64,000 nt of DNA from an uncultured Lachnospiraceae bacterium (GTDB lineage: Bacteria; Bacillota; Clostridia; Lachnospirales; Lachnospiraceae). The stretch lies in NCBI GenBank assembly GCA_947630925.1, contig CANRJM010000004.1, positions 1-64,000 of the forward strand, written 5' to 3'. The position numbers and the translations under genes are program-made. This document shows, in pieces, positions 1 to 64,000 of the stretch. The notes below the pieces were generated by a model that was not told the origin of the DNA, did not search any database, and saw nothing but the letters and a program-made list of their open reading frames with translations. Numbering within the stretch: the stretch's first letter is position 1; every line of letters begins with the position of its first letter.

Positions 1-340
1 TATTCCGGATAAAACAGAACCAAGATACGACATTATTCAGGCTGTCACGCTTGGTTCGCCGGAAGCAGTCATTGCATTTTGCCGGGGCATACAGGCAGCT
101 TCGCCGGTAGACAGCCATGTTGCACCTGAGCCATATGCCATGCCGGGGTATCACAGTGACGTCATCATGGCAGCAGGCGCATTTATTCAGGGTTCTTCCA
201 TTGAGTTAAGCGCAGACGGACCGATCGAACCGCCCTATGCAGTTTATTTTCAGGGAGGCCTTACCTGGTATCACGCCCGTTATGGAATTACGATGTCTTT
301 GCAATATATGAAGGATGCGGGAGTGATTGTCCTTCCATAA
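1..340 (+). CDS. Methionine gamma-lyase family protein (YnbB/aluminium-resistance family), C-terminal part
   Basis: Only the last ~112 codons are in the window; the reading frame is open from base 2 and stops at 338-340. The visible tail carries SHVAPEPYAMPGYHSDVIMA, then AAGAFIQGSSIELSADGPI and a YFQGGLTWYHARYGI segment. These are hallmarks of the COG4100 family of PLP-dependent enzymes, annotated as cystathionine beta-lyase / methionine gamma-lyase related proteins (Bacillus YnbB). The PLP-binding lysine lies upstream of the window, so catalytic competence cannot be judged. The exact substrate is not established for most members. No strong terminator is visible after the stop, and radC begins 163 bases later on the same strand. 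Confidence 0.85.
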   Translation, partial: IPDKTEPRYDIIQAVTLGSPEAVIAFCRGIQAASPVDSHVAPEPYAMPGYHSDVIMAAGAFIQGSSIELSADGPIEPPYAVYFQGGLTWYHARYGITMSLQYMKDAGVIVLP

Positions 341-417
341 TTTCTTTTTTCGTCTTTTTTCGTCATGATTTCATAAAATTTACACGATATTTTCAAGATT
401 ATCGCCTATACAAATAT

Positions 418-447
418 TTGATTTTATGGTACGATAATGGATATATT
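418..447 (+). promoter_or_regulatory. Candidate promoter upstream of radC
   Basis: TTGATT at 418-423 and TATATT at 442-447 are separated by 18 bases. This is a modest sigma-A match in the 163 base gap before radC and is the best candidate I found. Downstream, CCCTC (483-487) can pair with GAGGG (496-500), which is part of the radC ribosome site. Confidence 0.35.
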
Positions 448-503
448 GTGGTAAATTATGGTTGCCGCAATTTTTTGGGGAGCCCTCTTAGAATGGAGGG
501 AAT

Positions 504-1202
504 ATGAATCATACAATTACTATGCGGGAACTGCCTGTATCAGAGCAACCCTATGAGAAATGCACAAAATATGGTCCGCAATCATTGTCAGATGGAGAAC
601 TTTTGTCTGTAATCATCCGGACCGGAAGCTGCGGAGAGTGTTCTCTGGACTTATCCAGGAGACTTTTGTTAAACCTTCCGGGTCAGACGTTATCCGGTCT
701 GTACCATATTTCTTTTGAACAGCTTTGTGACATCAAAGGAATAGGGAAGGTAAAAGCAATACAATTGCTCTGTCTGACAGAAATTGCAAAACGTTTGATG
801 CGAACGCAGACATTGACAGAGGAATTTATCTGTAACGAGCCGTCTGAGATTGCTGCCTGTTATATGCCATTGATGCGTTTCCTTGAAACGGAACAGGTTC
901 GTTTGCTGGTTTTAAATGGAAGGAATGTTCTGACAAAGGAAATGATACTTTCCAGTGGTTCTTTTAATTCAGCAATGGCATTGCCAAGGGAAATTTTTTA
1001 TTATGCCCTGAAGCATAAAGCAGTGTCCATTATCCTTCTTCATAATCATCCTTCCGGGAATGCGGCTCCAAGCAGAGAAGACATGCTATTGACCAAACGG
1101 ATTGCAGAAACAGGGAAGTTAATAGGGATTCCCCTGTTAGATCATATTATTATCGGCAATAACCGCTATGTCAGTTTCAAGGAAAGCGGTTACTTTTCAT
1201 AA
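504..1202 (+). CDS. radC: RadC family protein (JAB/MPN+ domain)
   Basis: This 232-residue protein matches the usual RadC length of 220-230. An N-terminal helix-hairpin-helix region (about residues 15-95, ending in DIKGIGKVKAIQL) precedes a C-terminal JAB domain. The JAMM metal site is intact: H180-x-H182 in HNHPSG, followed by D193 in PSRED. The family was once called a DNA repair protein, but its biochemical role is unsettled. GGAGGG at 495-500 sits 3 bases before the ATG, inside a short hairpin. As in many Firmicutes, radC is followed immediately by mreB: its stop is only 28 bases before the mreB start I chose, so the two are probably cotranscribed. Confidence 0.93.
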   Translation: MNHTITMRELPVSEQPYEKCTKYGPQSLSDGELLSVIIRTGSCGECSLDLSRRLLLNLPGQTLSGLYHISFEQLCDIKGIGKVKAIQLLCLTEIAKRLMRTQTLTEEFICNEPSEIAACYMPLMRFLETEQVRLLVLNGRNVLTKEMILSSGSFNSAMALPREIFYYALKHKAVSIILLHNHPSGNAAPSREDMLLTKRIAETGKLIGIPLLDHIIIGNNRYVSFKESGYFS

Positions 1203-1230
1203 TGTTTGGCTTGGAAAGGAAATGAGTTTT

Positions 1231-2238
1231 ATGGCAAAAAAAGTATTTGGCATTGATTTTGGAACCAGTGCCGTTAAAGTATATAAAAAAGGCGACGGCA
1301 TAGTGCTTCTGGAGAGAACGGCAGTGTCTACCGTAGGGAAAGATAAGCGGCCGATAGCCATTGGAGAAAAAGCATATGAAATGTATGAAAAAGCCCCTCC
1401 AAGCATTCATGTATCCCTTCCGTTAAGCCGCGGCGTAGTATCTGAATTGGACGATATGACAGCATTATGGAATTTTATGGGGCAGAAAATTTCCGGTAAG
1501 AAAAAGATGAATCACTGCCAGTTTTATATTGCAGTACCGGCGGATATTACAGAAGTGGAAAAAAATGCCTATAGCAGGATCATTACGAAATCAGACAGCA
1601 AGCCGCAGAAGGTCTGTTTAATCGATAAGCCGATTGCGGATGCATATGGCCTGAAACTGGATGTTGAAAGATCCCGTGGCATTCTGATTGTCAACTTGGG
1701 CGCCGATACAACAGAAATTTCGATCCTGTCATTGGGGGGAATTGTAGTATCCAGACTGCTTTCATATGGCGGAAACGATTTTGACCGGGCAATTCAGGGA
1801 TATATACGAAAAGAATATAATTTTATCATTGGTTTAAAAACAGCGGAAAACATAAAGAAACAACTGGTATCCACGGATCAGATACAACAGACGGTATCGG
1901 TTATGGGACGCGATGTATTGCGGGGTCTTCCGGGAGAAATTTTAATCTCATCCAATGAAATTTATGCTTTGACAAAAGATATCTTTTTCCGTATTGCTGC
2001 AGAAATCCGGTCCATGTTAGAGAGGACGCCGCCGGAGATTTCCATGGAGATACTACATAATGGTATCTATCTGACCGGAGGCACTTCTTTGATCAAAGGA
2101 CTGGATCAATTTCTGGCAAATGAAGTGAACGTTATGGTAAATACAGCAAAACATGCGAATAAAACCGTTGTCTCGGGGATTGGATATTTGGCGGAACACC
2201 CAAAGTTGGCGTTAAAATATGCCGTGCCGTTAGAATAA
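1231..2238 (+). CDS. mreB: Rod shape-determining protein MreB/Mrl
   Basis: A bacterial actin that polymerises under the membrane and steers the elongation machinery. The N-terminal phosphate-1 loop reads FGIDFGTSAVKVY, and a second nucleotide loop is seen in LIVNLGADTTEISIL; NGIYLTGGTSLIKGLDQFL is the adenosine-binding segment. At 335 residues it has the normal family length. The frame is open further upstream into radC, but ATG 1231 (MAKKVFGID) is preceded by GGAAAGGA at 1213-1220 with a normal gap and fits the family N-terminus; ATG 1222 would sit against the ribosome site. It is somewhat diverged from the canonical GIDLGTANT loop. It heads the mreB-mreC-mreD-mrdA set. Confidence 0.95.
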   Translation: MAKKVFGIDFGTSAVKVYKKGDGIVLLERTAVSTVGKDKRPIAIGEKAYEMYEKAPPSIHVSLPLSRGVVSELDDMTALWNFMGQKISGKKKMNHCQFYIAVPADITEVEKNAYSRIITKSDSKPQKVCLIDKPIADAYGLKLDVERSRGILIVNLGADTTEISILSLGGIVVSRLLSYGGNDFDRAIQGYIRKEYNFIIGLKTAENIKKQLVSTDQIQQTVSVMGRDVLRGLPGEILISSNEIYALTKDIFFRIAAEIRSMLERTPPEISMEILHNGIYLTGGTSLIKGLDQFLANEVNVMVNTAKHANKTVVSGIGYLAEHPKLALKYAVPLE

Positions 2239-2272
2239 TCGTAACTAAAGTATAACAGGAAATGGAGAACGT

Positions 2273-3139
2273 ATGCGTAAGAAGACAAAAATTATCATTA
2301 ATCCAAAATATATACTGGCAGCAATTCTTGTATTTTGTATTGTTTTAGGGATTATTTCTTTCCGTTTTGAGGATAAGATGACACCGGTGCGTTCTGCTGT
2401 GGGAAGTATTATTACGCCAATGCAAAAGGGGATCAATTCCATCGGGAGCAAGCTTGCCGTTAAATTAGATTACCTTACTACCATGAAAAAGACCGTGGAC
2501 AAGAACAAAAAACTGGAAGAGGAGATTGGCGAGTTATCCGCTGAAAATAAATTGCTGCAGCAGGATAAATATGAGTTGGAGAATTTTAGAAAGCTGTACG
2601 ATCTGGATGAGCAGTATGCGGGTTATCCTAAGGTTGCAGCCAGAGTTATCGGCAGCGATCAGGATAATTGGTTTAATACATTTATCATTGATAAAGGAAC
2701 GGATGACGGTCTGCAGAAAAATATGAATGTTATTGCAGGGGACGGACTTGTCGGTATTATTACAGAGGTCAATAAATCTTATGCCAAAGTCCGGTCCATT
2801 ATTGATGATGACAGCAATGTTTCCGGTACGGTTTTGAAATATTCCGAAAACTGCATTGTCTCCGGAAATTTAAAACTAATGAATGACGGCGTGATTGCAG
2901 TGACCGGAATTGATGCAAATGTAAAAATTGATGACGGAGCGGAAATTGTAACCTCACAGATTAGTGACAAATATCTGCCGGGGATTTTAATCGGTTATGT
3001 CAGAGATTTGAAAAAAGATTCTTCCAACGTCACACAGACGGGTTATTTGACGCCGGTCGTTGATTTTTCCGGTTTGGAGATGGTTTTGGTTATTACCGAA
3101 GTAAAAGATTCAGAAGAACTAGAGGAGATGTTAAAATGA
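2273..3139 (+). CDS. mreC: Rod shape-determining protein MreC
   Basis: A single-pass membrane scaffold that joins MreB to penicillin-binding proteins. It has a short basic N-terminus, one transmembrane helix (about residues 13-30), a coiled coil (about 62-105, KNKKLEEEIGELSAENKLLQ) and then the extracellular beta-domains with the typical GLVGIITEVNKSYAKVRSIID segment. Length of 288 is normal. AGGA and GGAG just before ATG 2273 serve as ribosome site. The end overlaps mreD by 4 bases (ATGA), indicating translational coupling. Confidence 0.95.
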   Translation: MRKKTKIIINPKYILAAILVFCIVLGIISFRFEDKMTPVRSAVGSIITPMQKGINSIGSKLAVKLDYLTTMKKTVDKNKKLEEEIGELSAENKLLQQDKYELENFRKLYDLDEQYAGYPKVAARVIGSDQDNWFNTFIIDKGTDDGLQKNMNVIAGDGLVGIITEVNKSYAKVRSIIDDDSNVSGTVLKYSENCIVSGNLKLMNDGVIAVTGIDANVKIDDGAEIVTSQISDKYLPGILIGYVRDLKKDSSNVTQTGYLTPVVDFSGLEMVLVITEVKDSEELEEMLK

Positions 3140-3663
3140 AACGTTATGCCGTGATGTTTTTCATCATCATAATAGGCTTTTTATTGCAGACATCCGTATT
3201 TCCTCACATACAGATCATCCATATCATGCCCAATATCTTAATTATTCTTACGGCAGTTTCCGGCTTTATGTTCGGAAGGAAGGTTGGATTGTTTTCAGGA
3301 TTTATCTGTGGCGCCCTGATGGATCTTCTGTATGGAAATGTTGTGGGAATTGGCATTGCTATTTTTGTGATTATTGGCTATGGAAACGGCAGGGCAAATA
3401 AGCTTTATTTTAAGGATGATTTGTCCATTCCCCTGCTTGCGATTGCTATTAGTGATTTTTGCTATGGCATTATATATTATATCTGCTATTTTTTATTGCG
3501 CGGAAGAATGGATATCCTGGCTTATCTGTTGGATATCATTATTCCGGAAATGATATATACGACGTTGTTGGGAATTCTGGTATATAAATTTCTGCACTGG
3601 CTGGATGAGAAATTATATCCGGAAGAAGAAGTCCCTCTGGCAAAGAGCGATAAAATCCAATAA
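3136..3663 (+). CDS. mreD: Rod shape-determining protein MreD
   Basis: A 175-residue, strongly hydrophobic protein with about five membrane segments and the MreD-like motif MFGRKVGLFSGFICGALMD near residues 50-70. It starts within the mreC stop codon (4 base overlap) and lies directly before the penicillin-binding protein gene. It completes the MreBCD elongation core. The C-terminal ~15 residues are charged and probably cytoplasmic. Confidence 0.93.
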   Translation: MKRYAVMFFIIIIGFLLQTSVFPHIQIIHIMPNILIILTAVSGFMFGRKVGLFSGFICGALMDLLYGNVVGIGIAIFVIIGYGNGRANKLYFKDDLSIPLLAIAISDFCYGIIYYICYFLLRGRMDILAYLLDIIIPEMIYTTLLGILVYKFLHWLDEKLYPEEEVPLAKSDKIQ

Positions 3664-3691
3664 TGGAGTTTAGGAAAGTGAGGCAGTAAAC

Positions 3692-6544
3692 ATGTTAGAT
3701 ACGATAAAAGAATATATTCAACATTTTTTTGAATCGCGTCTTTTGCCGGTTGCGGTTGTATTTGTTTTGCTGTTTTGCATTTTGATCAATCGTCTGTTCC
3801 AACTGCAGATTACCGAGACAGACGTTTATACCAGCCAGACTGCGAGAATGACGGAGGAAAACAGGGAGATCAAAGCTTCCCGCGGGAATATTTACGACTG
3901 CAATGGGAAATTGCTTGCTTACAATAAATTGTCATATAATGTTACTTATGAAGAAAACGATAAAAACGCTGATTTGACTTCGCAGGAAAAAAATACGCTG
4001 ATTTATCAGTTGATCCAGATTTTAGAAAAGGAAGGCAATGAGCTCTCTGTAGAATTTTATATTAAGTTTAACAAAAGGGATATCCCGCAATTTACGGTAA
4101 GCGGAAACGCCCTGCTCCGCTTTAAGGCTGAGGTTTTTTCTACCAAGGTTGCAGAACTGGATCAGGAGCAGAGGGATATGTCGGCGCAGGAAATTTATGA
4201 TTTTCTGCGGTATAATATGGAAAAAAACAGTCCTAAATTTGATATCGGAGAGGAATATGATGATGAAACGGCTCTCCAGATCATGGCAGTCCGTTACGCC
4301 ATGTATATCAATCGTTTCCATAAATATCAGGCGATTACGCTGGCAAAAGATGTAGATGATAAGACCGTCGCCGCGATTAAAGAGAACAGTGGAGACATGC
4401 CGGGGATCAATATTGATGAAGATACGACACGCGTATATAAAAAAAGCAAATATTTTGCACATCTCTTAGGGTATACCGGCGCTGTGTCAGCAGAGCGGCT
4501 TGCACAGCTGCAGGAGGAAGATCCTGCGACGTCTTATACGACTTCCGATCAGATTGGTATTTCCGGCCTGGAAAGTACATATGAAGAATACCTGCGCGGA
4601 GCAAAGGGCAGTGAAAAATTGAAAATCAATGAAACGACCAGCCGGGTAGAAAACGTTACAAAGGTGAAAGATCCTGTCGCAGGAAACAATCTCTATCTTT
4701 CTATTGACGCTGATCTGCAGGAGGAATGCTATCGACTTTTAGAAGAACATATTGCGGGCGTTCTGATTGCTAATATTAACAATAGTGCAAGCGCTGGTTC
4801 CAGAGGGCAGTCAGCATCGAAAATCAAAGTACCGATTTATGATGTATACAGCGCATTATTTAAAAACAATATTATCAATTCCGACCGGTTCACAGATAAG
4901 AATGCTTCTGCCCTGGAAGAGAGCACCTATCAGAAATATAAGCAGAAATCAAAAGAGATTATAAGAAAGATGCGACAGGTACTGGCGGTAGATAGCAAGC
5001 AGACAGACAGACAGTTATCAGATTCCATGGAAGATTTTATTGACTATTTTTATAGTGCATTAAAAACAGATGGCATAATCCTGACAAAAGAGGTAGATGA
5101 ATCGGATGATACGTTTAAAAAATTTGTCTCTTCTAAAATCAGTCTCAGCGAATTTTTACAATATGCAATTGGTAAAAACTGGGTGGATTTAAGCCGCTTA
5201 GATATTGGGGAAAAATATTTCAGCACAGAAGAAATCTATGAAAAACTCATTGATTACGGCATGGAGCTTCTGGAAAATGACACAACGTACCCAAAGCTGG
5301 TATACAGCTTTTTGATTCATCAGGGAGAATTATCAGGCAGAGATTGCTGTCTGCTGCTTTTTGATCAGGGAGACATTAAATACAACGCAGAGGAATATGA
5401 CAAAGTCAAGGCAGGGATTACCTCCCCCTATTCTTTCATAATCCGGAAGATCAGGAAACTGGAAATCACACCCGGGGATTTAGGTTTGGAGCCCTGTTCC
5501 GGAGCATTGATCGTATCGGATATAAAAGGCAATATCAAAGCGATGGTCAGTTATCCGAGTTATGATAACAATAAGATGGCAAATCAGGTAGATTCCGACT
5601 ATTTCTATAATTATCTGACACAGGCTTCTTCTTCTCCTTTGTTGAACAGGCCGACGCAGCAGCTCTTAGCTCCCGGTTCTACCTTTAAGATTATCTCCTC
5701 CGTAGCGGGGCTGGAAGAAAAGGCGTTACGCACAAATACAATGATTTATGACAGGGTAAAATTTACAAAGATTAATCCTTCTCCAAGCTGTTGGAAAAAA
5801 ACAGGACACGGCAACCTTCATGTATCTACGGCAATTGAGGCTTCCTGCAACTATTTTTTCTATAATGTTGGTTTTCGTCTTGGATATGGCAAATCAAATG
5901 GTTCAGTCAGTGATACAAAAGGGCTTGCAAGACTCAAAAAATATGCGGATATGTTTGGGCTGACGGATAAGTCTGGCATAGAAATAACGGAATCCGAACC
6001 GCATTTTTCGAAAACAGATATCGTGCGTTCTGCCATTGGACAGGCTACGCATGCCTATGCGCCAATCCAGATCTCCCGTTATGTCACAACTGTGGCAAAT
6101 AACGGGACCTGTTATAATCTGACGCTTGTGGATAAGATTACGGATGTAAGCGATAAAACGGTTTTAAAAAATAGTGCGGAGGTTCGCAATAAAGTGCATC
6201 TTGCAAAAAGCACATGGAACGCAGTGCATCAGGGAATGTATCTGGTGGCAAACGGCGGGAACAGCTCCATCAGTTCTTTATTTACCAATTTGAAAGTTGA
6301 TGTGGCAGGTAAGACCGGTACGGCGCAGCTAAATGACTATCATGCAAACCATGCATGGTTTATGTCTTATGCACCATATAAAGATCCGGAAATTTCCATA
6401 ACATGCCTGATCCCAAATGGATATGCTTCTTCCAATGCCGCCCAGACGGCAAGGGACGTATATAAATATTATTTCAGCAAACATAAGAAAAAGGTGTCCG
6501 GTACGATTAAAATGCCAGAAAGCTCTGTCAATAATATGGATTAG
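3692..6544 (+). CDS. mrdA: Class B penicillin-binding protein 2 (peptidoglycan transpeptidase), unusually long
   Basis: The D,D-transpeptidase of the elongation complex, partner of RodA. Residues 1-20 are cytoplasmic, ~20-38 form a membrane anchor, and a PBP dimer domain follows (ASRGNIYDCNGKLLAYN at ~58-75). The transpeptidase motifs are complete: S663-TFK in APGSTFKI, SCN at 718-720 and KTGTA at 874-878. At 950 residues it is much longer than the ~630-720 typical of PBP2. The extra length lies in the N-terminal module (~85-190) and in a ~250-residue helical, charged insert between the dimer domain and the catalytic domain (~365-610). Position between mreD and minC supports an elongation role. 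Confidence 0.93.
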   Translation: MLDTIKEYIQHFFESRLLPVAVVFVLLFCILINRLFQLQITETDVYTSQTARMTEENREIKASRGNIYDCNGKLLAYNKLSYNVTYEENDKNADLTSQEKNTLIYQLIQILEKEGNELSVEFYIKFNKRDIPQFTVSGNALLRFKAEVFSTKVAELDQEQRDMSAQEIYDFLRYNMEKNSPKFDIGEEYDDETALQIMAVRYAMYINRFHKYQAITLAKDVDDKTVAAIKENSGDMPGINIDEDTTRVYKKSKYFAHLLGYTGAVSAERLAQLQEEDPATSYTTSDQIGISGLESTYEEYLRGAKGSEKLKINETTSRVENVTKVKDPVAGNNLYLSIDADLQEECYRLLEEHIAGVLIANINNSASAGSRGQSASKIKVPIYDVYSALFKNNIINSDRFTDKNASALEESTYQKYKQKSKEIIRKMRQVLAVDSKQTDRQLSDSMEDFIDYFYSALKTDGIILTKEVDESDDTFKKFVSSKISLSEFLQYAIGKNWVDLSRLDIGEKYFSTEEIYEKLIDYGMELLENDTTYPKLVYSFLIHQGELSGRDCCLLLFDQGDIKYNAEEYDKVKAGITSPYSFIIRKIRKLEITPGDLGLEPCSGALIVSDIKGNIKAMVSYPSYDNNKMANQVDSDYFYNYLTQASSSPLLNRPTQQLLAPGSTFKIISSVAGLEEKALRTNTMIYDRVKFTKINPSPSCWKKTGHGNLHVSTAIEASCNYFFYNVGFRLGYGKSNGSVSDTKGLARLKKYADMFGLTDKSGIEITESEPHFSKTDIVRSAIGQATHAYAPIQISRYVTTVANNGTCYNLTLVDKITDVSDKTVLKNSAEVRNKVHLAKSTWNAVHQGMYLVANGGNSSISSLFTNLKVDVAGKTGTAQLNDYHANHAWFMSYAPYKDPEISITCLIPNGYASSNAAQTARDVYKYYFSKHKKKVSGTIKMPESSVNNMD

Positions 6545-6654
6545 TTGGAGGAAAGAGTAAGATATGGTATAATATGGAAGTCGGCAATTGGATATGGTCG
6601 CATGCGAGGCGCAATAAAAGAAATCAATTTGAAAGATACAGATTGGAGGCTAGT

Positions 6655-7320
6655 ATGAACGATGTAGTGGTCATAAAAGGAACAAAATCAGGAATTATTT
6701 TGGTGTTGAAGCCGGATGAAGAATATGATGTTCTCAAAAAAGAAGTTGCTGCTAAGTTTAAGGCATCCGCAGCGTTTTTAGGAGAAGCGCAAAAGGCGCT
6801 TACCTTTCAGGGAAAGGAACTCACCGATAAGCAGAAACTCGAATTGATTGATATCATTCAGGAAAACTGTCGTCTGTCTATTGTCTGCATTATGGAAGAG
6901 GATGAAAAATTGGAGCAGTCTTTCCGGAAGTCCATTGAAAAAAAACTGCAGCAGCAGGATTGCAATACAGGACAGTTTTTTAAAGGAAATCTCCGTTCCG
7001 GTCAGGTCTTGGATGTAGAAACCAGTATTATCATTATAGGTGATGTAAAGGCAGGCGCAAAAGTAATTTCAAAAGGCAATGTCATTATTTTAGGTTCCTT
7101 AAAGGGAAATGTTTATGCGGGCTCTGCCGGGAACAAAAATGCATTTGTAGTCGCGTTGGATATGGATCCAATGCAGATACGGATTGCCGATACGATTGCG
7201 CGGGCGCCGGACAGACCGAAGGGGAAACGGCCAAAGGAAACCAAAATTGCATTTTGGGAGGACGGCAACATTTATATTGAACCTCTGGATAAAGATGTAA
7301 TGAATGATATACGGTTATAG
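6655..7320 (+). CDS. minC: Septum site-determining protein MinC
   Basis: Inhibitor of FtsZ assembly at the poles, recruited by MinD. The N-terminal domain (~1-100; VVIKGTKSGIILVL) is followed by the C-terminal beta-helix domain (~120-205), with RSGQVLDVETSIIIIGDVKAGA and NVIILGSLKGNVYAG. The frame is open from 6574, but ATG 6655 has TTGGAGG ending 5 bases upstream and matches the family start, giving 221 residues. It is followed by minD and minE. Confidence 0.94.
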   Translation: MNDVVVIKGTKSGIILVLKPDEEYDVLKKEVAAKFKASAAFLGEAQKALTFQGKELTDKQKLELIDIIQENCRLSIVCIMEEDEKLEQSFRKSIEKKLQQQDCNTGQFFKGNLRSGQVLDVETSIIIIGDVKAGAKVISKGNVIILGSLKGNVYAGSAGNKNAFVVALDMDPMQIRIADTIARAPDRPKGKRPKETKIAFWEDGNIYIEPLDKDVMNDIRL

Positions 7321-7448
7321 ATTTTTTTGGCACTTTCTGGTAAAATAGTATGTAGCGTAAATTTAGCTCAATATTAGTTCTTTCATCTGATTTGCTGAGT
7401 TCTGATAAGAGAGCTTTTAATAATAATTCATTTAGGAGGAATAAAAAT

Positions 7449-8237
7449 ATGGGAGAAGTTATTGTTATCACATCCGGAAAGGGAGGCGTTGGTAAGACAA
7501 CCACTACTGCAAATGTAGGTACAGGCCTTGCAATGCTTGGTAAAAAAGTTGTATTAATTGATACAGATATCGGACTTCGTAATCTGGATGTTGTAATGGG
7601 ACTTGAAAACCGCATTGTATATAACCTGGTAGATGTTGTCGAGAATAATTGCCGAATCAAACAGGCATTGATTAAAGATAAACGTTATCCGAATCTTTAT
7701 TTGCTGCCATCGGCACAGACAAAGGACAAGACTGCCGTCACTCCGGAACAGATGAAGAAACTAGCAGATGAATTAAGAGAGGAATTCGATTACATATTGA
7801 TGGATTGTCCTGCAGGAATCGAACAGGGATTTAAAAATGCGATTGCCGGCGCAGACCGCGCTCTGGTTGTTACAACGCCTGAAGTATCCGCTGTTCGCGA
7901 TGCAGACCGTATCATTGGGCTTTTGGAGGCAAATGAAATCGGTCAGACACATTTGATTGTAAATAGGCTCCGTACCGATATGGTCAGGGAAGGAAATATG
8001 ATGTCCAGTGATGACGTTGTGGAAATTCTGGCAATTGATTTAATCGGAGTCGTTCCTGATGATGAGCAGATTGTTATTGCAACGAATAACGGCGAGCCTT
8101 TAGTAGGTTCTGAATCGAAAGCGGGCAAGGCATACATGAATATCTGCAACCGTATTTTGGGAGAGGATGTGCCGTATTTGGATTTAGAAGAGACACAGGG
8201 ATTTTTCAAGCGTTTTGCTTCCATCTTTAAAAAATAA
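7449..8237 (+). CDS. minD: Septum site-determining protein MinD (ParA/MRP ATPase)
   Basis: Membrane-bound ATPase that positions MinC. The deviant Walker A motif (SGKGGVGKTTTTANVG) is at residues ~9-24, and LIDTDIGLRNLDVVMGL and YILMDCPAGIEQGF are present. The C-terminus ends in an amphipathic helix (GFFKRFASIFKK) that serves as membrane-targeting sequence. ATG 7449 follows TTAGGAGGA at 7432-7440; the upstream in-frame extension to 7392 lacks a ribosome site. 262 residues, normal. Confidence 0.97.
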   Translation: MGEVIVITSGKGGVGKTTTTANVGTGLAMLGKKVVLIDTDIGLRNLDVVMGLENRIVYNLVDVVENNCRIKQALIKDKRYPNLYLLPSAQTKDKTAVTPEQMKKLADELREEFDYILMDCPAGIEQGFKNAIAGADRALVVTTPEVSAVRDADRIIGLLEANEIGQTHLIVNRLRTDMVREGNMMSSDDVVEILAIDLIGVVPDDEQIVIATNNGEPLVGSESKAGKAYMNICNRILGEDVPYLDLEETQGFFKRFASIFKK

Positions 8238-8284
8238 TGTTGAATTTTTGTAACATATGATTCTATACAGAAATGGAGATAGTT

Positions 8285-8572
8285 ATGGGTTTTATATCAA
8301 ATTTTTTTAAAGGTTCTGAAAATAGCAGCGATGTTGCAAAAAACCGTTTAAAGGTTGCTATTACTTCAGATCGTGCGGTATGTTCTCCGGAACTAATGGA
8401 ACAGATGAAAAATGATATTATCGAAGTCATTTCCAAATATCTTGATATTGATACAGAGGGATTAGATATTAAAGTGACAAAGACAGAATTGGAGGATTCC
8501 TCCGGCACTATCAATGCTCTGCTTGCGAATATTCCGATTAAGGAAGGATCCAGAAATTTCAGAAAAAGATAA
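8285..8572 (+). CDS. minE: Cell division topological specificity factor MinE
   Basis: 95 residues. The protein starts with a hydrophobic amphipathic segment (MGFISNFFKG), then AKNRLKVAITSDR, the region that binds MinD and stimulates its ATPase, and a C-terminal dimerisation domain. GGAG at 8275-8278 lies 6 bases before ATG 8285; the earlier in-frame ATG at 8273 overlaps that ribosome site and is unlikely. The presence of MinE means a Min oscillator, not a DivIVA/MinJ-only system, although a DivIVA-domain protein is encoded at 15818. Confidence 0.93.
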   Translation: MGFISNFFKGSENSSDVAKNRLKVAITSDRAVCSPELMEQMKNDIIEVISKYLDIDTEGLDIKVTKTELEDSSGTINALLANIPIKEGSRNFRKR

Positions 8573-8592
8573 GCAGTTAGACAGGAGGGCGG

Positions 8593-9816
8593 ATGATGAT
8601 TAACAAAATCAAACAATACGACTGGAAGAAATACAACTATTCTCTGTTGATCGTTGTCGTGATTCTTTGCTGTTTGAGCGCTTTTACCGTAAAATTAGCC
8701 GGTGGAGAAGAACTGGGTATGCTGTTTATGCGGAATCAGCTTTTTGGTATGATCTTAGGACTGCTGATTGTTGCGGTGCTTTCCGTTTTGGATTACCATT
8801 TTATTTGTAAGTTTGTTGTGATCTATTTTTTTGTCGGCATTTTACTGACGGCGGCGACTCATTCGCCGCTCGGAACCAATAATGGTACCGATGCATATCG
8901 TTGGATTTCTTTTGGCGGAATTACCTTTCAACCATCCGAGCTGATGAAAATCATATTAATTCTTGCACTGGCGGTCTATTTTGTGAAAATCCAAAGCAGA
9001 CTGGAACGATTCAGCACACTTGTGATAGCAGTTGTCATTACCGGCATTCCGGTGCTTTTGATCATGTCGCAGCCTGACTTGTCTTCCAGCCTGGTATCTG
9101 TATTTATTTTATTAGTTATGGTCATTGTTTCAGGATTAAGTTACAGAATTCTTGCTCCTGTATTTGCTTTGGGCCTGCCAATCAGTATCGTGCTGTTTTG
9201 GTATATCCAGCAACCGTATAATATTATTTTGAAATCGTATCAGTATAAACGAGTCATGGCATGGCTTCATCCGGAAACAGACGTGACGGGAGATATCAAT
9301 TTTCAGCAGAACCATTCCATCCGCGCCATTGCATCCGGACAGTTGACCGGTAAATTTATTCAGGATGGCGGCGCAGCGGCAGGCCAGTCCAGGGCGTATG
9401 ACAGCGTCGGGGTCAATGAAAGCGACTTTATCTGGTCGGTAATTGGGGAAGAGTTTGGATTTCTTGGTTGTTGTCTGATTCTTCTGCTGTTTGCGTTTGT
9501 GATTTATAAATGTTTTATGGTAGCCAAAAATGCGCAGGATTATCTTGGAAAAATGATTGCCGTAGGAGTTGCTGCAATGTATATGTTTCAGATATTTGCC
9601 AATATCAGTGTGGTTACTTTGATCTTTCCAAATACCGGTCTGCCATTGCCATTTCTGAGTAATGGTTTAAGTTCTATGGTGTCTTCCATGATTGGAATTG
9701 GTCTGATCATGAATATCGGCATCCAGCCTGCGAAGTCCAGCAAAGGCGGATTTACGATGCGTAATCTGTATGGGAACGGTCCGGCATCCGGAATTGATGT
9801 TGACCTGGAATTATAA
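8593..9816 (+). CDS. rodA: SEDS-family peptidoglycan polymerase RodA (FtsW/RodA/SpoVE)
   Basis: A 407-residue polytopic glycosyltransferase working with the class B PBP. It shows about ten membrane segments and family motifs: RWISFGGITFQPSELMKI (~103-120), a large extracytoplasmic loop with HPETDVTGDINFQQNHS and ESDFIWSVIGEEFGF, and the terminal FPNTGLPLPFLSNGLSS. AGGAGGG at 8583-8589 precedes ATG 8593; ATG 8596 is an equally good alternative. The context next to mrdA and mre genes favours RodA over FtsW. Confidence 0.93.
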   Translation: MMINKIKQYDWKKYNYSLLIVVVILCCLSAFTVKLAGGEELGMLFMRNQLFGMILGLLIVAVLSVLDYHFICKFVVIYFFVGILLTAATHSPLGTNNGTDAYRWISFGGITFQPSELMKIILILALAVYFVKIQSRLERFSTLVIAVVITGIPVLLIMSQPDLSSSLVSVFILLVMVIVSGLSYRILAPVFALGLPISIVLFWYIQQPYNIILKSYQYKRVMAWLHPETDVTGDINFQQNHSIRAIASGQLTGKFIQDGGAAAGQSRAYDSVGVNESDFIWSVIGEEFGFLGCCLILLLFAFVIYKCFMVAKNAQDYLGKMIAVGVAAMYMFQIFANISVVTLIFPNTGLPLPFLSNGLSSMVSSMIGIGLIMNIGIQPAKSSKGGFTMRNLYGNGPASGIDVDLEL

Positions 9817-9876
9817 ATGTTGTTATGGGGAAATCATTAAAAAATGGAAGGCAAACGAAAGGGGGACTGTAACAAA

Positions 9877-10296
9877 ATGAACATTGGCTTGATTGCGCAC
9901 GATGCGAAAAAAAATCTAATGCAGAATTTTGCAATTGCATACCGGGGGATTCTAAGTAAGCATGAGATTTTTGCAACGGGTACAACCGGCAGACTGATCG
10001 AAGAGGTAACCAATCTTTCCGTTCATAAATATTTGGCCGGTCATTTGGGCGGCGAGCAGCAACTGGCTTCTCAAATTGAACATAACCAAATTGATATGGT
10101 TCTCTTTCTGCGGGATCCTTTATCGCCAAAATCACATGAGCCGGATGTCAATAACGTCATACATCTGTGTGATATTTATAACATTCCGTTTGCAACGAAC
10201 CTTGCAACGGCAGAACTGCTGATCAAAGCTTTAGACCGCGGCGATTTGGAATGGCGTGAAATATTAAAAAAAGAGGAAATAGAAGACGATGAATAG
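9877..10296 (+). CDS. mgsA: Methylglyoxal synthase, with Glu at the catalytic Asp position
   Basis: Converts dihydroxyacetone phosphate to methylglyoxal and phosphate, a bypass of lower glycolysis. At 139 residues it matches the family end to end: IALIAHD-like start (D9), ATGTTGRLI (phosphate site), and LRDPLSPKSHEPDV with D80, H87 and D90 (E. coli D91, H98, D101). In the GGDQQ motif, however, the residue aligned to the catalytic base Asp71 of E. coli is Glu (E60, GGEQQ). ATG 9877 is chosen because it matches the family N-terminus. The stop overlaps the next gene by 8 bases. Confidence 0.92.
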   Translation: MNIGLIAHDAKKNLMQNFAIAYRGILSKHEIFATGTTGRLIEEVTNLSVHKYLAGHLGGEQQLASQIEHNQIDMVLFLRDPLSPKSHEPDVNNVIHLCDIYNIPFATNLATAELLIKALDRGDLEWREILKKEEIEDDE

Positions 10297-11293
10297 AGTA
10301 TGGATGAAATGGGGCGCATTATTGCTATGCATCAGTATCTGCCTGACAGGATGCGGTTCTTCTCCAAATGCATTATTTCATGGAAAGGCAGAGATTCCTT
10401 CAGAAGAATTTCAGACGGGAACGGCAGAGCCTTCCCTGTCATATCTTTCCAAAGGAATCTGTGTCATTCCGAAAAATGGGCAGACAAAGGAACCGGCCGG
10501 TCTGATGACCGCAAAGGCGTCTTTGATGATCAATGATTCCAGTCAGACGATGCTGTATTCGCATCATATTTATGAAAAAGTGTATCCGGCAAGCATTACC
10601 AAAATTGTAACGGCGCTTGTTGCATTGAAATATGGAAATCTGGAGGATACGGTTACTGTAAGCTATAATGCATCCCATATTACGGAATACGGCGCAAAAT
10701 TATGTGGTTTTGAAGAAGGGGATCAAATTGTACTGCGTGATCTTTTGTATTCTTTTCTGATTTGTTCGGGAAACGATGCCGGAATTGCGATTGCCGAGCA
10801 TATTGCAGGAGATGTAAATTCTTTTGCCAAAATGATGAACCGGGAAATGAAGGCTTTAGGCGCCGTAAATTCCCATTTTGTCAATCCACACGGACTGCAT
10901 GATAAAAATCATTATACTACGGCATATGACCTTTATCTGGTATTTCATCAACTGATTCAGAATGAAATATTTTTGGATATCATTCAACAGCCGGGTTACA
11001 CGGCGAAGTTTTTGGATAAAAAGAACAAACAGAAGACATTATATTTTTCTACAACAGACCGTTATCTGATTGGCCGTGCAGTTCCTCCTTCCGGTGTCAC
11101 TGTGATAGGCGGAAAAACAGGTACTACTTCAGATGCCGGCTCCTGCCTTATTCTATATTCGAAAGGGGAAAACGCCCAAGATTTTATTTCTATTGTGTTA
11201 AAAGCACCCGGCGCATATGCTCTATATGATCAAATGAATTATTTATTGGCTTTTGCAGCGGGCAAAACCGTCAATACTGCCGTTGCAGAGTAA
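10289..11293 (+). CDS. D-alanyl-D-alanine carboxypeptidase (DacA/DacF type), lipoprotein
   Basis: A serine peptidase trimming the terminal D-Ala of peptidoglycan stems. The N-terminus is a lipoprotein signal with lipobox LTGC (C22), so the enzyme should be anchored outside the membrane. Active-site motifs are present: S102-ITK (PASITK), SGN at 160-162 and KTGT at 276-279. Most DacA homologues use a cleaved signal and a C-terminal amphipathic anchor; here the lipid anchor replaces it, and the beta-rich C-terminal domain appears to be missing (334 residues). Confidence 0.92.
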   Translation: MNRVWMKWGALLLCISICLTGCGSSPNALFHGKAEIPSEEFQTGTAEPSLSYLSKGICVIPKNGQTKEPAGLMTAKASLMINDSSQTMLYSHHIYEKVYPASITKIVTALVALKYGNLEDTVTVSYNASHITEYGAKLCGFEEGDQIVLRDLLYSFLICSGNDAGIAIAEHIAGDVNSFAKMMNREMKALGAVNSHFVNPHGLHDKNHYTTAYDLYLVFHQLIQNEIFLDIIQQPGYTAKFLDKKNKQKTLYFSTTDRYLIGRAVPPSGVTVIGGKTGTTSDAGSCLILYSKGENAQDFISIVLKAPGAYALYDQMNYLLAFAAGKTVNTAVAE

Positions 11294-11336
11294 TTTACCA
11301 TATTGTTTATCGGGTTTTAAGATATATCCAATGAAA

Positions 11337-11360
11337 AGGGCAGGTGTCAAAACCTGCCCT
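11337..11360 (-). terminator. Hairpin terminator between converging genes
   Basis: AGGGCAGGT (11337-11345) pairs with ACCTGCCCT (11352-11360) around a 6 base loop. Read on the - strand it is followed by TTTTCATT, so it best serves the DUF378 gene, but it may also stop transcripts of the D,D-carboxypeptidase operon arriving from the left. Confidence 0.75.
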
Positions 11361-11382
11361 GAAAATTTGCTGCCGGAAAAAA

Positions 11383-11583
11383 TTAGTTGTTGTTACCGAT
11401 TCTTCCATAATAGCTGATTGCATAAAGCCCGCTGATACCAACAAGAGCATATATAATTCTGGAGAGAATGCTCATGTCGCCAAAAAGAAAGCGAACCAGA
11501 TCAAACTGCAGGAATCCAATGAGCCCCCAGTTGATTGCTCCAATAATTACTAATGTAAGTAATACATAGTCTAATATTTTCAT
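11383..11583 (-). CDS. DUF378 family small membrane protein
   Basis: 66 residues, two membrane helices. The sequence KILDYVLLTLVIIGAINWGL, then FDLVRFLFG and SRIIYALVGISGLYAI, is the DUF378 signature. Function unknown in the family. ATG 11583 is preferred because family members begin MK-x-L-D; a TTG at 11607 would lengthen it by 8 residues, and neither has a strong ribosome site. It is a single gene, convergent with the + strand operon before it and ending at a hairpin terminator. Confidence 0.8.
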   Translation of the reverse strand: MKILDYVLLTLVIIGAINWGLIGFLQFDLVRFLFGDMSILSRIIYALVGISGLYAISYYGRIGNNN

Positions 11584-11793
11584 TGTTTTGTACCAAATTC
11601 CGGGCAAAATAACAAGAACTGCCCAGGATGCAAACCGAACAGGTGAATATCATGTGTTTGCATCAATCCTTTCTTTAAAATTTTTTCACCCGCAAAAATC
11701 TTTTATATTACAAGTGTTCTCATTAATTTCCAAATTATTCAGAAAATTATAATTTTATTGTTTTCTATTTTTCTTCTCATGGTTTCTGCTGTC

Positions 11794-11822
11794 TTGACAA
11801 CTTCTCCGGTTAGGAATAAGAT
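11794..11822 (+). promoter_or_regulatory. Sigma-A type promoter of the HlyD-yggS-sepF run
   Basis: TTGACA (11794-11799), 17 base spacer, TAAGAT (11817-11822). It lies 69 bases before the HlyD-like gene. The rest of the 11584-11793 gap is AT-rich and shows only a weak GGGCA/TGCCC hairpin at 11602-11625 in the leader of the DUF378 gene. Confidence 0.75.
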
Positions 11823-11890
11823 GAATTGAAAAGGGATTGGAATGGAGTAAATGAGGATAACAGACAAGGGAAGCCGAAAGGAGGAAAACC

Positions 11891-13291
11891 ATGAGACAGC
11901 GCAACCGAAAAGTGGTAAAACTGAAAAAACGCCCTTCCTATTTTTTAGGAACGCTGCTGTTTTTATTTGCTGTTTATCTATTGGTTTTGTTTATTCAATC
12001 CTTTACCAGAGAACATGTGTCGATTTATGAGGTTAATCAGAAGCAGATTGCAGACAATGAAAATCTGCGCGGAATCATATTGCGGGAGGAATCTCTGGTG
12101 ACTGCTCCCAAAACCGGATATATCGATTATTATTTAAGCGAAGGTTCCAGAATGTCTGCCGCCACAACAGTCTATTCCATCAATGAGCAAGAACCGTTGT
12201 CTGATACCATAGTGTCCGTAGACACCAGTAATGTATCCCTGTCCGATGAAGATACGCAGAACATCCGTAATGAGATTGCTAATTTTCGCGAGTATATGGA
12301 CTTATCCGATTATAATCATATCTTAAATTTTCGGTATAATATCAACAATACGTTGATGGATTTATCCGATATCAACTTATCGAAAAATCTGAATCAGTTA
12401 AAAAAGGAATCCGTATCCAATGCGTCTTTTCAACTGGTAAAAGCGAAAGAAACCGGTATTATTTCATTTTGTACCGATGGATATGAGGATTTAACCGTGG
12501 ACGACATTGATAAAACCAATTTTAAGGAGATGACAGATCAATGGAGACAACTGCGGTCCAATGAAAAAATCAAGGCGCATAAGCCTGTTTACCGTGTTGT
12601 GAAAAGCGAAAAATGGTCTCTCGTAGTTTCTTTGACAAAAGAGCAGTATCAGAAAATACAGAACAGGGATTCCATATCCGTCACGATTAAAAAGGATAAT
12701 ATTACTATGACGCCCACAGTCCATACATTTACTTCTGACGGAGATTATTTTGCCAATTTAATTTTTGATAAATATATGATTCATTATTTGAATAACCGTT
12801 ATTTGGATATTGAAATCCAATTTAACAGTGCAAGCGGTTTGAAAATCCCGGTATCGTCTATTGTTCGGAAAAAATGCTATGTCATTCCAAAAGAATATAT
12901 CACTACCGGGACGGGAAAAACAAATCAGCGGGGAGTTGCGGTTCTTTCCTATTCGAAATCCGGCCGGGAGCAGATTGATTTTGTGCCGGCGGACATTTAT
13001 TATGAAGATACTAAAAATAATGTCTATCTGGATGCAGACCTGTTTCCGGCAGGTACTACGATTATCAATGAGAACGGCAAGGCCAATGAAAGACTGCAGG
13101 TAACCGATATCAGGGAGCTGGAAGGCGTTTATAACTGTAATCAGGGATATTGCCGGTTCCGTTATATTAAAAAATTATACGAAAATCAGGAATATGCCAT
13201 TATAGAAAATGGCGTAACCTATAGTCTTTCAAATTTTGATCATATTATCCTGAATCCGGAGACAATTCAGGAAGATGATATTATCTATTAA
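11891..13291 (+). CDS. HlyD-like membrane-anchored protein (periplasmic adaptor family)
   Basis: 466 residues: a very basic N-terminus, one membrane helix (~18-37), then an extracellular part with a barrel-sandwich/lipoyl-like segment (GIILREESLVTAPKTGYIDYYLSEGSR split around ~57-85), a helical stretch and a C-terminal beta domain. HlyD proteins are adaptors of efflux or secretion systems, but no ABC transporter is adjacent. Instead it leads a cell-division gene run (yggS, sepF, yggT, ylmH, divIVA). I infer an envelope or division-linked role; the transport role is unproven. AAAGGAGG lies just before ATG 11891. Confidence 0.75.
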   Translation: MRQRNRKVVKLKKRPSYFLGTLLFLFAVYLLVLFIQSFTREHVSIYEVNQKQIADNENLRGIILREESLVTAPKTGYIDYYLSEGSRMSAATTVYSINEQEPLSDTIVSVDTSNVSLSDEDTQNIRNEIANFREYMDLSDYNHILNFRYNINNTLMDLSDINLSKNLNQLKKESVSNASFQLVKAKETGIISFCTDGYEDLTVDDIDKTNFKEMTDQWRQLRSNEKIKAHKPVYRVVKSEKWSLVVSLTKEQYQKIQNRDSISVTIKKDNITMTPTVHTFTSDGDYFANLIFDKYMIHYLNNRYLDIEIQFNSASGLKIPVSSIVRKKCYVIPKEYITTGTGKTNQRGVAVLSYSKSGREQIDFVPADIYYEDTKNNVYLDADLFPAGTTIINENGKANERLQVTDIRELEGVYNCNQGYCRFRYIKKLYENQEYAIIENGVTYSLSNFDHIILNPETIQEDDIIY

Positions 13292-13309
13292 TAACAGGAG
13301 GTGGCAGGA

Positions 13310-14005
13310 GTGGTCAGAGAAAATCTTTTTGCCGTTGAGCAGAATATAATCAAGGTCTGTAAACAATCCAACCGGGATCCAAAGGAAGTTACGCTCATTG
13401 CCGTGAGTAAGACGAAACCACGGGAAATGATAGAAGAAGCAATTTTATGCGGTAAAAAAGAATTTGGGGAAAATAAAGCGCAGGAAATGAAAGAAAAATG
13501 TGATGCGCTTCCAAAGGAACTAAAATGGCATTTTATTGGACATTTGCAGACAAATAAAGTAAAATATGTAGTTGGGAGAGCCTTTTTGATTCATTCCGTT
13601 GACTCTTACCATCTGGCAGAAGCAATTGAAGCGGAAAGCGCCAAAAAAGATGTGATATCGCATATCCTGATAGAAGTGAATGTAGCGCAGGAGGAGACAA
13701 AATTTGGGCTGAAACCGGAAGAAACCCTTGCTCTCATTGAGAAAATTGCAAAATTAAAGCATATTCGTATTGAAGGTTTGATGACAATTGCACCGTTTGT
13801 AGAAAATCCGGAAGAAAATCGTAGTGTTTTTCGCAAGTTAAAGGAATTGTCGGTTGACATTGCAGGAAAAAACATTGATAATGTTTCTATGAGTGTTTTA
13901 TCGATGGGGATGACAAATGATTACGAAGTTGCAGTTGAAGAGGGGGCTACACATGTACGGGTTGGTACAGGAATTTTTGGGGAACGTGATTATAGCAAAA
14001 AATAA
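13310..14005 (+). CDS. yggS: YggS/PLPBP family pyridoxal phosphate homeostasis protein
   Basis: Fold-type III PLP-binding protein without known catalysis, involved in vitamin B6 and amino acid balance. PLP lysine is K34 in AVSKTKP; FGENKAQEM, WHFIGHLQTNK, IEGLMTIAPF and SMGMTNDYEVAVEEGATHVRVG are all conserved. AGGAGG at 13296-13301 sits 8 bases before GTG 13310, which I take as start (231 residues); the upstream GTG at 13301 overlaps the ribosome site. It precedes sepF, as in many Gram-positive bacteria. Confidence 0.94.
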   Translation: MVRENLFAVEQNIIKVCKQSNRDPKEVTLIAVSKTKPREMIEEAILCGKKEFGENKAQEMKEKCDALPKELKWHFIGHLQTNKVKYVVGRAFLIHSVDSYHLAEAIEAESAKKDVISHILIEVNVAQEETKFGLKPEETLALIEKIAKLKHIRIEGLMTIAPFVENPEENRSVFRKLKELSVDIAGKNIDNVSMSVLSMGMTNDYEVAVEEGATHVRVGTGIFGERDYSKK

Positions 14006-14016
14006 AAGGAATCTAT

Positions 14017-14046
14017 TTGGAAATATCGGTTATTTTCAGATAAAAT
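14017..14046 (+). promoter_or_regulatory. Candidate internal promoter before sepF
   Basis: TTGGAA (14017-14022) and TAAAAT (14041-14046) are 18 bases apart in the 69 base gap between yggS and sepF. This could give sepF its own expression in addition to readthrough. Confidence 0.45.
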
Positions 14047-14074
14047 AAGGAGATAATACATAGGAGGTTATCAA

Positions 14075-14668
14075 ATGGCAAATGGATGGAACAAATTGAT
14101 GGATTTCTTGAAACTTACGGATGAGGATGATGAATTTGATGATGATTTTTATGATGATGAATATGATTATAATGATCAAAAAGAATTAGAAAAAGAAGAA
14201 AAGCGTCTGATGAAAGAGAAGAGGAGAGAAGAAAAGAAGAGTTCTGCTTATCGTAATACAGCACGTAATACAGCAGAGTATTATGAAAGAGAGGAGCCTT
14301 CTGCTGTACCGCGGCGCAGCACTTCCCGCACTTCCGGCAGCAAGGTAGTAAAGATGCCGTCCTCCGGCAGTGAGATGGAGGTTTGTATTGTAAAACCGGA
14401 GAATATTGGGGAAGCGCAGCAAGTTTGCGAACTGTTGCTGAATGAACATCCGGTTGTCGTTAATTTAGAGGGAATTGATATTATGGAAGCGCAACGGATC
14501 ATGGACTTTATCTCCGGCTGTATTTTTGCCATATCCGGAAATATGTGTCAGGTGTCCCGTTATATATTTATCTTCTCGCCAAAGGACGTGGATATTTCCG
14601 GCGATTATATCAAGAGCCTTGAAAATGAAGAAAGCTATAACATTGCAACATTTCATAAGGAATTTTAA
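14075..14668 (+). CDS. sepF: Cell division protein SepF
   Basis: FtsZ-binding membrane anchor of the divisome. The N-terminal amphipathic helix (ANGWNKLMDFLKL) would bind membrane; an acidic then basic low-complexity linker (~18-105) follows; the SepF core (~107-190) contains VCIVKPENIGEAQQVCELLL and VVNLEGIDIMEAQRIMDFISG, and SRYIFIFSPKDVDI. 197 residues. It is preceded by GGAGG and followed 2 bases after its stop by the yggT start. Confidence 0.94.
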   Translation: MANGWNKLMDFLKLTDEDDEFDDDFYDDEYDYNDQKELEKEEKRLMKEKRREEKKSSAYRNTARNTAEYYEREEPSAVPRRSTSRTSGSKVVKMPSSGSEMEVCIVKPENIGEAQQVCELLLNEHPVVVNLEGIDIMEAQRIMDFISGCIFAISGNMCQVSRYIFIFSPKDVDISGDYIKSLENEESYNIATFHKEF

Positions 14669-14670
14669 AT

Positions 14671-14937
14671 ATGTTTTCCTATATTGTATATTGTCTGAGT
14701 ATTTTTTTGATTGTGCTGGAAGTCATTGTTTTGTTTTTTTTACTTCAAAGCATTATATATATGGGACAAAGGATGAAAAAGTTTTCTTTTATGCTGATTG
14801 CTCCAATGCTGTTTCCAATGCAGAGATTGGTCCAAAAGTCGGTTATGAATACGTTTTCAGTTGATTTGAGCCCATATCTGATTCTGATTGTTCTTTTCTA
14901 TTTAGAAAAGTTCTGTGGCTATTTATTGTCTGTATAA
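14671..14937 (+). CDS. YggT family membrane protein
   Basis: 88 residues with membrane helices at ~5-30 and ~68-86. The sequence FSYIVYCLSIFLIVLEVIVL and PMQRLVQK followed by DLSPYLILIVLFYLEKF matches the YggT pattern of two helices with a polar connector. Function is not well defined; members lie near sepF in Gram-positive division clusters, as here. AAGGA precedes ATG 14671. Confidence 0.85.
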   Translation: MFSYIVYCLSIFLIVLEVIVLFFLLQSIIYMGQRMKKFSFMLIAPMLFPMQRLVQKSVMNTFSVDLSPYLILIVLFYLEKFCGYLLSV

Positions 14938-14992
14938 AAAATGCTTTTTGACACCTAAATCCCACAAATGAAAAAAGGAATGGAGTTATGGC

Positions 14993-15805
14993 ATGCATCT
15001 GACCAAGGAAGAACAGATACTATTACAACATTTTAACGATATGATTCAATTATCGTATCAAAGATCGATTCCTGTATACAGCCAATTTTGCAGCTTATCC
15101 GAATTGGAGTTAGCCTATCAGGCTCTGGAAGAGTTTTATGGAAAATTTTGGAAAGAAGGCGAGCAATTTATCACATTTGGAGGATATCCGGATGCAGAGA
15201 GGAAAATAATATGTTTTTTGCCGCAGCAGGAATTTTCTTCAGGATATCAGGCAATTCCGCGCAGTGAAGATTTTCCCATATGCTGCGTGCAGGCCGAGCC
15301 CGTTAATAAACATTTTTGCGATTCCCTAAATCACAGGGATTTTTTAGGAGCGGTCATGCATTTGGGAATTACCAGAAATCAAATAGGCGATATTGTAGTA
15401 AGGCAAGAGAACAGGGTTTCTACCGGATATATCTTTTGTAAAAAAGATAAAGCGGAATTACTGCTGCGCATTGATCAGATTAAACATACAACGGTAGCTG
15501 CTCAGCTTGCTGACTTCAACCGGTTTTCGAAGAAAACAGAATTCATGGAAATTACAGGCAGTGTATCATCTTTTCGATTGGATGCAATCATTGCGCTTGC
15601 GATTCATTCATCACGTTCAAAAGCGCTTGCATTGATTCAGGCAGGAAATGTATTTTTAAATGGGAGATGCTGTACAGAGAATGCCAAAAAAGGAAAAGAA
15701 GGAGATGTGTTTTCTATACGGGGCTATGGAAAATTTCTCTTTGAAAAAGCCAGTACATTGTCGAAAAAAGGGCGTTATCATATTATTATCAAAAAATACA
15801 TATAG
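14993..15805 (+). CDS. ylmH: YlmH family RNA-binding protein (S4 domain)
   Basis: 270 residues: an N-terminal YlmH domain with ITFGGYPDAERKIICFLP (~60-77) and HRDFLGAVMHLGITRNQIGDI (~112-132), then a C-terminal S4 RNA-binding domain (SSFRLDAIIALAIHSSRSKA, LIQAGNVFLNGR). YlmH is linked to ribosome-associated quality control and lies in division gene clusters of Gram-positive bacteria. Start ATG 14993 follows GGAG; it sits between yggT and divIVA. Confidence 0.93.
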   Translation: MHLTKEEQILLQHFNDMIQLSYQRSIPVYSQFCSLSELELAYQALEEFYGKFWKEGEQFITFGGYPDAERKIICFLPQQEFSSGYQAIPRSEDFPICCVQAEPVNKHFCDSLNHRDFLGAVMHLGITRNQIGDIVVRQENRVSTGYIFCKKDKAELLLRIDQIKHTTVAAQLADFNRFSKKTEFMEITGSVSSFRLDAIIALAIHSSRSKALALIQAGNVFLNGRCCTENAKKGKEGDVFSIRGYGKFLFEKASTLSKKGRYHIIIKKYI

Positions 15806-15817
15806 GAGGAATTTATT

Positions 15818-16789
15818 ATGTTGACACCAATTGACATCCAGAATCATAATTTAAAAACCGGAGTACGCGGGTATAGCAAAAAAGAAACAGACGATTTTTT
15901 AGAGGAAGTTTTGGCAAGCTATGAGGAAATTTACCGGGAAAACCATGAGTTAAAAGAAAAACTTTCCTCCTTGAGTGAAGGAATCCAATATTATAAAAAT
16001 ATGGAAAATACTCTGCAAAAAGCTTTGGTTCTGGCAGAAAAGACCTCCACGGAAACACAGGAAGCGGCGAAAAGCGCGGCAGATGCTATGCTGAAGGAGG
16101 CAAAGGCAAAGGCGGAAGCCATCCAAAAAGAGGCAGACGCATATGCAGAAGTAGCAAAGTCCAATGCAAACCGCGAGTTGGAATCTACACGGGATCATGT
16201 TCGGAAGTTAGTACAGAGTTATGAAAATTATCGCCTGCAGTTTAAAAAGTTAGCAGAGTCTCAGATTGAAATGTTAAACAGTGAAACATATTCTATTTTT
16301 GCACCGGAGCTGCAGGAAATGTTGGAAAATGCTCCAAGTGCAGATGAGGCGATGAGTGCGGAAAAAACAGTTGGCATCCAACTGGAAGAAAATCCATTTG
16401 GAACGGATCCGATGGAACTGACAGAGGAAGAAAAACTGGCTGAGACAAAAGACTTATCGGGTATATTAAAAGACGCCAAAAAAGAGGCGGAGCCTTCTGA
16501 TGCCACAGCGGAAACGCAGCCTGAATCGATAGAGACGGTAGATGAAGGAGAACAGGAAGGCGGAGCAGAAGAGGAACCGGTCAAAGAGGAAAATGAGAAA
16601 AAGCCGGAAGTAGCCGAAACGGCGCATGGAGAAACGGCGGAAGAAACCATAGGAGAAGAAAAGCTCCAAGAGGAAGTGGAAACAAAGAAAACCTCTCATT
16701 TGCCTGAAAATACAGAAATTGCAAAGTCTGTATCGCCGGAGAAGAAAGAAGAAGAGGAGTCTCCATTTATGTTTATTGATACGGAATAA
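15818..16789 (+). CDS. divIVA: DivIVA domain protein with long acidic tail
   Basis: The N-terminus MLTPIDIQNHNLKTGVRGYS and KKETDDFLEEV is the DivIVA lipid-binding domain that senses negative membrane curvature. Residues ~30-160 form coiled coil. Residues ~190-323 are low complexity and very acidic (runs of E with T, A, K), unlike the short tail of B. subtilis DivIVA. AGGAGGA precedes ATG 15818 closely. It probably scaffolds polar or septal wall proteins; the coexistence with MinE at 8285 means polar Min localisation may not depend on it. Confidence 0.93.
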   Translation: MLTPIDIQNHNLKTGVRGYSKKETDDFLEEVLASYEEIYRENHELKEKLSSLSEGIQYYKNMENTLQKALVLAEKTSTETQEAAKSAADAMLKEAKAKAEAIQKEADAYAEVAKSNANRELESTRDHVRKLVQSYENYRLQFKKLAESQIEMLNSETYSIFAPELQEMLENAPSADEAMSAEKTVGIQLEENPFGTDPMELTEEEKLAETKDLSGILKDAKKEAEPSDATAETQPESIETVDEGEQEGGAEEEPVKEENEKKPEVAETAHGETAEETIGEEKLQEEVETKKTSHLPENTEIAKSVSPEKKEEEESPFMFIDTE

Positions 16790-16821
16790 CAGATTGTTGC
16801 ATTCAATGATGGGAGAGAGCA

Positions 16822-17355
16822 ATGAAGGTAAAAAAATGTCTGTATGGCATCCTTGGTGTTGTTTTTTTATTGATTCTTGATCAGATAACAAAGTACCAGG
16901 CAGCATTAGGATTAAAGGGAACACAGGGGATACCGTTGATTCCCGGGATTTTTGAATTGCAATATCTGGAAAACCACGGCGCTGCTTTTGGCCTCTTTCA
17001 AAATCAGAGACTGGCTCTTTTGATTGTTACTTTTATTATTTTAGTACTTCTGCTGCTTGCCTATTTAAAACTTCCCGAGGATAAACATTACGATTTTCTG
17101 AGAATGACGGGTGTATTATTAGCTGCCGGAGCTGTTGGTAATATGTTTGACCGCCTGTATCAGGGGTATGTCATTGACTTTTTCTATTTGAAATGCATTG
17201 ATTTCCCGATATTTAATCTGGCAGATTGTTATGTTGTTATTGCTGCAATTTTGTTCTTGTTTCTGGGATGTTTTTATTATGAAGAAAAAGATTTTACTTT
17301 TTTCCGGAAAAAGAAACCGAAAGAAAACAAAAAGGGAAATCCTAAGCAGGAATGA
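16822..17355 (+). CDS. lspA: Lipoprotein signal peptidase (signal peptidase II)
   Basis: Aspartyl protease of the membrane that removes prolipoprotein signal peptides. 177 residues, four membrane helices; catalytic aspartates D110 (GNMFDRL) and D135 (FNLADC) and the motif YLENHGAAFGLFQ are present. A lysine-rich cytoplasmic tail ends the protein. GGGAGAG precedes ATG 16822. It overlaps rluD by 4 bases. The window encodes several clear substrates, such as the lipoproteins at 10289, 24200, 39091 and 48894. Confidence 0.96.
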   Translation: MKVKKCLYGILGVVFLLILDQITKYQAALGLKGTQGIPLIPGIFELQYLENHGAAFGLFQNQRLALLIVTFIILVLLLLAYLKLPEDKHYDFLRMTGVLLAAGAVGNMFDRLYQGYVIDFFYLKCIDFPIFNLADCYVVIAAILFLFLGCFYYEEKDFTFFRKKKPKENKKGNPKQE

Positions 17356-18296
17356 GGCCTGAATTTATGCTTGAACGTGAAAAAAACTTTGAATATATCG
17401 TAGAACAGAAAGATATGGGAATGCGTTTGGATCAGTTTCTTGTACGGAAACATCCGGACATAACGCGTTCCTTTTTACAAAAACAGATTAAAGAGGGAAA
17501 GGTTCTCTTAAATCATATGCCTGCAAAGGCCGGCAACAGATTAAATCTTAAGGATTGTGTAACCATTACGTTAGAACCTCCGCAAGAACTTTCTGTGGAA
17601 GCAGAGGATATCCCGTTAGATATCCTATTTGAAGATAATGATATCCTTGTCATTAATAAACCAAAGCAAATGGTAGTCCATCCGGCGCCCGGCCATTCTT
17701 CCGGAACGGTTGTCAATGCAGTGCTGCATCATTGCAAGGGCTCTTTGTCCGGCATCAATGGCGTATTGCGTCCGGGAATCGTACACCGCATTGACCAGGA
17801 TACGACAGGCGTTATTGTAATTTGCAAAAACGACTATTCGCACAATTTTATTGCCGCACAGTTAAAGGAGCATACGATTACCAGAACGTATCATGCCATT
17901 GTACACAATCATGTCAAGAAAGAAGAAGGAACCATAGAAAGCACGCTGGCGCGTCATCCGGTAGACCGCAAGAAGATGGCAATGAATGTAAAGGGAGGGA
18001 AAAATGCCGTTACGCATTATAAGGTATTAGATCCCCTAAACAAAAAGTTTACTTATATCGCCTGTAATCTGGAAACCGGAAGAACGCACCAGATTCGCGT
18101 CCATATGGCGAGTATTGGCAACCCCATTTTGGGGGATACATTGTATGGGCCTGCAAAATGTCCTTATCGCTTAATCGGACAGACTTTACATGCAAAAACG
18201 CTTGGTTTTATTCATCCAAGTACAAAAAAATATGTAGAATTTGATGCACCGCTGCCGGAATATTTTTTAAAATTATTGCGGCAATTAAAGGGATAG
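17352..18296 (+). CDS. RluD/RluA family pseudouridine synthase
   Basis: 314 residues. N-terminal S4 domain (~23-75, MRLDQFLVRKHPDITRSFLQ), then the RluA catalytic domain with D148 in HRIDQDTTG (family HRLDxxTSG), INKPKQMVVHPAPGH and GRTHQIRVH. It modifies uridines in rRNA or tRNA; in this location after lspA it is usually named RluD/YlyB. ATG 17352 overlaps the lspA stop; ATG 17367 is an alternative with a better-spaced GAGG. It is convergent with the recombinase gene, with only 9 bases between and no clear terminator. Confidence 0.93.
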   Translation: MRPEFMLEREKNFEYIVEQKDMGMRLDQFLVRKHPDITRSFLQKQIKEGKVLLNHMPAKAGNRLNLKDCVTITLEPPQELSVEAEDIPLDILFEDNDILVINKPKQMVVHPAPGHSSGTVVNAVLHHCKGSLSGINGVLRPGIVHRIDQDTTGVIVICKNDYSHNFIAAQLKEHTITRTYHAIVHNHVKKEEGTIESTLARHPVDRKKMAMNVKGGKNAVTHYKVLDPLNKKFTYIACNLETGRTHQIRVHMASIGNPILGDTLYGPAKCPYRLIGQTLHAKTLGFIHPSTKKYVEFDAPLPEYFLKLLRQLKG

Positions 18297-18305
18297 AAGA
18301 ATATC

Positions 18306-19373
18306 CTATTTCTTTTGACGAAGTGTTACCGCTGTCGCAGCGCTTCGTTTTTTATCGTCATCCAGCGCCGCATAATGCTTTCTGGTCGTGTTTACGTCAT
18401 TATGCCCCAATACCTCGGCTACCAGATAAATATCGCCTGTTTCGCGATATAACGAGGTTCCATAGGTGCTGCGGAGCTTATGCGGTGTAATATGCTTAAA
18501 TGTAGTAATCTGTTCTGCATATTCGCTGACGAGGTTTTCAATAGCCTGCACGCTGATACGACGCTTCTGGATGGAATAAAAGAGCGCATGTTCCTGTCCC
18601 TCTACAGGCTGGATATTTTCTCTGGAGATTTCAATATAGTTTTTTAATGCAGTGCGTACTTCTTCGCCAAAATAAACAAATTCTTCTTTTCCGCCTTTCC
18701 GCATGACCCGGATGCGGTTTTCCCGAAAATCAACATCTTCTATATCTAAACCAACACATTCTGAAACACGTATTCCGGTTCCCAGAAAAAGGGTAAAAAT
18801 TGCAATATTGCGCAGCTTGTTTTTTTCGTAAAAAGATTTTTTCCTGCCGGTGAAATGGTCGCCTGCATGTTCAACCAACTCCAGCAGTTCTGCAACCTCG
18901 CCGGCGTCCAGACGGATGATTTCGCGATCGTGCAGTTTTGGCATATCAACAACAGTAGTCGGATTATTCTCTAAACGTTCCCTTTTTTGAAAATAGAGAT
19001 AAAATTTGCGCAGAGAGGATAATTTGCGATGAATACCGCGTTCATCATTGGAATATTCCTTGCCCTCATATGTATAAAATTTTAAATATTCAAGATATTC
19101 TTCAATATCCACAGGTTCTAAGACATTTAAATCCTCCAATGTGAAATCCTTTATGGCTTTTTTTTGAAAAGCAGGACTTTCCGACAGTAGAAACCGAAAA
19201 AATGTCCGGATATCGTATGCATAACCAATTCTTGTATTAATCGATGAAGTCGGTTCGATGCCACGGAAAAAATCCTTGGCAAACGGCGGGAATTCTTTTA
19301 ATATGTCACGCAGCTTATTTACATTATACGCATTTTTTTTCTGATAATATGTCTGACGGTTTGAAGTACCCAT
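18306..19373 (-). CDS. Tyrosine recombinase, XerS-like
   Basis: 355 residues. Core-binding domain ~40-135, catalytic domain ~150-345. All catalytic residues are visible: R202 (GTGIRVSE), K229 (RKGGKE), H298 and R301 (TPHKLRSTYG), H324 (LGHNDVNTTRKHY) and Y334. Length and the N-terminal helix pattern resemble XerS, the single chromosome-dimer recombinase of streptococci, also common in Lachnospiraceae. No integrase-associated genes are nearby, so a housekeeping role is likelier than a mobile one. AAAGGA precedes ATG 19373. Confidence 0.9.
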   Translation of the reverse strand: MGTSNRQTYYQKKNAYNVNKLRDILKEFPPFAKDFFRGIEPTSSINTRIGYAYDIRTFFRFLLSESPAFQKKAIKDFTLEDLNVLEPVDIEEYLEYLKFYTYEGKEYSNDERGIHRKLSSLRKFYLYFQKRERLENNPTTVVDMPKLHDREIIRLDAGEVAELLELVEHAGDHFTGRKKSFYEKNKLRNIAIFTLFLGTGIRVSECVGLDIEDVDFRENRIRVMRKGGKEEFVYFGEEVRTALKNYIEISRENIQPVEGQEHALFYSIQKRRISVQAIENLVSEYAEQITTFKHITPHKLRSTYGTSLYRETGDIYLVAEVLGHNDVNTTRKHYAALDDDKKRSAATAVTLRQKK

Positions 19374-19430
19374 AAAATAAATTCCTTTCTAACTTTTTTA
19401 AACAATGCTTATAGAATGCGCTATACCTGT

Positions 19431-19459
19431 ATTTTACCACACTTCTCTTTATATTGCAA
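19431..19459 (-). promoter_or_regulatory. Promoter of the XerS-like gene
   Basis: On the - strand TTGCAA (19454-19459), 17 base spacer and TAAAAT (19431-19436), with an extended TGG before the -10. It lies 58 bases from the start codon. The remainder of the gap up to 19637 shows nothing I can interpret. Confidence 0.7.
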
Positions 19460-19637
19460 TAACTATTTAATAAACTGGAGTTTATCCCAGAGTTAAAACT
19501 CGCTCTCCTTTCCAATCAAATAAAAAATATCTCTTGTATACTGATTGACCGATTATGCAGATCCATCGATAAAACAATACGCTTGCCCAATAATATAATA
19601 ATACAGTCGAAAGACCACATTTTTTAAAACCATGTTT

Positions 19638-20003
19638 TTATTGCCTATGGTTCATAATGATTCGATTTAAATTCATAATATCATTTGGAGACAATCTCTG
19701 GACCATCAGATAATCGGTAATAAATTCGGATATCGAGCCGTTATAAAATTTATCAAACAAAGCTTTTGTCTCAATATCCTGAATTTTTCTTTTTGTAATA
19801 TTTGCCCTGCAGATAAATCCCGGATCTTCACGTACAATAGCGCCTTTATCAATTAAACGTTTAATTACCGTATAAGTTGTATTTTTTTCCCATCCAATAT
19901 ATTCTTTGATTATTTTAGAGATATCTTTTGCCGCCAGCTCTTTGTTTGACCACAAAAGTTCCATCACATTCAATTCCCCTTCATGTAAACGAATTTCTTT
20001 CAT
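19638..20003 (-). CDS. BlaI/MecI/CopY family transcriptional repressor
   Basis: 121 residues with a winged helix (~5-75): LNVMELLWSNKELAAKDISK and KNTTYTVIKRLIDKGAI are the family hallmarks, followed by a helical dimerisation tail. Such repressors usually pair with a BlaR1/MecR1 M56 peptidase and control beta-lactamase or penicillin-binding genes; no such partner is in the window, so this is an orphan. ATG 20003 follows GGAGGAAAAT; the longer frame to 20078 lacks a ribosome site. Upstream inverted repeats suggest autoregulation. Confidence 0.88.
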   Translation of the reverse strand: MKEIRLHEGELNVMELLWSNKELAAKDISKIIKEYIGWEKNTTYTVIKRLIDKGAIVREDPGFICRANITKRKIQDIETKALFDKFYNGSISEFITDYLMVQRLSPNDIMNLNRIIMNHRQ

Positions 20004-20025
20004 ATTTTCCTCCGCACTTCTATAT

Positions 20026-20128
20026 TTGTAGAAAATTACTACAAAAGTAGAACTTACAATTATCTGCAATATTATCACTCTTCTATTGAAAACAAATTAT
20101 TACAAAAAGAGAAAAAATATTGTAATAA
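20026..20128 (-). promoter_or_regulatory. Inverted repeats upstream of the BlaI-like gene (candidate operators)
   Basis: TTGTAG (20026-20031) / CTACAA (20039-20044), CTAC (20039-20042) / GTAG (20047-20050) and TTATTACAA (20097-20105) / TTGTAATAA (20120-20128). BlaI and MecI bind TACA...TGTA dyads, so these sites immediately before the gene are plausible autoregulatory operators. Spacing of the last pair is wider than the classical operator. Confidence 0.5.
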
Positions 20129-20360
20129 ACTTTTAATATTTTACATTCTACTAGTGAAGTACAGATTCGTCAATGGAAAAAATTCACAATTTTTACTGCA
20201 AACCTTTGTAAAATATGCATTCTACAACAATAGATTGTATTCCTGTAACAGAAAAACTACATATTCTTGTGTTGCTCTGGATAAAATTTTTTTCAAATAT
20301 GAAACGGATATAGATGTTTCGCTCATTTCACGGCCCTGTTTTCTCTTCCTATCCCATTTT

Positions 20361-20699
20361 TTACGACAGATCGGAGGAAATATAGATGGGAACAATTAAA
20401 GAACTTCCTGCATTGATATTTTCTGAAGTCAACGAATTACAACGCATAATCTCCTGAATGTATTCCTCAAGGCTGCCTGATCCTTCCGAATAATTTTCTT
20501 TTGCAATCTTCCATAGCGTATCATCCGCGGAGACCTTTACCGATTTAAAACTAAGTTCCATGCTATCTGTATTGTTTACTTCCTTTGAACCGGCAGAGAC
20601 CATCCGGGAAGCAGTTAGGCCTAATATGGCAATCAGGATAAAACACAGTAATATACGATAGAGATACGGATATGATAATACCATTTTTAAAGTTTTCAT
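20361..20699 (-). CDS. LysM membrane protein resembling SOS division inhibitor YneA
   Basis: 112 residues: a short cytoplasmic start, one membrane helix (~16-35, ILLCFILIAILGLTA), then an extracellular LysM domain (~52-107; VSADDTLWKIAKENY and AGSSLIVPIY). This is the architecture of YneA, which delays division during the SOS response. ATG 20699 follows GGAGGGC. The promoter carries three LexA-like boxes, supporting an SOS role. Unlike the usual arrangement, lexA is not adjacent in this window. Confidence 0.82.
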   Translation of the reverse strand: MKTLKMVLSYPYLYRILLCFILIAILGLTASRMVSAGSKEVNNTDSMELSFKSVKVSADDTLWKIAKENYSEGSGSLEEYIQEIMRCNSLTSENINAGSSLIVPIYISSDLS

Positions 20700-20717
20700 A
20701 AAAAGCCCTCCTATCAA

Positions 20718-20795
20718 CGAACATTTGTTTGCTTCTCTGTATTTACTATAACACCAGAACAAATGTTTGTCAATAAAAAGTCGAACAAATTTTCG
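20718..20795 (-). promoter_or_regulatory. Promoter with three LexA/DinR-like boxes
   Basis: On the - strand TTGACA (20768-20773), 17 base spacer and TATAGT (20745-20750). Three dyads with 4 base centres match the Gram-positive LexA box CGAAC-N4-GTTCG: 20718-20731 (CGAACATTTGTTTG), 20756-20769 (AGAACAAATGTTTG) and 20782-20795 (CGAACAAATTTTCG). They lie downstream of the -10, across the spacer and -35, and upstream of the -35. Confidence 0.8.
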
Positions 20796-20851
20796 AATTT
20801 ATTTTATTGACAGATGCAAATTAGAATCCGACATCTGTAAAAGGGCAAAAA

Positions 20852-20914
20852 AACGTACAATAAATTTCTCAACATAGCCATTTACGGCTGGGGAGATTCA
20901 ATTTATTGTACGTT
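20852..20914 (-). terminator. Very long terminator-like hairpin after the zinc-ribbon gene
   Basis: AACGTACAATAAATT (20852-20866) is perfectly complementary to 20900-20914, a 15 bp stem; the 33 base interior can form further pairing (TCTC/GAGA and AGCC/GGCT). On the - strand the stem is followed at once by a T run, as in an intrinsic terminator, and it lies 58 bases past the zinc-ribbon gene. Confidence 0.7.
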
Positions 20915-20971
20915 GTATGATTGTTTTTATTAAAGGTTAAAAGCGCTATTGGAGGATGCCAATGCCCATAT

Positions 20972-21406
20972 TTAATCATCCACTTTATTTTTACCAAGAA
21001 AACGCATCGACTCGTCGTTTTGTGATTTCTTCATATTTGCCACAACCTTCAAATTCTGCAGGGAATGGCATGATGGGCATGCTACGCCGAATGCAATCGG
21101 TTTGCCGCAATAACGGCAATTTACTCCGCTGATGGACTTTACAGAATCGCCTTTATATTGAATCCTGCCCTCGCGGATCCATTCTCTTACCCTGGAAATT
21201 GGTATATTGAATTTTTCTGCCACTTCATGCTCTCTTACGTCATTATTTCTGATATATTCTCTTACATCATTGAACAAATGGCGTTCCATGCAGATGGGAC
21301 ACAATTCATGCGGATATGTCTCCGAAAGCGTCCTTTGGCATTCTTTACATACTTTTTCCTGCATTGGTCTTGCAGCTTCTCTTTCTTTCCTAAGTTTAAA
21401 ATCCAT
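20972..21406 (-). CDS. YvyF-like zinc-ribbon protein
   Basis: 144 residues. Two Cys4 zinc sites flank a helix-turn-helix-like core: C20/C23/C36/C39 and C97/C100/C110/C113, with VAEKFNIPISRVREWIREGR (~62-81) between. This order (ribbon, VREYIRNN helix, HTH ending IREGR, second ribbon) parallels YvyF of B. subtilis, found in the flagellar flgM region. No flagellar gene is in the window, so the role is open; regulatory or nucleic acid binding is plausible. Ribosome site GAGG precedes ATG 21406. Confidence 0.7.
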   Translation of the reverse strand: MDFKLRKEREAARPMQEKVCKECQRTLSETYPHELCPICMERHLFNDVREYIRNNDVREHEVAEKFNIPISRVREWIREGRIQYKGDSVKSISGVNCRYCGKPIAFGVACPSCHSLQNLKVVANMKKSQNDESMRFLGKNKVDD

Positions 21407-21446
21407 ATGTGATACCTCTTTTTTTGATTTATTCTATGTTTTTGCT

Positions 21447-23552
21447 TTACTGGACATGTAATAGGATAACGCCATCCTGATTGAAAACGATTGGATAGCT
21501 TTGAATCAAACTGTCATAATCAGGGATTTGGTAATTTGCTGTTTCATTCGGTCCTACGACAATATAATCCACTCCATATTTTTGAAAAAGCGATGCCCGG
21601 CTGTTCGGAACTTCATACATTGTTTTTACGTCTGCTTCATTTTGTGTATAGTTTACACCATGATAATACAAATAGGAAGAGGAACCGCATACAATATCCC
21701 TTCCTGTCAGTGATGCAACTACATTATTATGGTTGGTCGCCGTCAGGAATGTATCGTCAACATCTGTATTTTTTTCGATAAACGCTGCCGCTTCCACATA
21801 TCCTTTACTGTATAATTCATATTCTGATACGGCTTCCCTTCCCATGGTAAGAAGGGCAGAAATGGAACCCAAAAAGATAATAATAGTAAGGATCCCCCAG
21901 GACAGATACCGATTTTTACACCACTCCCGTACTTTATCAAATACAAAATCAGATACTGCGATACAAAAAAACAAATATGCTGCTAATAGAATTTTGTTAT
22001 TGTCATAGCTGTTTGGCTGAAACAGGATAAATTCTGAAACAAGCCATAAAAATGTCGCCGGTAAAAGAATGGCAAGCTGTTTCCGGCTGCCCGCCAGAAA
22101 GACGCCAAGAACCAGGAAAAACATAATACCATAGTTTTTTACGGCAAAGACAATATAGTTGTCTCCTGCATTCGCCCAGTCGAAACCGCCGCGCGTAAAC
22201 TGGTCTCCCGTCGCCTGTTGGAAAGTAAAGCCGAATAACTGCGGCAGGGCAAGAATGAGTACAATGCCCAAAAAGACGCCCCATGTCAGCCAAATCCTTT
22301 TGGATATATTTTTGACCAAATAATATAGCAAATAAATTAAAAATGCAAGAACCAGAAGGATTCCAATGGTAAAAATCACGTTATTGTCAAGCGGCGCATC
22401 GGAATACATTTTCAGGCTGATGGCATATAGCGCTCCCAGTACAGCCGCGACGATAAAAAATCGAACGATAAAAGAAATCTTCTTTTCATCGGACTGCCTT
22501 TTTAAATCAAGCAGCAGAAAACCGCAGCAAAGAATCCCTAACGCCAAAAAGGAATGCGTATGAATCAGAGGAAGACCGCCCGCAAGGATTCCTGCCGGAA
22601 TAAAATAAGCCCGCCTCTGTTCCTTTAATGCCTTTAGCAGCAGATACAATAACGGAAATAAAATTGCCCATCCAAACAACGTGGCACGCTGCGGAATCAG
22701 CATATCCACTAAAATATTGTGCCATTGAATATTTCCATCTACATAGTTTGTCGGCGTTTGATAAAATTCTGTAAAAATCCTTGTAAAATTGGTATGATGA
22801 AATCCCTTTGTGACAAAATAGAAGATGCCAAATCCTCCATTAAAAAAGAATAAAATATATGCCAAAATGGATTTGTTTTTATTTTCCAATAAATACATGG
22901 AAAGCAGATACACGCCAAAAAACACTTGGAGAAGCGCAACATACATCGGCAATAGATACGCCCATTTCAGGGAGGCCCCCATCAGATAGACACTGGAAGA
23001 AATGCTGTCTGAAAGAAATGGGTAGGCTAATTTTGTCCCTGGTAAGATGGAATATTCCGGTGGAAAAAATTTCTGCCTGGCAATGCTGGTAATAAAGCCG
23101 AGATGCATATTCATATCCCCATATGTACACTGTCCCGTCATATATGCGCCATCTAACGGCGTTAACGTATGATGCCACAGGACACAGACCATATATAGAT
23201 ACACACCTGCAATCAAAAGAATGCACGGATGCTCTTTTATGAATCTTACAGGAGAAAAGGAAGCGTTTCCCTGCCTTTTTGGAAAGAGCGTTTCTTTTCT
23301 ATACCATTTCACGATCAGAAGTACAACAAACAGGAGAATCAGGGAAATCAGCCCAAGTATGTGTGCCGTTTTGGTAAATCCAATCGGAAATGAAAAAAGA
23401 ATGGGCAGCCATTGCAGGCAAAAACTTCCCGTTACACTTCCGAGTAGGAGGCAAAATCCATTTTTTTCTTTTGGAAATAATATTCTGATTCCCAGAATCC
23501 CCAATAATTGAAAAATAAAAAAATATAGCGTTCCCATATAGAAAGACCTCAC
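21447..23552 (-). CDS. Large polytopic membrane protein, possible GT-C type glycosyltransferase
   Basis: 701 residues with about 12-13 hydrophobic helices, spread from residue 5 to ~560, then a soluble C-terminal part (~570-701). An early loop contains YGDMNMHLGFITSIARQKFFPP, an acidic loop between the first helices as in GT-C glycosyltransferases that use lipid-linked sugars. The C-terminal stretch AAAFIEKNTDVDDTFL and KYGVDYIVVGPNE resembles tails of YfhO-like and related proteins. I do not recognise a specific family, and substrate is unknown. It lies upstream of the YvyF-like gene on the same strand (40 base gap). Confidence 0.6.
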   Translation of the reverse strand: MRSFYMGTLYFFIFQLLGILGIRILFPKEKNGFCLLLGSVTGSFCLQWLPILFSFPIGFTKTAHILGLISLILLFVVLLIVKWYRKETLFPKRQGNASFSPVRFIKEHPCILLIAGVYLYMVCVLWHHTLTPLDGAYMTGQCTYGDMNMHLGFITSIARQKFFPPEYSILPGTKLAYPFLSDSISSSVYLMGASLKWAYLLPMYVALLQVFFGVYLLSMYLLENKNKSILAYILFFFNGGFGIFYFVTKGFHHTNFTRIFTEFYQTPTNYVDGNIQWHNILVDMLIPQRATLFGWAILFPLLYLLLKALKEQRRAYFIPAGILAGGLPLIHTHSFLALGILCCGFLLLDLKRQSDEKKISFIVRFFIVAAVLGALYAISLKMYSDAPLDNNVIFTIGILLVLAFLIYLLYYLVKNISKRIWLTWGVFLGIVLILALPQLFGFTFQQATGDQFTRGGFDWANAGDNYIVFAVKNYGIMFFLVLGVFLAGSRKQLAILLPATFLWLVSEFILFQPNSYDNNKILLAAYLFFCIAVSDFVFDKVREWCKNRYLSWGILTIIIFLGSISALLTMGREAVSEYELYSKGYVEAAAFIEKNTDVDDTFLTATNHNNVVASLTGRDIVCGSSSYLYYHGVNYTQNEADVKTMYEVPNSRASLFQKYGVDYIVVGPNETANYQIPDYDSLIQSYPIVFNQDGVILLHVQ

Positions 23553-23678
23553 AATTTTTAATCTTAAGTTTTATTTTACCTTACGGTAAAACAGTTTGCA
23601 AGTTTTCAATCCAAAATCCGCAAATTAATTTCAAAGTCGGAAATACGGATGGGTTATGGGAAATATCGGATGCATGTG

Positions 23679-24200
23679 TCAGTCGTCAATACCAAAGTTT
23701 GCTTCAAGTTGATCTTCTGCAGAATCCAGCCGCTCTTCCAACTGTTCCAGTTCCCAATCCCGTTTTTGGTAGCCGTCTTTTGACAGGGAGCCGTCACGGT
23801 ACTGCTTCTCTAACGCATCTTCCTTTTCGTCAAGGTATTGTTCAATTTGTTCGCTTTCCTGCTTAAGAGACCGAAGAGACGTATCATTTCTTCTGTCCGA
23901 ATTCTCTGCCTCTTCTGCCTTCTTTTCAAATTGCTTGATCATATCTGTTAAGTCTTCTACTGTATAAGTAGTATTATCTGTCTGTCCAGGCTGTGCTGAA
24001 TCTTGTACTGCACTGTTATCTGTCTGTCCGGGCTGCGTCGTATATTGCACTGCGCTATTTTCTGTCGGCTCTGCAGTGCTTTGTCCGCTGTTATTGTCTG
24101 TCTGTACATCATCCGTGTTTGTACGGTTTGAATTGGACTGGCATCCGGTAAGTAATGATAAGATCAACATGCCTGTCACAATAAAATATTTTTTTTGCAT
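23679..24200 (-). CDS. Lipoprotein with tandem repeat and coiled coil, unknown function
   Basis: 173 residues; signal with lipobox LLTGC (C20). Residues 21-45 are Asn/Thr/Ser-rich, followed by two copies of a 14-residue repeat (48-61 and 62-75) sharing NSAVQ...QPGQTD, then a strongly charged helical region (~80-170; EQIEQYLDEKEDALEKQYRD). GAGGG precedes the start. The architecture suggests a surface-exposed stalk with a coiled-coil head, but I do not recognise the family. Confidence 0.65.
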   Translation of the reverse strand: MQKKYFIVTGMLILSLLTGCQSNSNRTNTDDVQTDNNSGQSTAEPTENSAVQYTTQPGQTDNSAVQDSAQPGQTDNTTYTVEDLTDMIKQFEKKAEEAENSDRRNDTSLRSLKQESEQIEQYLDEKEDALEKQYRDGSLSKDGYQKRDWELEQLEERLDSAEDQLEANFGIDD

Positions 24201-24307
24201 GCGTCATTCCCTCTTTTCTTTCTATTTTAAATTAGTATATCCAGACAGTGCGTTTTCATGATACTATTTTGTTTACGTTTTTCTATTTTAGGATTATTGA
24301 TTCCATA

Positions 24308-24349
24308 AAAAAGCGGCATACCACTTATGGATGTGATACGCCGCTTTTT
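24308..24349 (-). terminator. Terminator of the GGGtGRT operon
   Basis: AAAAAGCGGC (24308-24317) pairs with GCCGCTTTTT (24340-24349); the stem continues with two mismatches to an 8 base loop. On the - strand it ends in a T-rich tail, about 120 bases after the GGGtGRT stop. The rest of 24201-24470 shows only a TATACT -10-like site near 24237. Confidence 0.8.
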
Positions 24350-24470
24350 ATGTTCCAATCACAATTTTCGTACAGCCAAGCTGGATGCTGCGGGTATCCA
24401 ATCAGTGCGCGGATGGTACGGGTCTGTAGATTTTCACAAATATTAAAAAGATTGATATTTTATGGTAACA

Positions 24471-25481
24471 CTAGAATTTCCCATTGTCGGCTGCTTCCTG
24501 GATGGAAACGGCTACTGCAACAGTCATACCGACCATTGGATTATTACCGGCGCCGATTAATCCCATCATCTCTACATGGGCCGGTACGGAAGAAGAACCG
24601 GCAAACTGTGCGTCAGAATGCATACGTCCTAATGTATCAGTCATACCATAGGATGCAGGGCCGGCTGCCATATTATCCGGATGCAGGGTACGTCCCGTGC
24701 CACCGCCGGATGCTACGGAGAAGTATTTCTTTCCCTGTTCCAAACACTCTTTCTTATATGTACCTGCAACCGGATGCTGGAAACGCGTAGGATTGGTTGA
24801 ATTACCTGTAATAGATACGTCAACGCCTTCCTTGTGCATAATCGCAACGCCCTCGGAAACGTCATTTGCACCATAGCAGTTTACTTTTGCGCGAAGTCCG
24901 TTGGAATAGGACTTACGGAAAATTTCTTTTACTTCGTTGGTATATGGATCATACTCTGTCTCTACAAAAGTAAAACCATTGATGCGGGAAATAATCTGTG
25001 CGGCATCCTTTCCTAAACCATTCAGAATGACACGCAGCGGTTTTTTACGAACCTTATTTGCCTTTTCTGCTATACCAATGGCTCCTTCTGCCGCTGCAAA
25101 AGACTCATGACCTGCAAGAAAAGCAAAACATTCTGTTTCTTCCTCTAAAAGCATCTTGCCTAAGTTGCCATGTCCCAAACCAACCTTCCGGGTGTCCGCT
25201 ACAGAACCAGGAATGCAGAAAGCCTGTAATCCTTCGCCAATTGCTGCTGCTGCATCTGCCGCGCGGCGGCAGTTCTTCTTAATTGCAATCGCTGCACCTA
25301 CGGTATAGGCCCAACATGCATTTTCAAAACAAATTGGCTGAATTCCTTTGATCTGGTCATATACATTCAGTCCAGCATCTTTTGTAATCTTTTCTGCTTC
25401 TTCAATCGAAGAGATACCATAGCTGTTTAATACACTGTTAATCTTATCAATTCTTCTTTCATATGATTCAAATAATGCCAT
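24471..25481 (-). CDS. GGGtGRT family protein
   Basis: 336 residues, matching the Pfam GGGtGRT family, named for the motif seen here as GGGTGRT at 259-265. Other conserved stretches: IQPICFENACWAYTVGAAIA (~48-67), FLAGHESFAAAEGAIGIAEK (~121-140), NPTRFQHPVAGTYKKECL (~230-247) and HVEMMGLIGAGNNPMVGMTV near the C-terminus. Function is unknown; the glycine-rich loops suggest nucleotide or phosphate binding. It follows a NifU-like scaffold gene by 21 bases, a pairing common in Clostridia, so a role tied to iron-sulfur or sulfur chemistry is inferred. AAGGAGG precedes the start. Confidence 0.9.
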   Translation of the reverse strand: MALFESYERRIDKINSVLNSYGISSIEEAEKITKDAGLNVYDQIKGIQPICFENACWAYTVGAAIAIKKNCRRAADAAAAIGEGLQAFCIPGSVADTRKVGLGHGNLGKMLLEEETECFAFLAGHESFAAAEGAIGIAEKANKVRKKPLRVILNGLGKDAAQIISRINGFTFVETEYDPYTNEVKEIFRKSYSNGLRAKVNCYGANDVSEGVAIMHKEGVDVSITGNSTNPTRFQHPVAGTYKKECLEQGKKYFSVASGGGTGRTLHPDNMAAGPASYGMTDTLGRMHSDAQFAGSSSVPAHVEMMGLIGAGNNPMVGMTVAVAVSIQEAADNGKF

Positions 25482-25502
25482 TCTTCGTCTGCCTCCTTTA
25501 TA

Positions 25503-26210
25503 TTATTTTGTGATTTCTTCATCCGTTCTTGGATCAATCAGTTTAACAGCGTCATCAACGCGGCCATACTGTCCACAGGCTTTTTCCCAAGCCGTATTAG
25601 GATCATCGCCCTTTTTAATGAAGTCTGTCATCTTACCAAGGCTAACGAACTTATAACCGATAATTAAATCCTCTTCATCTAATGCAATTGCCGTAACATA
25701 ACCTTCCGCCATCTCCAGGTAACGAGGACCTTTCTTTAAGGTACCGTACATTGTACCAACCTGAGAACGAAGTCCCTTACCAAGGTCTTCCAGGCCTGCG
25801 CCAATCGCAAGACCATCTTCAGAAAATGCACTTTGGGAACGTCCATAAACAATCTGTAAAAACAATTCTCTCATTGCCGTGTTGATTGCATCACAAACCA
25901 GGTCTGTGTTGAGAGCTTCCATAACAGTACGTCCCGGAAGAATTTCAGACGCCATGGCTGCTGAATGCGTCATACCGGAACATCCAATGGTTTCTACTAA
26001 TGCTTCCTGAATGATACCCTCCTTGACATTCAGTGTCAGCTTACAGGCACCCTGCTGTGGTGCACACCAGCCCACACCATGTGTAAAACCAGAGATATCT
26101 TTTACTTCTTTTGCCTTTACCCATTTTGCTTCTTCCGGAATCGGTGCACAACCGTGGTTCACCCCCTGGGCAACTGGGCACATGTTTTCTACTTCCTGTG
26201 AATAAATCAT
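25503..26210 (-). CDS. NifU-like iron-sulfur cluster scaffold protein
   Basis: 235 residues, resembling the NifU/IscU N-terminal fold: VKEGIIQEALVETIGCSGMT (~63-81) and AASEILPGRTVMEAL. Cysteines at 11, 21, 49, 56, 77 and 106 could bind metal, although their pattern differs from classic IscU. Residues ~180-235 are extra. Clostridial members sit next to a GGGtGRT gene, as here. AAAGGAGC precedes ATG 26210. The genuine client proteins are unknown. Confidence 0.85.
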   Translation of the reverse strand: MIYSQEVENMCPVAQGVNHGCAPIPEEAKWVKAKEVKDISGFTHGVGWCAPQQGACKLTLNVKEGIIQEALVETIGCSGMTHSAAMASEILPGRTVMEALNTDLVCDAINTAMRELFLQIVYGRSQSAFSEDGLAIGAGLEDLGKGLRSQVGTMYGTLKKGPRYLEMAEGYVTAIALDEEDLIIGYKFVSLGKMTDFIKKGDDPNTAWEKACGQYGRVDDAVKLIDPRTDEEITK

Positions 26211-26333
26211 GTTTATGCTCCTTTCAATAATGCTTATTCTCTGTGGTAAAAACCGCAGTTCTAAATCTATTTTCTCATAAATTTATGGATTCGTCTACCA
26301 TTTTTGACAAAAAAGTAGAATTTTGCCCCGGCA

Positions 26334-27008
26334 TTAGTCCATATTTTTTGTTACAATCTCTCCCTGCCGCTTATAAATGCTTCCTTTGGGAATATAGCCA
26401 CGTACCATCGATAATGGGTATATGTTGGTATTGCTTCCGATAATACTTCCCGGATTCATAACGCTGTTGCAGCCTACCTCAACATAATTTCCAAGAATGG
26501 CGCCCATTTTCCGAAGACCGGTTTCAATACAATCTCCCGCATATCGAATTGTTATATTTGTCTTATCTGATTTTATATTGGATGTAATCGATCCGGCCCC
26601 CATATGTGATTTATATCCTAAGATAGAATCGCCGACATAATTGTAGTGCGGCACCTGTACATTATTAAACAGGAGTACATTTTTTAATTCTGTTGAATTG
26701 CCAATCACGCAGTTTTCTCCCACAATGGCATTGCCGCGGATAAAGGCGCCGGGTCTTACCTCAGTATGTTTTCCGATAATACAGGATCCTGCAATCGTAG
26801 CGGTTGCCGCTATTGTGGCTGATTTTGCAATCCATACATTTTCCTCCGGATGCTCATACTCGCCGGCAGGAAGACTTGCCCCTAAGATTTGTAAAAAAGC
26901 CTGTATTTTGGGCAAAACCTCCCACGGATAGGTCGTGTCCTGAAAAATATCCTTTGCGATGGTTTCATCCATATTGAATAATGCGTTGTTTTTTATCTGA
27001 TCATACAT
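26334..27008 (-). CDS. Left-handed beta-helix (hexapeptide repeat) protein, GlmU C-terminal-like
   Basis: 224 residues. A short helical N-terminus (~1-55) precedes many hexapeptide repeats (IAKSATIAATATIAGSCIIG, VRPGAFIRGNAIVGENCVIG), then HYNYVGDSILGYKSHMGAGS, the region that in GlmU binds acetyl-CoA and the sugar, and GCNSVMNPGSIIGSNTNIYP. No uridylyltransferase domain is present. Likely an acyl- or acetyltransferase acting on a sugar nucleotide, though some such proteins are catalytically silent. It is the last gene of the LUD-hydE-topB run. Confidence 0.85.
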   Translation of the reverse strand: MYDQIKNNALFNMDETIAKDIFQDTTYPWEVLPKIQAFLQILGASLPAGEYEHPEENVWIAKSATIAATATIAGSCIIGKHTEVRPGAFIRGNAIVGENCVIGNSTELKNVLLFNNVQVPHYNYVGDSILGYKSHMGAGSITSNIKSDKTNITIRYAGDCIETGLRKMGAILGNYVEVGCNSVMNPGSIIGSNTNIYPLSMVRGYIPKGSIYKRQGEIVTKNMD

Positions 27009-27053
27009 CGATATATCCCTCCATTCCTTACATTCCTGACGGGAACGTTTCTG

Positions 27054-29192
27054 TTATTCCCTGGAAGATGCAACTTTTCGATTAGCGTTTTTTCCCTTTT
27101 TTGTATAATAGATTGCAGCCTGGTCAAACATCTGCCGAAGCATTTGCTGGTTATTTGTCTGTTTGACCCCCTGCACGCGCCGTAAAATAAACCCGTTAAG
27201 CTTCTCCATATATTCGTCTGATGTAATCGTTCCATCTGCAACCTGCGTCAGTCCCAATTCCCAGCTTGCCGTAAGTTCGGGATTTAACAGCGAGCGGATG
27301 GAGGTATTGACAACATCATAAACCATTTCTCCCAATAATTCCGGCGTAATGATCTGCGTCTTTTTATTGAGTTTTAAATACTTGATTTTGACCAGTTTAC
27401 TCAAAATCTCCGCACGTGTTGCGCTGGTACCAATCCCGCTTCCCTTAATCTGAGAACGCAAATCTTCGTCTTCGATTAACTGGCCGGCATTTTCCATAGC
27501 AAGAATGATAGAGCCGGAATTGTAACGCTTTGGCGGAGAGGTCTCGCCTTCCTTAATATACAGAGAAGATAATGTGATTTTCATTCCTTTTTTTAGCGTT
27601 AAAATAATATCCGGAATCGTCTGGTTTATCATTTCTTCTGTATTTTCTGTATCTGCATCTGCGGAAAAATGCTGCGCAGACCCGGAAGCCATTTTGTTTT
27701 TCCGGATAAAAGAAGCCGTTGCAATCGACAAATATCCTTGTTTGGTCAGTCCTTTAAAATTTGCAAAGAAGGATTCCGTTTTTCTTGTTGCAACCACATT
27801 CATTTTTAAATATTCTGCAGGAGGATAAAAAATACACAAAAAACGGCGTACAATGACTTCATATACTTGTTGGGACGTGATGCTTACGCTTTTCAAGGCT
27901 CCCATCCCCTGGCCTGTAGGGATGATGGCATAGTGATCCGTAATCTGCTTATCGTTGACATAACGACTCTTTTCCAATCCCTGATACCGCTGCTCTTCTA
28001 AAATTTTCCCGGCAATCTCTGACACAACCGGATAATTTTTAAGGCCAATGAGATTTTTCTGTATCTCCTTTGATACCGCTGTTGATAACACTCTGGCATC
28101 GGTACGAGGATAGGTTACCAGTTTCCTTTCATATAATTCCTGAACAATTTTTAATGTCTCATCCGGACTGATTTTAAAAAGTCTGGAACAGGTATTCTGC
28201 AATTCTGCCAGATTAAATAACAGGGGCGGGTTTTTCTTTTCTTTCTTTTTTTCAATTTTAGTAATCAATGCGGTCTGACACGCTGCTTCCTCTGCTTTTG
28301 CTCCCAGAGCTTCCTGTTGGCTGGCGGTCTCTACCTGCTCCTCCGTAAAGTCAAGCATATTGCATAATGCAAGCGCATCTGTTCTTTTCTGAAAGCCATT
28401 TTCCTTATATAGCACGTTTGACTGATAATAAACTGACTGTTCGGTTACTCTCCATTCACCTGAAAATTCCTGCTCTTCATAGGAAAAGTTCCCCATGACA
28501 CGGTAAAACGGCGTTTTTACAAAATTACGGATTTCTCTCTCCCGACGTACCACCATGCCAAGCACACAGGTCATCACACGTCCTACGGAAATAGCGGACC
28601 ATTTTCCATTATTTAAATAATCCATAACGGTTTTCCCATATTTTAAGGACAATACGCGGGAAAAGTTGATTCCCATCAGATAGTCCTCTTTTGCACGTAA
28701 ATACGCCGAAGATGATAAATTGTCATATGTACTCAACGGTTTTGCTTCTGCAATCCCGCGCCGAATCTCCTCTTCTGTCTGCGAATCAATCCAAACACGC
28801 CTTTTCTCCTTGGTTTCGGGAACATTCGCCATCTGATCGACCAGGCGGTAGATATATTCTCCTTCCCGCCCGGAGTCGGTACAAACATAAATCCTTACCA
28901 CATCTTCCCGATTTAAAAGATTGGAAACAATCTGAAACTGTTTTTTGACATCTGGTATCAGTTCGTATAGAAAGGTCTGCGGGAGAAATGGAAGCGTCTG
29001 CAAAGACCATTTTTTTAATGCCGGATCGTAGGCGTCCGGATAGCTCATTGTCACGAGATGGCCAACACACCAGGTTACGATGGAATCCTTTGATTCCAGA
29101 TAACCATTTCCGGCATTTCCATTGACTCCAAGTACCTTTGCAAATTCTTTTGCGACGCTCGGTTTTTCTGCAATAAATAAATCCTTTCCCAT
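27054..29192 (-). CDS. topB: DNA topoisomerase III
   Basis: 712 residues, type IA topoisomerase. The TOPRIM domain begins FIAEKPSVAKEFAKVLG and includes VCTDSGREGEYIYRLV (~100-118); the catalytic tyrosine is Y361 in VTYPRTDAR; IKGSGIGTSATRAEIL and later domain IV follow. It lacks C-terminal zinc fingers, as is usual for Firmicutes topoisomerase III. The chromosomal setting between hydE and a beta-helix gene, without conjugation genes, points to a housekeeping copy. Confidence 0.95.
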   Translation of the reverse strand: MGKDLFIAEKPSVAKEFAKVLGVNGNAGNGYLESKDSIVTWCVGHLVTMSYPDAYDPALKKWSLQTLPFLPQTFLYELIPDVKKQFQIVSNLLNREDVVRIYVCTDSGREGEYIYRLVDQMANVPETKEKRRVWIDSQTEEEIRRGIAEAKPLSTYDNLSSSAYLRAKEDYLMGINFSRVLSLKYGKTVMDYLNNGKWSAISVGRVMTCVLGMVVRREREIRNFVKTPFYRVMGNFSYEEQEFSGEWRVTEQSVYYQSNVLYKENGFQKRTDALALCNMLDFTEEQVETASQQEALGAKAEEAACQTALITKIEKKKEKKNPPLLFNLAELQNTCSRLFKISPDETLKIVQELYERKLVTYPRTDARVLSTAVSKEIQKNLIGLKNYPVVSEIAGKILEEQRYQGLEKSRYVNDKQITDHYAIIPTGQGMGALKSVSITSQQVYEVIVRRFLCIFYPPAEYLKMNVVATRKTESFFANFKGLTKQGYLSIATASFIRKNKMASGSAQHFSADADTENTEEMINQTIPDIILTLKKGMKITLSSLYIKEGETSPPKRYNSGSIILAMENAGQLIEDEDLRSQIKGSGIGTSATRAEILSKLVKIKYLKLNKKTQIITPELLGEMVYDVVNTSIRSLLNPELTASWELGLTQVADGTITSDEYMEKLNGFILRRVQGVKQTNNQQMLRQMFDQAAIYYTKKGKNANRKVASSRE

Positions 29193-29197
29193 TCCGG

Positions 29198-29401
29198 TTA
29201 TTCTTCCTCTTTCTCCTTATTTTTGGAATATTCATTAAAGCATTTTGTTCCAAAGATAATTCCTACGATTGCTACGCCTGCAAGCGCAATATATTTTACA
29301 ATATTGGTCACATTAACCGTAACATTGACACATGCGTGTCCTTTTGATTTGGGGGTCATTAAATTTGCTGCCTCCGATGCCATTTTTTTACATTTACACA
29401 T
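29198..29401 (-). CDS. Small single-pass membrane protein
   Basis: 67 residues: a Cys/Lys start (MCKCKKMASEAANLM), a hydrophobic helix (~33-53, IVKYIALAGVAIVGIIFGTK) and a charged tail. A perfect ribosome site (AAAGGAGG) 10 bases before ATG 29401 and tight packing, 5 bases before topB and 18 after hydE, make it a real gene. No family recognised; the CKC at the N-terminus might bind metal, but that is speculative. Confidence 0.7.
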   Translation of the reverse strand: MCKCKKMASEAANLMTPKSKGHACVNVTVNVTNIVKYIALAGVAIVGIIFGTKCFNEYSKNKEKEEE

Positions 29402-29419
29402 ATCTAAATTACCTCCTTT

Positions 29420-30487
29420 TTATTTGTCAATCTGTCTTTTTTGTCTGTCAAAATAATCTCCTCTGGATATAACTATATGATGTCCAATGGATTCCATTCT
29501 ATTCGACAGGCAATGTTTGCATTGAGCGGATTCTTCGCCGGTGCAGATTTTGTTGTCATAGAGCTGATATTTTTCCCGTACTCCAACCGGCGAGAGATTC
29601 GGCATCACAACATTAGCGCCTGCCAGGATGCCATATTCCCTTCCTCTGGGATCGATTGTCCCGAGCGCTGTCGTTGCCGGTAATAATACCTTTGGAAAGG
29701 AAAGCCGCAGAATACCAAGCATCAAAAGCGTCTGATTCAGCGTACCATTTGGCATATCCGCAAAAGGAGAATCTTTCTGCGCGATAAATGGTCCAATTCC
29801 AATCATATGCGGTTCCAATGCTTTTAAGAATAAGATATCGTTGGCAAGATGCTCTGTTGTCTGGTACGGGGAGCCTACCATAAAACCAGCTCCCACCTGA
29901 TAACCGATTTCCTTTAGATCATAGAGACACCGGATTCGATTTTCAAAAGACAGTTCCTTAGGATGCAGCATTTCGTAATGTTCCTTTGTTGCCGTCTCAT
30001 GGCGCAGCAGATACCGATCCGCACCACATTCAAACCAATACTGATAAATATCCCGCTCTCTTTCCCCAACGGACAATGTAACCGCGCAGTCGCTGTGTCG
30101 TTTTTTTATGTCGCTGACTAAATGTCCAATCTCCTGCGCAGAGTACCCGCAGTCCTCGCCGCTCTGCAATACAAAGGTACGGAAACCAAGCGCGTAACCT
30201 TCTTCCACACAGGATAATATTTCAGAAGGACTCAGACGGTAACGTTCCACGCAGCGGTTCTGGCTGCGGATGCCGCAATAATAACAGTTATTTCTGCAAT
30301 AGTTTGAAAATTCAATCAACCCACGGACATAAACCTCTTTTTGGTAGTACTGCTCCTTTACCGCACATGCCTTTTCAAAGAGGGTTTTTGCTTCTTCTTC
30401 AGAACAATCGGCTATCAATTCCATATAGCCCTGTTTGTCTAAAACAGTATCTCTATGTAATGTTTCAATCCATTCTAAAACAGCCAA
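29420..30487 (-). CDS. hydE: [FeFe]-hydrogenase H-cluster maturase HydE (radical SAM)
   Basis: 355 residues. The radical SAM cluster motif is C64-x3-C68-x2-C71 (NYCRNNCYYCG) preceded by VYVRGLIEFSNYC, then GFRTFVLQSGEDCGY, YLLRHETATKEHYEMLHP and GFMVGSPYQTTEHLANDI, all typical of HydE. A C-terminal CKHC-type cysteine cluster is also present. HydE helps build the dithiolate-bridged diiron site. hydF, hydG and hydrogenase genes are not in this window. It follows the LUD gene by 13 bases. Confidence 0.93.
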   Translation of the reverse strand: MAVLEWIETLHRDTVLDKQGYMELIADCSEEEAKTLFEKACAVKEQYYQKEVYVRGLIEFSNYCRNNCYYCGIRSQNRCVERYRLSPSEILSCVEEGYALGFRTFVLQSGEDCGYSAQEIGHLVSDIKKRHSDCAVTLSVGERERDIYQYWFECGADRYLLRHETATKEHYEMLHPKELSFENRIRCLYDLKEIGYQVGAGFMVGSPYQTTEHLANDILFLKALEPHMIGIGPFIAQKDSPFADMPNGTLNQTLLMLGILRLSFPKVLLPATTALGTIDPRGREYGILAGANVVMPNLSPVGVREKYQLYDNKICTGEESAQCKHCLSNRMESIGHHIVISRGDYFDRQKRQIDK

Positions 30488-30500
30488 AATGATGCATCTC

Positions 30501-31142
30501 CTAAAATCCTAATTCCTCTCCTACTAAAATCACTTTAATTCTGCCCGGATGCATTGATCTTCTGGTTACTACTGTTTGACAGCAGATACAATCTTCTGTC
30601 AGGCAGTCGGCACATCTGCCATATTCAGCGCATGGCGTATTACGCTCCAGACGAACACAGTTTGGCGGCGCCGCTGTATTCCTGGTGCGCGCAATGCCGC
30701 TTTTGACATCCGGAACTACTTTATTCATGCCAACGATTACGATTACATGCTCCGGACCGTTGCAGAGACATGCGACACGGTTTCCGTTTCCATCAATATT
30801 AATCAATTCTCCGTCTAAGGTGATTGCGTTGGAACTCATAAAATAAAAATCAGAGGTTACCATTTTCCCATAAAACTCTTTCTCGGACATTTCCGGTGGA
30901 ATGGCCGCGCGGTTATAAATTTCATAGTCTGAACCGGATTCCAGTAAATCGTCGATTAATCCAATTTCGCGCAGAGTTTCCGAACCGCCCCAGGAAACAG
31001 AGCATTCCGGCATCAGAAAACGCTTTGCCTTTGTATTGGCTTCCTCTCTGTCTTTGCAGTAATATCCTTCCATATTACGATGCGCCAGCTTTTCAATGAT
31101 ACTCTCTGCCAGATTTTCATAGTTCTGTTCTTTCGGTGTCAT
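30501..31142 (-). CDS. LUD domain (LutC/YkgG-like) protein
   Basis: 213 residues of the LUD/DUF162 family: SVSWGGSETLREIGLID (~48-64), FYFMSSNAITLDGELINIDG, GNRVACLCNGPEHVIVIVG and MNKVVPDVKSGIARTRNTAAP. Five cysteines near the C-terminus (CADCLTEDCICCQ) could bind a metal. LutC relatives act in lactate oxidation together with LutA and LutB, but these are absent here, so the substrate is unknown. GGAGAG precedes ATG 31142. It heads the run to hydE and topB. Confidence 0.88.
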   Translation of the reverse strand: MTPKEQNYENLAESIIEKLAHRNMEGYYCKDREEANTKAKRFLMPECSVSWGGSETLREIGLIDDLLESGSDYEIYNRAAIPPEMSEKEFYGKMVTSDFYFMSSNAITLDGELINIDGNGNRVACLCNGPEHVIVIVGMNKVVPDVKSGIARTRNTAAPPNCVRLERNTPCAEYGRCADCLTEDCICCQTVVTRRSMHPGRIKVILVGEELGF

Positions 31143-31243
31143 AGTCTCTCCTTTCCGCTTCCGCTTATCCCATACAATGCCAGACTGATATATACGATCG
31201 TTTCCCGATTGTCTGGCGGCGCTGCCTGTCCATTTATAAAATG

Positions 31244-31280
31244 CTCCGCCGGAAAGGAATGCATTCCCTTACCGGCGGAG
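31244..31280 (-). terminator. Terminator after glyA
   Basis: CTCCGCCGG (31244-31252) pairs with CCGGCGGAG (31272-31280); the interior GGAATGCATTCC adds pairing. On the - strand it follows glyA by 13 bases and is followed by CATTTTAT. It should end the purine/glycine operon. Confidence 0.75.
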
Positions 31281-31293
31281 AAAAACGCCTCCT

Positions 31294-32538
31294 CTATTCT
31301 TCATACAGAGGATATTTATCTGTTAAGGATTTAACGATTGCTGTGGCCTCTTCTTTCTTTCCTTCCGGATCATGAATGATCATGGCAATGGCTTCTGCAA
31401 CCCGATCCATATCTGCCGTATCGAAGCCTCTTGTAGAGACAGCCGCTGTGCCCAGACGAATACCGCTCGTGACAAACGGGGACTGCGGATCGTTTGGAAT
31501 GGTGTTTTTGTTGCAGGTAATGTGCGCAGCATCTAACCATTTCTCAACGTCTTTGCCGGTCAGTCCTTTATCCGCCAGATTTACTAACATCAGATGATTA
31601 TCCGTTCCGTCTGATACAATCTTTATTCCCCGGTTCTGTAAGCCCTTGCAGAGCGCTTGCGCATTATCAATAATACGTTTGCCGTATTCCTTAAAGCTTG
31701 GGTCCAACGCTTCTTTGAAGCATACTGCTTTTGCAGCGATCACATGCATTAAAGGACCGCCCTGGATTCCGGGGAAGAGAGCTTTATTAAAGTTAATCTC
31801 CTTTGCAAATTCTTCACTGGATAAAATCATGCCGCCGCGTGGTCCGCGGAGCGTCTTATGCGTTGTTGTCGTCGTAACATGCGCATACGGAATGGGACTT
31901 TCATGGTATCCGGAAGCAACAAGACCTGCGATATGTGCCATATCCACCATTAAATATGCGCCAACAGAATCTGCAATCTCACGGAAACGCTTAAAGTCAA
32001 TCGTTCTGGCATATGCGCTTGCGCCTGCTACGATTACTTTCGGCTTGCATTCTCTGGCAATCTTTTCTACTTCGTCATAGTCAATCACACCGTTGTCATT
32101 TACGCCATAAGGGACGCAATGAAAATATTTACCGGACATATTAACGGGACTTCCATGTGTCAGATGTCCGCCGTGATCCAGATTCATTCCCATAAAAGTA
32201 TCTCCCGGATTCATCAGCGCAAAAAATACAGTCATATTTGCCTGTGCGCCGGAATGCGGCTGAACATTGGCATAAGTGCAATGGAACAGCTCCATTGCGC
32301 GGTTTCTTGCCAAATCTTCTACTACGTCTACATATTCGCAGCCTCCATAATATCTCTTACCCGGATATCCTTCCGCATATTTATTGGTCAGAGTGCTTCC
32401 CATAGCAGACATAACCGCCTTGCTCACTAAATTTTCTGAGGCGATCAATTCAATATTATCTCTCTGTCTGTTCGTCTCATCCGACATCGCTTTTGCCACT
32501 TCCGGATCAAATTTCACTACTTCTTCAAATGAATACAT
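31294..32538 (-). CDS. glyA: Serine hydroxymethyltransferase
   Basis: Interconverts serine and glycine with tetrahydrofolate, making methylene-THF for purine and thymidylate synthesis. 414 residues; PLP lysine K227 in [14 protein letters not shown]; also [22 protein letters not shown] and the folate-binding C-terminus. It lies 11 bases after purD in the same direction, so glycine and one-carbon units are co-produced with the purine enzymes that consume them. Confidence 0.98.
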
Positions 32539-32549
32539 AATTGTTCCTC

Positions 32550-33824
32550 CTATTCTGCATCATCAATTGCTTTACCAATATCATTTCTCATATATTTATT
32601 TTCAAAAGAGACCCATTCGGTTGCCTGATAGGCGTTTTTTCTGGCTTCTTTTAAATTTCTTCCTTTTGCCGTGATGCCGAGAACGCGTCCGCCGTTGGTA
32701 ACAATCCCCTCTTCCGATCGCTTCGTGCCTGCATGGAACACATAATATCCTTCCTTATTTTCAAAATGTTCCAAACCGGTAATCCGCTTTCCCTTTTCAT
32801 ATTTTTCCGGATAGCCATCCGATGCCAGCACGACGCAGACTGCTGCATTCTCTTCAAACTGCAGATCGATTTGATCCAGTTTGCCGTCAATACAGGCTTC
32901 GATTACGTCAATAATATCATTTTTCATACGCGGAAGAACCACCTGCGCTTCAGGATCGCCAAAACGCGCATTATATTCTAATACTTTTGGCCCTTCTTCC
33001 GTAAGCATCAGTCCGACAAAAAGAATTCCGACAAAATCTCTGCCTTCCTGCTTCATCGCATCCATCGTAGGCTGATATATTTTCTCCTCACAGAATTTCT
33101 GGATTTCTTCCGTATAGAACGGGCTTGGGGAAAAAGTTCCCATACCGCCGGTATTCAATCCCTGGTCTCCATCCTTCGCCCTTTTATGATCCTGTGCGCT
33201 TGTCATTGGTTTGATATGGGTTCCGTCACAAAAACAAAGGACAGAAACTTCTCTTCCAGTCATAAAGTCTTCAATGACAACGGTTTCGCCCGCATCGCCA
33301 AACTGTTTGTCCAACATCAGCGTTCCAATACCGGTTTCTGCCTCTTCCGGAGTATTGCAGATTAATACGCCCTTTCCCAAAGCAAGACCATCCGCTTTCA
33401 GGACAACCGGATACGTAACATTTTCCAAATATAACAATGCTTCCTCAGGAGAATGGAAAATTTCATAATGACAAGTTGGGATCTGGTATTTTTTCATTAA
33501 ATTCTTAGAAAAACTCTTAGACCCTTCAATGATAGCAGCATTTTTACGGGGACCAAAAACACGGAGCCCTCTTTCCTCGAATACATCTACTACGCCGCCA
33601 ACCAACGGATCATCCATTCCAATGATCGTCAAATCAATCCGCTGTTTCTCAGCAAAATCTGCCAGTTTATCAAACTCCATAGCGCCGATATCCACACACT
33701 CTGCCAGTTGGCTGATGCCGCCGTTTCCGGGGGCGCAATAGATTTTATCTACTTTTCTGCTCTGTGAAACGCTCCATACAATTGCGTGTTCACGGCCGCC
33801 GCTTCCTACAATTAAAACTTTCAT
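32550..33824 (-). CDS. purD: Phosphoribosylamine-glycine ligase
   Basis: Second step of purine synthesis: phosphoribosylamine plus glycine plus ATP gives GAR. 424 residues of ATP-grasp fold; N-terminus [63 protein letters not shown] and [16 protein letters not shown] are conserved. The frame is open back into purN, but ATG 33824 matches the family start, behind a GGAG 13 bases upstream. Confidence 0.96.
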
Positions 33825-33855
33825 TTTGCTTTTTTCACTCCTCTCTTTTCCTGCA

Positions 33856-34482
33856 TCATTTTTGAATATGGGCAATTCCATCGTTGACAGAAACTTTTCC
33901 CATGCCGATCAAATGAATTGCTTCGGGAAGGATTTTCCACTCTGCCTGCTCCATCACTCTTTTTTGTAAAATCTCAGGGGTATCCCCTTCTTCCACATAA
34001 ACCGCCTTTTGTAAAAGGATTGGTCCATGGTCTGCTTCTTCGTCTACAAAATGAACCGTGGCGCCGGTAACTTTATTGCCGGCGGCCAAGACGCTTTCAT
34101 GGACCTTTATCCCATAATATCCCATACCGCAATGGGCGGGAATCAAAGACGGATGGATATTGATGATTTTGTTTGGATAGTGTTTTATCAGTATCTTTGG
34201 AATAATGACAAGATAGCCGGCTAATACGACTAAATCCACCTGATATTTCTGAAATGTCTCTATCATTTTCCGCCCAAAAGTATCTTTGTCCGGAAAATCT
34301 CCGGGACAGATACAAACATTGTCAATTCCGGCTTTTTTTGCCCTCTCCAGTGCAAATGCCCCTTTTTTATTGCTGACAACTACTGCAATCTGTGTATTTT
34401 GAATCTTGCCGCTGTCTATGGCGTCTATAATTGCCTGAAGGTTGGTGCCGCCTCCTGACACACATACTGCAATTTTCTGCAT
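33856..34482 (-). CDS. purN: Phosphoribosylglycinamide formyltransferase
   Basis: Third purine step: formyl transfer from 10-formyl-THF to GAR. 208 residues from ATG 34482, which has GGAGGG 8 bases upstream. Catalytic residues N108, H110 (INIHPSLIP) and D151 (DEEADHGP) are present; the CVSGGGTNLQAI phosphate loop is at 7-18. The segment after HPSLIP (HCGMGYYGIKVHESVL) is the clostridial version, unlike the E. coli GLHT type. Confidence 0.96.
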   Translation of the reverse strand: MQKIAVCVSGGGTNLQAIIDAIDSGKIQNTQIAVVVSNKKGAFALERAKKAGIDNVCICPGDFPDKDTFGRKMIETFQKYQVDLVVLAGYLVIIPKILIKHYPNKIINIHPSLIPAHCGMGYYGIKVHESVLAAGNKVTGATVHFVDEEADHGPILLQKAVYVEEGDTPEILQKRVMEQAEWKILPEAIHLIGMGKVSVNDGIAHIQK

Positions 34483-34498
34483 AACAGTCCCTCCTTCT

Positions 34499-35527
34499 TT
34501 AGAGCAGTGTAACGCCTTTTTCGCCATCTATTATTTCGCCAACAATATATGCTTTCTGACCGGCTTGATTGATTAACGTAACCGTTTTATCTGCATCCGA
34601 TGCTTCAACCGCTAACATCATGCCGATTCCCATGTTATATGTATGATACATCACATCCTGCGCAATATCGCCGTCTTTAGAAAGCATGGCAAAAACAGGC
34701 GGAATCTCATAGCTGTCTGTCTGGATCTGCGCGCGTACTCCCTCCGGAAGCATACGTGGAATGTTTTCGTAAAATCCGCCTCCTGTTATATGGCTGCAGC
34801 CTTTTATGGTAACGCCTCCTTCTTTGACCGAACGAAGCGCCTTTACATAAATGATTGTAGGTGTTAAAAGAATTTCTCCAAGCGATTTGCCGCCAAGCGA
34901 CTCATATGTCTGCTCCAGCGCTTCCTTTTTCATCCGAAACACCCTACGTACCAAAGAATATCCGTTGCTGTGGATGCCGGAAGAAGCAATGCCGACTAAT
35001 ACATCCCCTTTTTTTACAGATGAGCCGGTAATCATATCCTTACGGTCAACTACTCCCACGGCAAAACCGGCAAGATCATACTCGTCTATGGAATAGAATC
35101 CCGGCATCTCTGCTGTTTCCCCACCGATCAGAGCGGCGCCGGATTGTCTGCAGCCTTCCGCAACACCGCTGACAATTGTGGCAATCTTCTTCGGTTCATT
35201 CTTACCGCATGCAATGTAATCCAGGAAAAATAAAGGCTCGCCGCCCGCGCATGCAATATCATTGACACACATGGCAACGCAATCCACTCCTACCGTATCA
35301 TGCTTGTCCATTTCAAATGCTATCTTTAACTTTGTTCCAACGCCATCGGTACCGGATACCAAGGTCGGCTGTTCCATTTTCTTAAATGCTTCCATGGAAA
35401 ATGCACCCGAAAAGCCGCCAATATCGGTTAAAACTTCATTGCGCATGGTACTCGCAATGTGTTTTTTCATCAGTTCTACTGATTGATAACCTGCCTCGAT
35501 GTCAACGCCAGCTTTTTTGTAATCCAT
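34499..35527 (-). CDS. purM: Phosphoribosylformylglycinamidine cyclo-ligase
   Basis: Fifth purine step (AIR synthetase). 342 residues: [20 protein letters not shown] start, [47 protein letters not shown] and [20 protein letters not shown] 35527 follows GGAGG; an upstream in-frame ATG to 35566 lacks support. It is the first gene of purM-purN-purD-glyA. Confidence 0.97.
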
Positions 35528-35598
35528 GATTGCCTCCATTCTGCCTGTATACGGCAAATAACCCATTTATCTATTTATAAACAACAAAAATCTATTCT

Positions 35599-35627
35599 AT
35601 TGTAGCACAAAGCGTTTTATTTGTCAT
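35599..35627 (-). promoter_or_regulatory. Promoter of the purM-purN-purD-glyA operon
   Basis: On the - strand ATGACA (35622-35627), 17 base spacer, TACAAT (35599-35604), about 70 bases before the purM start. No purine riboswitch fold or PurR box was evident in 35528-35747. Confidence 0.6.
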
Positions 35628-35747
35628 GTAAAATTACAAGCCCGGCTGCTTTTTTCGATAGTCAAAAACCGCACCCCTTGCATTTTCCGTATTACCGGGA
35701 TTGGCTGCCGATTAAAATACAGGCGGATTTTCTTTATCACATCAGGC

Positions 35748-38105
35748 TTAGGATAAATACTGCTTTACCGTCCAGGTGTTTCCATCTGACTGCAAAAAGA
35801 TGGCTCCGCGCTCCGGTGTTTGATAAATCCTTGTATGGATTGCATATAGCCTTTCTAATAAATCTTTATGCGGATGCCCGTAACGGTTATTTTTTCCACA
35901 GGAAATCAGCGAGATTGCCGGAGAAACGACGGACAGATATTCTTCGCTGGTGGAATTTTTGGAACCGTGGTGAGCAACTTTCAAAATATCATATTGCTTG
36001 GGCAGTAAAAATTGCTTTTGCCTTATTTTCTGGAGGAATGTTTCCTCTCCGTCTCCTTCCAAATCTCCGGTCAAAAGCATGGAATTTTTTCCGTAAATCA
36101 GACTAAGTGTTGTAGAATATGCGTTTGCTGATTCTGCGGCATATCCTTTTTCCGGATGCAGACAGAGCAAAGAGAGTTTTCCTGAAACAATCCTGTCTCC
36201 GGTTTGGATGGTTCCGACAGGAATATGTGCTTTTTCTGCTGCTTTTTGCAGACGGATATAATTTTGATCAATACAGCTTTTGTCGGGTGCAGGCATAAGA
36301 TATCTGTTAATTTGGATCCCCGAAGAAGGAGCGCTTTCTAACAGCTCGATCTGACCTGAAACATGATCTTCATCGGAATGCGTCATAATCATATAGTCAA
36401 TCGTCCGTATCCCATAGTATTTTAAGTATGGAATAATACGGTATTTTCCCACTTCATTCGTATCTGTGCTGCCTCCGTCAATTAAAATATTCAGATGTTC
36501 TTCGCTCTGCAGAAAAATCCCATCCCCTTGTCCGACATCTAACATCGTTACCTTCAGACCGGTTACCGGTGGTTTTTGCATCAGAAGAAGACAGGACAGC
36601 GCAAAGGAAACACCTGTTATCTTCTTTTTCAGCACAGGAATCTGTTCAGAATATAAGATATCGTTTTGGAACAGAAAGATTGCCGTAAACACCATGCCGT
36701 AATACAACACAATTTTCCATATGGCAGGGCAGCCAAAGATTTGAACTGACCCCGGAAGCTGTTCAAAAAAACGGCAGACAATCTCATAGAACTTCAAAAT
36801 CCAGTGTACCGGGCAAAGCAGATATTGAGCAAGCGGCATATAGAACAGACCGAAAATTCCTGCAAAAAGTGATAACACTACAACTGTAGAAAGTAATGGC
36901 AGAACCATGATATTTAAAAAAATACTATATGCCGGTATCTCATAATAGAAATATAGGAGGACGGGGAACGTCATAATCCAGATCGCCATACTGCCTAAGA
37001 GCATGGAAACTAATTTTTGCATTACGCGATAAAACAGTTGGTACAATATAGGACATGAACTGTTTGCCCTTTGTTCCTTCCATTTCCTTTGTTGTTTTCT
37101 GCGCCGTTTCCTCTGTTCAAACCGGCTTCCAAAAAGAATACCTGTCAGAATCGGATATAGATATACCGCTCCAAACACAGCGCTGTAAGACAAAAGAAAA
37201 CCACAGGAAAAAATGGCGTATGGTTTCTGCAGCCATATCACAAATGCGCTGACTGCCATTGCTGTCAATGCGTCATAGCTTCTTCCGATTTCTTTGCTAA
37301 ACAGCTGAAGCAGCATCATAAGAACGGCTCTGGTAACCGATATTCCAAAACCGGTCATTACGCCGTATAAAATCAAAAGAAAAAAGGGAATCAAAAAGGA
37401 AATGGATTTTGGCAGGGACAGCCTTGACAAGACCTGAAAAAGAATCATACAAAAAATAGAAATATGAAGACCGCTGATTGCAAGAATATGGCCTATTCCG
37501 TTTTTTTGATACTGTTCCCGAATATCTTTATCTAAAGCAGATTTTTCTCCAAGCAGCATTGCTGATACTACGCCGGCATCTTTCGAAGGCAGACATTGTC
37601 GATATACGTCAAAGATTTTTTGTTGAATACGGAATAACAAAGCTTTGAGCCAATCTGTTTTTGCATTTTGTATCCTAAGCGTTGAAGCAAACACTTTATA
37701 ATAGATATTTTTTTCACGATAATATGTTTTTTCATCAAATTGTCCGGGATTGGTCGGAATCCCAAAATTCTGCAGTTTACCGGAGACAGTAAGTATATTT
37801 CCGGGCAAAAGTCCTAACTGGGAATTTTTTTCTGTGATAACCAGAAGATGTGCCAAAGAATAAGTATTACCATTCGCAGGCAATGTAACAGAACTGTTTT
37901 TTAAATATAAGAATATAGAATTTGGTTTGGTCTCGATGCTGTCTAGTGTGCCGTATATCTCCGCTTTACAGGAATTATCCGGCTCTTGTTCGATGATATC
38001 TTCCAGGAGATACTGCTTTTTTTCTATGAGATCCCCAAAGAAACAATCCATCAGTATAAACGCAGCAAATACAATACCAAACCCCCAAACGAACGGGCGT
38101 TTCAT
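35748..38105 (-). CDS. comEC: ComEC/Rec2 DNA uptake channel with metallo-beta-lactamase domain
   Basis: 785 residues, the membrane channel for incoming single-stranded DNA. N-terminal membrane and OB-like region (DUF4131, ~1-180), the polytopic Competence domain (~190-480, beginning GHILAISGLHISIF), and a C-terminal metallo-beta-lactamase domain with MLDVGQGDGIFLQ, ILIDGGSTDTN and THSDEDHVSG (~575), probably a nuclease. All three domains are present, so the protein looks complete. It lies 17 bases after the GerMN lipoprotein gene. Confidence 0.95.
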   Translation of the reverse strand: MKRPFVWGFGIVFAAFILMDCFFGDLIEKKQYLLEDIIEQEPDNSCKAEIYGTLDSIETKPNSIFLYLKNSSVTLPANGNTYSLAHLLVITEKNSQLGLLPGNILTVSGKLQNFGIPTNPGQFDEKTYYREKNIYYKVFASTLRIQNAKTDWLKALLFRIQQKIFDVYRQCLPSKDAGVVSAMLLGEKSALDKDIREQYQKNGIGHILAISGLHISIFCMILFQVLSRLSLPKSISFLIPFFLLILYGVMTGFGISVTRAVLMMLLQLFSKEIGRSYDALTAMAVSAFVIWLQKPYAIFSCGFLLSYSAVFGAVYLYPILTGILFGSRFEQRKRRRKQQRKWKEQRANSSCPILYQLFYRVMQKLVSMLLGSMAIWIMTFPVLLYFYYEIPAYSIFLNIMVLPLLSTVVVLSLFAGIFGLFYMPLAQYLLCPVHWILKFYEIVCRFFEQLPGSVQIFGCPAIWKIVLYYGMVFTAIFLFQNDILYSEQIPVLKKKITGVSFALSCLLLMQKPPVTGLKVTMLDVGQGDGIFLQSEEHLNILIDGGSTDTNEVGKYRIIPYLKYYGIRTIDYMIMTHSDEDHVSGQIELLESAPSSGIQINRYLMPAPDKSCIDQNYIRLQKAAEKAHIPVGTIQTGDRIVSGKLSLLCLHPEKGYAAESANAYSTTLSLIYGKNSMLLTGDLEGDGEETFLQKIRQKQFLLPKQYDILKVAHHGSKNSTSEEYLSVVSPAISLISCGKNNRYGHPHKDLLERLYAIHTRIYQTPERGAIFLQSDGNTWTVKQYLS

Positions 38106-38122
38106 AAATCACCTCTTTTCCA

Positions 38123-39091
38123 TTATCGTTCTATCATGTCCAGATTTGCTTCAAAAGGCTCGCAGAAATCAACGGAATCATTATATAAAAGAATTTTTTC
38201 TCCATCAATGCTGAATTGTACGCGGTTGATATTGGAAAGCTCTGCCAGTGTATTGACAACAGAATAAATCGTGACCTCGTCTGAAATATTTTCTCTCTTT
38301 TGCAGAAATTCTGAAGATAAGTCCAGATAACAGGTATGGTTCCTGACAGATATGGTATTGATTTTTGTGCCGTTCGGCATGGTTTTTAGCAATTCTTCCG
38401 ACTGGGAGCCGTTAATACTGTCAGGTCCTTTTATCAACTGCTCCAAAGCCAGTTGTTCCACCGGAATCGTGGCATCATATGTGATCTCCACCGGTACTCC
38501 TTTTAATGCGGTTCCCTGACGATTGGCAAAATAGATTTTCAACGTGGCTTTCTGTTGATATGCAATATCTCCTGTCGTATCGACAAAAGTATCTGCTGTC
38601 ATAAATCCAATCGGATTTAAATTGGAGTCTGTAAGCGGTTGTCCTGCTACATAAAACTGTACGCTCTTTACATCGGATATCTGGCATAATGTTTTTACAA
38701 TTGCAGCACGGCGCAGTATTTCAGGAACTCCTGTATAATTACCATAAGAGGTTGTCCAATACAGACATAGATCTCCCTGGCCGGACAGCGTATAATCATC
38801 CAATTCTACATTGTCCGGGATTGCCTTTTTCAAAGAAATATCCTCCGGTTCCTTTTGCATCCGTTTCAGCATTTCCCGAATCAGCTTTTTATTATTTTTT
38901 TCTTTTGGGGTATATTTTTCAGCGGTTACCTTGGTTTCATTCGTATCCAAACAATAAATATAATAACCGGTATATCCTTCTTCCTTTGTTTTTCCGCATC
39001 CTGAAGAAAAACATACCATCCCGGCCATTATTGCAACGAGAAATACGCAACGATATAAACCAGAGTAATATTTTCTGAACAGGTAACGCAT
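38123..39091 (-). CDS. GerMN domain lipoprotein
   Basis: 322 residues with signal and lipobox (SSGC, C32). Two GerMN-like domains: ~70-165 (VPEILRRAAIVKTLCQISDVKSVQFYVAGQ) and ~180-305 (KIYFANRQG...QLALEQLIKGP, then YSVVNTLAELSNINRVQFSIDGE). GerMN occurs in spore protein GerM and in LpqB of actinobacteria, which sits with the MtrAB two-component system. Here too it follows a kinase and regulator, so it may modulate the kinase outside the membrane. GGAG precedes ATG 39091. Confidence 0.88.
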   Translation of the reverse strand: MRYLFRKYYSGLYRCVFLVAIMAGMVCFSSGCGKTKEEGYTGYYIYCLDTNETKVTAEKYTPKEKNNKKLIREMLKRMQKEPEDISLKKAIPDNVELDDYTLSGQGDLCLYWTTSYGNYTGVPEILRRAAIVKTLCQISDVKSVQFYVAGQPLTDSNLNPIGFMTADTFVDTTGDIAYQQKATLKIYFANRQGTALKGVPVEITYDATIPVEQLALEQLIKGPDSINGSQSEELLKTMPNGTKINTISVRNHTCYLDLSSEFLQKRENISDEVTIYSVVNTLAELSNINRVQFSIDGEKILLYNDSVDFCEPFEANLDMIER

Positions 39092-39138
39092 GGCATACTC
39101 TCCTTCCCTGATATCACATTTCCAATTGATTCCCTGTA

Positions 39139-40584
39139 TCATATTTCTGTAGGAACATAATTAAGCGGAATACGGACCGTAAATGTCGTACCCTCCTTTT
39201 CCTTACTGTACAATTTGATGGAACCACGATGCAACAATATCGCGCTTCTGGTTAAAGCAAGCCCGAGGCCGGTTCCGCCGGTTTCACGAGAACGCGCTTT
39301 ATCAACGCGGTAAAACCGCTCAAAAATTTTATCCTGTACATCCTCAGGGATTCCGACGCCGGAATCTTGTATTTTCACATAAAAGAATTTATGATCTGCA
39401 TTCAGGGTGACACGTATCCATCCGTCATCATAATTGTATTTAATGGCATTTTCAATCAGATTATTCAGCGCAATGGAAAACTTGACAGTATCGACATCTG
39501 CAGTAACCGGCCGGAAGCTTTCATAAATGAGTTCAATATTCCGCTTTGCAGCAATCGGACGTAAACGTTTTAATAACTGTTCAATCAGATCATTGATATT
39601 TTCGCTGGAAACAGACATAACGGCGCTGTTTTTGTCCAACTTGACCATGGAAAGCAAATCGTTAATGATTTGTGTCATCCTCTCAATTTCTGCCGTAATA
39701 TCTACTAAAAACTCACGATATAATTCTTCCGGCATCCCTTCCTGTGACAACAAAGAATCTGACAGTACTTTCATGGATGCCAGAGGTGTCTTTAATTCAT
39801 GCGATACGTTCGATACAAAATCCTGTCTCGCAGTATCCTGCTCTTTAATATAGCCTATCATCTGGTTAAAAGAATCGGATACTGTAATCAATTCAGAATA
39901 TGCTTTTACATCCAGAGATACATCCGTTTCTCCACGGGCAATCTCATCAATGGAATCCGTGATTTTCTGCAAAGGCTTAGAAAGAGCTGCCGCATAAAAA
40001 TAAGAAATGAATAAAATACAGATTGCCAGAACAAAAAGAATCAAAATAATCCGGTAGTTGATGTTATCTTCTATTAAATGTAGATTTTTCGTTGAAAAAC
40101 TAATTAAAAGGACAGCGGCGGTTTGTCCGGCAGTCGGCTCCAAAACCGGCAGAGTAAGCTGCAGATAGTCCCCCAGCTCATTCGTATATTGCGTTTTTGG
40201 TTCATAAAAAGATTTCACAATTTCTGTGGAAATCGCAGTATTCCCTGTCTCGAGACCATATGTATCTTCGACGATTTTCAGATTTTGGTCAATGATGACA
40301 ACGCGACCCTGACAGACATTGGCAATTTCTTCCGCCTCGTATACTACCTCGTCAGACTCCTGCCCGGAAAGATATCCGGAAGATAAGATTAAACCGGAAA
40401 GTATATTTCCATATGATTTGACTTCCTCCGTTTTCTGTGAAATGATTTGGGAATTATAAGAACGAATCACAATACGGGAAAACATAATGACAGGTATCAT
40501 TCCCATGCATACCATAACAAAAAATACCTGCACGCGCATACTGCGCAGTTTGAACCATATACTTTTCAGCTTTTCTTTCAACAT
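39139..40584 (-). CDS. Sensor histidine kinase
   Basis: 481 residues: membrane helices ~18-40 and ~179-200 bracket a ~135-residue extracellular sensor; HAMP domain ~200-252; HisKA with phosphorylated H262 (NVSHELKTPLASMK); HATPase with NLIENAIKYNYDDG, DSGVGIPEDVQDKIFERFYR and GGTGLGLALTRS. Its regulator gene lies 36 bases upstream. It lacks the cytoplasmic PAS domain of WalK, so it resembles the MtrB/ResE class more closely. Confidence 0.95.
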   Translation of the reverse strand: MLKEKLKSIWFKLRSMRVQVFFVMVCMGMIPVIMFSRIVIRSYNSQIISQKTEEVKSYGNILSGLILSSGYLSGQESDEVVYEAEEIANVCQGRVVIIDQNLKIVEDTYGLETGNTAISTEIVKSFYEPKTQYTNELGDYLQLTLPVLEPTAGQTAAVLLISFSTKNLHLIEDNINYRIILILFVLAICILFISYFYAAALSKPLQKITDSIDEIARGETDVSLDVKAYSELITVSDSFNQMIGYIKEQDTARQDFVSNVSHELKTPLASMKVLSDSLLSQEGMPEELYREFLVDITAEIERMTQIINDLLSMVKLDKNSAVMSVSSENINDLIEQLLKRLRPIAAKRNIELIYESFRPVTADVDTVKFSIALNNLIENAIKYNYDDGWIRVTLNADHKFFYVKIQDSGVGIPEDVQDKIFERFYRVDKARSRETGGTGLGLALTRSAILLHRGSIKLYSKEKEGTTFTVRIPLNYVPTEI

Positions 40585-40620
40585 ATCCCCTCCGCTGTGA
40601 TTCCTTCCCGAAATCTATTT

Positions 40621-41310
40621 CTATTTCTGAAAATAATATCCTACGCCCCACTTCGTATGAATAAACTTCGGTTCACTTGGATTTTGTTCGATTTTCTCTC
40701 TCAGACGGCGGATATGTACATCAACGGTACGGACATCTCCCGGATAATCATATCCCCAAATGGTATTTAATAATTCTTCACGGCTGTAAACCTTATTCGG
40801 GTGCATCATTAACAATTCTAGCAGGTCAAATTCCTTCGCAGTAAGATTGACCTCTTTTTCACTGATATAACCACGACGGCTGTCAATATCAATTTTAAGT
40901 TCATCAAAGGAAAGTTCGCTCTTTTCCGGAGCTTTTATCTTTTTGGGATCGCTTCTGCGTATAATTGCTTTAATACGGGCTTTCACTTCTAAAATGTTAA
41001 AAGGCTTCGTAATATAATCATCCGCGCCATATTCCAATCCAAGGATCTTATCCATATCATCGCCCTTGGCAGTAAGCATTATGATCGGAACATTAGAAAA
41101 TTCACGAATCTGCTGGCATACTTCAAAACCGGTTAAGACCGGGAGCATCACATCCAGCAAAATGACATCATAGTGATTCTGTGAAGCCAGAGTAAGCGCC
41201 TCCTGACCGTCATATGCACAGTCAACTGACATCCCATCCTGCTCCAAGCTGAAACGAATCCCTTTTACAATCAGCTTTTCATCATCAACCACTAATACTT
41301 TTCTTGCCAT
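40621..41310 (-). CDS. OmpR/PhoB-family response regulator, WalR-like
   Basis: 229 residues: receiver domain with D9/D10, phosphoacceptor D53 (VILLDVMLP) and K102-region signal, then a winged-helix domain (~130-228) with LTAKEFDLLELLMMHPNKVY and GDVRTVDVHIRRLREKIEQN. The C-terminal half is close to WalR/YycF, an essential regulator of wall metabolism. It sits between comEA and the kinase gene. Targets are unknown. Confidence 0.94.
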   Translation of the reverse strand: MARKVLVVDDEKLIVKGIRFSLEQDGMSVDCAYDGQEALTLASQNHYDVILLDVMLPVLTGFEVCQQIREFSNVPIIMLTAKGDDMDKILGLEYGADDYITKPFNILEVKARIKAIIRRSDPKKIKAPEKSELSFDELKIDIDSRRGYISEKEVNLTAKEFDLLELLMMHPNKVYSREELLNTIWGYDYPGDVRTVDVHIRRLREKIEQNPSEPKFIHTKWGVGYYFQK

Positions 41311-41328
41311 CCTGCAATCCCCCTGTTT

Positions 41329-41961
41329 TCATGAAATTGTTATCAAATCCTTTACTTTGTTATAAACGCCCTCTTTAATACCGGATATGTTCATAATATC
41401 CTCTTTTTTTTCAAAGGAACCATGTTCTGTCCGGTACTCTATGATCAGGTTTGCTTTTGCCTGCCCTACTCCGGGTAAAGTCATCAGTTCCTCCGAAGAT
41501 GCTTCGTTAATATTGACTAATGCGGATGCATTCGAAGAATTTCCCTTTTCTGCAGTCTTACGGTTTTCTCTGCTTTTTTCTTTTGTTACTTCTTGTTTCG
41601 TCGGTACGGTAATCTGCTCTCCGTCCGATAAAAACCGCGCCAGATTGACGGATTCTTTTGATGCATTTTTGGTAAAGCCGCCAACTGCTTCAATGGCATC
41701 ATTTAAGCGCGCCTGCCCTTTGTAACGGTATAATCCCGGATTTCTAACGGCTCCTGCAATATATACCGCGCATTCTGTGTCAGTGGAATCCGCTGTTTCC
41801 TCTGTCCCGTTATCAGAACGGTCATTCTGCGCGCTTTCCTGCGCGTTCTGATACATAACAGGCTGTTCTGATGTATCAGAATGATGTTGGAACAACAGAA
41901 ATCCGGCCGCAAATAAAATCAGAAAAGATATTCCCAGTATCTTTCGTGTATCTTTTTTCAT
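41329..41961 (-). CDS. comEA: ComEA-like DNA-binding protein (SLBB plus helix-hairpin-helix)
   Basis: 210 residues: N-terminal membrane helix (~8-25), Ser/Asp-rich linker, an SLBB domain (ECAVYIAGAVRNPGLYRYKG, LNDAIEAVGGFTKNA) and two C-terminal HhH motifs (VNINEASSEELMTLPGVGQA and IMNISGIKEGVYNKVKDLI). This is the receptor that binds DNA for ComEC. ATG 41961 follows GGAG at a 6 base gap; ATG 41973 is an alternative. It is the first gene of the run that ends in comEC. Confidence 0.93.
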   Translation of the reverse strand: MKKDTRKILGISFLILFAAGFLLFQHHSDTSEQPVMYQNAQESAQNDRSDNGTEETADSTDTECAVYIAGAVRNPGLYRYKGQARLNDAIEAVGGFTKNASKESVNLARFLSDGEQITVPTKQEVTKEKSRENRKTAEKGNSSNASALVNINEASSEELMTLPGVGQAKANLIIEYRTEHGSFEKKEDIMNISGIKEGVYNKVKDLITIS

Positions 41962-42067
41962 AAAAATCTCCATTCCGCCGCCTTTCCGTCTGCGGCACAA
42001 ATCGTTATAAAAAACGCTGTTTCCAGACAGTTATGAAAAAATACACTTATTGTATACTCCTCTGTTC

Positions 42068-42096
42068 ATTTTAACGAATTTATATTGGGATTACAA
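42068..42096 (-). promoter_or_regulatory. Promoter of the comEA-TCS-comEC run
   Basis: On the - strand TTGTAA (42091-42096), 17 base spacer, TAAAAT (42068-42073), about 107 bases before the comEA start. Between 42097 and 42262 the sequence is AT-rich; TTGTGAAA (42231-42238) / TTTCACAA (42252-42259) forms a hairpin just after the DMT gene, without a T tail on that strand. Confidence 0.6.
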
Positions 42097-42262
42097 TAGA
42101 TACAATGAACAAATTTCTTAATATTTTCTTTTCATTTTTTTACTTTTTTTAAAAAATGATTAATTTTTTTTAAAAAACATTTCTAATAATTATATATTAT
42201 ATAAAATTTCGGGGGATTTCTTTTGCTTTTTTGTGAAATATTACGAAAACGTTTCACAAATA

Positions 42263-42709
42263 TTAAGAAAAAAGTTCTTTCCATTTAAACAAAATGATTC
42301 CTGCAATAAATACAACCACACCGGCCAGCTTTAACCAGTCAAAACCGACTTTCTGCGTGCCAAACCAACCGAGCATTTCAATGATATAGGCGGCAATGAT
42401 TTGTGCAGAGATAATAAACAGTACGGCTTTTGCCGGGCCAAGCTGATTCATACCGACAATGACCGTATAAGTAATAAAGGCTCCTATCGTACCGCCTAAC
42501 AACAGATACCATGGCCTTACATGCAGAAGTCCGGAAAAATTTCCTTCTCTTCCCGTAACAAACCATGCCGCAAGACAAATGATCAACGCTGTCAACTGTA
42601 CAAACGAAGCCGATACCCATACGCTCGTCTGTTTGGTAACCTGTGTATTAAATACCCCCTGTACACTCATCAAAATTCCTGATATGACTGAAATAAGCAT
42701 TCCTAACAT
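42263..42709 (-). CDS. DMT family transporter, DUF606/YdcZ type
   Basis: 148 residues, five hydrophobic helices, as in the half-size YdcZ/DUF606 members of the drug/metabolite transporter superfamily. Segments: MLISVISGILMSVQGVFNTQ, WYLLLGGTIGAFITYTVIVG and GPAKAVLFIISAQIIAAYII. Start ATG 42709 follows AAAGGAG; the open frame to 42766 has no support. Such short transporters often come in pairs; here it is single. Substrate unknown. Confidence 0.85.
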   Translation of the reverse strand: MLGMLISVISGILMSVQGVFNTQVTKQTSVWVSASFVQLTALIICLAAWFVTGREGNFSGLLHVRPWYLLLGGTIGAFITYTVIVGMNQLGPAKAVLFIISAQIIAAYIIEMLGWFGTQKVGFDWLKLAGVVVFIAGIILFKWKELFS

Positions 42710-42808
42710 AAACAAACTCCTTTTTTTTCCAAACTCCGGTTCCCGGTAAATTCTAGTATTTCCCATTTGTTTTGTTTATATTCGAAAGGAAGCGTTTTCA
42801 GCGTTATC

Positions 42809-43987
42809 TTATTTCCATTCTGCAAAAATTTCGTCTAATATTTCACAACAGGCATCAATGTGTTTTTTCTGAATGACTAACGGCGGAACAAAGCGGATGA
42901 CATTGGAACCTGCCGATATTAAGATTAATCCTTTTTCCAGCGCTCTTTTGACCACCTGGGCATTAGGGCAGAGGACTTCCATGCCGAGCATCAGGCCTTT
43001 CCCACGTATATCTTTGATTTGTGCCGGATATTTTTGCGCCAGTTTTTCTAAACATTCTCGAAAATATAACCCCATTTGGGAGACGTGTCTTACCAAATGC
43101 TCCTTCTCAAAAATTTCAAATACTTTGCATACGGCGGCCGTGGCAAGCGGATTTCCTCCATATGTAGTTCCGTGGTCACCGACGCGCATGGCGACTGCAA
43201 ATTTTTCCGTAGCTGCGAAGGCTCCCACCGGAACACCGCAGCCAAGCGCCTTTGCCGTTGTCATAATATCCGGTTGAATGCCATAATGTTCATATGCAAA
43301 CAGCTTTCCGGTGCGTCCCATGCCGCACTGGATTTCATCTAATATCATTGCAATGTCATATGTATCACAAAGTGTTCGGATACCTGTCATAAATTCTTCG
43401 GCAGCCGGATAAATTCCTCCCTCTCCCTGCACGGTCTCAAAAAGAATGGCGCAGGTATCCTTTGTGATGAGCTGCTCTACGCTTTCCAGATTGTTATATT
43501 CGGCAAAAGACACCCCGCCAATCAATGGTTCAAACGGCGTACGGTAATGTTCGGTTCCCGTGACCGAAAGCGCTCCCATGGTACGTCCATGGAAAGAGTG
43601 ATTCATGGCAATGATTTCTCCTTTGCTGTTCGGATTTTTTAAATACGCGTATTTACGGGCGAGCTTCAAGGCGCCTTCCATCGCTTCCGCCCCGCTGTTT
43701 GTAAAAAAGACGCGATCCATGCCCGAAGCCTTTGCAAGAAGACCTGCCGCCTTGACAGACGGCTCGGTATAATAGAGATTTGATACATGAATCAGTGTAT
43801 CAACCTGATCTTTCAATGCCTGCTTATACTCCTCGTTGCTATATCCCAGGGCAGATACAGCGATTCCCGCCCCCATATCCAAATACTTCTTTCCGTCCTT
43901 GTCAAATAAATAAACATCCTCGCCCTTTGTGAAAGTAACGGAACGGTCATAGGTATGTATAAAATACTGATCCTGCTCTATACTCAT
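42809..43987 (-). CDS. argD: Acetylornithine aminotransferase
   Basis: Class III PLP aminotransferase, converting N-acetylglutamate semialdehyde to acetylornithine. 392 residues from ATG 43987, behind GGAGG; the open frame further upstream overlaps argB and lacks support. Motifs: DMGAGIAVSALGY, NSGAEAMEGALKLARKY, HSFHGRTMGALSVTG, LDEIQCGMGRTGK and PLP lysine in TTAKALGCGVPVGA. It follows argB by 16 bases, so the two are one unit. Confidence 0.95.
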   Translation of the reverse strand: MSIEQDQYFIHTYDRSVTFTKGEDVYLFDKDGKKYLDMGAGIAVSALGYSNEEYKQALKDQVDTLIHVSNLYYTEPSVKAAGLLAKASGMDRVFFTNSGAEAMEGALKLARKYAYLKNPNSKGEIIAMNHSFHGRTMGALSVTGTEHYRTPFEPLIGGVSFAEYNNLESVEQLITKDTCAILFETVQGEGGIYPAAEEFMTGIRTLCDTYDIAMILDEIQCGMGRTGKLFAYEHYGIQPDIMTTAKALGCGVPVGAFAATEKFAVAMRVGDHGTTYGGNPLATAAVCKVFEIFEKEHLVRHVSQMGLYFRECLEKLAQKYPAQIKDIRGKGLMLGMEVLCPNAQVVKRALEKGLILISAGSNVIRFVPPLVIQKKHIDACCEILDEIFAEWK

Positions 43988-44003
43988 TGAGACATCCTCC
44001 TTT

Positions 44004-44939
44004 CTATCTGGCCAGTTCATGGTCATATAATTCGCTGTCGTCTCCAATAATTGCCGTACCAATTCCTTTTTTGGTAAAAAATTCCAATAATAAACAATGA
44101 TTTCTGCGTCCATCTAAAATATGGACTCTTCCAACGCCTGCATTGACTGCATGGATGCAGTTATTTATCTTCGGGAGCATACCGCCCTTTATAATGCCGC
44201 TTTCAATCAATTTATTCGCTTCGATCAGATTCAAAACAGAAACCAATGAAGACGGATCGGAAGGATTCATACAGACTCCTTCTACATCGGTAAGGAAAGC
44301 AAGCTTTTCGGCGCGTATCGCACCTGCTATGGCGCATGCTGCATCATCCGCATTGATATTATACGTTTCTCCGTATTCATCCATTCCAATCGGCGCAATA
44401 ATAGGGATAAAGTTATTTTCTAAAAGCGTATCCAGTATTTCTGTGTTTACACTGTCAATATCTCCAACATAGCCAATATCTTTTCCATGCGGCGTTTTCT
44501 TTTTTACCTTTAGCATGCCGCCGTCTTTTCCGCAGATTCCAATCGCTTTAACCCCGAGATGCTCTACCATTTGTACCAGATTTTTATTGACGCGGTTTAA
44601 TACCATTTCCGCAATCTCCATAGTTGCCCTGTCTGTTACCCGGAATCCTTCTTCAAACCGGGTTTCCATCCCAAGCCTATCAATCCAGTGGCTGATTTCC
44701 TTTCCGCCGCCATGTACGATAATTGGCTGCATGCCTACCAGTTTTAAGAGCGCTACATCTTTTATCACACTCTCTTCCAGATTCTTATCCAACATCGCAC
44801 TGCCGCCATATTTTACGACAACTCGTTTATTATTAAAATCACGGATATACGGAAGAGCCTCGATTAACGTTTCCGCCTTAACCGTGATCTGATCCATAAA
44901 AGTTTCTTTTTCGTCTGTGCTCATTTCCTTACTCTCCAT
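44004..44939 (-). CDS. argB: Acetylglutamate kinase
   Basis: Phosphorylates N-acetylglutamate. 311 residues; [10 protein letters not shown] (~42-51), [45 protein letters not shown] and [16 protein letters not shown] are typical. The N-terminus is a little long; ATG 44939 has a weak ribosome site and ATG 44924 or 44897 are alternatives. argC and argJ are not in the window. The divergent argG and shared ArgR sites indicate joint arginine control. Confidence 0.95.
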
Positions 44940-45002
44940 TTCTTATTCTTATTGATATTTTGGCTCCTCTCTGTTATGAACCGGTTGCTTTTTTGTTTAC
45001 TT

Positions 45003-45031
45003 ATTATAGGATTAAATTTATATTTATGCAA
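45003..45031 (-). promoter_or_regulatory. argBD promoter overlapped by an ArgR operator
   Basis: On the - strand TTGCAT (45026-45031), 17 base spacer, TATAAT (45003-45008). The ARG box-like sequence ATTTATATTTATGCAA (45016-45031) covers the -35 and half of the spacer; it fits NTGNATWWWWATNCAN with one mismatch. Confidence 0.8.
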
Positions 45032-45069
45032 TAGTTTTTTTGAATTTTTCAAAATTATTCAAAAATATA

Positions 45070-45113
45070 TTGCATAATTATTCATTTTGATATAATATTT
45101 ATTTATAATGCAA
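45070..45113 (+). promoter_or_regulatory. argG promoter region with two ArgR operators
   Basis: TTGCATAATTATTCAT (45070-45085) matches the ArgR/AhrC core NTGNATWWWWATNCAN perfectly; TTTATTTATAATGCAA (45098-45113) matches with two mismatches. TATAAT occurs at 45091-45096 and 45104-45109, either of which could be the argG -10. The 44940-45251 gap thus holds divergent promoters, three ARG boxes and a structured argG leader (hairpins at 45128-45147 and 45183-45221). Confidence 0.78.
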
Positions 45114-45251
45114 TCGAATTACCAGATATCTTTTTTCTAAAAAAGATTGCATTCATCTGCATTTCTGCTTATACTAAAAAAGTGCGGTTGTCCCATATAT
45201 TTCCGTATATAGAAAGCCGCATCGTATTACATGGTTAGGAGGATTTTAAAA

Positions 45252-46478
45252 ATGAAGGAAAAAGTAATTCTTGCCTATTCCGGCGGGCTTGACACAACTG
45301 CAATTATTCCATGGTTAAAGGAAAACTTTGATTATGAGGTAATCTGCGTCTGTATTGACGTCGGACAGGAAAGCGAACTGGACGGATTAGAGGAAAGGGC
45401 GATTTCCTGTGGCGCTGCAAAGCTGTATATTGAAGATGTTACGGATGAATTTTGCGACGAATATGTTGTTCCATGTGTTCAGGCAAACGCCATCTATGAG
45501 AATAAATATCTTCTGGGTACTTCCATGGCGCGTCCGCTGATTGCGAAAAGACTAGTGGAAATTGCCCGTATGGAGGGGGCGACAGCTATCTGCCATGGTG
45601 CGACCGGAAAGGGAAATGATCAGGTTCGTTTTGAACTTGGCATCAAAGCGTTAGCTCCGGATATCAAGATCATTGCTGCATGGAGAAATGATTTATGGAC
45701 GCTGGATTCCCGCGAATCTGAAATTGAATACTGCAAACAGCACGGCATTGATCTGCCGTTTTCAGCAGATAACAGCTACAGCCGTGACAGAAATCTATGG
45801 CATATCAGCCATGAAGGGCTGGAACTGGAAGATCCTGCAAACGCACCGGATTATGACCATCTTTTAGTACTTGGCGTAACGCCGGAAAAAGCGCCGGAAG
45901 AGGGCGAAGTCGTTACCATGACCTTTGAAAAGGGAGTTCCAAAGTCTGTCAACGGCAAGGAAATGAAGGTATCGGATATTATCCGTACATTGAATCAATT
46001 AGGCGGTAAGCATGGCATTGGCATTATCGATATTGTCGAGAACCGTGTTGTCGGGATGAAATCCCGCGGCGTCTATGAAACGCCAGGTGGAACCATTTTG
46101 ATGGAAGCACATCAGCAGTTAGAGGAATTGATCCTTGATCGCGATACGTATACCGCCAAAAAGGATATGGGCAATAAATTCGCCGATATTGTATATGAGG
46201 GAAAATGGTTTACTCCTCTTCGCGAAGCAGCGCAGGCCTTTATTGAGTCAACACAGAAATATGTCACAGGCGAAGTTAAGTTTAAACTTTACAAAGGAAA
46301 TATTATTAAAATGGGGACAACGTCGCCATATTCTATTTACAGCGAATCCATTGCATCCTTTACAACCGGCTCTCTGTACGACCATAAAGATGCAGAAGGT
46401 TTTATCAATTTGTTTGGACTGTCTTCGAAGGTACGCGCCATGAAGCAGGGGCCTTTTGTAGAATTAAAGAAAGATTAA
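45252..46478 (+). CDS. argG: Argininosuccinate synthase
   Basis: Joins citrulline and aspartate with ATP. 408 residues from ATG 45252, preceded by AGGAGG at 45237-45242. The PP-loop [15 protein letters not shown] is at ~9-23; [30 protein letters not shown] and [21 protein letters not shown] follow. argH is not adjacent; downstream there are only terminator hairpins. Confidence 0.97.
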
Positions 46479-46530
46479 AAAAGGGCAACGTCAGCACGTT
46501 GCCCTAGCAAGAAATGCTTCGCATTTCTTG
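46474..46530 (+). terminator. First hairpin pair after argG
   Basis: AGGGCAACGT (46482-46491) pairs with ACGTTGCCCT (46496-46505) around CAGC; immediately after, CAAGAAATGC (46508-46517) pairs with GCATTTCTTG (46521-46530) around TTC. The first lies 4 bases past the argG stop. A T run follows at 46555-46561. The 30 bases at 46474-46503 recur at 46568-46597. Confidence 0.75.
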
Positions 46531-46567
46531 TTGGTGTACCGCTATGTTTTCGCAATTTTTTATCATA

Positions 46568-46621
46568 ATTAAAAAAGGGCAATGTCAGCACGTTGCCAGG
46601 GCAAAACGCTGGTTTTGCCCT
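46568..46621 (+). terminator. Second hairpin pair before maf (near copy of the first)
   Basis: A near-exact copy of 46474-46503 (one base different) forms GGGCAATGT/ACGTTGCC, and AGGGCAAAAC (46598-46607) pairs with GTTTTGCCCT (46612-46621) around GCTG. It ends 4 bases before the maf stop and could terminate transcription from both sides. Confidence 0.75.
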
Positions 46622-46624
46622 TTC

Positions 46625-47230
46625 TTATTGTTTTAACGAAAGAGCCCGCAGTTTCTGTACTGTTAGACAGACCGGCAAGCCCACAACGTTATAAAAATCT
46701 CCCCGGATTCCTTTGATGTATGCTGCAAATGCCCCTTGAATCCCATATGCGCCCGCTTTATCCATTGGCTCTCCGGTTGCGATATAGCCCCAAATTTCTT
46801 CTTCTGTCATGGGTACAACTTCAACCAGAGTTTCTTCGTGAAAGGTATCACAAAAAATCTGTCCATCCGACACTCTCTTTGCTAATGTGACGCCTGTATA
46901 TACCTGATGTTTCTTTCCCTGCAGGCTGTTAAGCATGGCAAACGCTTCTTCTTTATCCAGAGGTTTTCCTAAAATCTGACCCTCTCTTGCAACGACAGTA
47001 TCTGCACCAATGACAAGGACAGTGTCGTGCGTATCTGCCGGAATCTGCTTCATTCCTTCCAGCGCTTTTCTTCGGGACAATTCTTCAACTGCAAGCGCCG
47101 GGTTGGTTTCCGTTATTGTTTCGTCCGCATTGACGGGCATAACTTCATAAGGGATTCCCACCTGTTCCAAAAGCTCCCGGCGTCTTGGCGACGCCGAAGC
47201 AAGAATAATCCGATCCATCTTTCTGCTCAT
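46625..47230 (-). CDS. maf: Maf family nucleotide pyrophosphatase
   Basis: 201 residues, a house-cleaning pyrophosphatase acting on dTTP/UTP or modified nucleotides. Motifs: ILASASPRRRELLEQVGIPY (~9-28), IGADTVV (~73-79), LGKPLDKEEAFAMLNSLQGK and DKAGAYGIQG with IKGIRGDFYNVVGLPV. AAAGGAGA precedes ATG 47230. It is the last gene of the LTA-synthase run. Confidence 0.95.
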   Translation of the reverse strand: MSRKMDRIILASASPRRRELLEQVGIPYEVMPVNADETITETNPALAVEELSRRKALEGMKQIPADTHDTVLVIGADTVVAREGQILGKPLDKEEAFAMLNSLQGKKHQVYTGVTLAKRVSDGQIFCDTFHEETLVEVVPMTEEEIWGYIATGEPMDKAGAYGIQGAFAAYIKGIRGDFYNVVGLPVCLTVQKLRALSLKQ

Positions 47231-47266
47231 GTTGCAAATCTCCTTTGCAGGCAGTCCATCTGCCGT

Positions 47267-47995
47267 CTATTGATTGGTATGCAAAAATGTATTTCGCATC
47301 AATGCCGGTTCTGTCTCAATATGCGCATAATCATTAAACCGATCCAAAAAAAATGCATGTTTTTCTTCGTCATAGTGTATCTGAGTAATGCTGCAGTTTT
47401 CCAGGGAGGTGCCAAACAGCAGACGTCTGCTAAAATCTCCGCCAAACAACACACATAAAAGAATGCGGATGATACCGCCATGGGTAACGACTGCAATGTG
47501 CTGTTCCTTTCTTTCCAGCCATTCCTGCACTACCGGCATCACACGTTCCATGACCATAGCCCCATTTTCCCCATCCGGATAACACATATCTTCTACCGGG
47601 ACAAAAAAATCTCCTGTAAAACGTTCCATAGTCTCAGGTATTCCGCTTGCCTTGTGCTTTTTTCTATCCTTAAACAACTGTAATTGCCTTTGATAATATT
47701 CCCTGTAAAATGCCTTTACAACGGCGTCCTCTTTTCCGGTCAGAGAGCCGAAATCAATTTCTGCCAATCCCTTGCGAATCCGATGTCCGGCTATGATCTG
47801 CTTCCTGTCTGCAAACGCAATTTTCCCCGTTTCTACTGCGCGGATCAGGTTGCTGGTATATAGCGCATCTATCGGATATTTCTGCATTCGCTTTCCCAGT
47901 AACGACGCCTGTAAACGGCCTTCCTTTGAAAGGGGTACATCTACATTACAATCTGTACTGTTTTGTCTGCCATGACGTATCAAATAAATAATCAT
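47267..47995 (-). CDS. Histidine phosphatase family protein
   Basis: 242 residues of the phosphoglycerate mutase-like branch 2 fold: YLIRHGRQ (nucleophile H8), LSKEGRLQASLLGKRM, TSNLIRAVETGKIAF, GLAEIDFGSLTGKED and AVVTHGGIIRILLC (second His). Substrate not predictable from sequence; members include alpha-ribazole, fructose bisphosphate and phosphoglycerate phosphatases. It overlaps the preceding DUF1266 gene by 4 bases. Confidence 0.9.
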   Translation of the reverse strand: MIIYLIRHGRQNSTDCNVDVPLSKEGRLQASLLGKRMQKYPIDALYTSNLIRAVETGKIAFADRKQIIAGHRIRKGLAEIDFGSLTGKEDAVVKAFYREYYQRQLQLFKDRKKHKASGIPETMERFTGDFFVPVEDMCYPDGENGAMVMERVMPVVQEWLERKEQHIAVVTHGGIIRILLCVLFGGDFSRRLLFGTSLENCSITQIHYDEEKHAFFLDRFNDYAHIETEPALMRNTFLHTNQ

Positions 47996-48894
47996 TTTTC
48001 TGTATCCTTTTTTGCCTTTGTCTCTTTGCCCGCTGCTTCTTTTAATATGGTTTGGTATGAAATGCCGTTTATCGGAATAATGTCGGATGAAAACAAAGTA
48101 TCATCATACAAAAGATTTTCCTCTGTCTGTTCTTTTTTCAATTTTTCATAAACCGTTTTACGATTGAAATAATCGCTGCCGCTTGCGTTTCTGTCTATAT
48201 TTGCATACAGGCAATAGCCATCCAGCCAATTATTTTGTACTTCGTCCCATGACTTGAATTTTTTCCGAAGCCGTTTGGCAGCCGGTTCTATCAGAGCCTG
48301 CGCTTCCTCTGCATTTAAATAGCCTGCTACATATCCCCACTGGACCAGATGGGCTATTCGGCACATATCCCACGCAAGCAGCCCTTTTTTCTTCCACGTT
48401 TTCCAGTTATATTGTATGAGCTTATAGTGGCGGAGAATATCGCCGGATAACTGTTTCATTGCAGTTTTTAACTGTTTTTTTTGCAGAGCATTCATTTCTC
48501 CCGCTTCCTTTTGATATTCCTTTCGATCTCCCTGCTGTAACAGAAGTTTGATCTGTGCAATCAAATCAATACGGCTGTTGATATTCCAGCTTTTTGCTAA
48601 AATATTTGCCGCCCCTTCCTGATTGTCCTTTGTATTCGGATAACCTCCAAAATAATATGGATCACCGTCATTTAAATAAAACAGGACAGATCCCATTGCC
48701 CTTGTCCATTTTCCAAGATTGGATACGGTATTCTCCTCTTGATTATATTGTACCTGTGCCGGCGTTGGCGTTGCCTTTTCCTGATTTTGTGGTTTCTTTT
48801 CGGAGCATCCGGAGAATAAAAGAATATTCAGCAGACAAACGCTAAGTATCACTAAGCTCCTTTGAAACAAATCATTACGGTTCTTTCCTGTCAT
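47992..48894 (-). CDS. DUF1266 domain lipoprotein
   Basis: 300 residues with lipobox FSGC (C30). The DUF1266-type core lies at ~85-240: SWNINSRIDLIAQIKLLLQQ, GLLAWDMCRIAHLVQWGYVAGYL, and AKRLRKKFKSWDEVQNNWLDGY. The family is of unknown function. The ends overlap both neighbours (4 and 20 bases), so it is translationally coupled to the SseB-like and phosphatase genes. Confidence 0.82.
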   Translation of the reverse strand: MTGKNRNDLFQRSLVILSVCLLNILLFSGCSEKKPQNQEKATPTPAQVQYNQEENTVSNLGKWTRAMGSVLFYLNDGDPYYFGGYPNTKDNQEGAANILAKSWNINSRIDLIAQIKLLLQQGDRKEYQKEAGEMNALQKKQLKTAMKQLSGDILRHYKLIQYNWKTWKKKGLLAWDMCRIAHLVQWGYVAGYLNAEEAQALIEPAAKRLRKKFKSWDEVQNNWLDGYCLYANIDRNASGSDYFNRKTVYEKLKKEQTEENLLYDDTLFSSDIIPINGISYQTILKEAAGKETKAKKDTEK

Positions 48895-49795
48895 TTTCCG
48901 CTCCTTGTATCAAATTTATTACTGTAGAAAGTTCACTGCCCTCTGCAGGCGCTTTCCCTAAATCGGTATTTTTCCCGTCTTCATGTACTTCAAACAGATG
49001 CGGTTCTGCTTTTGCCCCTACTAAAACAACAGCATAATACCAAAACTGCTCCTGCGTTGTATCCCATGCTAAAAATACGATAGGACAGGTTTTTTCCATC
49101 AGGTATTTTTGAGGCATGGTAATCTGTCCGACCATCAAATCTTCCCGTATATTTAAAAACATACAGTCAAAATCATCTGCCGTATAAGGACAGGCAAGTT
49201 CTGCATCATATAATGTATCATACAGTTCTTTGATATAGTCTCCCTTTTTCTCTATCATTTCTTTCATAAACGCTTCTTTTTTCTCAAACAACTGCTTTGG
49301 CAGAAGAAAAGCCTCCAACTGCTGCCGTTTCATAAAATGATACTGCTGCGGAGAAGCCGTTTTCTGTTCCTGCCCCACTGTACGATTATTTTTATTTGGC
49401 CGCAGTATGATATTATGCGTAAACGGATTTATCACAATTCCAGATAATTTCTTATGCTTCAGGACAAGCTTCATACACTCTGAAAAATCCATATGCAATA
49501 ATAACGGAAAAGCAGGCGCATTTTTGGAACGCCTCATTTCCTCTTCCGAAGTAAAGATTGGTAATACGCTCTCTCCTTCCTTATTTTCCAAAAAACAAGG
49601 CTGCGGATTTGCTCCTTTGGGAAGCGCCTGATTTTTTAACATCTGTCTTAAGATTCCCGGATCTGTATCTTTTGGCATGACCGCCGGAACAATTACTGTA
49701 CTATGTTGGATAGCATCCATAATTTCCTGTGATACCTGTTGGTTCATTTTCTTTTTTATCTTATCCAATGCTGCTTCTATTTCCTTATGATTCAT
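48875..49795 (-). CDS. SseB N-terminal domain protein
   Basis: 306 residues. The SseB-like domain (~30-135) shows HSTVIVPAVMP, then SVLPIFTSEEEMRR, FPLLLHMDFSECMKLV and SGIVINPFTHNIIL. Residues ~155-306 form a second, less conserved part with YLMEKTCPIVFLAWDTTQEQ. Such proteins are widespread in Clostridia, with unknown function. It follows the LTA synthase gene by 12 bases. Confidence 0.8.
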   Translation of the reverse strand: MNHKEIEAALDKIKKKMNQQVSQEIMDAIQHSTVIVPAVMPKDTDPGILRQMLKNQALPKGANPQPCFLENKEGESVLPIFTSEEEMRRSKNAPAFPLLLHMDFSECMKLVLKHKKLSGIVINPFTHNIILRPNKNNRTVGQEQKTASPQQYHFMKRQQLEAFLLPKQLFEKKEAFMKEMIEKKGDYIKELYDTLYDAELACPYTADDFDCMFLNIREDLMVGQITMPQKYLMEKTCPIVFLAWDTTQEQFWYYAVVLVGAKAEPHLFEVHEDGKNTDLGKAPAEGSELSTVINLIQGAENDRKEP

Positions 49796-49807
49796 AACAC
49801 ACCTCTT

Positions 49808-52561
49808 TTATTTTTTATCCGCAATCTGGAATAGGGTTTTCATTTCGTCTTTATCGCTGTCGCTATAATAACCGTATTGTAGCAGTTCATAATTGTCGAG
49901 CAGTTCCTGAACCGCTTTTGGTTTATCTGTATCATATTTATGCCATTTTCCTGAATGATCCATATAACCGTTTACATTCATAACCGGTATCTCTTCGGAA
50001 ACTTTTTCAATATACTGATTGTACAATGGCAATGGAAGACCCGCCTGTTTTAATACCAGATTTTCTATATAATTGTTACTTAAGACAGCGTCCTGTCCTT
50101 CTGGAATATCGTAATTTGCCCATACAATAAACGGCGTTACAAAACGTTTCTGCAAATCTTCAAACGACCAGTCGTTCTGATTCTTACCAAAAATCTCTTC
50201 ATAAAACTCTGTTTCAATAGAAGGCTGATGGTCGCCAAACATACAGATGATAGTCGGCTCATCCGCATGTTTAAAGTAATTGACCAGATACCGGAACGCA
50301 TCATCCGATACCTTGGTTGCAGATAAAAACTCTTTTGCCTCTGCATAGTAGGAACCTTTTACATATACCGGTTCTTTCCAATTCGTATTGGTCAGATATC
50401 CGCCATGATTCTGTATGGTCATATCAAAGACAAACATCGGCGTATCTTTTTTCTTTCCTTCATACAATTCAATGACCTTTTTGTAGCTCTCCTTATCACT
50501 GATATAACGAATGTATTCCGGATTTTTAAAATCATCGATTGTTATAAAACGATCAAACCGCATACTTTGATATGTGTTAATACGGTTCCAGTTTGCACCG
50601 CTGCTTGGATGAACGGCAAACGTACCATATCCCAACGATTTTAAATAGTATGCCATAGAAAAAGTTGTATCATGCATAAACTGCTGATATACATTGCATC
50701 CACTCGGGAAAAACGTCATGGTATTCCCTGTCATTGCCTCAAACTCGGAATTGCTCGTTCCGGCTCCATAAACCGACACATAGTCTTTTCCAAAAATTGT
50801 ATTTTCCTTCAGGCTGTGTATATAAGCAAGAGGATCCCGGTTATAATTTGTTTTCGCAATCAAATCATAATCTGCCAGGCTCTCATTCATAATCAGGATA
50901 ATATTCGGCTTTTTCCCATTTAACGTTTGATTGGTCTTATAATCCCTGTTGGAAGTGATTCTATTTTCCCCTTTGTCCGTTTTCTGTAACAGATCATCAG
51001 AGACAGGCGGTTCTTTTTGAAATTCTTCTAAAATAGAAGCTACCCGCTCCTGTGAATACCCCTCCGGCTTGGAAACGTTGAGATAATGGATATTTAGAAA
51101 GAAATTTAAGTAAAATCCATTGGTCCGGCTGGATGCCACCTTATTCCAGACATTATCCGCAATCTTAAAATTCTCCAAAATCGAAGTATTATATAAAATG
51201 CCAATCACAAGACAGGACGCTGCCGCCGGAATAAGCCGTTTTACCAGTTTTTTCCGCAAATTGCATGTTCTGCTCCTCTCCTTTATGCGGAACAGAAAAA
51301 AGCACCAGATAATGAAAGCGGGCAATGCAACAAATTGCGCCGGCGTTAAGGAGATCTGATAGGTATTTGCAACCTTTGTCGCCGTTCCGATTGCCAGTAA
51401 ATCTCCCGGTAAAAACGGAGTTCCTCGGACATTCATTAATATGAGATTTGTCAGTCCCAACGGAAATAAGATACAGTCCAGAACCAACACGGCAATGCTT
51501 ATATTGGAAAATACAGCATAAAAAAAACCTTCCAATGCCAAAAGAAAAAGCCATGTGAAAATCCATATATTAACGCCCATTCCGGTAAGATTTTCATTCA
51601 GCAGTTCCACCATAAACATAATAAGCAATGGATTCACAAGTATTACGGCAATCCGTATCCATCGGATGACTTTAGGCTCTGTCAGGCACCATTTGACAAA
51701 TTCTTTCAGGGAACGGCTTTTTCTGTTGTTTTTTTTCTTCCATGCCTCATTCCGTGCATCCCTTTTCCGGTTGTTTTTCTCTTTCATGTTGGCATGGGAA
51801 TACCGGATCTTTGCGGACAAACTTTTACTGTGCTTCCTTTTCTCCTGTGCTTTTAACTCTAGTTCCTGCACATGTAATAGCTGTCGTTCCTTCTTTTGCC
51901 TCTTTTTTGCAAACAGAACGCCATATTCTGTAATCCGCTCAAAACAAAGCAAAAACAATGCCGCAAACTCCAGGATTAGCAGTATTAACGGAAAAAGCTG
52001 ACGATAATAATACGTATAGGAAATATTCAGGCACTTTTTATATGTCTGCATTTTTAAGGTAGACATATATGTATTCGGATCGGTACGGTTTGTCGTATTC
52101 AAAGTTGGAATGGTATCATACTGCTTATTCTTTGAACTACAGCTAATCTTAATACAGCAGGTAACGCCTCTTGGAATCGTTACTGTATAATCCATAGGAA
52201 TCCGATAAGAAGCGTTGGGGGTAATATCCTTTACCGGAACCGTTGTTTCATAAACGATATTATTATCTCCATCTGTCATCTGGATATTGAGATTCTCGCC
52301 GACTTCTTTTCTGACAAATGAACCAAAGCTCAAAGAAAATTCTGTTAAAATCACCTTTCTGTCAAACTGAAATTTCTGCCTGACAATCTCTGTCTTATCC
52401 AAAATGCCAATGACTGCACTTCCTGAATTTCCGGCTTCTGTCGTAACCCTCTGACGCGAAACCATAGAACCCGTTAATATGACCTGTAATATTAAAATAA
52501 CAAGAGAAATCAAACAAAAAGCAGTGACTCTCTTTTTTGTAAAGCGAAAATACTTTATCAT
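49808..52561 (-). CDS. LTA synthase family sulfatase with extra N-terminal module
   Basis: 917 residues. The C-terminal half (~535-880) is an alkaline phosphatase-fold enzyme of the LtaS/OpgB group: PNIILIMNESLADYDLI, catalytic T602 in GAGTSNSEFEAMTGN, FVFDMTIQNHGGY and CMFGDHQPSIE. It would transfer phosphoglycerol from lipid or modify glycans outside the cell. The N-terminus is unusual: helix ~11-31, extracellular beta-rich domain ~35-185, helix ~192-212, a very basic cytoplasmic loop ~214-295, then several helices (~298-470). Confidence 0.9.
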   Translation of the reverse strand: MIKYFRFTKKRVTAFCLISLVILILQVILTGSMVSRQRVTTEAGNSGSAVIGILDKTEIVRQKFQFDRKVILTEFSLSFGSFVRKEVGENLNIQMTDGDNNIVYETTVPVKDITPNASYRIPMDYTVTIPRGVTCCIKISCSSKNKQYDTIPTLNTTNRTDPNTYMSTLKMQTYKKCLNISYTYYYRQLFPLILLILEFAALFLLCFERITEYGVLFAKKRQKKERQLLHVQELELKAQEKRKHSKSLSAKIRYSHANMKEKNNRKRDARNEAWKKKNNRKSRSLKEFVKWCLTEPKVIRWIRIAVILVNPLLIMFMVELLNENLTGMGVNIWIFTWLFLLALEGFFYAVFSNISIAVLVLDCILFPLGLTNLILMNVRGTPFLPGDLLAIGTATKVANTYQISLTPAQFVALPAFIIWCFFLFRIKERSRTCNLRKKLVKRLIPAAASCLVIGILYNTSILENFKIADNVWNKVASSRTNGFYLNFFLNIHYLNVSKPEGYSQERVASILEEFQKEPPVSDDLLQKTDKGENRITSNRDYKTNQTLNGKKPNIILIMNESLADYDLIAKTNYNRDPLAYIHSLKENTIFGKDYVSVYGAGTSNSEFEAMTGNTMTFFPSGCNVYQQFMHDTTFSMAYYLKSLGYGTFAVHPSSGANWNRINTYQSMRFDRFITIDDFKNPEYIRYISDKESYKKVIELYEGKKKDTPMFVFDMTIQNHGGYLTNTNWKEPVYVKGSYYAEAKEFLSATKVSDDAFRYLVNYFKHADEPTIICMFGDHQPSIETEFYEEIFGKNQNDWSFEDLQKRFVTPFIVWANYDIPEGQDAVLSNNYIENLVLKQAGLPLPLYNQYIEKVSEEIPVMNVNGYMDHSGKWHKYDTDKPKAVQELLDNYELLQYGYYSDSDKDEMKTLFQIADKK

Positions 52562-52624
52562 AATAAACAGTACCCTCTTTTAAACATAATTATAAAAGCT
52601 ATTCCGTAATAGCACACTCAGATT

Positions 52625-52654
52625 ATCATACTATTTTTCCCTCTGTTTTGTCAA
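52625..52654 (-). promoter_or_regulatory. Promoter of the LTA-synthase-like operon
   Basis: On the - strand TTGACA (52649-52654), 18 base spacer, TATGAT (52625-52630), 64 bases before the start codon. Confidence 0.7.
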
Positions 52655-52677
52655 ACTCCCGCTTTGGCAAAAACAGA

Positions 52678-53550
52678 TTATTTCTTTTCCTCCTCATCCA
52701 GATTGGAAAGTTTCTTTTTTGCCACATTCCAGATATCTTCCTCGGAAGCTGCTTTTTTCTGCTTCTGTGCTTCTTTTTGTCTCTTTTCGTTATCGCCCAT
52801 TTTCTTATAAATCTCTCCCGCAAGCGCTAATGTAATGCCCAGAATCAAAAGTTCCAACATCAGACTGACCAGATGCGGCATCTGATTTGCCTTATAAAAT
52901 CCATTGGGAAGATACATAGCCGTATGTAACAGTATGGCGATACCAAACAGTCTTCCCCGGAGTTTTTCGTTTCGGAAAGCCTGATAGATTAAAATGGATA
53001 ATCCAATTTGAAGGGCAAATAAAAAAATCTCCGAAATCCCGTCTAATACACAGTCAAAGGCTGTTAACGAGGTCAGGGCATCCTGTGTGTCTTCCGGTAT
53101 GAATGCAAATTCCCTGCCTTCATTTAATACCGTTGCCGTAATATAATATTCCAAATTTGTTATTCCAAGCACAATCATGCATTCGATTCCGCCATGGCCA
53201 ATTCCATAGGTAATGGCGGTCTGACGTTCATCATATTTTGTCAGAAAAAAACGAAAAGCAATATAGCGGCCAATCTCCTCAAATACCGCAGTTACAATAC
53301 CTAAATACGCTGCAGTTAAGATACTGTTTGAACGAATTGCTTTGGCAGCAGGATTTGCCATGGAAAGAAAGAAACTATGCGGAACCGTTTCCAAAATTTT
53401 AGCGAATACCAGGAACACAAGAACGCCGGCAAAAGCCGGAAGCAGGCTCTTATGCGTCCGCATCCTCCATGTCAGCAGCACAACGACCGGAAATATAAAA
53501 CTAAGAACCGCTATCTCTAATAAAAAGTTTAAAACGAATGTAGAAACCAT
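52678..53550 (-). CDS. YhfC family intramembrane metalloprotease
   Basis: 290 residues, about seven membrane helices, related to PrsW/CAAX-type proteases. The putative catalytic EE is in AVFEEIGRYIAFRF (~108-121) with GIGHGGIECMIVLG (~136-149) and a third His in LLHTAMY. The C-terminal 50 residues are charged and cytoplasmic. It follows the ABC permease gene by 33 bases. Substrate unknown. Confidence 0.85.
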   Translation of the reverse strand: MVSTFVLNFLLEIAVLSFIFPVVVLLTWRMRTHKSLLPAFAGVLVFLVFAKILETVPHSFFLSMANPAAKAIRSNSILTAAYLGIVTAVFEEIGRYIAFRFFLTKYDERQTAITYGIGHGGIECMIVLGITNLEYYITATVLNEGREFAFIPEDTQDALTSLTAFDCVLDGISEIFLFALQIGLSILIYQAFRNEKLRGRLFGIAILLHTAMYLPNGFYKANQMPHLVSLMLELLILGITLALAGEIYKKMGDNEKRQKEAQKQKKAASEEDIWNVAKKKLSNLDEEEKK

Positions 53551-53583
53551 AACTCTCCTCTTTTCTGGAATTTTATCTGTCGA

Positions 53584-54771
53584 TTAACAGCAGACAATTT
53601 TCTCACTTTGAAATATTTTCGTCAATATAAATACTCCGGCAAAGGTTACCAGAAGATTGGAAACAACCGTAATCAATATTGGAAACGCCTCTGCCTGAAA
53701 CTTAAAGATTGCGGTCATGCAATGTAAACTATTATATAGCGGAATGCAGTAATAATATAATTCCCGGCTGCCATTCCCTCCAAACATTGCCGTCATGCCA
53801 ATTAAAACATTGACAATGACAAGAGGAGCAGCTAACGTCTGCGCCTCCTTGACGCTTTTGGCAAAAGCCGACAATAATGAAACAACCGTTACCATGACCA
53901 GTGCCGATAATATAATAGTGACTGCAAGCAGCACATAATCAGATAATGTATATACTGCCGCACTTCCCACTGTCTCTCCGCTCTGCTTTAACAACGCCGG
54001 CAAAGAAAATATCGTTCCAAGCGTACTGGAAAGACCGCTTAAAACGGCCAAAAAAGATACGGAAAGAATCTTGCCAATGGCAATATCCCGCCTTTTAACC
54101 GGCGTTACAAGAAGTGTTGCAATTGTTCCGCGTTCTTTTTCTCCAGCAATCGATTCCGGCGCAATGGAAAGCGTGCCGGAAAACAAGAAAATCATCAACA
54201 GCATCGGGAGCATGGAAGAAAACAAAACTGCCACAGAATCTTCCTCTGTTGACAGGTCGTATGTTTTCCCGGAAGAATTAATATCAAACTTATTTGTCAT
54301 GCTGCTCTCATAATCGTTAAGCATCTGTGTAGCGCTTTCAAATGCTTCCAAAGAAGAGGAATGGGAAGCATTATAAAAAATATCGACGGACGGCGCGGGC
54401 TTCCCCGATGCGGCCGTATAATCCGCAACCTGTTTTTCAAAATCCTTTGGAAAAACCAGTACCAAATCAATCTTTTGATTGGTCAGATCATTTTTTGCAT
54501 CCGCTAATTTCTTCGTATCCTGTAAAAAATGAATGATTTTAAAGTTTGCGGACTGCAGCTTTTCTTCCAACACATCCGGAAGACCGCTGGCATAACAGGT
54601 AATCTGCGTGTCTTTCCTGCCGTCCAAATCTCCTGCTATAGCGTTACCCATAATATTATATACCAAAAAAATCAGCAGACCGGGCAATATAAGCGTTGAA
54701 AAAACAGTTCTTCTGTCTCCAAAGAAACGTGCCAGTTCTTTTTTAATCATAATATATACTGTATTTTTCAT
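53584..54771 (-). CDS. ABC-2 type transporter permease (NatB-like)
   Basis: 395 residues: membrane helix ~20-42, a large extracytoplasmic domain (~45-180) and five helices from ~183 to 385. LSIAPESIAGEKERGTIATLLVTPV followed by RRDIAIGKIL is the conserved cytoplasmic element of NatB-type exporters. The gene overlaps the ATPase gene by 4 bases. Possibly exports Na+, a drug or a peptide; the substrate cannot be told. Confidence 0.9.
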   Translation of the reverse strand: MKNTVYIMIKKELARFFGDRRTVFSTLILPGLLIFLVYNIMGNAIAGDLDGRKDTQITCYASGLPDVLEEKLQSANFKIIHFLQDTKKLADAKNDLTNQKIDLVLVFPKDFEKQVADYTAASGKPAPSVDIFYNASHSSSLEAFESATQMLNDYESSMTNKFDINSSGKTYDLSTEEDSVAVLFSSMLPMLLMIFLFSGTLSIAPESIAGEKERGTIATLLVTPVKRRDIAIGKILSVSFLAVLSGLSSTLGTIFSLPALLKQSGETVGSAAVYTLSDYVLLAVTIILSALVMVTVVSLLSAFAKSVKEAQTLAAPLVIVNVLIGMTAMFGGNGSRELYYYCIPLYNSLHCMTAIFKFQAEAFPILITVVSNLLVTFAGVFILTKIFQSEKIVCC

Positions 54772-55544
54772 GGCAAATCCTCCGCATTTTCCTTATAAAT
54801 TTCAAAAAAACGATCTTCCAGGGACACTCCGTTTCGAATGTTGTCTAATGTATCGCATAGGATCATTTTTCCATCAATCAGAATGCCGACCCTGTCGCAG
54901 ATTTTTTCGATCAGACTGAAAATGTGGGTAGAAACAATAATCGTCTTTCCCTGTTTTTTCAAATCCAGAAGAAAATCGGTTACCACCCGGGCAGTTAATA
55001 TATCCAGGCCATTTGTCGGTTCGTCGAAGATAATGACATTCGGCCAGTGCACCAGGGAAATCGCAAGGGATACTTTTTGCTTCATGCCGGTAGATAGATT
55101 GGCAATCTTTACCTCCGCAAATTTTTGAATATCAAAGGTAGAAAAAAGCATCCGCTTTCTTTCGTCAGCAACTTCTTTTGGAATTTGATGAAGATTAGAA
55201 AAGAAATCATACAGAGCATTCGGTGTAAAAAAATTCTCCAGTTTTAATTCACTGGTAAGAAAGGCAATTTTCCTGCGGACCTCCTCTTCTTCCGTTACGA
55301 TACTGCTTCCATCAATGATGGCGTCGCCTGTATCCGGATGAAGCAGTGTTGCAAGCATTTTGAGTGTTGTTGTCTTGCCTGCGCCGTTCGGCCCCAAGAG
55401 ACCAAAAATTTCTCCCTCATAAGCTGTAAAAGAGACATCAGAGACGGCTTTCTTTTTTTTGTTTTTCGTATGCTCTAACTTTTGCTGTTTGGAAGACAGC
55501 AAAAAAGTTTTGGAAAGCCTGTCTGCCTGAATCAATTCCTTCAT
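54768..55544 (-). CDS. ABC transporter ATP-binding protein (NatA-like)
   Basis: 258 residues. Walker A GPNGAGKTTT (51-60), signature LSTGMKQKVSLAISL (~143-157), Walker B VIIFDEPTNGLD (~163-174) and switch His in IVSTHIFS. Partner of the permease downstream. An N-terminal insert (KQQKLEHTKNKKKK) between beta strands is charged and unusual in length. Confidence 0.94.
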   Translation of the reverse strand: MKELIQADRLSKTFLLSSKQQKLEHTKNKKKKAVSDVSFTAYEGEIFGLLGPNGAGKTTTLKMLATLLHPDTGDAIIDGSSIVTEEEEVRRKIAFLTSELKLENFFTPNALYDFFSNLHQIPKEVADERKRMLFSTFDIQKFAEVKIANLSTGMKQKVSLAISLVHWPNVIIFDEPTNGLDILTARVVTDFLLDLKKQGKTIIVSTHIFSLIEKICDRVGILIDGKMILCDTLDNIRNGVSLEDRFFEIYKENAEDLP

Positions 55545-55628
55545 ATTGCCTCCATTCCCGTTCTCTGTAAAAATTCCCGTTTCATTATGATCCTGATTCC
55601 ATGATTTGTTAAAATCTGTAACAGCTTC

Positions 55629-55658
55629 ATTTTATCGCTGACAGACAGGTCTTGTCAA
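55629..55658 (-). promoter_or_regulatory. Promoter of the ABC transporter operon
   Basis: On the - strand TTGACA (55653-55658), 18 base spacer, TAAAAT (55629-55634), 85 bases before the ATPase gene. Confidence 0.75.
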
Positions 55659-55666
55659 GAAAAACA

Positions 55667-55690
55667 GGCAATCTGTATTCGCAGATTGCC
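55667..55690 (-). terminator. Terminator after rlmH
   Basis: GGCAATCTG (55667-55675) pairs with CAGATTGCC (55682-55690), loop TATTCG reversed on the - strand; followed by TGTTTTTC on that strand. It ends the acpS-rlmH run 35 bases after the rlmH stop. Confidence 0.85.
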
Positions 55691-55724
55691 CTAAGATTTG
55701 TTTGTGACACGTTGTCTTATTTTT

Positions 55725-56204
55725 TTATTTATGATAGGGTTCCCCATGCATGATCCGGTATGCCCGGTAAATCTGTTCTAACAGTATAACGCGCATTAAT
55801 TGATGTGGGAATGTCATTTTTGAAAAACTAAGCAGTTCATTGGAAGAACGCAGAATATCCTCTGACAGCCCGATGGAGCCGCCAATCATAAAAATAATAT
55901 GGCTCTCGCCAGATACTCCCAGACGCTGGAGTTTTTCCGAAAAAGCCTCTGAAGAATATTGTTTTCCCTCAATCGCAAGAGAAATCAGATAAGCACCCTC
56001 TTTTATGTACTTTTTCATTCGTTCTCCTTCTTTTTGCCGAATCAATTCTGCTTCGCGCGGACTGGCGCCCTCCAGTGTCTTTTCATCTGCCACCTCTGCA
56101 ATTTCCAGTTTACAGTATCGTTTTAGCCGCTTACTATATTCCTGGATGGCATCCGTAAAATATTGTTCTTTTATTTTTCCAACGGTTACTATCGTAATCT
56201 TCAT
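55725..56204 (-). CDS. rlmH: 23S rRNA (pseudouridine1915-N3)-methyltransferase RlmH
   Basis: 159 residues, SPOUT fold. KITIVTVGKIKEQYFTDAI at the start, EYSKRLKRYCKLEIAEVADE, FMIGGSIGLSED and the C-terminal LLEQIYRAYRIMHGEPYHK are diagnostic. It methylates pseudouridine in helix 69 of 23S rRNA. Last gene of the run. Confidence 0.97.
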   Translation of the reverse strand: MKITIVTVGKIKEQYFTDAIQEYSKRLKRYCKLEIAEVADEKTLEGASPREAELIRQKEGERMKKYIKEGAYLISLAIEGKQYSSEAFSEKLQRLGVSGESHIIFMIGGSIGLSEDILRSSNELLSFSKMTFPHQLMRVILLEQIYRAYRIMHGEPYHK

Positions 56205-56236
56205 TTTTTGTTATCCTTTATTGTTGATTGGTATCA

Positions 56237-56611
56237 TCAATGGCGCCAGACCATCTTATTCTCTAAAGCCAGACTAATGCAAAGCGCATGATTGATGCGT
56301 TCTAATATTTCATCATCCAGGTGGCACACCTTTTCCCGCAATCTGGATTTATCAATGGTCCGGATTTGCTCCAGTAAAATCACAGAGTCTTTGATAATAT
56401 CATATTTACTTACTTCCAGTGCAATATGTGTCGGCAGTTTTGCCTTATTCATTTTTGATGTAATTGCGGCGCAAATCACAGTAGGACTATGCCTGTTTCC
56501 CATGTCATTCTGTATAATGAGTACCGGGCGGACGCCTCCCTGTTCGGATCCGACAACCGGTCTTAAATCTGCAAAATAAATATCTCCACGCTTGATCACC
56601 AAAACGTTCAC
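56237..56611 (-). CDS. MazF/PemK-type endoribonuclease toxin (NdoA-like), without adjacent antitoxin
   Basis: About 120 residues, close to NdoA/EndoA of Bacillus: [44 protein letters not shown] and [20 protein letters not shown]. It cleaves single-stranded RNA at a short motif. The start is uncertain: GTG 56611 hugs the ribosome site, and GTG 56599 or TTG 56602 fit the family ([11 protein letters not shown]). The 116 bases between alr and this gene have no room for the usual NdoAI antitoxin. Confidence 0.92.
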
Positions 56612-56727
56612 ACTCCTATCTAAAAATTCTCACATCATTATGTAAGTTCCTTTCTTTTCCTATCTTTTCCATTTTTAAAAGAAGTATTCGTAAACGTTTT
56701 ATTTTTCTGATAAAAAGTATCTAATAT

Positions 56728-57897
56728 TTATTCATATTCTGGATAATAGTCTTTTGTTCCTGCTTTTTTCCCATCACGAAAAAAGACGCGCGGAACCCGT
56801 TTTCCTACATCACAGACAAATTCATAGGGAAAAGAATATGCCATTTCAGAAATTTCCTCTACCGTAATCTCCTGTTCTCCGTCCCTGCCGAATAAAGTGA
56901 CAACGTCCTTCTCCTGTACAGAGGGGATTTCCGTTACATCTACCATAAACTGATCCATACAGATGCGTCCTATAATCGGCGCACTCTGTCCATGAATCAG
57001 GACACGTCCTCGGTTGGACAGCGAACGCGGATAGCCGTCTGCATACCCTACCGGAATCGTTGCTACCATTGTTCTGCCAGCAGTCGTATAGGTTCCGCCA
57101 TAGCCGATCTCCTCCCCTGCAGCCAGCTCCTTTACATAAGACACCTTTGCTTTCCATTCCATCGCAGGGATCAGGGGCAGATGCTCCTTTTGCACTTCCT
57201 GGGAAGGATAGATTCCGTACAGGCTGATACCAAGCCTGACCATATCCAGATTTACCTCTTCTGCATCAATAATCCCTGCACTATTTGAGATATGCTTTAT
57301 CGGCAGTTCAATGCCGCAAGATTCAATCTGCTCCGTAAATGCGCAGAATTTCTGAAATTGTTTCCGCGCATGGGTTTTATCTGCTTCATCCATCCTTGCA
57401 AAATGAGAGAAACAGCCTTCTATCCGTATTGCCGGCAATTTTGCAATCGCTTTTATTTCCTTTAAACTCTGATCGTCCAAGGAAAAACCAATCCGGTGCA
57501 TTCCGGTATCTAACTTGATATGGAGCTTTGCTGTTTTATGCAGCCGTACTGCCGTATCCGATAACTTTTTTGCCATATCCAGATGAAAAATTGCAGCCGT
57601 AAGATCATATATGAGCATTGTTTCATATTGTTCCTGCGGTGTGAAACCAAGAATTAATATTGGTTTTGTAAAACCTGCCTGTCTAAGCTCCACGCCCTCT
57701 TCCGGAATTGCAACTCCATACGCGTCTACCAGTTCATCAATTTCTCCGGCCACTGCTACAGCGCCGTGACCATAGGCGTCGGCTTTTATGACTGCCATTA
57801 TTTTGGTACCGGAAGCCAAACATTTTTTTGCATGCAAAACATTCTGGCGAATCGCGCTCAAATCAATATTTGCCTGTGTTCGATGATATTCCCGCAT
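56728..57897 (-). CDS. alr: Alanine racemase
   Basis: Makes D-alanine for peptidoglycan. 389 residues; PLP lysine K38 in VIKADAYGHG, the second catalytic tyrosine in EIGYGGTYTT, IGRICMDQFMVDV and HISNSAGI. ATG 57897 fits the family start; the open frame to 57960 has no ribosome site. It lies in the acpS-nnr-alr-mazF order known from many Firmicutes. Confidence 0.96.
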   Translation of the reverse strand: MREYHRTQANIDLSAIRQNVLHAKKCLASGTKIMAVIKADAYGHGAVAVAGEIDELVDAYGVAIPEEGVELRQAGFTKPILILGFTPQEQYETMLIYDLTAAIFHLDMAKKLSDTAVRLHKTAKLHIKLDTGMHRIGFSLDDQSLKEIKAIAKLPAIRIEGCFSHFARMDEADKTHARKQFQKFCAFTEQIESCGIELPIKHISNSAGIIDAEEVNLDMVRLGISLYGIYPSQEVQKEHLPLIPAMEWKAKVSYVKELAAGEEIGYGGTYTTAGRTMVATIPVGYADGYPRSLSNRGRVLIHGQSAPIIGRICMDQFMVDVTEIPSVQEKDVVTLFGRDGEQEITVEEISEMAYSFPYEFVCDVGKRVPRVFFRDGKKAGTKDYYPEYE

Positions 57898-57998
57898 ACT
57901 ATTTCCCGTCCTTCCCTTTTGTTTCATGAATATTTTAATCAAATCTTCTGTATTGTGCAAGTATGCATATTCTGGATTGGATTTGCAGATAGGAAATA

Positions 57999-59552
57999 CT
58001 AGGGAAGAATCTTTGGAAGGATTTCTAAAAGCTCAGACGCCAACATGCTGGAACTGCTCCTATATTTAATATATTCTTCTGCTGCGCATCCGTGCAGATA
58101 AACTGCAAGCGCTGCTGCCGTAAACGGATCGGTTCCCCTTGCCAGAAGTCCGCCTGCCATACCGCTTAATACATCGCCGGAACCGCCTTTTGATAAGGCG
58201 CTGTTTCCCGACTGATTGATTACAGTTTTTTCTCCGTTTGTAATAAGCGTTCTTGCATCCTTTAGCACAAGAACTGCGCCTTTTGTTTTTTCTTTCGCAG
58301 TTGACAGGAGATTTTCCTGAATTTCACTAACCGGAAGTTGGACCAAACGACTCATTTCTTTTAGATGTGGTGTTAATACATAGGACGAGGGAAGTTGGAT
58401 GCTTCTGTCCGCTCCAAAATATTCTTCCATCCCTGACAGGAGATTTAATCCGTCCGCATCAATTAATACCGGCAAATCGGGTAATTGCTCTTTTTCTTTC
58501 AGTACCGTATATAACAGTTTTTTTGCAAAATCCGACTGCCCGATCCCCGGTCCGATCACAACCGCAGAAACTTTCTTTATGATTTCCTGTAACTCCTCTA
58601 ACACTTTGGATGTCCTTGAAACAGAACTGTCTGAATTGTTATAAAAGGTATAGAGGGCTTCCGGAATATTGGTCTGCAGCATGGCGCGGTTATTTTCATG
58701 GGATACGATATGGACCAGACCGCAGCCCATCCGATATGCCGCTTTTGCCGCAAAGAAAGCAGCTCCACTGATTGTTTCTGAGCCTGCTAAGAGCAACAGT
58801 TTCCCATAGTTTCCTTTATGTCCATACGGTATCCTTTTGGGAAAACAGGATAACATATCTTCCTTTTCATAGGAAAGCAGATTTCCTGCCGTTTTCTCAA
58901 TAACATTTTGGGGAAAACCGATTTCCTCCACAGCGACCTTTCCGGCATAAAGCGTTCCCGGAAACAGAACCAATCCCAGCTTATTAACGCCAAAAGTAAC
59001 CGTATAGTCTGCCTTTACTGCCACCCCAAGCACCCTTCCTGTTGTGGCATCAATCCCTGAAGGGATATCTACAGAAAATACAGTATATTCTGTCTGATTC
59101 AGCCACTGAATCCAGTCTGCATACTTACCGGTAACTTCTCTGGTAAGACCGATTCCAAAGATGGCGTCAATTACAATCTCATCGGTACCTCGATTCTCAT
59201 TTAAAAAATCTTTGATTTCAATGTTTGTAAAGACCGGAAGGGAAAGCTTCCGTGCAATGGATAACTGCAGTTTCATCTCATCACTTGCTTTCTCCTCATT
59301 CCCCAATACAATAAAACGGACGTCATATCCTCTCTCAGAAAGGATGCGTCCCGCCGCCACGCCATCGCCTCCGTTATTTCCCGTTCCGCAAAGCGCCAAT
59401 ACGCGTTTTGACTCCTTTGGAGCAAAGCAGCAGATATGATCTGCTACTTTCAGAGAAGCGCGCTCCATTAAGACACAAGATGGAATTCCTATCGTTTGAA
59501 TAGAAATCCCATCTATTTCTTTTGCTTCCTTTGCACCTGCCAGATACTGCAT
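57999..59552 (-). CDS. nnr: Bifunctional NAD(P)H-hydrate repair enzyme (epimerase and ADP-dependent dehydratase)
   Basis: 517 residues. The N-terminal YjeF epimerase domain (~1-215) has LCGTGNNGGDGVAAGRILSE-like sequence and VIDAIFGIGLTR, PSGIDATTGRVLG; the C-terminal ribokinase-like dehydratase (~225-515) has YGHKGNYGKLLLLAGS, VVIGPGIGQSDF, VLIDADGLNLL, LTPHLKEMSRL and GGSGDVLSGMAGGLLARG. Repairs damaged NADHX/NADPHX. Confidence 0.96.
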   Translation of the reverse strand: MQYLAGAKEAKEIDGISIQTIGIPSCVLMERASLKVADHICCFAPKESKRVLALCGTGNNGGDGVAAGRILSERGYDVRFIVLGNEEKASDEMKLQLSIARKLSLPVFTNIEIKDFLNENRGTDEIVIDAIFGIGLTREVTGKYADWIQWLNQTEYTVFSVDIPSGIDATTGRVLGVAVKADYTVTFGVNKLGLVLFPGTLYAGKVAVEEIGFPQNVIEKTAGNLLSYEKEDMLSCFPKRIPYGHKGNYGKLLLLAGSETISGAAFFAAKAAYRMGCGLVHIVSHENNRAMLQTNIPEALYTFYNNSDSSVSRTSKVLEELQEIIKKVSAVVIGPGIGQSDFAKKLLYTVLKEKEQLPDLPVLIDADGLNLLSGMEEYFGADRSIQLPSSYVLTPHLKEMSRLVQLPVSEIQENLLSTAKEKTKGAVLVLKDARTLITNGEKTVINQSGNSALSKGGSGDVLSGMAGGLLARGTDPFTAAALAVYLHGCAAEEYIKYRSSSSMLASELLEILPKILP

Positions 59553-59579
59553 AATGAACTTCCTTTCTATTTTCCTTTT

Positions 59580-59954
59580 TTATTCCATATTACCAACCGC
59601 TACTGCATAAGCGGAAGCCATCGTCCTGGTATCCGTCAAAGAAATATGAATTTGAGAAATACGCAGTTCTTCCGCTCTTTTTTTGGCATTCCCATGTAAT
59701 GTGACATAAGGCGCTCCAAGCTCATTTCTCAGAATTTCTATCTCAATAGGATGAATTTTTCCAAAACCTGTTCCCAGGCATTTGACAACTGCCTCTTTCC
59801 CTGCAAAATTGACAGCCGCACGCTTCTGTCTTTTGACAAACAATTTCTGTTCTTCGGCAGAAAAATAACGTTCTACAAACTTCTTTTTCTGACATGCAGT
59901 CAACACTCGTTCTATCTCAATTTGGTCTATTCCAATCCCCACGATTGTTTCCAT
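59580..59954 (-). CDS. acpS: Holo-[acyl-carrier-protein] synthase
   Basis: Transfers phosphopantetheine to acyl carrier protein. 124 residues from ATG 59954 (METIVGIGIDQIEI); metal ligands D10 and E54 (FAGKEAVVK), and ISLTDTRTMASAYAVA at the end. The longer open frame to 60050 overlaps the coiled-coil gene and is rejected. AAGGA lies ~12 bases upstream. Confidence 0.94.
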   Translation of the reverse strand: METIVGIGIDQIEIERVLTACQKKKFVERYFSAEEQKLFVKRQKRAAVNFAGKEAVVKCLGTGFGKIHPIEIEILRNELGAPYVTLHGNAKKRAEELRISQIHISLTDTRTMASAYAVAVGNME

Positions 59955-60657
59955 GTTTTTTGCTTTTCCTTTCCTGCGAACCACTATCTTTTCCATCGGA
60001 AGAAGGCTCTTTTCCAATTTCCCCCTTCCATATTTTCTGATCTTTATCAAAAATCTCCATTACCTTTGCCCCTAACAGATCATGCATAAATTTATATGTA
60101 TCGGTATTTCGTATTTCCATCTCCTGTTTTATTAAAATATGTTCTTTCAAAATCTCCCTGGCTTCTGCAATCCAACGCTCCTCTGCTTCAATCCTCTCTG
60201 TATTGGTAAGTAATGTTTCATAACAGATACGCATACTTTCTAATAATACTTCCTGATTGGCTGTTTTAATTTCCATTGGAATACGGTCAATCAGACGGTT
60301 GGCCTCTTTGAGCTTATCCTGCAGTTCCTCAAGCAGTTTCTGGTTCTTATCCTGCTTTTTGCTTCGAATGGGGCTGTCAATCTCATTCCCGTCTGTCATA
60401 TTATTCAGAATATTCTCCATTAACGCCTTTCTGGCTCTCTCATAATCTTTGATATCATTATTGGTCTGTCCCTGTTTCTTGATTAGCTTATTTAAATCCT
60501 TTTCCAATTTCTTTAGTTTTTTTGTCTTTAAATGATCCGGAAATAGCTGATGCCATCTGGGATCCAATGTCAGGATTGGTACTGTAAGCTTTTTTAATGC
60601 TTTCGTATATTTCTCTTCTAATTCAAATTCCTGATTTGTATTTTTTTTCCCAAACAT
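59917..60657 (-). CDS. Coiled-coil protein of unknown function upstream of acpS
   Basis: 246 residues, no membrane segment, mostly predicted coiled coil: ~40-70 (KTKKLKKLEKDLNKLIKKQG), ~98-130 (NQKLLEELQDKLKEANRLID) and ~145-180. A polar Ser/Lys/Asn-rich tail ends the protein and overlaps acpS by 38 bases. GGGAGG-like site precedes ATG 60657. It leads the acpS operon; I do not recognise a family. A structural or regulatory cytoplasmic protein is likely. Confidence 0.75.
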   Translation of the reverse strand: MFGKKNTNQEFELEEKYTKALKKLTVPILTLDPRWHQLFPDHLKTKKLKKLEKDLNKLIKKQGQTNNDIKDYERARKALMENILNNMTDGNEIDSPIRSKKQDKNQKLLEELQDKLKEANRLIDRIPMEIKTANQEVLLESMRICYETLLTNTERIEAEERWIAEAREILKEHILIKQEMEIRNTDTYKFMHDLLGAKVMEIFDKDQKIWKGEIGKEPSSDGKDSGSQERKSKKHGNNRGDWNRPN

Positions 60658-60703
60658 ATAAACTCCCTCCTTACCAATATTACCCTATTCTTTTCTGCAT
60701 AAG

Positions 60704-60733
60704 ATTTTACTACACATAGGCTTTTAAAGTCAA
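60704..60733 (-). promoter_or_regulatory. Promoter of the acpS-nnr-alr-mazF-rlmH run
   Basis: On the - strand TTGACT (60728-60733), 18 base spacer, TAAAAT (60704-60709), 47 bases before the coiled-coil gene. Confidence 0.7.
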
Positions 60734-60784
60734 TTTAAGCGCATTCTTTTTTTAAGCGTCTCTAAAATTTTACAGATAAAGCAG

Positions 60785-60813
60785 TTTACTATACTTTTAT
60801 TTTCCGATATAAT
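60785..60813 (+). promoter_or_regulatory. Promoter of the UDP-sugar pyrophosphorylase gene
   Basis: TTTACT (60785-60790), 17 base spacer, TATAAT (60808-60813), 71 bases before the start codon. GGAGGGG at about 60870-60876 is the ribosome site. Confidence 0.65.
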
Positions 60814-60883
60814 AATATCATTCTAAAAAATATCATACTGTATTTTATATGATATATCGTAAAAAATCGGGAGGGGAATTACC

Positions 60884-62113
60884 ATGGATTATGAACACGC
60901 ACAGAAAAAATTGAAAATATATGGGCAGGAACATCTGCTCCGGTATTTTGATACCTTATCAGAGCAGGAACAATGCGAGTTATTGCGTCAGATTGAAGAA
61001 ACCGATTTTTCTGTTGTCCGTCACATTACAAAACAGCAGACGGACCCAAAAAAAGACAGTACGATTACGCCGATTACGGTCATGACTTTAGATAAAATCC
61101 AGGAAAAGAAAACCTCTTTTACGCAGCTTGGCATTGAGGCAATCCATGCCGGGAAAATTGGAGCTGTTCTTCTGGCCGGCGGTATGGGTACAAGGCTCGG
61201 TTCTGACCAGCCAAAGGGAATGTATGATATTGGCATTACCAAATCTGTCTATATCTTTCAGAGAATCATTGAGAATCTGTTTGATAGCGTAAACGCAGCT
61301 AAAACGTGGATTCATTTATTTGTCATGACCAGCGAGAAAAATCATGAAATAACCAGGGATTTCTTTGAAGAACATCATTACTTTGGCTATGACAAAAAAT
61401 ATATTCATTTTTTTAAGCAAAGTATGGCCCCTGCTTCTGATTATCATGGAAATATCTATTTGGAGGGGAAGGGGAAGCTGGCGAACTCTCCTAACGGAAA
61501 CGGCGGTTGGTTTATTTCGTTAAAGCAGGCTGGTTTTCTGGATTTGATGCATCAGGAGGGAATCGAATGGCTCAATGTTTTTTCTGTGGATAATGTACTG
61601 CAGCGCATTGCGGACCCCTGTTTTATCGGAGCAACATTAGAAAACAATTATCAGGTTGGGGCCAAAGTTGTCCGTAAGAACCATCCGGATGAAAAAGTAG
61701 GCGTGATCTGTCTGGCGGACGGACACCCTGCCATCGTTGAATATTATGAACTGACAGATACGCTTCGCAATACTTTAACGCCGGAAGGGGAGCCGGCCTA
61801 TCACTTTGGCGTTATTTTAAATTATCTGTTCGAAGTCAAAAGCCTGGAAAGAATTGCAAAAAAAGAACTTCCGCTTCACATTGTGGAAAAGAAAATCCCT
61901 TATCTGGATAATCAGGGGAATATCGTGCAGCCGGATCAACCCAACGGCTATAAATTTGAAACACTGATCCTGGATTTGATACAGATGTTAGATACCTGCC
62001 TTCCTTTTGAGGTAATCCGGGAACAGGAATTTGCCCCGATTAAGAATAAAACCGGAGTGGACTCTGTAGAAAGCGCCCGTAAACTGTTGTTGGAAAATGG
62101 GATTGCGCTTTAA
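60884..62113 (+). CDS. UDPGP-family UDP-N-acetylhexosamine pyrophosphorylase
   Basis: 409 residues. LLAGGMGTRLGSDQPKGMYD (~97-116) is the UTP-binding loop of the eukaryote-like UDPGP family; MTSEKNHEITRDFF, SPNGNGGWFISL, VFSVDNVLQRIADPCFIG and FGVILNYLF follow. These enzymes make UDP-GlcNAc, UDP-GalNAc or UDP-glucose from UTP and sugar-1-phosphate. It differs from the bacterial GlmU and GalU families. Single-gene unit with its own promoter and terminator. Confidence 0.88.
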   Translation: MDYEHAQKKLKIYGQEHLLRYFDTLSEQEQCELLRQIEETDFSVVRHITKQQTDPKKDSTITPITVMTLDKIQEKKTSFTQLGIEAIHAGKIGAVLLAGGMGTRLGSDQPKGMYDIGITKSVYIFQRIIENLFDSVNAAKTWIHLFVMTSEKNHEITRDFFEEHHYFGYDKKYIHFFKQSMAPASDYHGNIYLEGKGKLANSPNGNGGWFISLKQAGFLDLMHQEGIEWLNVFSVDNVLQRIADPCFIGATLENNYQVGAKVVRKNHPDEKVGVICLADGHPAIVEYYELTDTLRNTLTPEGEPAYHFGVILNYLFEVKSLERIAKKELPLHIVEKKIPYLDNQGNIVQPDQPNGYKFETLILDLIQMLDTCLPFEVIREQEFAPIKNKTGVDSVESARKLLLENGIAL

Positions 62114-62128
62114 AAAAACTATCCTATG

Positions 62129-62167
62129 AAAAAAAAGGGAATGCAATTCATGTATTCCCTTTTTTTT
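62129..62167. terminator. Bidirectional terminator
   Basis: An A run (62129-62136), GGGAATGCA (62137-62145), 5 base loop, TGTATTCCC (62151-62159) and T run (62160-62167). It lies between the converging pyrophosphorylase and zinc-ribbon genes and works in both directions. Confidence 0.9.
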
Positions 62168-62228
62168 CCTTTATGTGCGTCTCGCCCTGCAAAACAGGGA
62201 TGATAGAAACCTTTTCTGCAGAAAGGCA

Positions 62229-63179
62229 TTACTCGCTTTCCTGTAAAAAATGCTCTTCAAAATATTCATCTGCAATCATCTCCAGATACTCTTTCTGCAA
62301 ATCAGGATACTCCTGAAACAATTTGGAGCGAATATGCGCTATTATCATTAAATCGTTTTCCATCTCTGAAATATTTTGATCCTTCCAACTGTCCACCATT
62401 TCTTCCGAAACATTTTCCGTCAGCCATTCCTTAATTGTTTTTGTCATGGATTCCTCTTCCGGAATCTGCGGCTTCAATTTCTGCGCTTTTACAATGGATA
62501 CAATTCCGGCAATGGCAAAACAGGCAAACATAGCAGCTATAATACAGAAGATAATGTCGTTATATTGAATCGGAATCACCCTGGTCCGGGATAACGTCAG
62601 ATACACGGCTCCAAGCAGGCCAAAGATCAGGAGCGTAATGCCAGAAAGTTTCGTATCCCGGTATACATCTGCCTTCTTTACATATTCTTTCCTGTCCGAA
62701 GTATATAGCAAATCCGTCGTATCTTCCTCGATCTCTTCCGAAACCAGAAGATCTTCCTCCTTTTCTCCTGCCGCTTCTCCGTTTTCTGCCACGTCCGCAT
62801 TCTGTTGTCCCTGCTGCGCATCCCATTTGGAATCTTTACCTTCCGGCAGATGATCCGAATCCTTTTCGGTATCATTCCTTTTTTCTTCTCTTTCTTCTTC
62901 TTTCGCCAGGAGATATCCATGCACTACTTTTTCTGCCGCAGCTTCCTCCTTCTTTGGAACAAGCAGCCGATAGCTTCCGCTCTCCTTTTCCTGTTCCATT
63001 CTCATGCCTTTTATTCCGGAATATTCTAAAAACTCTGCTATTTCTTTGGCTGTCTTTTCGTCATTAATCTCACAAACATCAACTTCATCTGTCTGCGACT
63101 GTTCTACCAGCTCTGTTCCACAATCTGCGCAAACAGTAATTCCATCCCGGTATTCCATCTTACATTTTGGACACCACAT
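62229..63179 (-). CDS. Zinc-ribbon membrane protein of unknown function
   Basis: 316 residues: an N-terminal zinc ribbon (C3/C6 and C17/C20; WCPKCKMEYRDGITVCADCG), a DUF2007-like alpha/beta region (~33-92), a long acidic Glu-rich linker (~93-165) and two membrane helices (~178-197 and ~208-228), then a helical acidic tail. Ribosome site GGAGG precedes ATG 63179. I do not recognise a defined function; the ribbon suggests interaction with a cytoplasmic partner. Confidence 0.75.
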   Translation of the reverse strand: MWCPKCKMEYRDGITVCADCGTELVEQSQTDEVDVCEINDEKTAKEIAEFLEYSGIKGMRMEQEKESGSYRLLVPKKEEAAAEKVVHGYLLAKEEEREEKRNDTEKDSDHLPEGKDSKWDAQQGQQNADVAENGEAAGEKEEDLLVSEEIEEDTTDLLYTSDRKEYVKKADVYRDTKLSGITLLIFGLLGAVYLTLSRTRVIPIQYNDIIFCIIAAMFACFAIAGIVSIVKAQKLKPQIPEEESMTKTIKEWLTENVSEEMVDSWKDQNISEMENDLMIIAHIRSKLFQEYPDLQKEYLEMIADEYFEEHFLQESE

Positions 63180-63201
63180 ACCAAATTTCCTCCTTATATC
63201 T

Positions 63202-63438
63202 TTTATGGATCATAGTTAATTGCGAAACGATTCAAAATAGTATACCTCATTGTGTCATCTGCACAAAAACCGTAAACAGGCATTGCGAGCCCGCCGGTAC
63301 TTAAGCAGCGCGGCAGCGGTGCTTTATGTACCGCTGCGTGGCGCAACATAGCGAAAGCGTGCCTGTGTTGGTTTTGTGTAGATGACACAATGGATATAGA
63401 CTATAGGAACGTTTCGGAATTGCCTATTTATGGATCAT
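63202..63438. mobile_element. MITE-like palindromic element flanked by 12 bp direct repeats
   Basis: TTTATGGATCAT occurs at 63202-63213 and 63427-63438. Inside, inverted termini AATTGCGAAACG (63218-63229) and CGTTTCGGAATT (63410-63421) match 11 of 12, and long inner arms (63248-63271 and 63370-63392) differ by one base and one indel. The centre holds GCAGCGGT/ACCGCTGC (63313-63320/63330-63337) and an alternative stem GGTAC/GTACC. No coding capacity is evident. It fills most of the 470 base gap between the zinc-ribbon gene and prfC. Confidence 0.65.
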
Positions 63439-63571
63439 TTCAATTTCCTATTATACAGGATTTTTGTTTATTTTTCCATCCCCATTTCATAAATAAAAAA
63501 CACGGAACAAATATACATAATACAATAAGAGATCTGTATTGCGGTTTTTCTGCGGCAAAAAACGCAAAAAC

Positions 63572-63600
63572 TTGAAAGCAGCGGGAAAATACGATATAAT
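63572..63600 (+). promoter_or_regulatory. prfC: prfC promoter framed by an inverted repeat
   Basis: TTGAAA (63572-63577), 17 base spacer, TATAAT (63595-63600). TTGAAAGCA (63572-63580) is the reverse complement of TGCTTTCAA (63611-63619), so a 9 bp inverted repeat spans the promoter. Between 63439 and 63571 only an AT-rich stretch and a TTGCG/CGCAA hairpin (63539-63567) are seen. Confidence 0.75.
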
Positions 63601-63649
63601 CTTACATTGTTGCTTTCAAAGTATTTTGCAGATAGAAACGGAGTAGATT

Positions 63650-64000
63650 ATGGTCGAGCAAACAATAAAAAATGAAATCCAAAAAAGAAGGACCTTTGCA
63701 ATTATTTCCCATCCGGATGCCGGTAAAACAACACTTACCGAAAAGTTTCTCCTATATGGCGGCGCGATTAATACTGCAGGTTCCGTCAAGGGAAAGGCAA
63801 CGGCAAAGTATGCTGTATCGGACTGGATGGAAATTGAGAAGGAACGTGGTATTTCCGTTACCTCCTCTGTGCTTCAGTTTCATTATAACGGCTATTGTAT
63901 CAATATTTTGGATACGCCGGGCCATCAAGACTTTTCAGAGGATACGTATCGTACCCTGATGGCCGCTGATTCTGCTGTTATGGTAATTGATGCATCCAAA
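63650..64000 (+). CDS. prfC: Peptide chain release factor 3 (RF3), N-terminal part
   Basis: GTPase that recycles RF1/RF2 from ribosomes after peptide release. 117 codons are visible, cut by the window edge. G1 loop [20 protein letters not shown] (~20-39), G2 region [12 protein letters not shown] (~65-76) and G3 [11 protein letters not shown] (~90-100) are present. [20 protein letters not shown] is diagnostic of RF3 rather than EF-G. GGAG at 63640-63643 lies 6 bases before ATG 63650. Confidence 0.95.

Follow-up and report, generated by a model that had tools for sequence, protein, structure and literature searches.

A Lachnospiraceae MITE and its IS1182-related partner lie at a fixed offset from Shine-Dalgarno-like motifs, which a putative transposase may use as a target landmark

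Introduction

Transposable elements that insert at a fixed distance, and in some cases in a fixed orientation, from an expression signal are described among the Mutator-like DDE elements TnGBS, ISLre2 and ISKra4, according to the part of their description compared here (PMC3942029). Their landmark is the -35 box and their transposases belong to a different family, whereas the elements that we describe lie next to Shine-Dalgarno sequences. Among the published texts compared, this TnGBS-type promoter targeting is the nearest behaviour to the one reported below (PMC3942029).

The IS1182 family, including ISPse1 and ISMac2, resembles our elements in that the transposases are related by profile (NF033551, DUF772). 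In the excerpts compared, ISPse1 has 16-bp ends and the MITEs of ISMac2 measure 160 and 169 bp (PMC3852290). The duplications listed, as given by the table columns, are 4 bp for ISPse1 and 4 or 0 bp for the ISMac2 MITEs (PMC3281130, PMC3852290), whereas those of the present elements are mostly 10-13 bp. Shine-Dalgarno targeting is absent from the parts of these descriptions that were compared (PMC3281130, PMC3852290). Another member of the family, IS1272, is reported in the excerpt compared to replace inverted-repeat targets without duplication (PMC5678879); it is thus like the present IS in its family relation and unusual target choice, but differs in replacing its target without duplicating it.

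Dispersed intergenic hairpins are also known as REP/BIME, BOX, ERIC and QMITE2, which we set apart by published descriptions compared in part and by general background rather than by sequence search. The present hairpin differs from them in having an 86-nt covarying core, which was hit in 117 of 298 sampled genera of Lachnospiraceae and is also found within unrelated ends. REP/RAYT hairpins, as far as the descriptions compared go, are 20-40 bp long and tied to a tyrosine transposase, whereas the present element has 213 bp and target duplications. REP/RAYT hairpins are not known to carry target duplications. In the part of the open-licence PMC literature that was covered, neither the core nor targeting of Shine-Dalgarno sequences was found described.

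Results

The window, that is, the whole stretch of 64,000 nucleotides that was analysed, had been interpreted before from its letters alone, and this sequence-only reading described a palindromic, noncoding element of about 204 bp upstream of prfC, flanked by exact 12-bp direct repeats. Direct reading of the sequence confirmed the repeats (Table 1), and the element between them measured 213 bp instead of 204. Its terminal inverted repeats match at 11 of 12 positions (AATTGCGAAACG / AATTCCGAAACG) and a second, inner set of arms is present, both as claimed; the longest frame within the 213 bp is a 61-aa chance ORF, in agreement with the noncoding call. The element has inverted-repeat ends of 16-17 bp; inside these lie long, imperfectly matched arms, and the apex is GC-rich. 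The register of the duplication is ambiguous by 1 base: it can be read as 12 bp, the element end then being AG.., or as 11 bp, with TAG.. as the end. Matches to the end motif with up to 2 mismatches are not rare in the window (8 found vs 11 expected), and the one exact match in the window is the terminus of this element. The adjacent gene on the left appeared by eye to encode a zinc-ribbon and membrane protein; neither this label nor the name prfC, which was taken from the sequence-only reading, comes from a family search.

Table 1. Features of the element and its surroundings (positions in the window)
Feature	Position	Strand	Basis
Adjacent gene, 316 aa, start codon 34 bp from the element	62229..63179	-	
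Shine-Dalgarno sequence (AAGGAGG) belonging to the adjacent gene, 18 nt beyond the edge of the element; putative target landmark	63189..63195	-	
Left target-site duplication, TTTATGGATCAT	63202..63213	.	
MITE, 213 bp, single long imperfect hairpin	63214..63426	.	
Left terminal inverted repeat, AGTTAATTGCGAAACG; elsewhere the most frequent form is TAGGYAATTGCGAAAC	63214..63229	+	
5' arm of inner hairpin	63248..63271	+	sequence + fold
Conserved structured core, model R1, 87.1 bits	63278..63364	-	
3' arm of inner hairpin	63370..63392	+	sequence + fold
Right terminal inverted repeat; minus strand reads TAGGCAATTCCGAAACG	63410..63426	-	
Right target-site duplication, TTTATGGATCAT	63427..63438	.	

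The whole element folds as one hairpin, as RNA on the plus strand (-101.9 kcal/mol, z -10.9), as RNA on the minus strand (-90.1 kcal/mol, z -7.9) and as plus-strand DNA (-62, z -12.0), and none of 200 shuffles was as good in any of these cases. Two mutually exclusive hairpins had also been proposed for the centre. The second of them (GCAGCGGUGC..ACCGCUGC) does fold alone, at -18.8 kcal/mol, but it was absent from the folds of the 61-nt centre and of the whole element; it lies outside the conserved core described below, and we rejected it as a switch. A search of Rfam with the element returned zero matches at E <= 1.

We then asked how the element is distributed. In its own genome (2.42 Mb, 93.5% complete), BLAST gave 34 matches, several of which are one palindromic copy seen on both strands; they include 8 near-full-length copies, the window copy among them, at 85-100% identity, one decayed copy and some partial or short ones. 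The model of the core found 9 cores in this genome. The flanks of the copies differ, and each has its own direct repeats, often 11/12 alike. Copies with different flanking repeats, mostly 10-13 bp long, were found elsewhere too, which bears out the proposal that the repeats are target-site duplications. Among 167 loosely defined end pairs, many of which are chance pairs, 29 had a flanking-repeat score of at least 9, a score that no pair reached when the flanks were shuffled in 20 rounds. In a stricter set of 107 elements, a duplication with a score of at least 8 was found in 48 (lengths 9-14, with 38 of the 48 at 11-13 bp) and 59 were without a scored duplication. The repeat of the window copy is perfect, and this copy is therefore probably young.

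We also compared the orthologous place in relatives, with one genome per species. A prfC fragment matched in 28 of 28 genomes of the genus, and 24 loci with a strong match, own included, were compared. The left neighbour gene was found in 5 of the 23 other loci (G006, G025, G010, G022 and, with other frames between, G008), and none of these five had a core between the two genes. An empty site is thus seen by synteny only, because the intergenic DNA is too diverged, and a nucleotide-level site with a single 12-mer was not found in them. A single copy conserved in all relatives, which would have pointed to a fixed regulatory structure, is contradicted by the multicopy element and the core-free orthologous sites. 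Judged from its sequence, the element at 63214-63426 is a MITE, being short, non-coding and multi-copy, with target duplications and with terminal inverted repeats shared with an IS; the copies with different duplications, the core-free sites and the autonomous IS with matching termini, described next, uphold this part of the sequence-only reading.

The end motif TAGGNRNTTGCGAAAC, with 1 mismatch allowed, occurred 47+35 times in Butyribacter intestini (G001), vs 0+1 for the reversed pattern. One inverted end pair in this genome, spanning 1757 bp, encloses a transposase, which is broken there into 265 and 215 aa. The transposase with matching termini that the sequence-only reading suggested looking for is thus encoded by an IS of about 1.75 kb, IS1182-related, whose ends are shared with the MITE; by eye, MITE and IS have little in common beyond the ends. 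Homologous transposases with the same ends are also present in other members of the genus. Homologues occur in 8 of 29 genomes and, at E 1e-20, in 26 of 299 genomes of the family, the own genome being included in both counts. An intact transposase was not found in the own genome (93.5% complete) by homologue search. This genome has an internally deleted copy of the IS, 826 bp long with both ends kept (contig C29, L305, 1361-2186), and a Shine-Dalgarno-like motif lies at the offset given below. The intact transposase of G005 scored 63.3 bits (E 1.9e-17) against NCBIfam IS1182 NF033551. The DUF772 domain (PF05598) of the transposase passed the Pfam cut-off of 23.1 with 42.4 bits. Because 63 bits lie below the curated NF033551 cut-off of 270, we call the transposase IS1182-related and not a member of the family. 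A homologue of known structure was not found by sequence search. A separate attempt to find an autonomous partner from paired ends 0.3-6.9 kb apart in the first 292 loci was rejected; of its 19 long pairs, 13 were inspected and four more were the same place as one of those, and all of these looked like chance.

Next, we analyzed where the elements lie relative to genes. In the own genome, the distance from the element edge to an RBS-bearing start codon clusters at 29-35 bp. Among 71 elements from several genera, a list that contains two near-duplicate pairs, such a start codon was found in 63, with 41 at 27-35 bp and one at 36. At this stage AAGGAG was the sharper landmark: 30 of its 33 occurrences were 16-21 nt away from the edge. 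A test on 20 elements from two genera, whose flanks had been unread until then, placed a Shine-Dalgarno-like motif at 16-21 in 15; AAGGAG itself was at 15-19 in all 9 of 9, and in 4 of the 5 misses variants of the AAAGG- or GAGG-type could be seen by eye close to that position. The final set, which takes in the elements of the earlier counts, comprises 107 elements. The loose motif lies 15-21 nt outside an edge in 83 of them, whereas six other windows of 7 nt gave 5, 6, 6, 4, 4 and 7; 24 are without a motif at the expected offset. Removal of look-alike flanks left 82 of 106. Of the 47 cases in which AAGGAG occurs within 60 nt of an edge, 43 have it at 15-21 (binomial p 3e-34 if positions were uniform). 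The offset was found in 44 of the 48 elements with a scored duplication and, within the set of 107, in 13 of 15 that exceed 700 bp. For the window copy, the AAGGAGG of the left gene lies at an offset of 18, the modal value. Neither this offset nor the spread of the core across the family, described below, formed part of the sequence-only reading.

The same rule held for the IS. Of 37 IS loci scored, 19 have both ends (two being duplicates) and 18 of these fit the motif offset; counted as distinct IS with both ends, 16 of 17 fit, in 12 genera, and the 5' end of the transposase gene faces the motif in all fitting cases. Orientation was judged here by the longest open frame, and some of the 17 are shortened copies. 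The misfit is L304. The other 18 loci comprise 11 without a good end and 7 with one good end; the motif was found in four of the seven (L307, L418, L426, L430), a variant in L433, and none in L410 and L432.

In 68 of the 83 elements with the motif, a start codon comes after it, opening a frame that has at least 40 aa or runs off the locus; the remaining 15 include some with a start codon and a short frame. At least 3 of these 15 (L402, L404 and L093, by eye) have the motif within a terminator-like hairpin instead of ahead of a gene. This favours recognition of the motif over selection for leaders, suggesting, from sequence context, that a DNA motif and not the start of a gene is recognised.

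The GC-rich apex of the element corresponds to a core of 86 model positions. Its conserved parts are unpaired, namely CGCTNTCGCT on the 5' side, an AG bulge, a CATAA/TAAG internal loop and an AAANAC loop, and its paired parts are variable. In 30 sequences from the genus, 21 of 26 pairs change on both sides and 90.3% of cells are paired; none of 500 shuffles reached the covariation score. These 30 were chosen from 57; the copies set aside were near-duplicates, three with nested inserts and most of the long-loop copies of G014. Among 111 distinct sequences (97 loci) that do not belong to the first set, both sides change in 25 of 26 pairs and 90.7% of cells are paired, in an alignment that was fitted to the core model and hence leans to it; again 0 of 500 shuffles reached the covariation score, and the number of further pair types is within the range of the shuffles (35/500). 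In three Butyribacter intestini loci (L092, L093, L103), the apical loop of the core is interrupted by another sequence (ATGAATGCTAYAGCTCG..).

The core model matched in 118 of 299 genomes of the family, or 117 of 298 Lachnospiraceae genera, many with at least 15 copies. In a sample of the phylum, the core was found in 4 of 299 genomes, all four Lachnospiraceae, and in no other family; both searches used strict filters, by which weak matches are lost. When the exact core pattern was searched in named genomes, most of the matches listed were titled Lachnospiraceae or with genera of that family. The matches listed also include a few MAGs titled Gastranaerophilales (L195, L222, L232), Muribaculaceae (L221, L253) and Clostridiaceae; an insertion site common to L253 and L184, the latter titled Blautia, makes mislabelling of bins a likelier cause than transfer. 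A viral origin of the core was considered and rejected, the exact core pattern having 0 matches in IMG/VR. In Rfam, the core of one relative scored 17.3 bits to a miRNA family with a gathering score of 60.

We asked whether the core behaves as an RNA of one strand. On the modelled strand, G-T cells (52) and A-C cells (65) are about equal, which is not like selection on one RNA strand, the count being uncalibrated, as the tRNA control (6 vs 2) comprised 10 tRNAs, too few for calibration. Relative to genes, the core is in sense orientation in 72 of 123 cases (p 0.07), at most a weak bias; 205 of 283 cores were usable for this count and a crude ORF caller placed 22 of those 'inside' genes. One vertically kept copy (L064 and L066) directly follows the same gene, by eye uvrB, in the two species G001 and G009. 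Between these orthologous cores, 4 pairs changed on both sides and still pair, 3 changed on one side, 6 broke and 64 are the same.

The core also occurs within other ends. G193 has 11 core copies with ends like GGTTCGGGTGTCAAAAGCCC, and 10 of the 11 have perfect 7-bp duplications, an equal score being reached by 1.8% of mismatched flank pairs. By eye, at least 7 of these 11 (L348-L357, L152) lie at the base of terminator-like hairpins, a target choice unlike that described above, and no obvious 1-2.5 kb end pair that could represent an autonomous partner of this class was seen. In G014, G008, G064 and others, the core has further ends, with duplications less clear or not found; locating edges by arm alignment gave unreliable results for other classes of element at most of the 47 places scored. 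The presence of cores within unrelated ends indicates that the core can exist independently of the IS1182-related ends. Transposons may have captured the core repeatedly, or the core may have gained new ends by other means. Two arrangements were also observed: core hairpins in tandem, 3-4 in a row at a spacing of about 150-210 bp, in G137 (L384, L380, L382), and two inverted cores about 200 bp apart, like a larger composite element, in 5 of 5 stretches of G064 (L358-L362).

Discussion

The copies, the ends, their duplications, the partner IS, the fixed offset and the one-way orientation of the IS are features of the sequences themselves. We put at roughly 85% the probability that they reflect the mobilisation of a MITE in trans by an IS1182-related transposase targeting AAGGAG, with insertion about 18 nt 5' of the motif.

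An alternative is that insertion into AT-rich intergenic DNA is untargeted and that the only survivors are copies between a promoter and a ribosome-binding site. Most copies do lie before genes and the flanking DNA is AT-rich; however, the AAGGAG offset varies by 1-2 nt for most elements, which is tighter than the offset of the start codon, all fitting IS are in one orientation, and the motif is used within terminator-like hairpins as well, so that we consider this explanation unlikely. Selection against other positions could still sharpen the pattern. The absence of a fixed promoter position also argues against untargeted insertion. A second alternative is that the landmark is a sigma-A promoter, with the Shine-Dalgarno sequence following at its typical distance. 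Elements of the TnGBS type do insert 15-17 bp before -35 boxes, in the part of the description compared (PMC3942029), and a -10-like hexamer peaks at the far edge of our elements (14 of 81 at 6 nt, a match that includes the terminal T of the element). On the same 81 elements, however, promoter-like -35/-10 pairs were not found at a fixed position: they spread over 6-58 nt with no sharp peak (the largest being 7, at 21), and their number is not far above that in shuffles (55 vs 44.7), whereas AAGGAG peaks at 18. Promoter targeting as in TnGBS/ISLre2 is thus very improbable.

An immobile regulatory RNA structure belonging to prfC or the neighbouring gene would fit the covarying core and the position in a 5' leader, but it hardly deserves consideration for an element that is multi-copy, lies at different genes with its own duplications and whose core is absent from the orthologous place in five relatives. 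The core taken by itself is a different matter. It might be a functional RNA, such as a leader RNA or a small RNA, that was spread by transposons, which would agree with the mobile structured-RNA element named as an alternative in the sequence-only reading; strong covariation, conserved unpaired motifs and the 4 compensated pairs of the G001/G009 orthologues (beside 6 broken ones) speak for this, and the G-T cells, no commoner than A-C, the nearly even gene orientation and the lack of an Rfam match near the gathering score speak against it. We hold an RNA function of the core to be possible but somewhat doubtful.

If an IS1182-related transposase targets AAGGAG as we propose, it would bind the ends of about 16 bp (TAGG..GAAAC, TAGGYAATTGCGAAAC) of either the IS or the MITE and would capture a target that has a Shine-Dalgarno-like AAGGAG on one side. 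The element would then be joined about 18 nt 5' of AAGGAG and about 11-12 bp of the target would be duplicated, by a chemistry that we assume, by analogy, to be that of established DDE transposition. Insertion at this distance would place the element in the leader of a gene, thus sparing the ribosome-binding site and the coding sequence. We infer that it is the transposase that reads the motif, that this protein also mobilises the MITE in trans, and that the core travels as a passenger module, which would be kept for its DNA (or RNA) structure. Its role may be that of a DNA structure in replication or transposition, or of an RNA structure in leaders. We give even odds to the wider proposal that Shine-Dalgarno sequences serve a putative DDE-type transposase as DNA landmarks for placing its IS and MITEs in the leaders of genes with near single-nucleotide precision, and that the core is an independent, Lachnospiraceae-wide DNA module captured by several unrelated transposons.

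From the sequence comparisons, the system appears to be of a known kind, an IS plus its MITE, with an unusual target rule. The core is a conserved, covarying structure in more than a third of the Lachnospiraceae genera surveyed (117 of 298), without an assigned function. Predictable insertion near ribosome-binding sites might serve as a tool for gut Clostridia. If the proposal is true, the recognition of translation-start signals would be a new strategy of target choice for a transposon, which would find a safe harbour in many leaders, spare the coding sequence and leave a hairpin in the 5' leader each time.
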